This document shows, piece by piece, positions 1 to 32,236 of a stretch of 32,236 nt of DNA. The DNA is from Actinomycetota bacterium. Lineage in GTDB: Bacteria > Actinomycetota > Acidimicrobiia > Acidimicrobiales > Ilumatobacteraceae. The translations under genes and the position numbers were made by a program. The stretch covers positions 1-32,236 of the forward strand of contig JAUSLQ010000291.1 in assembly GCA_030645675.1 (NCBI GenBank), read 5' to 3'. The notes beneath the pieces were generated by a model, which saw only the letters and a list, made by a program, of their open reading frames with translations, had not been told where the DNA came from and searched no databases. Each line of letters opens with the position of its first letter. The first letter of the stretch is position 1.

Positions 1-20
1 ATGGCTCGGTCGCGTCCATG

Positions 21-2210
21 TCAGTGGGTGAAGCTGACATTGGGTAGCACCTTGCCCATCCACTTGGGCAGGTACCAGTTGCGGTCGCCCAGCAGTGCCA
101 TCGTCGCCGGCACGATCAGCACTCGCACGACGGTGGCGTCGAGCAACACCGCCAACGCCAGCGTGATGCCGAGTTCGGTGGGCGGGATCGGCCCTGTGAC
201 GCCGAAGGCGACGAACACCACGATCATGATGAGAGCCGCATTCGTGATCGGGCGGCCGGTACGGGCAATGCCCTCACGCACCGCCTGGTGGGTGTCGCCG
301 GTGGCCTCGAACCGCTCACGGATGGCCGCCAGCAGGAACAACTGGTAGTCCATCGACAGGCCGAACAGCAGGGCGAAGAAGAACAACGGCGCCCAGGCAT
401 CGACGAAGCCCTGGTGATCGATGCCGATCAGCCCGGCACCGATGCCGTGCTGGAACACCAGCGTGGCGAAGCCGAACGCGGCACCCACCGTCAGCAGGTT
501 CATCAGCACCGAGAAGACCGCCACCACCAGGCTGCGGAACACCACCAGCAGCAGCAGGAACGCCACCAGCAGGATCAGCCCGATGGCCAGCGGGGCCTTG
601 CCGGTGAGCACCTCGGCCAGGTCGTGGTTCTGCGCCGCAGGGCCACCGACCATCGCCGATGGCACCGTGTCGGCCAGTGCCGACCGCAGGGCTGCCACCA
701 TGTCGGAGGTGGCCGAGTCGTCGACCGCAGTGGAACCGACGACGCGCACCACCACGCGGCCGCTGGCCGCCGGCTCGGTGACCGGTCGGGCGTCGACCAC
801 GCCGGGCACAGTGGCAGCGATCTCCGCCACCCGTTGGGCATCTGCGGCATCGACGGTGATCAGCACCGGGGCGGCCGCGCCTTCGCCGTAGGCGGCAGCC
901 ATCGTCTCGTAGCCATCGCGGCTGGTGCGGCCTTGGTCGACGACTCGGGGCCCGGGCATGCCCAGTTTCAGGCCCAATGCCGGAGCGGCCAGCGCGAGCA
1001 GCACGATCGAACCGATGGCCAGCGTGCGGCCGGGCTTGCGCAGCGAACCGGCGGTCAGCTTGGCCCACCGGCCCTCGGCGGCGATGTCGGGGTCTTCGTC
1101 GTGGTGCGGGTGCTTCGACTTGCGGGTGTGCAGCACGCGATCGCCGAGCGCCACCAGCACCGCCGGCAGCAGGGTGAGCGAGGCGAGTGCAACGGCAATG
1201 ACCGAGAGGATCATGCCGAGTGCCATCGAGCGGAACACCATCACCGGCACCACGAACACGGCGGCCAGCGAGAACACGACGGTCAGCGCCGAGAGGAACA
1301 CGGCCTTGCCGGCGGTGCTCAGCGTGTTGGCGATGCCATCCATCGCGTCGGCGCCCTCCGCCCGCTCTTCGCGGTAGCGGCTGACGATGAACAGGCTGTA
1401 GTCGATGCCCACGGCCAGGCCGATCATCATCGAGAAGTTCATCGACCACACCGACAGCGGCATCACGTTGCCCAGCAGGTGCAGCGACGCGAAGCCGACG
1501 GCAATGCCTGACAGGGCCAGCAGCAAGGGCAGGCCGGCTGCGATCGCACTGCCGAACGCCACCAGCAGCAGGATGATGCTGGGCAACCCGGAGAGCAGCT
1601 CAGCGGTGTGCAGCGCTTCTTCGTTGCTCTGGTTGAAATCGGCCCAGACGGCCCACTCGCCGGTGACGTCCACGGTCACCCCATCGGCGAACTTCAGGCC
1701 ACCCACGTAGGCGCCCAACTCGCCGGCGGCCTCCGGCAGATCGGCGTCTTCGGTGCCTTCGAGCGCCACAGGCACCAGGGCCGTGCGCCCGTCTTGCGCC
1801 AGCAGGCCCGATTCGGCGGGCATGGTGCGCGGGTCGACCACCTGGGCGGCACCCGGAGCATCGGCGAGCGAAGCGAGCAGCGCATCCAGCTGCGACGGGT
1901 CGTCGGCCAGCGGAGCCTCTTGCTGGAAGACGACGTACGCGGCCTCGGCACCCAGTGCGGCGAAATCGCTGCGCAGCTCGTCGCGAACCACCTGTGACGT
2001 GCTGCCCTGGGCCTCCCAGCCGGCACCCGACAGCGCACCGTTCAGCGTGACCGCCAGCGGGGCGGCCGACAGTGCGACCGCAGCCCAGGCGATCATCACC
2101 AGCTTGCGGCGGCGGGCGCTGAACCGGGCCACCCGGCCGAGGAGACCGGGCTTGCCCTCGTGATGATGGCCACGTTCGAGATCGGGATGCGGTTCGATGG
2201 TGAGCGGCAT
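21..2210 (-). CDS. MMPL-family (RND superfamily) membrane exporter
   Basis: Predicted proton-driven inner-membrane exporter of 729 residues, the usual size of a compact MMPL protein. A cytoplasmic N-terminus precedes TM1, followed by a large extracytoplasmic loop, a block of five or six membrane segments, a second loop and a second membrane block. Each membrane half carries the Asp-Tyr pair thought to relay protons in MmpL proteins (VGIDYSLF in the first, LSMDYQLF in the second). I chose the ATG at 2210 because GAAAGG lies about 8 bases upstream; an ATG-equivalent 13 codons further out would fall inside an operator. The N-terminus holds a short His run (GHHHEG), which might be incidental. Substrate unknown: family members export lipids, siderophores or drugs. 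The gene has its own promoter, although a matB-like gene lies just upstream on the same strand. Confidence 0.93.
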   Translation of the reverse strand: MPLTIEPHPDLERGHHHEGKPGLLGRVARFSARRRKLVMIAWAAVALSAAPLAVTLNGALSGAGWEAQGSTSQVVRDELRSDFAALGAEAAYVVFQQEAPLADDPSQLDALLASLADAPGAAQVVDPRTMPAESGLLAQDGRTALVPVALEGTEDADLPEAAGELGAYVGGLKFADGVTVDVTGEWAVWADFNQSNEEALHTAELLSGLPSIILLLVAFGSAIAAGLPLLLALSGIAVGFASLHLLGNVMPLSVWSMNFSMMIGLAVGIDYSLFIVSRYREERAEGADAMDGIANTLSTAGKAVFLSALTVVFSLAAVFVVPVMVFRSMALGMILSVIAVALASLTLLPAVLVALGDRVLHTRKSKHPHHDEDPDIAAEGRWAKLTAGSLRKPGRTLAIGSIVLLALAAPALGLKLGMPGPRVVDQGRTSRDGYETMAAAYGEGAAAPVLITVDAADAQRVAEIAATVPGVVDARPVTEPAASGRVVVRVVGSTAVDDSATSDMVAALRSALADTVPSAMVGGPAAQNHDLAEVLTGKAPLAIGLILLVAFLLLLVVFRSLVVAVFSVLMNLLTVGAAFGFATLVFQHGIGAGLIGIDHQGFVDAWAPLFFFALLFGLSMDYQLFLLAAIRERFEATGDTHQAVREGIARTGRPITNAALIMIVVFVAFGVTGPIPPTELGITLALAVLLDATVVRVLIVPATMALLGDRNWYLPKWMGKVLPNVSFTH

Positions 2211-2227
2211 GGCGCGGACCTTTCGTA

Positions 2228-2267
2228 GATACCCGGAGGGGTATCGCAACTATACCCCAAGGGGTAT
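2228..2267. promoter_or_regulatory. Tandem CsoR-type operators ATACCC-N4-GGGTAT
   Basis: Two 16-base palindromes of identical architecture occur at 2252-2267 (centre CAAG) and 2229-2244 (centre GGAG). Their centres are 23 bases apart, about two helical turns. The first occupies the -35/-10 spacer and overlaps the -10 box; the second covers the predicted transcription start. The TACC-G/C-rich-GGTA form matches operators of the CsoR/RcnR/CstR regulator family (copper, nickel/cobalt, persulfide, formaldehyde sensors). No gene for such a regulator is present in the window, so the ligand is unknown. The placement implies repression. Confidence 0.7.
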
Positions 2268-2277
2268 CGAAGGACAA
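2249..2277 (-). promoter_or_regulatory. sigma-70-type promoter of the MMPL gene
   Basis: Read on the minus strand, a -35 box TTGTCC (2272-2277) and a -10 box TATAGT (2249-2254) are separated by exactly 17 bases. Transcription would start near 2242, giving a leader of about 30 bases before the ATG at 2210. A palindrome fills the spacer and touches the -10 box. Assignment is by inspection only. Confidence 0.7.
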
Positions 2278-2299
2278 CCTCCGAACATCGTCGTGCGGC

Positions 2300-3715
2300 T
2301 CAGCGCAGCAGGTTCTTCTGCACCTTTCCCATCGCGTTGCGGGGCAGTTCGGCGACAACCCGCACCTCGCGCGGGCGCTTGTGCAGCGACAGCTGGGCGC
2401 CCACGTGCTGGATCAGCGCCGCCGGGTCGACGGCGTCGCCGACCACGAAGGCCACGATCCGCTGGCCGAGATCGGGGTCGGGCAGGCCGACCACCGCCAC
2501 CTCGTGCACCGAGGGGTGCCCGAGCAGCACCGTCTCCACCTCCCCGGCGCCGACCTTGAAGCCACCGCACTTGATGATGTCCAGCGACGTGCGGCCGACG
2601 ATGCGGTGGAAGCCGTCGGCGTCGATCACTGCCGAGTCGCCGGTGCGGAACCAGCCGCCGTCGAACGCAGCGGCCGTGGCCTCGGGGCGGTGCAGGTACC
2701 CGTCGAACAGCGTGGTGCCGCGCACCTGCAGCTCTCCGATGGACTCACCGTCGTGCGGTGCGGCCAGCCCGTCGTCGCCCACCAGGCGGGTGGCCACGCC
2801 GGCGATGGGCAGGCCCACCCATCCGGGCCGGCGCTCGCCGCGGCAGCGGGTGCTGAGCGTGATCATCGTCTCGGTCATGCCGTAGCGCTCGACCGGGGCG
2901 TGGCCGGTGAGGCCCTGCAACTGCTGGAACACCGGCACCGGCAACGGGGCGCTGCCCGACACCAGCAGGCGAGCGCCGGCCAATGCCCGCGCTGCGTCGG
3001 GATCGGAGCAGACCCGGCCCCACACGGTGGGCACACCGAAGTACAGCGAGCCGCCGGCCGCGGCGTACGCCGCGGGGGTGGGGCGGCCAGTATGGACGAG
3101 CCGGCTGCCCGTGCGCAGCGCCCCCAGGACACCGAGCACCAGACCGTGCACGTGGAACAGGGGCAGGCCGTGCACCAGCGTGTCGGCGGCGGACCACTGC
3201 CATGCATCGGCGAGGCCATCGAGGCCGGCGGCCACGGCCCGCCGTGACAGGACCACCCCCTTCGGAGCGCCGGTGGTGCCCGAGGTGTAGATGATCAGGG
3301 CAGCGGATCCGGCAGGGGGCTCGGCCAACTCGCCGCCGTGTGCCACCCCCGCCAGCGACACTCGCGGCAGGGCCACGTCGGGCCACTCGGCAGCGCCGAG
3401 CACCAGCGCCGCGCCCGAGTCGTGCACGATGTGCTCTCGCTCCACAGGCCCCGCATCGGGAGGCACGGGCACCACCGGCACGCCGGCGGCCAGCGCGGCG
3501 GCCACGGCGATGACGGTGTGCAGCGTGGGCGTTGCGTCGACAGCGACTGCGGCGGCGCCGGCGATGCGGGCGGCTGTGCCATCGGCAGCAGCCGCCAGGG
3601 CAGCCCACGAGATGGGCTCCCCCGCCACTGACACCGCGTCGGCTCGGTCGGGAAAGGCGCCGCGCAACGCCGGCAGCAAGGCACCCCCGGTAATGGTGGC
3701 CTGCGCAGCGCTCAC
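2300..3715 (-). CDS. Acyl-CoA synthetase, MatB (malonyl-CoA synthetase)-like
   Basis: Adenylate-forming ligase of 471 residues that would activate a short acid (possibly malonate or methylmalonate) to its CoA thioester with ATP. Visible motifs are the P-loop YTSGTTGAPKG (about 143-153), the PLFHVHGL segment, GMTET before the hinge, the A8 loop CGGFKVGAGEVE, and the C-terminal catalytic-lysine motif LPRNAMGKVQKNLL, which closely resembles MatB enzymes. The length also fits the short MatB type. The GTG start at 3715 overlaps the TetR stop codon by 4 bases (GTGA), so the two genes are translationally coupled. Specificity for malonate is inferred from overall resemblance; another short or branched acid is possible. 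The reading frame stays open far upstream, but that part is antisense-like low-quality sequence overlapping the regulator. Confidence 0.85.
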   Translation of the reverse strand: MSAAQATITGGALLPALRGAFPDRADAVSVAGEPISWAALAAAADGTAARIAGAAAVAVDATPTLHTVIAVAAALAAGVPVVPVPPDAGPVEREHIVHDSGAALVLGAAEWPDVALPRVSLAGVAHGGELAEPPAGSAALIIYTSGTTGAPKGVVLSRRAVAAGLDGLADAWQWSAADTLVHGLPLFHVHGLVLGVLGALRTGSRLVHTGRPTPAAYAAAGGSLYFGVPTVWGRVCSDPDAARALAGARLLVSGSAPLPVPVFQQLQGLTGHAPVERYGMTETMITLSTRCRGERRPGWVGLPIAGVATRLVGDDGLAAPHDGESIGELQVRGTTLFDGYLHRPEATAAAFDGGWFRTGDSAVIDADGFHRIVGRTSLDIIKCGGFKVGAGEVETVLLGHPSVHEVAVVGLPDPDLGQRIVAFVVGDAVDPAALIQHVGAQLSLHKRPREVRVVAELPRNAMGKVQKNLLR

Positions 3716-4305
3716 GCCTTGGCGGCGGCCAGCACGCCGCAGAGCCGATCGACGAACTCGTTGAACGCGCTCGTCAGCCGGCGCCGGTCGCCGGTAGCGA
3801 ACAGGTCCATCACCAGCCCGGTGAACGTGGCCTTCACCAGCGAGGCCTCGGCTTCGGCCCGCTCGGCCGAGAGGCCCTCCGCGGCCAGACGCTGCTCGAC
3901 GTCGTGGCGCCACACACCGATCTGGTCGGCCCGCACTTCGCCGGCCAGCCCGGTGACCTTCGGGTCGAGCGTGGCCGCCTCGTAGTTCAGCCGCACCAGG
4001 GCCAGGTTGGCGGGCGACGCGTTCATCCACCGCCACCACTTCCGGTACAGCTCGGCCTGGGTGATGCGCGGGTTGCGGGCCATCCACGCGGCCTGCACGG
4101 CCAGTTGCTGCTCCAGCCCGCGGGCCAGCGCTGCCGTCAGCAGCTCTTCCTTGGAGCCGAAGTGGTGCACCAGGCGGTTGATGCTGACATCCAGCGCGGC
4201 CGCCATTGGCCGCAGCGTGGCCTGCGCCAGGCCGTTCTCGGCGAGGTAGACGACGATTCGGTCGAGCAACTCCTGCCGTCGCTCTAGGTCGGGGGTCCTG
4301 GCCAC
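3712..4305 (-). CDS. TetR-family transcriptional regulator
   Basis: About 197 residues. An N-terminal helix-turn-helix (ATLRPMAAALDVSINRLVHHF followed by GSKEELL in the next helix) is typical of TetR proteins, and the C-terminal helices would bind a ligand. It is translationally coupled to the matB-like ligase, so it most likely senses an acyl-CoA or acid related to that enzyme. I prefer the GTG at 4305 (protein beginning VARTPDLERR), because AGTAGGG sits about 8 bases upstream; a GTG at 4314 would add three residues but has no spaced ribosome site. It starts only 28 bases after the hutI stop codon on the same strand and may be co-transcribed with the hut genes. A visible operator could not be assigned to it. 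Confidence 0.85.
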   Translation of the reverse strand: MARTPDLERRQELLDRIVVYLAENGLAQATLRPMAAALDVSINRLVHHFGSKEELLTAALARGLEQQLAVQAAWMARNPRITQAELYRKWWRWMNASPANLALVRLNYEAATLDPKVTGLAGEVRADQIGVWRHDVEQRLAAEGLSAERAEAEASLVKATFTGLVMDLFATGDRRRLTSAFNEFVDRLCGVLAAAKA

Positions 4306-4333
4306 AGGTGGCACCCTACTGTCTGCCCTGGCA

Positions 4334-5494
4334 TCACCCGGCTATGCCGCGCTGCACCACGGCGTGCACCAGCGGCACTCCGGGTCGGTACACGAGGTGT
4401 GTGTACGAGGGCGCCTCCAGCACCACCAGATCGGCGCGGGCACCTGGGCACAGCACCCCCACGTCGTCGCGTCGCAAGGCCAGCGCGCCTCCGAGCGTGG
4501 CCGCGAGCAGCGCCTCTTCGGGGGTCATGTGCATGTCGCGCACGGCCAGTGCGATGCAGAACGACATCGAGGTCGTGTAGCTGCTGCCAGGGTTGCAGTT
4601 GGTGGCGATCGCGACGGTGGCACCGGCATCGATCACCCTGCGGGCGTTGGGGTACGGCTGGCGGGTGCTGAAGTCGGTCGCCGGAAGGAAGGTGGCCACG
4701 GTGTCGCTGCCCGCCAGCGCGGCGATGTCGGCATCACTGAGGTACGTGCAGTGATCGGCCGAGGCACAGCCCATCTCCACGGCCAGCTGCACCCCGGGGC
4801 CGTGGCCCAATTGGTTGGCGTGCAGCCGCAGGCCGAGACCGCGCTCACGGCCCGCGGCCAGCACTTGCCGGCACTGCTCGGCGTCGAACGCACCCACCTC
4901 GCAGAACGCGTCGATCCAGCGCGCGTGTGGTGCCACGGCGTCGAGCATGTCGGTGCTCACGTGGTGCACGTAGTCGTCGATGCGGCCCGCGAACTCCGGT
5001 GGCACCACGTGCGCGCCGAGGAACGTGGTCTCGGGGGTGATCTCGCCGGCCACGCGCAGGCAGCGCGTCTCGTGTGCCACGTCGAGCCCGTAGCCCGACT
5101 TGATCTCGATGGTGGTGATGCCCGCACGCCGCGCCTCGGCCCGCCTGGCAGCAGCCAGGGTGCGGAGCTCGTCGTCGGTGGCGGCACGCGTGGCTGCCAC
5201 CGAGACTCGGATGCCGCCGGCCTCGTACGGCCTGCCGGCCATCCGGGCGGCGAACTCGTCGCCGCGGTCGCCGGCGAACACCAAGTGGGTGTGGCTGTCG
5301 ACGAAGCCGGGGATCACGCAGCGGCCACCGGCATCGATGCGCCGGTCGGCCACCTGGCCTGCCGGGCCGACCGCGATCACCACCCCGTCCTGGAACACCA
5401 CCGATGCGTTGCGCACCAGGCCGAGCGGCCCCTCGCCCACCGTCGGGTCGTTGGTGACGAGCAGTCCGATGCCGTCGACCACCGCGCTGCTCAC
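4334..5494 (-). CDS. hutI: Imidazolonepropionase
   Basis: Third step of histidine degradation: hydrolysis of 4-imidazolone-5-propionate to N-formimino-L-glutamate in the cytoplasm. The 386-residue protein is an amidohydrolase with the metal site DSHTH (His68, His70), the substrate stretch [10 protein letters not shown] (about 130-138), HANQLGHG (His225) and DHCTYL (His248). The position where HutI normally has the metal-binding or catalytic Asp (TD-x-NPG in other HutI proteins) reads Asn299 in ATNCNPGSS. The start is a GTG at 5494 overlapping the hutF stop by 4 bases (GTGA), giving coupled translation. The family assignment is firm because of the motifs and the hutH-hutU-hutF context. Confidence 0.95.
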
Positions 5495-6849
5495 GAGAAG
5501 CCTTCCACCAGCTCGCCGATGACGGCACCCAGTTCGGCCGCGACGTCGATGGAGCAGTGGCGCCCGTCGGACACCACCACGCGACCACCGGCGACCACGT
5601 GGTGCACATCGGCCGCGCCGGCAGCAAAGACAGCAGTCTCCAACAGCGTGTGCGCCGAGGCCCCAGCGGTGCGCACGGTGTCCATCCGGACGCTGACCAG
5701 GTCGGCCGGCGCGCCGACCTCGATGCGACCGGCTTCCGGCCACCCCAGCGACGCATGCCCCTGCACCGTGGCCGCCCGCAGCAACGACACCGAGTCGTGC
5801 AGGCCGCGCACCTGAGAGGCCAGGCGCTGGTCCAGCTCCACCGCCCGCGCTTCTTCGAACATGTCGACGATCGCGTTCGAGTCCGTGCCCAGCGCGAGGT
5901 GGGCACCGGCGTCGCGCAGCGCCCATGCCGGCCCGATGCCGTCCGCCAGGTCGCGCTCGGTCGTGGGGCACAGGCAGATGGTGCTGCCGGCCGCGCCGTA
6001 CAACCCGATGTCGGCCCCGGCCAGGTGGGTGGCGTGCACTGCGGTGAACTGCCGGCGCAACACCCCGCGCTCGGCCAGCAGTGCCGTCGGGGTGACGCCG
6101 TACACCTCGATGCACCGGTCGTTCTCCGCCGGCTGCTCGGAGACGTGGGCGTGCAACGGCGCATCGTGACGTTCCGCCCACTCGGCGACCACCTCGATGC
6201 CGGCCGGGTCGACGGCGCGCACGGAGTGGATCGCAGCACCCACACGAACAGCGGGCCCGGACAATGCTTCGACGGCCTCCGAGGCACGCACCGCCCAGGC
6301 CAGCGCGTCGCCGTCGCTGAACCGTCGCTGCTGGGCGTTCAAGACTTGCCCGATGCCACCGTGCAGATAGCACGCATCCAACAAGGTGATGCGCAGGCCG
6401 GCCTCCTCGGCGGCGGCCACCAGCGCAGCGCTCATCGCGTTCGGATCGGCGTACGGCGTGCCGCCGGCACCGTGGTGCAGGTAGTGGAACTCTCCCACAC
6501 ACGTGATGCCGGCCATTGCCATCTCGCCATACACCGCACGCGCCAACCGGAAGTACGAGTCGGGGTCCAGCCGCTCGCACAAGCCGTACATCTGCTCGCG
6601 CCACGTCCAGAACGAGCCGTTGCCCACCTGTGTTCGCCCACGCAGCGCACGATGGAATGCGTGGCTGTGCGCATTCGCCAGCCCAGGCAGGGTGAGCCCG
6701 GCGAGGCGCGTGGCCTTGGCGGGGCACTCGACGCCCGACAGGACGCCCGTGATGGCCCCGGCTTCCACCTGCACCAGGACGTGCGGCGTGGCCAGCGCGC
6801 TGCCCAGCCACGCCGTCTCACACCAGTACAGGCCCGACTCTGACGCCAT
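5491..6849 (-). CDS. hutF: Formimidoylglutamate deiminase
   Basis: Converts N-formimino-L-glutamate to N-formyl-L-glutamate plus ammonia, marking the five-step histidine pathway rather than direct formimino hydrolysis. The protein has 452 residues, the normal HutF length. Motifs are the metal pair HSH (61-63) in [17 protein letters not shown], the family marker FWTWREQMY (about 80-88), HAHVSEQ later in the barrel, and the metal Asp in GTDSNA. The ATG at 6849 follows immediately on the TAG stop of the deformylase-like gene (TAGATG), so the two are almost certainly coupled. Its product needs an N-formylglutamate deformylase (HutG), yet no HutG-family gene is seen in this window. Confidence 0.95.
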
Positions 6850-7425
6850 CTACGAGCCCACTCGTTGCACGAACTCGGAGATGCGAGCGACGAACGCATC
6901 GCGGTGGAACCGCTCGAACTGCTCCCAGGTGGTGAGCGTGCGCGTGTCGTGCACCCGGTCGAGGAACAGCACGCCATCGAGGTGGTCGCACTCGTGCTGG
7001 AACGTGCCGGCGGTCAGCCCGCGTCGCACTTCGTCGTGGGGCGTGCCTTCGCGATCCAGCCATCGGACGCGGACGTTCACGTGGCGCAACACGTTGCCGC
7101 GAAGGTTGGGCACCGACAAGCAGCCTTCGTTCACGTCGACCACCTCGTCGTCGAGCGGCTGGATGATCGGGTTCACCACCACGGTCAGCGGGATGCGCGG
7201 CTTGTACGGGTAACGGGGGTTGTCGCGCACCTCGATAGTGGCGATGCGCAGCAGCTCGCCCACCTGTGGGGCGGCGATGCCCGCACCGTTGGCGGCCCTC
7301 ATCGTGTCGATCAGGTCGTCGATCAGCTCTTGCACGATCGGCGTGGCCAGCTCGGCCGGCGTGACTTCACGCGACCGCTGGCGCAGCAACAGGTTGCCCA
7401 CGTGCAGGATCTCGCGAACGGTCAT
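6850..7425 (-). CDS. def: Peptide deformylase family protein in the hut operon
   Basis: 191 residues with all three peptide deformylase motifs intact: GAGIAAPQVG (motif 1), EGCLSVP (motif 2, metal Cys) and QHECDHLDG (motif 3, the HExxH-like metal site with catalytic Glu). It should be an active metallohydrolase that removes formyl groups. It lies between hutU (3 bases after its stop) and hutF (no gap), so it is co-expressed with histidine degradation. A housekeeping role at N-formyl-methionine of new proteins is the default. The location suggests instead, or as well, action on N-formyl-L-glutamate made by HutF; this is inference. The start codon is ATG at 7425 with GAGGA directly before it, a cramped ribosome site consistent with coupling to hutU. 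Confidence 0.93.
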   Translation of the reverse strand: MTVREILHVGNLLLRQRSREVTPAELATPIVQELIDDLIDTMRAANGAGIAAPQVGELLRIATIEVRDNPRYPYKPRIPLTVVVNPIIQPLDDEVVDVNEGCLSVPNLRGNVLRHVNVRVRWLDREGTPHDEVRRGLTAGTFQHECDHLDGVLFLDRVHDTRTLTTWEQFERFHRDAFVARISEFVQRVGS

Positions 7426-7428
7426 TCC

Positions 7429-9099
<1,671 letters not shown>

Positions 9100-9113
9100 G
9101 GCAGACACCCTCC

Positions 9114-10667
9114 TCAGGAAGCGGATTCCAACGGGCCGACAGCGGCTTCCACTGCGGCGAGGACACTGCCCTCGGCGAGCAGCAGTTCGGCGCGGCACAG
9201 GTCGGGCGACAACCAGCGGTCGGGGCCCGGCCCGGCGACGTGCTCGCGGAGCACCCGAAGCGCGGCACCGGTGCCGGCCGCAGGGTGGAGTGGCCCGCGC
9301 AGGTCGATCGCCGCGGCGGCGCACACCATCTCCACGGCCAACACCCGACGCAGGTTGGCCACGCTGCGGCGCAGCTTGCGAGCGGCGGCCCAGCCGTTCG
9401 AGACGTGGTCTTCCTGCATCGCGCTGGTGGGCATGCTCTGGGTGCTGGCGGGCACCGCCAGCCGCTGGTTCTCCAGGGCCATCGCCACCTGCGTGTAGTG
9501 GGCGATCATCATCCCGCTGTTCACACCCGCATCGGTGGACAAGAACGGGGGCAGCCCGTGCGAGCGGGCCACGTCGAGCATGCGGTCGGTGCGCCGCTCG
9601 GCGATCGCGGTCAGCTCGCTGGCGGCGATGGCGAGGAAGTCGCAGACGAACCCCACCGGTGCGCCGTGGAAGTTGCCGCAGCTCTCCACCCGGCCGTCGG
9701 GCAGGATCATCGGGTTGTCGATGGCCGCCTGCAGTTCGCGCTCGGCGATGGTGCGGGCGTGGGCCATCGTGTCCAGGGCAGCACCGTGCACCTGGGGCGT
9801 GCAGCGCAACGAGTAGGCATCCTGCACCCTCGAATCGCCCACCCGGTGGCTGGCGACGATCGCCGAACCGGCCAACAGGCGGGTGAGGTTGCGAGCGCTG
9901 GCGGCCTGGCCCACCTGCGGCCGCAACGCCTGCAGGTCGGCGGCAAACGCGCGGTCGGTGCCCAGCAGGCCCTCCACCGTCATCGCCGCCGTCAGGTCGG
10001 CCAGCCGGGCGAGCTCGCCCAGGTCGTGCAACGCAAGGCACAGCATGCCCAGGATGCCATCGGTGCCGTTGATCAACGCCAGGCCCTCCTTGGCGCGCAA
10101 CGTGACGGGCGCGAGCCCGGCCTGCCGCAAGGCGACGGCCGTGGGAACGAGCGCACCTTCGGGGCCCCACACCTCGCCCTCGCCGATGAGTGCCAGCGCA
10201 CAGTGGCTCAGCGGCGCCAGATCGCCGCTGGCGCCCAACGAACCGTGCTCGCGAACCACCGGAGTGATGCCCGCGTTCAGCAGCGCCAGCTGCAGCTCGA
10301 CGATCTCCGGGCGGGCACCGGAGAAGCCCATCGCCAGGCTGCGCGCCCGCAGCAACAGCATCGCCCGCACGACCTCCGGCTCGACGGGCTCGCCCATGCC
10401 GGCCGCATGCGAGCGCACCAGGGCAACCTGCAGCTCTGCCGTGCGGGCGGCAGGAATCGCCGTGTTGGCCAGCGAGCCGAAGCCGGTGGTGACGCCGTAC
10501 ACGGGGGTGTCGGCAGCCACGAAGCCGTCGATCAGGGCGGCCGATCGCTGCATCGCCTGCCGGGCGGCAGTTCCCAGCGCCACCGGGACGGCGCGCCGAG
10601 CGACGGCGACCACGTCGGCCGCGGCGACACCGCGCGGCCCGAGTTCGATGGTCTGCTTGTCTTTCAT
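9114..10667 (-). CDS. hutH: Histidine ammonia-lyase
   Basis: First step of histidine degradation: elimination of ammonia from L-histidine to give urocanate. At 517 residues it is near the family norm. The self-forming MIO electrophile comes from Ala146-Ser147-Gly148 in [14 protein letters not shown], and the catalytic tyrosine is Tyr57 in [11 protein letters not shown]. The ATG at 10667 gives the conserved N-terminal length, though its upstream GCAGG is too close to be a normal ribosome site; an in-frame GTG at 10721 would add 18 poorly conserved residues. It follows the PhnD-like gene by 78 bases and begins the hutH-hutU-def-hutF-hutI series. Confidence 0.96.
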
Positions 10668-10745
10668 CCTGCGCAACAGCTTGCCACACGACGCAATAGA
10701 CCTGCAACCATCACCGGGCACGTCCCGAGCCGTGCCGCAGCGGGT

Positions 10746-11495
10746 TCAGCGGGCGGCGAGCAGCTCCCTCAGCGGCAGGTAGTCGGCCAGGTCCAGCGGC
10801 ACGAAACCACGGATGCGCAGGATCGCGCAGGCTTCGGCCGCCCCAGGGTCGGCGACTGCAGCAGCGAACGCTGCACGCCAGGCCGGCACCTCGGCGGCGA
10901 GCCGGCCAGCGACCACCAGCGGCAGGCAGGGCACTCGCGGCCCGGCGCCGATCTGCTGAACGGTCGCAGCGAGCGCAGGCTCGAGACGTTGGATGTGCGT
11001 CCAGGTGACCGCGTCGATGGAGGCCACGTCGGCGCGACCGGTGGCGAGGGCGCGCACGCTCTCCAGATGCGAGCCGGTCTCCAGCACGCATGCCGGTACC
11101 CCGCCCCACTCGTGCTGCAGGCTGACCCAGCCGGAGAGGCTGTCGGGGCTGTTGATCGCTGCAGTCACCGCCGGGCGCGCTCGAAGCTCGTCGATGGCCG
11201 TGCCGTCACGGCTGATGATCACCGAGCGATAGGTACCCCGTTCAGCGCCCGGCACGTCGTAGTCGAAGGTGCCGACCACCGCGGCGATCTCCGTCAGGCC
11301 GTGCACCAGCGGCCAGCCACATGCCTGCGCCACGAGCAGATCGGGGTGGTGCCACACCTCCGGGGTCAGCACCGTCCACTCGAGCGACGACGGCCCGTGG
11401 CCGAGATTGGCGCGCACCGTACGCCACAGTGCTTCTGCTGCGGGGCGCAGCGGTGCCAGGGAGTACATCGCGAGCGAGGCGATGCCCTCGGCCAT
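10746..11495 (-). CDS. PhnD-like substrate-binding-domain protein lacking a signal peptide
   Basis: 249 residues resembling the PhnD/SsuA/transferrin type of periplasmic binding fold, with a core such as INSPDSLSGWVSL and the cleft-forming VASIDAVTWTHI seen in phosphonate-binding relatives. The N-terminus (MAEGIASLAMYSL) has no basic-hydrophobic signal peptide or lipobox, so it is probably cytoplasmic, and no ABC permease lies beside it. Cytoplasmic PhnD-like proteins are often left as hypothetical; a small-molecule binding or sensory role is possible. Its ATG overlaps the desaturase stop by one base (TGATG), which means coupled translation. I cannot name its ligand. Confidence 0.75.
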   Translation of the reverse strand: MAEGIASLAMYSLAPLRPAAEALWRTVRANLGHGPSSLEWTVLTPEVWHHPDLLVAQACGWPLVHGLTEIAAVVGTFDYDVPGAERGTYRSVIISRDGTAIDELRARPAVTAAINSPDSLSGWVSLQHEWGGVPACVLETGSHLESVRALATGRADVASIDAVTWTHIQRLEPALAATVQQIGAGPRVPCLPLVVAGRLAAEVPAWRAAFAAAVADPGAAEACAILRIRGFVPLDLADYLPLRELLAAR

Positions 11496-12418
11496 CAGGT
11501 CACACCGCGAGCACCATACGGACGCGCACCCGGCGACAGCGGATGGTCGGGCTGGCAGAACGGGTGGAAGAAGTGCCGTCGCAGCACTTCCAGGTAGCCG
11601 CCCTCATACAGACCGGCACCGGCGGCGGCGATCTGATCACTGCCCATCGCCCGGTGCAGCGCGGGGATGCGGTACCACACGACATCCGGCTCGGCGTGGT
11701 GGGTGTGGTGGAGGTTGATGTTCAGGAACAGCAGCGACAGCACCGGGCCGGCCTTCACCACCGCCGAGCGGGTGCCCTCCGCAACCGCGCAGTGCTCGAC
11801 GAACGAGCGCAGTTGGGTGCACGCGGAGCCGCCGAGGCAGAACCCGAACACGTAGACCATCGGCGAGAAGCCGACTACGCCGAACAACCACCAGCCGAGG
11901 GCCACGGCTGCCACCGTGTGCACCAGGTACTCGATGCGGATGCGGGCGTCACCCCGCCGCAGATCGGTGTACACGAAACGCGCGACGGCCACCGGAACGC
12001 CGAGCGTGAATCGGCCGGGCGCCGTGCGCACCGCCAGCATCACGCGCCGCTTCCACACCCCGGCGTGCTGCCACTGCTGCGGCAGCACGTACAGCGACTC
12101 GGGATCATCGATCGGGTCGGTGAGATCCGACCGGTGGTGCTGGATGTGCGTGGTCTTGTAGCGCGTGTAGGGCAGCCACAGTGACAACGGGACGAAACCG
12201 ACCGCAGTGTTCAGCCACGTCCAACGCGTGGGGTGGCCGTGCAGCAGTTCGTGGCCCAGTGACATCCAGAGACCGCCGAGGTAGACCATCACCACCACCA
12301 GCAACGGCCATGGCAATGAGTCGCCCCACGCGAGTGCAGAACCCCAGGCGGCGAAGAACACCACCAACAGGGCCACCGTCGGCCACTCGATTGTCTGCCG
12401 GGGCCTGCCTCCCGACAC
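11495..12418 (-). CDS. Membrane fatty-acid desaturase / hydroxylase family di-iron protein
   Basis: Integral membrane di-iron enzyme of 307 residues with the three histidine boxes of the fatty-acid desaturase family: GHELLH (His56, His60), HIQHH (91-95) and HHTHH (237-241). Hydrophobic segments lie near residues 15-55, 70-85 and 165-200. The reaction is probably O2-dependent desaturation or hydroxylation of an acyl chain or similar lipid; the substrate cannot be told. The GTG at 12418 is chosen because GGGGAGG lies 4-5 bases upstream and the open frame beyond it overlaps the divergent methyltransferase gene. It is the first gene of the minus-strand run and is divergent from the MttB-like gene. 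Confidence 0.88.
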   Translation of the reverse strand: MSGGRPRQTIEWPTVALLVVFFAAWGSALAWGDSLPWPLLVVVMVYLGGLWMSLGHELLHGHPTRWTWLNTAVGFVPLSLWLPYTRYKTTHIQHHRSDLTDPIDDPESLYVLPQQWQHAGVWKRRVMLAVRTAPGRFTLGVPVAVARFVYTDLRRGDARIRIEYLVHTVAAVALGWWLFGVVGFSPMVYVFGFCLGGSACTQLRSFVEHCAVAEGTRSAVVKAGPVLSLLFLNINLHHTHHAEPDVVWYRIPALHRAMGSDQIAAAGAGLYEGGYLEVLRRHFFHPFCQPDHPLSPGARPYGARGVT

Positions 12419-12447
12419 GTGTCCTCCCCTATGCCACCCGTATCCCG

Positions 12448-12459
12448 GTACGAACGTAT
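12448..12459. promoter_or_regulatory. Palindrome GTACG-AA-CGTAT in the divergent promoter region
   Basis: The 169-base space between the desaturase (start 12418) and the MttB-like gene (start 12588) holds an inverted repeat GTACG-N2-CGTAT with one mismatch. It is 35 bases upstream of the desaturase start. A half-site GGTACG follows at 12494-12499. The same GTACG-N2-CGTAC form occurs at 26324 and 27823, so this may be a shared regulator site. No other structure is evident in this gap apart from the -10 box listed separately. Confidence 0.5.
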
Positions 12460-12573
12460 GGTAGACGAACCCGCCCGTTCGCAGAGGCATTATGGTACGC
12501 AGGTCCACAGGGCGGCTGGTGGGTGCACGGCCGATTCCTGAGACACCTGTACAAGGAATGGCCGAGTGCGTAG

Positions 12574-12579
12574 TAGTGT
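12574..12579 (+). promoter_or_regulatory. Possible -10 box for a leaderless MttB-like transcript
   Basis: TAGTGT fits the actinobacterial TANNNT -10 pattern and ends 8 bases before the GTG at 12588. Transcription could therefore start at the start codon. No good -35 is visible. This supports choosing the GTG, which has no Shine-Dalgarno sequence. Confidence 0.4.
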
Positions 12580-12587
12580 CGCTCGCC

Positions 12588-14180
12588 GTGACCGATACGC
12601 AGCACGACGACGGCGAGCACGCCTCGGGTCCACTTGCCGCCACCCGCTCGGAGGGTCGCCGCGGCGGGAGGGCGCGCTCGGACCGCGGGCCTCGCCTGCC
12701 CGAGCAGCTGCCGTGGAAGCAGCCGCGCATGCGCCTGAACCACACCGAGGTGGTGTCGGCCGACGAGATCGAGGCCATCCACGAGGCGTCGCTGGTGATC
12801 CTCGAGCGCATCGGTATGGAGTTTCTCTGCCCCGAGGCGCGCAGCATCATGCGCGAGGCCGGGGCAGAGGTCGACGAGGCCAACGGGCGCGTGCGGTTCG
12901 CCCGCGAGATGGTGGTCTCCAACGTCGCCAAAGCGCCGTCCGAGTTCACCATGCACAGCTGGAACCCACAACGCAACCTGCAGATCGGAGGCCGCTGGCT
13001 GGCCTACGGCACGGTGGGCAGCGCACCCCACTACATCGACCGCCAGGGCGTGCGCCGCACGGGCGACCGTGAGGGCTTTCGTGACCTGTTGAAGCTGGCC
13101 CAGATGCTGAACACGGTGCACTTCATCGGTGGCTACCCGGTGGAGCCGATCGACCTGCACCACTCGGTGCGCCACCTGCTGGCCGCCCACGACGTGCTGA
13201 CGTACACCGACAAGCAGTTGCACTGCTACAGCCTCGGCCGCCAGCGCAACCGCGATGTGCTGGAGATGGCCCGCATCGCCCGCGGCATCGACCACACCAC
13301 CCTGCTCCGCGAGCCGTCGGTGTTCTCGGTGGTCAACTCGAACTCGCCGCTGCGCCTCGACACGCCGATGTCGCAGGGCATGATCGAGTTCGCCCGCCAC
13401 AACCAGCCGATCGTGATGACCCCGTTCACGCTCGCCGGCGCGATGGCACCGATCACGCTGGCGGGCGCACTTGCCCAGCAGAACGCCGAAGCGCTGGCCG
13501 GCATCACGTTCCTGCAGTGCATTCAGCCGGGCACGCCGGTGGTCTACGGCGGGTTCACCTCGAACGTCGACATGCAGTCCGGCGCGCCCGCGTTCGGCAC
13601 GCCCGAGTACGTGCGCACCGCGATGATCGGCGGCCAGTTGGCTCGTCGCTACGCCATCCCCTACCGCAGTTCGAACGTCAACGCCGCCAACGCGGTCGAT
13701 GCCCAGGCTGCGTATGAGAGCGTGTTCTCGCTCTGGGGCTGTGTGATGGGCGGCGTCAACTTCATGATGCACGGCGCCGGCTGGATGGAAGGCGGGTTGC
13801 ACGCCAGCCTGGAGAAGATGCTCCTCGACGCCGACCTGTTGCAGATGGTGACGCAGATGATGGAGCCCGTCGTCGTCGACCACGACACCCTTGCCATCGA
13901 CACCATCGAGAGCGTCGGGCCCGGTGGCCACTTCTTCGGCACCCAGCACACCCAGGACCGGTTCCGCCACGCGTTCTACAAGCCGCTCCTCTCCGACTGG
14001 CGCAACTACGAGAGCTGGCAGGAAGCCGGCAGCCCGCAGGCACCCGACAAGGCGAAGGTGCTCGTGCAGCGCTTCCTCGACGCCTACGAGCCGCCCGTCA
14101 TGGCGCCCGCCGTGCGCGAAGAGCTCGACGCCTTCGTCGCCCGCCGGGTGGCCGAGGGCGGCGTCGCCACCGACTACTGA
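12588..14180 (+). CDS. Non-pyrrolysine MttB-family (trimethylamine/betaine) methyltransferase 1
   Basis: About 530 residues covering the whole MttB superfamily domain. Recognisable pieces are VVSADEIEAIHEASL near the N-terminus, SNSPLRLDTPMSQGM and TLAGAMAPITLAGALAQ in the barrel, and the C-terminal VGPGGHFFGTQHT. There is no in-frame TAG, so this is not the pyrrolysine trimethylamine enzyme but the wider group that includes glycine betaine (MtgB), proline betaine (MtpB) and carnitine (MtcB) demethylases. Family members normally pass a methyl group to a corrinoid protein, and none is encoded here. The next gene, 43 bases on, is a dimethylglycine-dehydrogenase-like flavoprotein, which makes a betaine a likely substrate. 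Start: the GTG at 12588 gives VTDTQ; an ATG at 12558 is possible but AGGA abuts it. The first 40 residues are basic and disordered. Confidence 0.88.
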   Translation: MTDTQHDDGEHASGPLAATRSEGRRGGRARSDRGPRLPEQLPWKQPRMRLNHTEVVSADEIEAIHEASLVILERIGMEFLCPEARSIMREAGAEVDEANGRVRFAREMVVSNVAKAPSEFTMHSWNPQRNLQIGGRWLAYGTVGSAPHYIDRQGVRRTGDREGFRDLLKLAQMLNTVHFIGGYPVEPIDLHHSVRHLLAAHDVLTYTDKQLHCYSLGRQRNRDVLEMARIARGIDHTTLLREPSVFSVVNSNSPLRLDTPMSQGMIEFARHNQPIVMTPFTLAGAMAPITLAGALAQQNAEALAGITFLQCIQPGTPVVYGGFTSNVDMQSGAPAFGTPEYVRTAMIGGQLARRYAIPYRSSNVNAANAVDAQAAYESVFSLWGCVMGGVNFMMHGAGWMEGGLHASLEKMLLDADLLQMVTQMMEPVVVDHDTLAIDTIESVGPGGHFFGTQHTQDRFRHAFYKPLLSDWRNYESWQEAGSPQAPDKAKVLVQRFLDAYEPPVMAPAVREELDAFVARRVAEGGVATDY

Positions 14181-14223
14181 CCACTGTTCCCAACACCCTT
14201 CAACACTCGCTGCAGGAGCCCCT

Positions 14224-16680
14224 ATGAAGTCATCAGCGCAGGTCGTGGTCGTCGGCGGCGGCGTCGTCGGCGCCAGCGTGCTCTACCACCTCACGAAGCA
14301 GGGGTGGACCGATGTCGTCCTGCTGGAGCGCAAGCAGCTGACCGCCGGCAGCACATGGCATGCCGCCGGCGGCATGCACACACTCAACGGCGACCCCAAC
14401 GTCGCCCGCCTGCAGCAGTACACCGTGAACCTGTACAAGGAGATCGAGGCCGAGAGCGGCCAGAACTGCGGCATCCACCTGCCCGGCGGGCTGATGGTGG
14501 CCGACACTCCCGAACGCCTCGACTTCCTCCGCATGGCGCAAGCCCGCGGCCGCTACCTGGGCATGCACCTCGAACTGATCTCGATGAAGGAGGCCAAGGA
14601 GCTCAACCCGCTGATGGACGAGTCGTTCTTCCTGGGCGCGCTGTGGGACGAACACGAGGGCAGCGTCGACCCATATGGCGTCACCCACGCCTATGCGATC
14701 TGCGCCCGCAACCGCGGCGCCGAGGTCTACACCGACACCTGGGTGACGGGTCTGCAGCAGCGCGCCGACGGCACGTGGAACGTGATCACCGACCGCGACC
14801 ACACCATTCACGCCGAGCACGTGGTGAACGCCGGCGGCCTGTGGGCACGTGAGGTCGGCCGCATGTGCGGCATCGAGTTGCCCGTGCTGGCGATGGAGCA
14901 TCACTACCTGATGACCGAGCCGATGGACGAGGTCATCAGCTACAACGCGGAGAAGGGTCGCGAACTCCCGCACGTGATCGACTTCGCCGGCGAGATCTAC
15001 GCCCGCCAGGAGGGCCAGAGCATGCTGCTCGGCACCTACGAACAGGACAACCGGCCGTGGGCCCCGAAGGAGACGCCGTGGGACTTCGTGTTCCAACTGC
15101 TTCCCCACGACCTCGACCGCATCTCTCCGGAGCTCACGCGTGCCTTCGAGCACTTCCCGGCCATCGGTCGCGCGGGCATCAAGAAGTTCGTCAACGGCCC
15201 GTTCACGTTCAGCCCCGACGGCAACCCGCTGGTCGGCCCGATCAAGGGCCTGAAGGGCATGTGGATGGCCAACGCCGTGATGGCCGGCCTGTCGCAGGGG
15301 GGCGGTGTGGGCCTGTCGCTCGCCAACTGGATGGTGCACGGCGACCCCGGCGCCGACATCTGGGGCATGGACGTGGCGCGGTACGGCGACTACGCAACGC
15401 TTGCGTTCACCAATGCGAAGGTGCGCGAGAACTACAGCCGCCGCTTCCGGATCACGTTCCCCAACGAGGAGCTACCGGCCGCCCGCCCGCTGCTGACCAC
15501 CCCCATCTACGACCGGCTGCTCGCCCACAACGCGGTGATGGGCGTCGGCTTCGGCCTGGAGCACCCGCTGTGGTTCCAGAAGCCCGGCCTGGAGGCGAAG
15601 GAAGACGTCACGTTCTACCGCAGCAACGCGTTCGAGGCGGTCGGCGAGGAATCGCGAGCGGTGCGGGAGCGCGTCGGGTTCAGCGAGGCCTCGAACTTCG
15701 CCAAGTACAAGGTCAGCGGGCCGGGCGCCGCCGAGTGGCTGCAGGGGCTGTTCACCAACAGCCTGCCGAAGGTCGGCCGCACGAACCTGACGGCGATGCT
15801 GAACCCGCAGGGCCGCATCGAGGGCGAGTTCTCCGTCAGCCGCATCGGCGACGACGAGTTCTTCTTGTTCGGCTCGCAGGCCGCCGAGGTGCACCACCCG
15901 CGCTGGTTCCTCGCGCACCTGCCGGAAGGAAGCCCGATCGAGTTCGAGGTGCTGGCACTCTCGATGGTTGGCCTCACGGTCGCCGGGCCGCGCTCGCGCG
16001 ACGTGCTGCAGCCGCTGACCGACACGTCCCTGGCCACGAAGGACTTCCCGTTCATGGCGTTCCGCCAGGTGAACCTCGGCATGGCCCCCGTGTGGCTGAG
16101 CCGCATGACCTACACCGGCGACCTCGGCTACGAGATCTGGGTCGCCCCCGAGTACCAGCGCTACCTGTTCGACCTGATCTGGGAGGCCGGGCATGAGTAC
16201 GACATGCGCTTGTTCGGCTTCCGCGCCCTGATCTCCATGCGCCTGGAGAAGAGCTTCGGCACGTGGTACCGCGAGTACCGGCCGATCTACACGCCGTTGG
16301 AGGCGGGCATGGACCGCTCGTTGAAGTTCGACCACGAGTTCATCGGCCGCGAGGCTGTGGAGGCCGAGATCGCCGCCGGCGGGCCGCAGCGCAAGCTGGT
16401 GATGTTCCGGGTCGACGTCGACCCGGAGCACCCGGCCGATGTCCTGGGCGACGAGCCGGTGTGGCACGCCGGCCCAGAAGGCGACAGGGTGGTGGGCTGG
16501 ATCACGTCGGGCGGCTACGCGCACTACAGCGGCGTGTCACTCGCACTCGGCTACGTCCCTGCCGCCCTTGCGACAGAGGGCACCGAGGGCTTCGAGATCG
16601 AGATCATCGGGAAGCGCCGCCCGGCCACGCTGCAGCACGAGCCCGTGCTCGACCCCGAGGGCCACCGCATGCGTGCCTAG
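14224..16680 (+). CDS. Dimethylglycine/sarcosine dehydrogenase-like FAD protein with GcvT domain
   Basis: Oxidative N-demethylase of 818 residues. Residues 6-390 form a DAO-type FAD domain with VVVVGGGVVGAS and GSTWHAAGG, in which His46 matches the covalent flavin histidine of dimethylglycine and sarcosine dehydrogenases. A middle FAO_M-type linker leads to a GcvT/aminomethyltransferase module (about 430-818) with YTGDLGYEIWV, TPLEAGMD and HEFIGREAV, which should bind tetrahydrofolate and capture formaldehyde as methylene-THF. The ATG at 14224 has AGGAG 5 bases upstream. It sits 43 bases after the MttB-like gene, with a terminator-like palindrome after its stop, so the two form a small operon. 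Likely substrates are dimethylglycine or sarcosine; the exact one is inferred. Confidence 0.9.
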   Translation: MKSSAQVVVVGGGVVGASVLYHLTKQGWTDVVLLERKQLTAGSTWHAAGGMHTLNGDPNVARLQQYTVNLYKEIEAESGQNCGIHLPGGLMVADTPERLDFLRMAQARGRYLGMHLELISMKEAKELNPLMDESFFLGALWDEHEGSVDPYGVTHAYAICARNRGAEVYTDTWVTGLQQRADGTWNVITDRDHTIHAEHVVNAGGLWAREVGRMCGIELPVLAMEHHYLMTEPMDEVISYNAEKGRELPHVIDFAGEIYARQEGQSMLLGTYEQDNRPWAPKETPWDFVFQLLPHDLDRISPELTRAFEHFPAIGRAGIKKFVNGPFTFSPDGNPLVGPIKGLKGMWMANAVMAGLSQGGGVGLSLANWMVHGDPGADIWGMDVARYGDYATLAFTNAKVRENYSRRFRITFPNEELPAARPLLTTPIYDRLLAHNAVMGVGFGLEHPLWFQKPGLEAKEDVTFYRSNAFEAVGEESRAVRERVGFSEASNFAKYKVSGPGAAEWLQGLFTNSLPKVGRTNLTAMLNPQGRIEGEFSVSRIGDDEFFLFGSQAAEVHHPRWFLAHLPEGSPIEFEVLALSMVGLTVAGPRSRDVLQPLTDTSLATKDFPFMAFRQVNLGMAPVWLSRMTYTGDLGYEIWVAPEYQRYLFDLIWEAGHEYDMRLFGFRALISMRLEKSFGTWYREYRPIYTPLEAGMDRSLKFDHEFIGREAVEAEIAAGGPQRKLVMFRVDVDPEHPADVLGDEPVWHAGPEGDRVVGWITSGGYAHYSGVSLALGYVPAALATEGTEGFEIEIIGKRRPATLQHEPVLDPEGHRMRA

Positions 16681-16685
16681 CCAGG

Positions 16686-16711
16686 GCGTGCAGAACTCGA
16701 GTTCTACACGC
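16686..16711. terminator. Bidirectional T-less terminator between convergent genes
   Basis: A 26-base near-perfect palindrome with 13-base arms, no loop and one mismatch (16691/16706) fills most of the 36 bases between two convergent stop codons (16680 and 16717). There is no T-run on either strand, which fits the I-shaped terminators of actinobacteria. It contains the word GCAGAAC, also present in the hairpin at 31494. Confidence 0.7.
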
Positions 16712-16716
16712 GCATC

Positions 16717-18525
16717 TCAGCCGTAGGCGGCGGCTTGGATGCGGAACAGTTCTGCGTACTGGCCGTTGCAGGCCAGCAGGTCGTCGTGCGAGCCCACCTC
16801 CACCACGTGCGCGCCGTCGAGCACCACGATGACGTCGGCCATGCGCACCGTCGAGAAGCGGTGCGAGACCAGCACAGTGATGCGGCCGTTGGCGGCCTGC
16901 CCCCGGGCGGCCGCCGCGAAGCGTTCGAACAAGGCATGCTCGGTCTCGGCGTCGAGCGCTGCGGTCGGCTCGTCCAGCACCAGCAGCAGCGGCTCGTCGC
17001 GCATGAAGCCGCGGGCCAGTGACAGCTTCTGCCACTGGCCGAAGCTGACCTCGGCGCCACCCGGCCAGGTGGGCCCGAGTTGCGTGTCGAGCCCGTCGGG
17101 CAGTCGCTGCACCACATCGTCGGCGCCGGCGCGGCCGATTGCCGCGTCGGCCGCCGGCCGCTGGGCTGCCCGCGGCAGGTCGCCGACGCCGACGGTGGTC
17201 TGCGCCACGAACTCGAAGCGGTAGAAGTCTTGGAACGCCCCGGCCAACTTCGAGCGCCAGGCGTCGGTGTCGATTGCTTCCAGGTCGACACCGTCGACGG
17301 TGATGCGCCCCGCCGTGGGCGCATACATGCGGGCGAGCAGCTTCACCAGCGTGGTCTTGCCGGCGCCGTTCTCGCCCACCACCGCCACCACCGCACCGGC
17401 CGGCAGGTGCAGGTCGACGCCGTCCAGCACCAGCCGGTCGGTGCCTGGATAGCGGAACGATACCTGCTGGAAGCGGATGCCGTCGGCCAGGGCCTGTGGC
17501 GCCGGTGCGTCGCCCGCGCGCCCCTGGCCCGCGGCGTAGTCCTCCAGCCAGGCCAGCCGACGTGAGGCGTCGAGCCAGAAGCCGCGGAGGAACCCGAGCT
17601 CGCCCGAGGTGGCGCCGACGTAGGTGATCAGCTTGCTGCCGGCAGCGATGGCCAGCACCACCGACCCGACACCACGGTCGAACACCGCCGCCACGAGCAC
17701 GATCGCTCCTACGTAGGCCGCGGCGAACAGCGACCACACCAGCGACAGCCACAGCGCACTGCGCAGGCGCACCCTGCTGACAGGTTCGAACCAGCGCTCC
17801 CACGCGCTGCGGCGCTCGGTGGCCAGCCATGCACCGGTGCCGGTGGTGCGCACCTCCTTCGCCGGCGGGGCGGTGGTGGCCACCGAGTACAGGTGGCGGG
17901 CGAGACGGGTGTTCGACACCACCGACTCCTCCACCCGGCGCTCCACACCCGGACGCCAGGTGCTGACGACGAAGGCGGGCACAGCAAAGATCAGCAGCAG
18001 CACCAGCACCGGGTGGATCGAGGCCAGCAGGGCGGTCGTGACCATCAGACGGAACAACCAGCCCAGCGTGGAGAACAACGACATGAACATGTGGTCCAGC
18101 GCGAACACCTGCTCGCGAAGCATTGCCAGGCGATCGAGGTGCTCGGGGCGCTCGTGGTGCTCGATGGTGGCCACCGACGCCTGCAACCTGGCGACGTGCG
18201 ACTCCAGCGCGATTGCGACACGGTCGCGGAAGCGACGCTGCACCCGCTGCGACAGCACCGACAGGTACCACGTGAGCGTGGCCGCCACCGCCAAACCCAC
18301 CACGGCTGCGACGATGGTGGAACGACGGTGCTGCACGACGCCGTCGACGATGATCTTCAGCCACAGCGCGAGCAGCGCGTCGGGCAGCATCATCAACAGG
18401 GCCAGGCCCAGCGACAGCAACAGCAGACGTGGCTCGGCCCGATAGCCCAGGCGGAAGGTGCGCCACAGCGAACTGAACGCGGGCGGCAGGTCGTCGGGCG
18501 CCGCCGCGGTGTCAGAGCGACTCAA
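16717..18525 (-). CDS. ABC exporter half-transporter, permease-ATPase (subunit 2)
   Basis: 602 residues: an N-terminal six-helix exporter domain (about 30-320) and a C-terminal ATPase. Walker A is GENGAGKTTLVK (about 380), Walker B plus catalytic Glu is LLVLDEPTAALD, and the H-loop is SHRFSTVRMAD. The signature reads VSFGQ instead of LSGGQ, so the composite ATP site formed with its partner may be less active. The start is TTG at 18525 with AGGAGGT 5-6 bases upstream; it overlaps the previous ABC gene by 14 bases, pointing to co-translation and heterodimer formation. Substrate unknown (lipid, peptide or drug). It is the last gene of the minus-strand transporter operon. Confidence 0.9.
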   Translation of the reverse strand: MSRSDTAAAPDDLPPAFSSLWRTFRLGYRAEPRLLLLSLGLALLMMLPDALLALWLKIIVDGVVQHRRSTIVAAVVGLAVAATLTWYLSVLSQRVQRRFRDRVAIALESHVARLQASVATIEHHERPEHLDRLAMLREQVFALDHMFMSLFSTLGWLFRLMVTTALLASIHPVLVLLLIFAVPAFVVSTWRPGVERRVEESVVSNTRLARHLYSVATTAPPAKEVRTTGTGAWLATERRSAWERWFEPVSRVRLRSALWLSLVWSLFAAAYVGAIVLVAAVFDRGVGSVVLAIAAGSKLITYVGATSGELGFLRGFWLDASRRLAWLEDYAAGQGRAGDAPAPQALADGIRFQQVSFRYPGTDRLVLDGVDLHLPAGAVVAVVGENGAGKTTLVKLLARMYAPTAGRITVDGVDLEAIDTDAWRSKLAGAFQDFYRFEFVAQTTVGVGDLPRAAQRPAADAAIGRAGADDVVQRLPDGLDTQLGPTWPGGAEVSFGQWQKLSLARGFMRDEPLLLVLDEPTAALDAETEHALFERFAAAARGQAANGRITVLVSHRFSTVRMADVIVVLDGAHVVEVGSHDDLLACNGQYAELFRIQAAAYG

Positions 18526-20341
18526 CGGGCACCTCCTCGCCCGACTCGTCGACCTCGGTGAACCGCGAGGCTTGCAGCTCGAACATCGTGCGGTAGCGGC
18601 CGCCCCGTTCCATCAGCTCTGCGTGGCTGCCCACTTCCACCACACGCCCGTCATCCACCACACAGATGCGATCCGCCAGGCGCACCGTGGAGAAGCGGTG
18701 CGACACGAGGATGGTGGTGCAGTGCCGCGTGGCAGCCAGCACTCGCTCGAAGATCTCTGCCTCGCCGCGCACGTCGAGCTGAGCGGTGGGTTCGTCGAGC
18801 AGCACCACGCTGGCGCCCTGGCGCACGGCGCACAACGCCCGCGCCAGAGCGATCCGTTGCCACTGCCCGCCACTGAGGTCGGTGCCGTCGGGGTACGCCT
18901 TGGACAGCACCACGTCGAGATCGCCGCCGGCCAACCGGTCGGCACCGGCATCAGCCAGTGCTGCCCGGATCACGTCGTCCGGCGCACCCAGCGGGGCGAC
19001 GTTGGCCCGCAACGAGAGCTCGAAACGAACGAAGTCCTGGAACACCGCTGCCAGGTGTCGGCGCCAGGCCACGACGTCGAGATCCGCCAACGGCACCCCG
19101 TCGACGAGGATCGTGCCGCGGGTTGGGTCGTACAGGCGGCACACCAGCTTCGCCAGTGTGGTCTTACCGGCCCCGTTCTGGCCGACGATGGCCACCGACG
19201 TACCCGCCGGCACCACCAGGTCGATGCCGCGCAGCACCGGCCGGCTCTCCCCCGGATCGGTGCGGTCGCCCACCGGATATCCGAACTCCACCTGCTCGAA
19301 GCGGATCTCGTGCGGTTGGTCGTCGGGCTGCAGCCCCGCTCCGGTGCGCAGTGTGCCCGCCTGGGCGACCGCGGCTTCCAGCCGCTCGAGCGCCACCACC
19401 GGCGCGGCAGCGCCGTCGAGCGCCCAGTTCAACCCGCCGAACGCGATCGCGCCCACGCCCAACGCCGCCTGCACGAACACCACCACGCGCGCAGCGCTCA
19501 GGTCGCCGTCGATCGCATCGCGACCCAGCATCCAGAACACCGCCGCATTGGCGACGGCGACGATGACCAGGCACGAGAGCACCGAGCGCTCGCGCAGCTT
19601 GGTGGCCTCGTACTGCAGATCGTACAGGCGACGGCGGGTGGCCACGAAGCGGTCGATCACCCAGCCACCGAGGCCGAACAGGCGCAGCTCCTTGGCCGGC
19701 CCCGCCTCCACCGCCATCCTGTACGCATAGTCGGCGTGGCGCTGGGCGTTGCGCACCTCGTCGGTGTTGCGGTCCTTCCACACCCCGCTCTCGCGCAGCA
19801 GCCAGTGAGTGCTTCCCCACCCCACCAGCAGCAACAGCGGCGCCCACCAGTGGAACCAGGCCAGCACCACGGCGGCCGCACAGCCGGTGACCAGTTCCAC
19901 CAGGCCGCCGGCGATGAAGTCCATCGACAGGTGCAGTGGCGGCCCGGTGATGCCGAGGTCGAAGTCGCGGGCCATGGACAGGTCGTTGGCCAGGTCGGGC
20001 CGCTCGAGATGCCCGACGCCCGCGGGCTCGGTGCACACCGCGGTGAGCCGGTAGTAGAGGTGGGCCGACATCCGGCTGCCCAGGTTCCAGCCCGCCAGCT
20101 GCGAGGCGGGCACCACCACCAATGCCGGAACGAATGCGACGGCGAACACCACCAACGGCATGACCAGCGACTGCTGCAGCGCCACCGCGCTGATCAGCCA
20201 GCCGAACGCCAACGACACCACCACGGGAAGCACACCGCGCAGCAGCACCATTCCCCACCAGGCGGCAGTCGCCGCCGGCGCGGCGCGCCACAGGGCGGCG
20301 AAGAAGCGCACCTCTTGGCGGGCGGCGAGTCGCGTCGGCAT
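18512..20341 (-). CDS. ABC exporter half-transporter, permease-ATPase (subunit 1)
   Basis: 609 residues with an N-terminal transmembrane exporter domain (about 25-320) and a C-terminal ATPase having Walker A GQNGAGKTTLAK (about 385), canonical signature LSGGQWQRIALARAL, Walker B with Glu in VVLLDEPTAQLD, and SHRFSTVRLAD. It pairs with the overlapping downstream gene as a heterodimeric exporter, in which the two signatures differ. The ATG at 20341 lies only 11 bases after the stop of the double importer ATPase, with no clear ribosome site, so expression probably relies on coupling with that operon. The cargo cannot be predicted from the sequence. Confidence 0.9.
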   Translation of the reverse strand: MPTRLAARQEVRFFAALWRAAPAATAAWWGMVLLRGVLPVVVSLAFGWLISAVALQQSLVMPLVVFAVAFVPALVVVPASQLAGWNLGSRMSAHLYYRLTAVCTEPAGVGHLERPDLANDLSMARDFDLGITGPPLHLSMDFIAGGLVELVTGCAAAVVLAWFHWWAPLLLLVGWGSTHWLLRESGVWKDRNTDEVRNAQRHADYAYRMAVEAGPAKELRLFGLGGWVIDRFVATRRRLYDLQYEATKLRERSVLSCLVIVAVANAAVFWMLGRDAIDGDLSAARVVVFVQAALGVGAIAFGGLNWALDGAAAPVVALERLEAAVAQAGTLRTGAGLQPDDQPHEIRFEQVEFGYPVGDRTDPGESRPVLRGIDLVVPAGTSVAIVGQNGAGKTTLAKLVCRLYDPTRGTILVDGVPLADLDVVAWRRHLAAVFQDFVRFELSLRANVAPLGAPDDVIRAALADAGADRLAGGDLDVVLSKAYPDGTDLSGGQWQRIALARALCAVRQGASVVLLDEPTAQLDVRGEAEIFERVLAATRHCTTILVSHRFSTVRLADRICVVDDGRVVEVGSHAELMERGGRYRTMFELQASRFTEVDESGEEVPVESL

Positions 20342-20352
20342 CTGGGACGTCG

Positions 20353-22419
20353 TCAGCGGGCCTCGGCGGCCGTCGAGCGCTGCATCGTCGCCAGCTCGTC
20401 GATGGGGATGTGGCAGCGCATGAAGTGGCCCGGGGCGACCTGGGCGAGCGGCGGCTCGGTGACCTCACAGACGCCGGCGATCGCTCGCGGGCAACGGGGG
20501 TGGAACACGCACCCGGACGGCGGATTCGCCGGCGACGGGATCTCGCCCTGCAGGCGGATGCGAGTGGTGGGCTCGCCGTCGACGCTGGGGATGGCGGACA
20601 GCAGCGCCTCCGTGTACGGGTGGTTGGGGCCGTTGAACACGTCGTCGGTGGGACCGACCTCCTGGATGCGCCCGAGGTACATCACCGCAATCCGGTCGGC
20701 CAGGTAGCGAACCACGCCCATGTCGTGCGTGATGAAGACGTAGCTGGTGCGCTCTTCCGCCTGCAGGTCGGCGAGCAGGTTCAGGATGGCGGCCTGCACC
20801 GACACGTCGAGCGCGCTCGTCGGTTCGTCGCACACCACGATGCGCGGGTCGCCGGCGAACGCGCGGGCGATGGCTACACGCTGCTTCAGGCCGCCCGACA
20901 GCTGGCGCGGCTTGAGATCCAGGTGCCGGGGAGTGAGGCGCAGGTGAGCGGCCAGCGCCTCCACCTTCGCGTTGGCCTCCGTGCCCTTCACGCCAGTCAG
21001 CTTCTCGACGGTTCGCATGAGGATGCGGCGTACCGTCCAGCTGCGGTTCAGCGCCGAGTCGGGATTCTGGAAGACCATCTGCATCGCGCGCTTGTCGGCG
21101 GTAGAACGCGAGGTGGTGCTCGCGCTCATCTGGCGACCGTCGAGCGACACGTTGCTACCCTCGTCGGCGGACTCGATGCCCAGGATCGCCTTGGCGAGCG
21201 TCGACTTCCCGGAGCCCGACTCGCCGACGATCCCCAGCGTCTCGCCCTCCGCCAGCTGCAGGTCGACGTCGACCAGGGCAGGGATGCTGATGCTGCGCTG
21301 CCGGAACGTCTTCGAGACGTGCGTCAGCTCGAGCACCTCCGGGTTCGCTGCCGACGGAGCGAGGATGCCGATCGGCACATCGGGGGGAGCCTCGACCAGC
21401 TCGGGGATGCGGTCCACATGATGGCAGCGGGTGAAACGATTGCCCTCGCTGCCCACGGGCACCACCGGCGGCACCTGGGTGCGGCACAGATCGTCGGCCA
21501 GTGGGCAGCGATCGAGGAACACACATGTGGGCAGATCGCCGCCGATCAGCGGCAAGATGCCGGGAATGGTTGCCAGCGGCCGCTCCTGCTTGCGCACGCC
21601 CTTGCGCGGCAGCGAGCGCAGCAGGCCCACGGTGTACGGGTGCTGCGGGTCGTCGAACACCTGCCGGCTTGGACCCTCTTCCACGATGCGACCCGCGTAC
21701 ATCACTCCCACGCGATCGCAGAGCGAGCGGATGATGCCCAGGTTGTGTGCGATCAGCAGCACCGCCGCATTGGTCTCCTCGCGCAGCACGCGCACGAGGT
21801 CCAGCACCTCCGCCTCGACGGTGGCATCGAGACCGGTGGTCGGCTCGTCGAGCACCAGCAGCTTCGGGTCGCAGGCCAGCGCCATCGCGATGACGACGCG
21901 TTGCTGCATGCCACCGGAGAGCTGGAACGGGTAGCGGTCCATCACCCGCTCGGGGTCGGCGATGCGCACGCGCCGCAAGGCCTCGACGGCCGACTTCGCG
22001 CCCTGTTCCTTCGTCTGGCCGAGCAACGTGAAGCTCTCGATCAGCTGGTTGCCGATACGAACCGACGGGTTCATCGCCTGTGCCGGGTCTTGGTAGACCA
22101 TCGACGCATCGCGCGCACGGAACCGGCGCAACTCGTCGGTCGACATGCCGGTGACGTCGTTGCCGTTCACCAGTACGTGACCGCCGACGATCTTGCCGTT
22201 GCGTGGCAGGTAGCGCATCGCGGCGTAGGCGGTGGTGGACTTGCCGCAGCCGCTCTCGCCGACGAGACCGTACGCTTCGCCGGGGGCAACCTGGAACGAC
22301 ACGCCGCGCAGCACCGCGCGGTCGATGCCCCGCACGGTGTAGACCACTTCGAGGACTTCCACCGCCAGCGCGGCAGCATTCGCTGTGGCAATGCTGCTGG
22401 GCACGACCTCGGGGCTCAT
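20353..22419 (-). CDS. Fused double ATPase of an oligopeptide/dipeptide-type ABC importer (DppD-DppF)
   Basis: 688 residues made of two complete Opp-type ATPases in one chain. The first half has Walker A GESGCGKSTTAY, signature LSGGMQQRV and Walker B with LLVLDEPTTGLD. The second has GESGSGKSTLAK, LSGGLKQRV and CDEPTSALD. Each half ends with the oligopeptide C-terminal region containing HPYT and a cysteine group (CVFLDRC ... CHH and CVFHPRC ... CHI) like that of DppD/OppD. Fusion of the D and F subunits is a known variant. The ATG at 22419 overlaps the permease stop by 4 bases (ATGA), with GGAGGG upstream. It powers import of whatever the binding protein at 24451-26115 recognises. Confidence 0.95.
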   Translation of the reverse strand: MSPEVVPSSIATANAAALAVEVLEVVYTVRGIDRAVLRGVSFQVAPGEAYGLVGESGCGKSTTAYAAMRYLPRNGKIVGGHVLVNGNDVTGMSTDELRRFRARDASMVYQDPAQAMNPSVRIGNQLIESFTLLGQTKEQGAKSAVEALRRVRIADPERVMDRYPFQLSGGMQQRVVIAMALACDPKLLVLDEPTTGLDATVEAEVLDLVRVLREETNAAVLLIAHNLGIIRSLCDRVGVMYAGRIVEEGPSRQVFDDPQHPYTVGLLRSLPRKGVRKQERPLATIPGILPLIGGDLPTCVFLDRCPLADDLCRTQVPPVVPVGSEGNRFTRCHHVDRIPELVEAPPDVPIGILAPSAANPEVLELTHVSKTFRQRSISIPALVDVDLQLAEGETLGIVGESGSGKSTLAKAILGIESADEGSNVSLDGRQMSASTTSRSTADKRAMQMVFQNPDSALNRSWTVRRILMRTVEKLTGVKGTEANAKVEALAAHLRLTPRHLDLKPRQLSGGLKQRVAIARAFAGDPRIVVCDEPTSALDVSVQAAILNLLADLQAEERTSYVFITHDMGVVRYLADRIAVMYLGRIQEVGPTDDVFNGPNHPYTEALLSAIPSVDGEPTTRIRLQGEIPSPANPPSGCVFHPRCPRAIAGVCEVTEPPLAQVAPGHFMRCHIPIDELATMQRSTAAEAR

Positions 22420-23369
22420 GATCCCTCCAGCACCGACTGCACCGAGTCGGCTATCAGGTTGACGGCGATCACCAGGCTGGCAATGGCGGCCGCCGGGAAC
22501 ACGGTGGTCCACCAGATGCCGGCGCTGATCGAGTTGTAGGCGTCGCTGACCTGCCGGCCCCAGTCGGGACTCGGTGCCTGCGGCCCGGCGCCCAGGAACG
22601 CCAGCGTCGCGACGACGAACACCGCGTAGCCGATGCGAACCGTCAGCTCGACGATGATCGGGCCCATCACGTTGGGCAGGATCTCACGAAACATGATGAA
22701 CCCCGACGACTCGCCGCGCAGCTTGGCGGAGGTGACGTAGTCGAGGTCTCGTTCGGCAATCACCGCCGCCCGCACCGTGCGGGCGACGATCGGGGTGAAC
22801 AGCGCCGCCACCACCGAGATGACCACCCACGTCCCACTTCCAAGGGTGGCGATGGCCAGGAGTGCGACCAGCACCACCGGCAGGGCCAGGAAGGCCTCGA
22901 CGATGCGGCTGAGCACCAGGTCGATCCAGCCGCCGAGGTACCCCATCACCATGCCCAGCAGCACACCCAGCAGCACACCGAGGAGGGCCCCGAGCGGCGC
23001 CACCTTCAGCACGTCGCGGGCACCTACGATCACGCGGGAGAGCACATCGCGGCCGATCTCGTCGGTGCCGAACGGGTAGCCGGCACGCGGGCTGAGGTGC
23101 CCCGTGGTGTACTCGTCGAACGCGTGATGCGGGGCGATGCTCTGCCCGAAGACCGCGCACACAACCCACACGAGCACGATGAACACGCCGACGATGAACG
23201 CCGGCCGCCGCCGGATCAGCCGCCAGTTCTCTCGCCGCGCCTGCTGCCGCTCGCCGAGTATGACCGCGCCGCTCATGCCGATCTCCGCTGGGGTCAGGCT
23301 GACCAGTTCGTCGGCCGCCGGTGTGGAAACGACCTCCGAGTGCGGGTTGGTTGCGTTCGGATCGCTCAT
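22416..23369 (-). CDS. ABC importer permease, DppC/OppC type
   Basis: 317 residues. A hydrophilic N-terminus of about 55 residues precedes the first membrane helix (FIVGVFIVLVWVVCAVF), then the typical YPFGTDEIGRDVLSRVI segment and the BPD_transp_1 domain with further helices. The EAA-type loop is ERDLDYVTSAKLRGESSG, which contacts the ATPase. It overlaps both neighbours by 4 bases (ATGA at each end), a strict operon arrangement. It forms the inner-membrane channel with the DppB-type permease. Confidence 0.95.
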   Translation of the reverse strand: MSDPNATNPHSEVVSTPAADELVSLTPAEIGMSGAVILGERQQARRENWRLIRRRPAFIVGVFIVLVWVVCAVFGQSIAPHHAFDEYTTGHLSPRAGYPFGTDEIGRDVLSRVIVGARDVLKVAPLGALLGVLLGVLLGMVMGYLGGWIDLVLSRIVEAFLALPVVLVALLAIATLGSGTWVVISVVAALFTPIVARTVRAAVIAERDLDYVTSAKLRGESSGFIMFREILPNVMGPIIVELTVRIGYAVFVVATLAFLGAGPQAPSPDWGRQVSDAYNSISAGIWWTTVFPAAAIASLVIAVNLIADSVQSVLEGS

Positions 23370-24319
23370 CGCGTTCCCTCCAGCCGTACCCGGGGGTTGA
23401 GGTAGGCGATCAGCACGTCGGCCGCCAGGGTCGAGATCATGTAGACGATGCCGACCAGCAGCACGGCGCCTTGCAGCACCGGGATGTCGTGCGACGTGAC
23501 GGCAGTCAGCATCACCGAGCCGAGGCCGTGGTAGTTGAAGACCTTCTCCACTCCGATGATGCCGCCGAACAGATAGCCGACCGAGACGCTGATCACAGTG
23601 ATCGTCGGTGCCAGCGAGTTGCGCAGGATGTGCTTGCGCATCACCGCTCCGCTCGAAAGCCCCTTCATGGTCGCCGTTCGCGCATAGTCGGACTGCAGGC
23701 CCTGGATCACTCCGGCGCGCGACATTCGGGCGATGTAGCCGAAGTAGGCGATGGCCATCGCCAGCGCCGGCATCAGCAGGTAGCGCAGTTGACCGATCAC
23801 CGAGGTGCCCGGCGGCGGGTCGGCGAACACGTGACCGAACCTCCAGTGCACGCAGAACACCGACATCAGCACCGCCGCGGTGGCGAACTCGGGGATCGAC
23901 GACGTGGCCAGGCCGACGTTGACCACTGCCCGGTCGGCCAGCTTGTCCTGGCGCCGGGCCGTGAAGATGCCGGCCGCGATCGAGATCGGGATGGTGAGCA
24001 CGAACGCGAGCAGCGCCAGCTTGCCCGAGCGGAACAGCGCCGGGAAGATCATCTTCGACACCAGCTGCTTCGTCTGGAACGAATGGCCGAAGTCGAGTGT
24101 GAACAGCCGTCGCATCGACGTGATGTACTGATTGATCAGCGGGCGGTCGATGCCCAGGTCGTGGTTGTAGCGCGCCACGTCTTCCTTCAATGCGAAGGGG
24201 CCCAGCACCCGCCGGCCGACGTCGCCAGGGATCACGTTGACGATCAGGAAGATCACCGTCGCGAGCAGCCACAGCGTGATGAGTGCCGACAACAGGCGCT
24301 TCAGCAGATAGCGGCGCAT
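23366..24319 (-). CDS. ABC importer permease, DppB/OppB type
   Basis: 317 residues beginning MRRYLLKRLLSALITLW, the usual DppB N-terminal helix, followed by the periplasmic region with NHDLGIDRPLINQY and FTLDFGHSF. About five more membrane helices follow, with an EAA-type loop QSDYARTATMKGLSSG. The ATG at 24319 has a near-ideal AAGGAGG. It follows the binding protein after a 131-base gap that contains a large nested hairpin and no other structure. It partners the DppC-type permease in a heterodimeric channel. Confidence 0.95.
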   Translation of the reverse strand: MRRYLLKRLLSALITLWLLATVIFLIVNVIPGDVGRRVLGPFALKEDVARYNHDLGIDRPLINQYITSMRRLFTLDFGHSFQTKQLVSKMIFPALFRSGKLALLAFVLTIPISIAAGIFTARRQDKLADRAVVNVGLATSSIPEFATAAVLMSVFCVHWRFGHVFADPPPGTSVIGQLRYLLMPALAMAIAYFGYIARMSRAGVIQGLQSDYARTATMKGLSSGAVMRKHILRNSLAPTITVISVSVGYLFGGIIGVEKVFNYHGLGSVMLTAVTSHDIPVLQGAVLLVGIVYMISTLAADVLIAYLNPRVRLEGTR

Positions 24320-24369
24320 GGATCCTCCTTCTGAGGTGCTATCGAATCACAAAGGGACCCGGCGGGCGC

Positions 24370-24414
24370 GCGGCCTGTGGCAGGAGCGTCCGGGGACGTC
24401 CGGCCACGGGCCGC
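24370..24414 (-). repeat. Nested stem-loop between binding protein and permease genes
   Basis: Outer arms 24370-24381 and 24403-24414 match at 11 of 12 positions. Inside them a perfect 12-base hairpin CGTCC-GG-GGACG lies at 24387-24398. There is no T-run, so full termination is doubtful. In this position such structures commonly protect the 3' end of binding-protein mRNA or cause partial termination, giving more binding protein than permease. Confidence 0.6.
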
Positions 24415-24450
24415 ATTGACCTGTCGCGCGCTGCTCGGGAGCAACACCGG

Positions 24451-26115
24451 TCAGGAGGTGAAGCCGGCCTTGCCGCAGTAGAAGTGGCCGAGGCCCGTGG
24501 CGTGGATGCCGGCAACGTTCTTCTTGTGCGCGATCAACGAGTTGTAGAAGTACGGGATCGCGTACGGCACGTCCTCGTTGGCGATGCGCTGGATGTCCTT
24601 GATCGCAGCCTTCTGCCCATCGAGATCGAGCGACCCCTGGTACGCCTTCACGGCCGCGCGGAACGGCTCGGAGATGTAGTGCGCCGAGTTCCACTCGCCC
24701 GTGGCGTAGGCCTTCACCAGGTACACGTCGGGCACGGCGCGGGGGCCGTAGTCGACGATGCCGAAGTCCATGCCACCATCGCAGCCGGCGGGCTCGACGG
24801 TGCTGTCGTAGACCTTGCACCACTCCTCGCCGTCGACCACGGTTTCCTGCGTGATGGTGATGTCGAGACCGATCTCCTTCAGCTGGCTCTGCACCACCTG
24901 CGCCAACTGCGGGATCTCCTGCAGATCGGGGAAGTACATGTTGGCTGCCATGCCCTCCTTGCCGGCGTCCTTCAGTAGTTGCTTGGCCTTGGCCACGTCG
25001 CGCGTGCGCTGCGGCTGGCTGGCGTCGAAGAACGGGTAGATCGGTGCGATCGGGTGGTCGTTGGCCAGGTCACCCTTGCCCTTCAGCACGGTGGCGATCA
25101 GCGCATCGCGGTCGATGCCCAGCGCGATGGCCTGGCGGACGCGCACGTCGGTGTAGTCGCCTTCGCGGCAGTTCATCCAGATCTGGCGGTGCGCCGCGCC
25201 GCGAATGGTCTGGACCGTGACGTCGGGGTTGTTCAGCAGCGCATCGCCACCGATGACGGAGAACTGCACGATCGCGTCGACCGCGCCGCCGGCCATGCCG
25301 GACACCATGGTCGGCAGGTCGGCGCTGAACACGAACTCGAGCTTGTCGAGGAAGGGCTTACCACCCCACCAGTCGGTGTTGGCCTCGAACGTCGCACCCG
25401 TGGCGGAGTCGTACTTGACCAGCTTGAACGCGCCGGTTCCGGTGGGCTTGGCATCGAGCGTGGTGCCGAGCACGAAGTCCTTGGGCGTGATGACGGCCTG
25501 CGGGTTGTACGGACCCACCTGGTGGGGGAACTGGCCGTCGGGGGTGCTGAGCGTGATCTCGACCGTGAGGTCGTCGATCGCCTTCGTCGACCCCTCGGAG
25601 ATGTAGGCCTTGAGGTTGCTGCCGGACAGACGGTCCATGGTGGCCACCACGTCGGCGGCGGTGAACGGGTTGCCGTCGTGCCACTTGACACCGCTGCGCA
25701 GCTTGAACGTCCACACGCTGCCGTCGGCGTTGGGCGACCACGACTCGGCGAGCATCGGCTCGAGCGTGGCCTCGACGGTGTTGACGAGGTATTCGAACGC
25801 GGTGACGACCGGGGTATAGGTGCCGAGGTCGGCCATCGCCACCGGGTCGAGGGGGCCGGCCGGCTGCTGGGCAGCGACGCGCAGCGTGCCACCCTGCTTG
25901 ATGGCGCCACCACCACCGGCACTCGTGGTCGTCGGCTTGTCGTCGTCGCCACAGGCTGCGATGACGCTGCCCATGAATGCAAAGCTGAGGCCGATGACGC
26001 TGCCGCGCTGCACGAACGCCCGGCGGGTCACCTGGCCCTTTGCGTACGCCTCGACGAGTTCGATCTCGACCGGGCTGGCATTGCGTCGCGCACGGTCGAA
26101 AAGTGAGTAGTCCAT
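24451..26115 (-). CDS. Tat-exported lipoprotein, family 5 substrate-binding protein
   Basis: 554 residues. After about 28 cytoplasmic residues comes a twin-arginine motif TRRAFVQ (Arg31-Arg32), a hydrophobic stretch and a lipobox VIAAC with Cys55, so the mature protein should be folded before export and lipid-anchored outside the membrane. A GDDDKPTTTSAGGGG linker precedes the SBP_bac_5 domain (AESWSPNADGSVWTFKLRSG and VKWHDGNPFTAADVV are the family signature). It delivers ligand to the DppB/DppC/DppDF transporter encoded downstream. The family binds peptides, nickel chelates, opines or other solutes. Location next to two betaine-type demethylation clusters makes an N-methylated compound possible, but that is context only. 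The ATG at 26115 has GGGGG 6 bases upstream. Confidence 0.93.
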   Translation of the reverse strand: MDYSLFDRARRNASPVEIELVEAYAKGQVTRRAFVQRGSVIGLSFAFMGSVIAACGDDDKPTTTSAGGGGAIKQGGTLRVAAQQPAGPLDPVAMADLGTYTPVVTAFEYLVNTVEATLEPMLAESWSPNADGSVWTFKLRSGVKWHDGNPFTAADVVATMDRLSGSNLKAYISEGSTKAIDDLTVEITLSTPDGQFPHQVGPYNPQAVITPKDFVLGTTLDAKPTGTGAFKLVKYDSATGATFEANTDWWGGKPFLDKLEFVFSADLPTMVSGMAGGAVDAIVQFSVIGGDALLNNPDVTVQTIRGAAHRQIWMNCREGDYTDVRVRQAIALGIDRDALIATVLKGKGDLANDHPIAPIYPFFDASQPQRTRDVAKAKQLLKDAGKEGMAANMYFPDLQEIPQLAQVVQSQLKEIGLDITITQETVVDGEEWCKVYDSTVEPAGCDGGMDFGIVDYGPRAVPDVYLVKAYATGEWNSAHYISEPFRAAVKAYQGSLDLDGQKAAIKDIQRIANEDVPYAIPYFYNSLIAHKKNVAGIHATGLGHFYCGKAGFTS

Positions 26116-26172
26116 TGAATCCCCCGGGGTTGTCGTGAACCGTCGGAGCGTCCAGGCAGCCGACGAAGCCGC

Positions 26173-26201
26173 ACCATACTGAGAACGGTTGCATGGGTCA
26201 A
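26173..26201 (-). promoter_or_regulatory. sigma-70-type promoter of the transporter operon
   Basis: On the minus strand TTGACC (26196-26201) and TATGGT (26173-26178) are separated by 17 bases. Transcription would start near 26166, giving a leader of about 50 bases before the ATG at 26115. It would drive all six transporter genes. Confidence 0.65.
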
Positions 26202-26211
26202 GGAACCGTTC
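26183..26211. promoter_or_regulatory. Inverted repeat GAACGGTT-N13-AACCGTTC around the -35 box
   Basis: Perfect 8-base arms at 26183-26190 and 26204-26211. One arm lies in the -35/-10 spacer and the other just upstream of the -35 box. A second smaller repeat, GGAAC-N5-GTTCC, overlaps the distal arm (26202-26216). This arrangement suits a repressor site. The regulator is unknown. Confidence 0.5.
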
Positions 26212-26323
26212 GTTCCGGTCGGCTCTTCGCTGGCGCAGCCGCCGTTTCGTGCCGCTGCAAAATAGCTATGTACCTGCTGTGATGCCCCGTTCCGCTGGCG
26301 TCCGGGGCAATTGTGAATTGTTG

Positions 26324-26335
26324 GTACGGTCGTAC
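26324..26335. promoter_or_regulatory. Palindrome GTACGGTCGTAC upstream of the FAD oxidoreductase
   Basis: A 12-base inverted repeat GTACG-GT-CGTAC centred 56 bases before the ATG at 26386. TTGTGA (26311-26316) upstream could be a -35 box, with the repeat covering spacer and -10. The identical 12 bases recur at 27823. TACGGT within it also fits TANNNT, so a -10 role is not excluded. Confidence 0.55.
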
Positions 26336-26385
26336 TCAATATCCGAGATTCCAGCACGCCGGCTCCGGCCGTTGCGAGGTCGTCA

Positions 26386-27777
26386 ATGAACATGCCCGCC
26401 ATCCGAAGTTCACTCGGCCGTCACACCGAGCCCGCCCGCGAGATCGACGTCGTGCACGACACCGACGTGCTGGTGGTGGGGTCCGGCCCGGCGGGCCTCG
26501 CAGCCGCGCTCGCTGCGGCCCGCTCCGGCGTGCGCGTCACGCTCGTCGAACGCTTTGGATGCTTCGGGGGCAACATCACCACGGTCGGGGTGGAGGGAAT
26601 GGCCTGGTACCGCCACGAGGCGACGGTGGAGGCCGACGGCATCGGCCGTGAGTTCGAACGACGCGCCGCCGCGATGGGGGCGGCGGTACCGGAGAGCCAG
26701 TCGCTGTCGTACGAGATCGACGCCGAGGGCTTCAAGCCGGTCGCCGACGCGATGGTGCTGGAGGCCGGCATCGTGCCGATGCTGCACCGAGCGTTCGCGG
26801 CACCGATCATGGACGGAGACGCCGTGGTGGGCATCATCACGGAGTCGAAGGCCGGCCGCGAGGCGCTGCTCGCGAGGCGGGTCATCGACGCCACCGGCGA
26901 CGCCGACGTCGCGCATCGAGCCGGGGCACCCACCCACCTGACGCCCCGCGAGGAGATGATGGCCGTGTCGGTCATGTTCCACATGGCCGGCGTCGACAAG
27001 CAGGCGTTCATGGAGGGCATTCGCGCCGACCCGCAGTCGTACGGCGATTGGCGCGGCAACGGCGAGTGGAACATAGAGACGTCGGGCAAGGAGGACAGCC
27101 TCTTCTCCCCCTTCGTGCGCAAGCCGTTCGCCAAGGCGCTGTCCGATGGTGTGATCCCGGCCGACATCACCACCCTGGCCGGCACCTGGGGAGCCGTGCA
27201 CGACTCGGGCGAGCTGACCTACATGAACGTGGTGCACCTCCCCGGCGTCGACGGCACGGACCCCGACGACCTCACCCGCGGCGAGATGGAGGGGCGCCGG
27301 CTGGCGATGCACGCCGTTACCGCCTTGCGCCACTCCATGCCCGGCTGTTCCTCCGCTCGGCTGCGCAACTTCGGCATGACCCTGGGCGTGCGCGACACGC
27401 GCAAGATCGACGCGGTCTACAACATGACCGAGCACGACGTGCGCGAGCAGGCTCGGTTCGACGACTCGATCGGCATCTACCCCGAGTTCATCGACGGGTA
27501 CGGCGTTCTCATCCTGCCCACCACCGGCCGCTACATGCAGCTGCCGTACCGCAACCTGCTACCCAAAGGCGTGCGCCACCTCCTCGTCGCCGGCCGCTCC
27601 TGCGGTGGCGACCGCATCTCGCACGCCGCCACCCGCAACATGGCTTGCTGCGCGGTGCTCGGCCAGGGTGCGGGCATTGCCGCCGCCCGGTCGGTGCACG
27701 ACGACAGCGAGCTGCACGACGTCGACATCGCCGCGGTGCAGCGAGAGCTCGCCAGGCAGGGCGTGCGCTACCGATGA
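26386..27777 (+). CDS. FAD-dependent oxidoreductase (FAD_oxidored family), function unknown
   Basis: 463 residues. A Rossmann FAD-binding site DVLVVGSGPAGLAAALAAA (GxGxxG at 32-37) is followed by acidic Glu55 for the ribose, then GCFGGNITTVG, a glycine-rich stretch typical of the FAD_oxidored group. IDATGDADVAHRAG and the C-terminal VAGRSCGGDRISHAATRNMACC contribute to flavin binding; the latter holds several cysteines. No signal peptide, so cytoplasmic. The ATG at 26386 has AGGT at a usable spacing; a second ATG two codons on is less likely. It lies 96 bases before the second MttB homologue and both are preceded by the same palindrome, so a joint pathway is likely. Whether it oxidises the amine substrate, an intermediate, or serves as an electron carrier is not evident. 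Confidence 0.85.
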   Translation: MNMPAIRSSLGRHTEPAREIDVVHDTDVLVVGSGPAGLAAALAAARSGVRVTLVERFGCFGGNITTVGVEGMAWYRHEATVEADGIGREFERRAAAMGAAVPESQSLSYEIDAEGFKPVADAMVLEAGIVPMLHRAFAAPIMDGDAVVGIITESKAGREALLARRVIDATGDADVAHRAGAPTHLTPREEMMAVSVMFHMAGVDKQAFMEGIRADPQSYGDWRGNGEWNIETSGKEDSLFSPFVRKPFAKALSDGVIPADITTLAGTWGAVHDSGELTYMNVVHLPGVDGTDPDDLTRGEMEGRRLAMHAVTALRHSMPGCSSARLRNFGMTLGVRDTRKIDAVYNMTEHDVREQARFDDSIGIYPEFIDGYGVLILPTTGRYMQLPYRNLLPKGVRHLLVAGRSCGGDRISHAATRNMACCAVLGQGAGIAAARSVHDDSELHDVDIAAVQRELARQGVRYR

Positions 27778-27822
27778 ACCGCGCGCCAGCGTGCCGGCAG
27801 GGCGGACGCTCGACGATTCATA

Positions 27823-27834
27823 GTACGGTCGTAC
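27823..27834. promoter_or_regulatory. Palindrome GTACGGTCGTAC upstream of the second MttB homologue
   Basis: This repeats exactly the 12 bases found at 26324-26335. It is centred 45 bases before the ATG at 27874, in the 96-base gap after the FAD oxidoreductase. It suggests that this gene has its own regulated promoter in addition to read-through. Confidence 0.55.
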
Positions 27835-27873
27835 CCGTTACGCCCGTGGGGGCACCGTCGCCGGGGGGTGAAC

Positions 27874-29424
27874 ATGACCACAGTCGACTCCACTCCACCC
27901 CGCTCGCGAGGCGGCGGCCGCGCCGGACGAGCTGCGCTGCGAACGGCTCAGTCACGGGTGCAAGGGCCGGCTTTCATCACTCGCGGCATCCCTCCGTACG
28001 AACTGCTGGGCGAGGAGGGCATCGTCTCGATCGAGACCCATGCCGATCGGCTGCTGGCCGAGGTGGGCATCGAGATCCGCGACGATGCAGAGGCGCTGCA
28101 GTTGTTCCGCGAGGCAGGCGCAACCATCGACGGCATCACGGTGCACTTCGACCCGGGCCATGTGCGGGCGCTGTGCGCGACCGCACCCCGGCAGTTCACG
28201 CAGCACGCCCGCAACCCGGCGCGCTCGGTACAGATCGGCGGCCAGAGCGTGGTGCTCGCACCCACCTACGGCTCGCCGTTCGTGCGCGACGCGGAGACCG
28301 GCCGGCGCTACGGCACGCTGGCCGACTTCCACAACTTCGTGAAGCTGGCGTACCGCAGCCCCTGGATGCACCACTCCGGCGGAACGGTGTGCGAGCCCAC
28401 CGACGTGCCGGTCAACAAGCGCCACCTCGACATGGTGTACGCCCACCTGCGCTACAGCGACAAGGCGTTCATGGGCTCCGTCACCGCACCCGAGCGCGCA
28501 GCCGACAGCATCGAGATGGCTCGCATCGCCTTCGGGGCGGAGTTCGCGGACGCCAACTGCGTCATCCTCGGCAATGTCAACGTCAACTCCCCCCTCGTGT
28601 GGGACGCGACGATGACCGGCGCGCTGAAGGCCTACGCCCGCGCCAACCAGGCGCCCGTGGTGGTGCCGTTCATCCTCGGCGGGGCGATGGGCCCGGTCAC
28701 CACTGCCGGCGCTGTTGCCCAGGCTCATGCCGAGACGTTGGTGGGGGTGGCGTTGGGCCAGTTGGTGCGGCCGGGCTCGCCGGTGATCTACGGCAACTTC
28801 CTGTCGTCGATGGCCCTGCGCAGCGGTAGCCCCACGTTCGGCATGCCCGAACCCGCGCTGGGCTCGCTACTCGTCGGGCAGCTCGCCCGGCGGGTCGGCT
28901 TGCCACTGCGCTGCTCGGGTGCGTTCACCAGCTCGAAGCTGCCCGACGGGCAGGCGATGACCGAATCGGCAGTCAGCATGATGTCGGCTCTCCTGTGCGG
29001 CGCGAACTTCATCCTGCACAGCGCCGGCTGGTTGGAGGGCGGCCTCACCATGGGGTACGAGAAGTTCATGATGGACCTCGACCTGTGCGGCGCCGCTCAC
29101 ACCTACCTGAGAGGCGTGTCATTGGACGACGACCAGTTCGCGCACGACGCGTTCGCCGAGGTCGGCCCCGGCAAGCACTTCTTCGGTTCGCAGCACACGC
29201 TGCGCCACTACGAGACGGCGTTCTACGAGCCCGCCCTCAGCGACAACAACTCGTTCGAGCAATGGCGCGACGCAGGCGGTCAGCGAACCGATGAACGCGC
29301 TGCGGCACTGGTGCGCGAGACGCTGGGCAGCTACGAAGCGCCACCGATCGACGATGCCGTGGACGCCGCCCTGCTCGACTTCGTCGCCCGCCGCAAGGCG
29401 GAGATGACAGACCAGTGGTACTGA
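27874..29424 (+). CDS. Non-pyrrolysine MttB-family methyltransferase 2
   Basis: 516 residues across the MttB superfamily domain, paralogous to the protein at 12588-14180. The two share HFFG(T/S)QHT, AGW(M/L)EGG and NSPLVWDATM-type stretches but are clearly divergent (for example SNSPLRLDTPMSQGM against VNSPLVWDATMTGAL), so they probably prefer different quaternary amines. There is no in-frame TAG. The first 30 residues are Arg/Gly-rich and disordered. The ATG at 27874 has a G-run 5 bases upstream; a GTG two codons earlier is possible. Its stop overlaps the start of a TMADH/StcD-like demethylase (TGATG). A betaine such as proline betaine or glycine betaine is a reasonable guess given the partner. 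No corrinoid protein is encoded nearby. Confidence 0.88.
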   Translation: MTTVDSTPPRSRGGGRAGRAALRTAQSRVQGPAFITRGIPPYELLGEEGIVSIETHADRLLAEVGIEIRDDAEALQLFREAGATIDGITVHFDPGHVRALCATAPRQFTQHARNPARSVQIGGQSVVLAPTYGSPFVRDAETGRRYGTLADFHNFVKLAYRSPWMHHSGGTVCEPTDVPVNKRHLDMVYAHLRYSDKAFMGSVTAPERAADSIEMARIAFGAEFADANCVILGNVNVNSPLVWDATMTGALKAYARANQAPVVVPFILGGAMGPVTTAGAVAQAHAETLVGVALGQLVRPGSPVIYGNFLSSMALRSGSPTFGMPEPALGSLLVGQLARRVGLPLRCSGAFTSSKLPDGQAMTESAVSMMSALLCGANFILHSAGWLEGGLTMGYEKFMMDLDLCGAAHTYLRGVSLDDDQFAHDAFAEVGPGKHFFGSQHTLRHYETAFYEPALSDNNSFEQWRDAGGQRTDERAAALVRETLGSYEAPPIDDAVDAALLDFVARRKAEMTDQWY

Positions 29425-31472
29425 TGGCCGCAGCCGGACACGATCCGTTGCTGCAGCCGTTCCAGCTGCGCCACCTCACTCTGAAGAACCGCGTGATGAG
29501 CACCGCCCACGAGCCGGCGTACAGCGAGGACGGCATGCCAAAGGACCGCTATCGGGCCTACCACGTGGAGAAGGCGAAGGGCGGGCTCGCGCTGACGATG
29601 ACCGCGGGCACCGCAGTCGTCAGCCCCGACAGCCCGCCGGCCTTCGGCAACCTGTTCGCCTACGACGACGCGATCGTGCCGTGGGTGCGGCGGATGACCG
29701 ACGAGATCCATGCGCACGACTGTGCCGCGATGATCCAGATCAGTCATCTCGGGCGGCGCACCGGCTGGGGGCAGGACGACTGGCTGCCCGTCGTCGCCCC
29801 GTCGCCGCTGCGCGAGCCGGCGCACCGTTCGCACCCCAAGCAGGCGGAGGCGTGGGACATTGCCCGCATCGTGGGTCATTATGCCGACGCCGCCGAGCGC
29901 ATGCAGGCGGGCGGCATGGACGGCGTCGAGGTCGAGGCGTACGGGCACCTGCTCGACCAGTTCTGGTCGCCGGCCACCAACCAGCGCACCGACGAGTGGG
30001 GCGGGTCGTTCGAGAACCGGCTGCGCTTCCCGCTCGCCGTGCTGCGCGCCGTCCGGGCGCGGGTGGGCAGCGACTACCTCGTCGGCATCCGCATGGCCGT
30101 CGACGAGTCGCGCCTCGATGGCATCGACACGCCCACCGGGCTGGCGATCCTCGAGCGCCTGAAGGGCGACGGCCTGATCGACTTCGTCAACGTCATCCGC
30201 GGCAACATCATCAACGACGCGGTGCTCAGCGAAGTCATCCCGATCCATGGCATGGCGTCGGCACCGCACCTCGACTTCACGGGCATGGTGCGCGAGCGCA
30301 CGGGCCTCCCCGTGTTCCACGCAGCGAAGATCGACGACGTGGCCACCGCTCGCCATGCGGTACGCGAGGGCAAGGTCGACATGATCGGCATGACACGTGC
30401 GCACATGGCCGACCCGTATCTGGTGCGCAAGATCGAGCTGGGTGTCGAGCACACGATCCGGCCCTGTGTAGGCGCCACCTACTGCCTCGACCGCATCTAC
30501 ATGGCCGGCGAGGCGCTGTGCATCCACAACGCCGCCACCGGCCGCGAGCTCACCATGCCGCACATGATCGAGCCCACGGACGCTCCCAGGCGGGTGGTGG
30601 TCGTCGGCGCCGGCCCTGGCGGGTTGGAGGCAGGCCGCGTCAGCGCCGAGCGCGGGCACCACGTGACCGTGCTGGAGGCCATGCCGTGGGCCGGGGGGCA
30701 GCTCCGCCTGGCGGCACGCAACCCGCGCCGCCGCGACCTGATGGGCATCGTCGAGTGGAGGGTGGCGGAGCTGACGCGCCTGGGTGCGGACGTGCGCTAC
30801 GACACCTTCGCCGACGACGCCACCATCACCGCGCTGCAACCCGACGTCGTCATCATCGCCACCGGCGGCCTGCCGCAGAACCCGGCGGTGGAGTCGGGCG
30901 GCGAACTGATGGCGAACGCATGGGACGTGGTGGGCGGAGATGCCCGCCCCACCGGCGACGTGCTCCTCTACGACGACGACGGCAGCCACTCGGCAATGAC
31001 CACCGCCGAGGTGCTGGCCCGCAGTGGCGCCCGCCTGGAGGTGGTGACGCCTGAACGCACGATGGGTGTCGACGTCGGCGGCCTGAACCTGGTGCCGTAT
31101 GCCCGCGCCTTCAACGAGACCGACACGCGGGTCACGCTGAACCAAAGGGTTCGCTCCATCGCCCCCGACGACTCGGGCCGACTGCGGGTGGAGGTGGGCA
31201 GCGATCACTCGCCCGTGCGCCATGTGCGCATCGTCGACGCTGTGGTCGGCGACCACGGAGTTGCGGCCAACGACGAGCTGTATCACCGCTTGGTGCCGGC
31301 CTCCGTCAACCTCGGCGAAGTAGATCACGCAGCCCTCGTCGCGGGGAGGCAGCAGACGGTGTGCACGAATCCGGCAGGCAGCTTCCAGCTGTTCCGCATC
31401 GGCGACGCCGTCGCCGGCCGCAACATCCACGCGGCCATCTACGACGCGCTGCGGCTCTGCAAGGACCTCTGA
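29424..31472 (+). CDS. TMADH/DgcA/StcD-like flavin N-demethylase (FMN barrel plus FAD/NAD domains)
   Basis: 682 residues. An old-yellow-enzyme FMN barrel (1-345) has QISHLGRR, EAYGHLLDQFWSP (Tyr173, His175) and RTDEWGGSFENRLRF. An iron-sulfur region and then a dinucleotide-binding region (VVVVGAGPGGLEAG, 392-404) complete the architecture of trimethylamine dehydrogenase, 2,4-dienoyl-CoA reductase and the dimethylglycine (DgcA) and N-methylproline (StcD) demethylases. The cluster motif has Cys348, Cys354 and Cys366, but TMADH's second cysteine is Ala351. The ATG at 29424 overlaps the methyltransferase stop by one base, so the two proteins should be made together. Likely job: oxidative removal of the next N-methyl after the MttB step. 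Dienoyl-CoA reductase activity is less likely in this setting. Confidence 0.88.
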   Translation: MAAAGHDPLLQPFQLRHLTLKNRVMSTAHEPAYSEDGMPKDRYRAYHVEKAKGGLALTMTAGTAVVSPDSPPAFGNLFAYDDAIVPWVRRMTDEIHAHDCAAMIQISHLGRRTGWGQDDWLPVVAPSPLREPAHRSHPKQAEAWDIARIVGHYADAAERMQAGGMDGVEVEAYGHLLDQFWSPATNQRTDEWGGSFENRLRFPLAVLRAVRARVGSDYLVGIRMAVDESRLDGIDTPTGLAILERLKGDGLIDFVNVIRGNIINDAVLSEVIPIHGMASAPHLDFTGMVRERTGLPVFHAAKIDDVATARHAVREGKVDMIGMTRAHMADPYLVRKIELGVEHTIRPCVGATYCLDRIYMAGEALCIHNAATGRELTMPHMIEPTDAPRRVVVVGAGPGGLEAGRVSAERGHHVTVLEAMPWAGGQLRLAARNPRRRDLMGIVEWRVAELTRLGADVRYDTFADDATITALQPDVVIIATGGLPQNPAVESGGELMANAWDVVGGDARPTGDVLLYDDDGSHSAMTTAEVLARSGARLEVVTPERTMGVDVGGLNLVPYARAFNETDTRVTLNQRVRSIAPDDSGRLRVEVGSDHSPVRHVRIVDAVVGDHGVAANDELYHRLVPASVNLGEVDHAALVAGRQQTVCTNPAGSFQLFRIGDAVAGRNIHAAIYDALRLCKDL

Positions 31473-31493
31473 CTTCCGCCCCTCACCCACACC

Positions 31494-31536
31494 GTTTGGA
31501 CACTTCTGCGCGTATGACGCGCAGAACTGTCCAAAC
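31494..31536. terminator. Long stem-loop terminator, 20-base stem with one mismatch
   Basis: Arms 31494-31513 and 31517-31536 pair over 20 bases with a single C-C mismatch (31503/31527) and a 3-base ATG loop. It lies 22 bases after the demethylase stop. There is no T-run, as for I-shaped actinobacterial terminators. It shares GCGCAGAAC-like words with the palindrome at 16686. Confidence 0.75.
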
Positions 31537-31574
31537 ACGTGGCGCTGTGGCACTCAGCGTTCCGCATCGTGGGT

Positions 31575-31612
31575 CGGTTCCATCAGACGGAACCGGTCGT
31601 GTACAGTCGTGC
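31575..31612 (+). promoter_or_regulatory. Probable promoter/operator of the formate-THF ligase gene
   Basis: TACAGT (31602-31607) is a fair -10 box; TTCCAT (31578-31583) is a weak -35 at 18 bases. A 7-base inverted repeat CGGTTCC-N7-GGAACCG (31575-31595) covers the -35. GTACAGTCGTGC (31601-31612) matches the 12-base palindrome of the MttB clusters at 10 of 12 positions. Both could be regulator sites; the evidence is pattern only. Confidence 0.4.
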
Positions 31613-31635
31613 CGTCATTCTCCTAGGGGGTCACT

Positions 31636-32236
31636 GTGTCGTTCCCGTCAGATCTCGAGATCGCCCGCGCTGCCACGTGCACGCCGCTCGCCGACATCGC
31701 TGCGCAGATGGGCATCGGCCCGCACCTGCTCGAGCAGCACGGCGACGAGCTGGCCAAGATCAAGTTGGAGGCCATCGACGAGCTGAAGGACCGCCCGAAG
31801 GCCAAGTACGTCGTGGTCACCGCCATCACTCCCACGCCACTGGGCGAGGGCAAGACCACCACCACCGTCGGCCTCGGCCAAGCGATGCATCTCATCGACA
31901 AGAAGGCCGTCATCAGTCTGCGCCAGCCCAGCATGGGCCCCACCTTCGGCATCAAGGGCGGCGCCGCCGGCGGCGGCTACAGCCAAGTCATCCCGATGGA
32001 GCTGCTGAACCTGCACCTCACGGGCGACTTCCACGCGGTCACTGCTGCGCACAACCTCCTGTCGGCGATGGTCGACAACCACCTGCACCAGGGCAACGAG
32101 CTCGGCCTCGACCTCAACAACCTCACCTGGCGGCGCGTGCTCGACGTGAACGACCGCAGCCTGCGCAACATCATCGTCGGCCTCGGCGGAAAGATGGACG
32201 GCGTCACCCGCCAGACCGGCTTCGACATCACCGCCG
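31636..32236 (+). CDS. fhs: Formate-tetrahydrofolate ligase, 5' part (runs off the window)
   Basis: The first 200 codons of a protein normally about 550 residues long; the 3' end lies beyond the window. It makes 10-formyl-THF from formate, THF and ATP. The nucleotide site is TPTPLGEGKTTTT (about 66-77) and the family signature GGGYSQVIPMELLNLHLTGD (about 112-131) is complete. The GTG at 31636 has AGGGGG 6 bases upstream. It could recycle formate released by the HutF route and link with C1 units from the THF-dependent demethylase, though the enzyme is also a general C1 enzyme. It is separated from the preceding cluster by a strong terminator and has its own promoter. Confidence 0.95.
   Translation, partial: MSFPSDLEIARAATCTPLADIAAQMGIGPHLLEQHGDELAKIKLEAIDELKDRPKAKYVVVTAITPTPLGEGKTTTTVGLGQAMHLIDKKAVISLRQPSMGPTFGIKGGAAGGGYSQVIPMELLNLHLTGDFHAVTAAHNLLSAMVDNHLHQGNELGLDLNNLTWRRVLDVNDRSLRNIIVGLGGKMDGVTRQTGFDITA

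Follow-up and report, generated by a model that had tools for sequence, protein, structure and literature searches.

Peptide deformylase (PDF) is an antibiotic target and is assumed to act on nascent proteins; why, then, does a PDF gene lie inside an operon for histidine breakdown? The operon in question runs on the minus strand of the 32,236-nucleotide stretch of DNA analysed here (the window). It comprises hutH (histidine ammonia-lyase, 9114..10694; TIGR01225, 631 bits), hutU (urocanate hydratase, 7429..9087; TIGR01228, 896 bits), a PDF paralogue of 191 aa (6850..7425; PF01327, TIGR00079), hutF (formimidoylglutamate deiminase, 5491..6849; NF006681, 617.5 bits; TIGR02022, 456.5 bits) and hutI (imidazolonepropionase, 4334..5494; TIGR01224, 369.9 bits). 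The hutH start was picked within a longer open reading frame (9114..10721), and that of hutI was set at the GTG at 5494, likewise within a longer open frame. From hutU on, the genes are tightly packed: there are 3 bases between the end of hutU at 7429 and the PDF ATG at 7425, the PDF stop closes at 6850 with hutF beginning at 6849 (0 bases), and the hutI start at 5494 makes a short overlap with the hutF end at 5491. HutF yields N-formyl-L-glutamate, together with ammonia. We propose that the PDF gene is an extra class-I paralogue that has been recruited as an N-formyl-L-glutamate deformylase, a stand-in for HutG; we infer the substrate, and assign this reading a probability of just under 0.8.

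The remainder of the window has its own features. Upstream of hutH lies a gene for a phosphonate-binding-like protein (PF12974; 10746-11495, minus strand), relatives of which occur near several hut clusters. There are also two homologues of the MttB methyltransferase family (PF06253; 12492-14180 and 27868-29424, both plus strand), and genes for oxidoreductases and ABC transport flank them and lie in the interval; the first of these homologues scores far under the cut-off of the trimethylamine model TIGR02369.

The PDF gene is intact and begins with ATG. Its product scores 148 bits against PF01327 (cut-off 22.8) and 117.5 bits against the peptide deformylase model TIGR00079 (cut-off 103.95); when it was searched against Pfam and NCBIfam at E 0.001, PDF models alone matched, and not the HutG family (TIGR02017/PF05013). 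The three catalytic motifs are present in the translation (GAGIAAPQ at 47-54, EGCLS at 100-104, HECDH at 144-148), and Gln54, Glu100, Cys102, His144, Glu145 and His148 are invariant across 101 aligned PDFs. The AlphaFold model (pLDDT 96.2) has as its closest solved fold the PDF of Leptospira (1sv2; Z 28.8, rmsd 0.9, 172 residues). The initial annotation had described an operon of hutH, hutU, hutF and hutI, with a three-motif deformylase fitted between hutU and hutF by 3-base and 0-base junctions; the open reading frame, the motifs and the PF01327 match bear out the latter, and all four hut assignments stand above their NCBIfam cut-offs.

That annotation had also proposed counting the deformylase and HutG genes of the genome. 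The source assembly (4.09 Mb, 296 contigs, 80% complete) proves to contain one further PDF, on another contig (C259), the frame of which overlaps the start of an fmt-like gene; this def-fmt layout is that of a housekeeping copy. The fmt-like product falls under the TIGR00460 cut-off (182.6 against 201.5 bits), and both of its Pfam formyltransferase domains pass. The window copy is therefore not the sole deformylase but an extra one; it is 30% identical to the second PDF, and it has no def-fmt neighbourhood of its own. We treat that neighbourhood as a sign and not a rule, because many true PDFs lack such neighbours. As for HutG, neither it nor any other FGase (PF05013) protein exceeds its cut-off in the source assembly at its 80% completeness, where the best match, on another contig, reaches 14.5 bits. 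The count thus returned no HutG over cut-off either here or in the 296 Actinomycetota genomes described below. The idea that HutG is encoded elsewhere in the genome was rejected on these grounds, within the limit set by the 80% completeness of this assembly; the nine other genomes found to carry this PDF type are 96-99% complete.

The association of this PDF with hut genes extends well beyond the window. The PDF protein alone was searched against 84,980 species genomes, from which 254 relatives were confirmed and the best 80 retained; because the search patterns came from the window protein, this set favours near relatives. Hut genes adjoin the PDF in 69 of these best 80 of 254 (hutF in 68), an arrangement that is far above chance, and the remaining 11 are Myxococcota, to judge by their titles. 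Orthologues include those of the cultured Desertimonas flava SYSU D60003 (L034:9974-10546) and of Sorangium (L056) in the Myxococcota, and the named relatives suggest that the window comes from an Acidimicrobiia-like actinobacterium. We analysed 75 non-redundant hut loci in addition to the window, having dropped three repeats (L088, L089 and L134, which duplicate L025, L012 and L047) both from the 75 loci and from the 76 hut PDFs considered below. The PDF immediately precedes hutF in 72 of the 75, and the median gap, as measured between match ends, is 9.5 bases; gene order is changed in two of the other loci, and the hutF match is missing from the third. Locus L090 has the order hutU-hutF-PDF-hutI (PDF at L090:8329-8901), and locus L047 the order hutU-hutF-hutI-PDF (PDF at L047:7330-7905). 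All M20, PDF, PhyH and hut genes in the fetched loci were called by tblastn with one query each.

Some of these loci contain additional genes. A PhyH-family (phytanoyl-CoA dioxygenase-like) gene precedes the PDF in 18 of the 75, and follows hutU wherever the contig includes hutU; an example is at L122:5509-6363 (plus strand), and the one member scanned matches PF05721. The window has only its 3 bases at that place. At L042:8415-10004 (plus strand), hutU and the PDF are separated by a second histidine ammonia-lyase-like gene, a diverged one, with similar matches in L045 and L064. Genes of this type are 28-31% identical to the window's HutH, and a closer hutH is also present on the other strand.

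To what extent does the PDF follow HutF across a phylum? In a sample of 296 genomes drawn evenly across Actinomycetota, 58 have a strong HutF, defined as at least 240 bits on TIGR02022 by a cut that was set after the scores were seen (the next match is at 217.6 bits). The 58 include the window's genome and two partial matches (G111 and G175). The HutF regions of the other 57 were fetched and mapped; L145-L147, with weak HutF, are excluded from the 58, and 12 further weak-HutF genomes lie outside the fetched set. The PDF-type profile matches 12 of the 296 genomes, ten of them at 295 bits or more, which we take as hut-type by a cut also set after the scores were seen; the others are G111 (256 bits) and G167 (174 bits), whose PDF-type matches are not with a HutF match. 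All ten hut-type carriers are among the 58 strong-HutF genomes (hypergeometric 4e-8, uncorrected for kinship), and in each the PDF is in the hut cluster.

A further observation concerns what the remaining clusters contain. Among the 58 HutF genomes the cluster has the PDF in 10, an M20 amidohydrolase in 33, neither in 15 and both in none (Fisher p 6e-5 for exclusion, uncorrected for kinship); M20 is similarly absent from all 69 hut loci among the best 80 PDF relatives. The 15 clusters with neither gene in the fetched region, several of which reach a contig edge, raise the possibility that other solutions exist. HutG itself (TIGR02017, cut-off 278.75) is over its cut-off in 0 of the 296 genomes, where 13 weak matches lie at 44-90 bits. 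PF05013 matches 13 of the 73 genomes with a HutF, be it strong (58) or weak (15), and none of the 13 matches is beside hutF. Two of the ten PDF carriers, G091 and G247, have such an FGase homologue, a remote one that lies away from the cluster; at E 0.001 the other eight of the ten have none. Each of the ten has at least one further PDF. Since two or more PDF matches also occur in 21 of the 48 strong-HutF genomes that lack a hut PDF, a spare PDF is weak evidence on its own.

In Myxococcota the same relationship appears in a different form. We sampled 140 genomes and defined the strong PDF type as at least 269 bits, again by a cut set after the scores were seen (the next score is 228); 16 genomes carry it. 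Of these 16, 13 have HutF, as do 39 of the 124 genomes without the type (p 1.8e-4 by Fisher's test, with no correction for kinship), and the other three carriers give no HutF match; HutF is found in 3 of the 15 genomes that score next below the cut (168-228 bits). In the 13, the PDF and hutF are unlinked: they occupy separate contigs, or, in one genome, are megabases from each other. Such co-occurrence without linkage is not the pattern expected of a gene that is merely parked. The genomic predictions of the initial annotation were borne out here: the PDF type tracks HutF, in the cluster in Actinomycetota (10/10) and unlinked in Myxococcota. A point that speaks against the proposal is that FGase (PF05013) homologues are present in 10 of the 11 Myxococcota genomes first examined, and so the PDF may not be needed there for the N-formylglutamate step; the one such homologue that was scored with the HutG model reaches 132 bits, where 278.75 are required.

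We then consider how the hut PDFs relate to other members of the family. A quick tree gathers the G111 copy, 11 PDFs from Myxococcota and the 76 hut PDFs on a single long branch (SH-aLRT 97; 0.84 changes per column), and the remaining 39 actinobacterial PDFs lie elsewhere; the program warned that long branches meet in it. On this tree the hut label has to change twice, because L090 groups with the Myxococcota; this placement suggests a second, independent entry of a PDF into a hut cluster. The G111 gene (L211:3400-3957, plus strand) lies between exopolyphosphatase-like and ACC-deaminase-like genes, with no hut genes, and shares the clade, the altered pocket and the RYPYKP loop of the hut PDFs. 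Given that the altered pocket also occurs in the unlinked Myxococcota and G111 proteins, it may mark an older trait of the clade.

The alterations themselves concern the S1' pocket, which receives methionine in other PDFs. The residues named for this pocket are, in PMC5071857, Val71 and Val171 of SaPDF, from Streptococcus, and, in PMC3101196, Ile42 and Ile130 of AtPDF1B; by a motif-anchored alignment of sequences, these places correspond to Ala48 and Thr141 in the hut PDF. Thr141 is present in 76 of 76 hut PDFs, Ala48 in 71 and Gly140 in 69. Among 40 other actinobacterial PDFs, position 140 is Arg in 39, while Thr141, Gly140 and Lys75 each occur once, always in the G111 copy; Ala is found at 48 in eight and at 141 in 12, and the pocket is thus not distinctive at each of its positions. 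The loop NPRYPYKPxIPLT is nearly fixed in the hut PDFs and its RYPYKP core is invariant; Arg71, Tyr74 and Lys75, as well as Arg109, are present in 76/76; Lys75 is shared by 11/11 Myxococcota PDFs. There is a gap at Lys75 in 36 of the 40 other PDFs, and so this loop is mostly not comparable. A pocket that is smaller and more polar, and that has gained basic residues, would seem to suit N-formylglutamate better than formyl-Met peptides.

We envisage the following sequence of events. HutF, assigned by family like the steps that lead up to it, would release N-formyl-L-glutamate and ammonia, and the PDF would then convert N-formyl-L-glutamate to L-glutamate and formate via metal-bound water. The usual PDF chemistry could serve, with the metal on Cys102, His144 and His148 and with Glu145 as the general base, the roles that these residues have in the PDF literature. 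Lys75 and Arg71 of the RYPYKP loop, plus Arg109, could hold N-formylglutamate by its two carboxylates where other PDFs take a peptide chain. The deformylation step itself is one that we infer from association, exclusion and the pocket changes.

Three other explanations deserve to be weighed. The initial annotation had allowed that a housekeeping deformylase might simply be parked here, that is, a second ordinary PDF that still serves nascent proteins. The intact catalytic motifs and the TIGR00079 score would fit this idea, as would the frequency of spare PDFs in strong-HutF genomes without a hut PDF (21/48). However, the hut PDFs form a deep, separate clade with different S1' residues, hut genes accompany them in 75 non-redundant loci of several gene orders, and in Myxococcota, where the two are unlinked, this PDF type is still found together with HutF. 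Parking thus lacks support, and we regard it as unlikely; the idea of a parked housekeeping gene was rejected in view of the second, def-fmt PDF, the 30% identity between the two, the separate clade and the further PDFs in the carriers.

The enzyme might instead deformylate some other small N-formyl compound linked to histidine breakdown (for example, one that derives from imidazole compounds of a related kind), in which case N-formylglutamate would be dealt with by another route. The PhyH-type dioxygenase in 18 of 75 clusters hints at extra substrates, and Table 3 of PMC3223725 reports that an M20 protein of the same clusters elsewhere is without deformylase activity. Nevertheless, it is HutF that adjoins the PDF, and HutF makes N-formylglutamate; in the ten carriers, moreover, no HutG exceeds the cut-off and eight have no FGase homologue at E 0.001. 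We consider this proposal decidedly improbable. As to the notion that the PDF is a dedicated processing factor for the maturation of HutF or of some other operon product, the tight coupling to hutF is what one might expect, but all ten carriers have a further PDF, and 48 of the 58 HutF genomes have no such PDF in the cluster. We know of no precedent for a PDF dedicated to maturing a single operon protein, and we give this last idea almost no credence. A predicted N-formylglutamate deformylase is the reading that we retain.

We are not the first to notice the missing step. The M20 proteins of the hut clusters are of the 'allantoate amidohydrolase' type (NF006770, PF01546; e.g., L130:5667-6995, plus strand) and often lie between hutU and hutF; one member was scanned with family models and the others were assigned by similarity to it. 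In Table 3 of PMC3223725, the M20 group COG0624 is predicted to be an 'alternative form of N-formylglutamate deformylase', and the same table records that no deformylase activity was detected for the Streptomyces avermitilis protein. To judge from that table, either gene position has misled here before or the assay failed; where a gene lies does not amount to proof. Two points favour the PDF over the M20 proposal: N-deformylation is the chemistry of its family, and it tracks HutF even when unlinked.

In the collection of papers that was searched, we found none that joins N-formylglutamate with peptide deformylase and histidine, nor one that pairs N-formyl-L-glutamate with peptide deformylase. 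We lean towards a broader view, in which this whole PDF clade, found in Actinomycetota and Myxococcota alike, has abandoned nascent proteins and serves metabolism as an N-formylglutamate deformylase, and in which Actinomycetota, seemingly without HutG, close the pathway with unrelated enzymes: the PDF in some, perhaps M20 in others. If true, a PDF clade at work in the catabolism of small molecules would clearly exemplify non-orthologous displacement, a gap in actinobacterial histidine breakdown that was left open by earlier comparative genomics would be filled, and there would be a warning that such genes are misnamed peptide deformylase.

It is instructive to set the hut PDF beside the systems that it resembles. 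M20 (COG0624; NF006770) is also found in the hut cluster, in 33 of the 58 HutF genomes and never alongside the PDF; it differs in belonging to another family (PF01546), and Table 3 of PMC3223725 leaves its predicted activity in S. avermitilis unconfirmed. HutG (TIGR02017, PF05013) shares with the hut PDF the proposed reaction, and both would answer one need, that which arises after HutF, whereas its protein family is different and it is over cut-off in 0/296 Actinomycetota; the hut PDF shows a HutG-like genetic association with the HutF pathway, in clusters and in co-occurrence. The class I type b PDFs (PF01327; Leptospira interrogans 1sv2, Pseudomonas aeruginosa 6jfc) have the fold (a predicted one in the hut PDF), the three catalytic motifs and the RYP-motif loop in common with the hut PDF. 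In contrast to them, the hut PDF sits in hut operons and is additional to another PDF; relative to the hut PDF, the two nearest solved sequences have Val in place of Ala48, Ile or Arg in place of Gly140, Val in place of Thr141, and a loop without Lys. The hut PDF is a true member of the PDF superfamily with a predicted new substrate, and would do HutG-like work from outside the HutG family.
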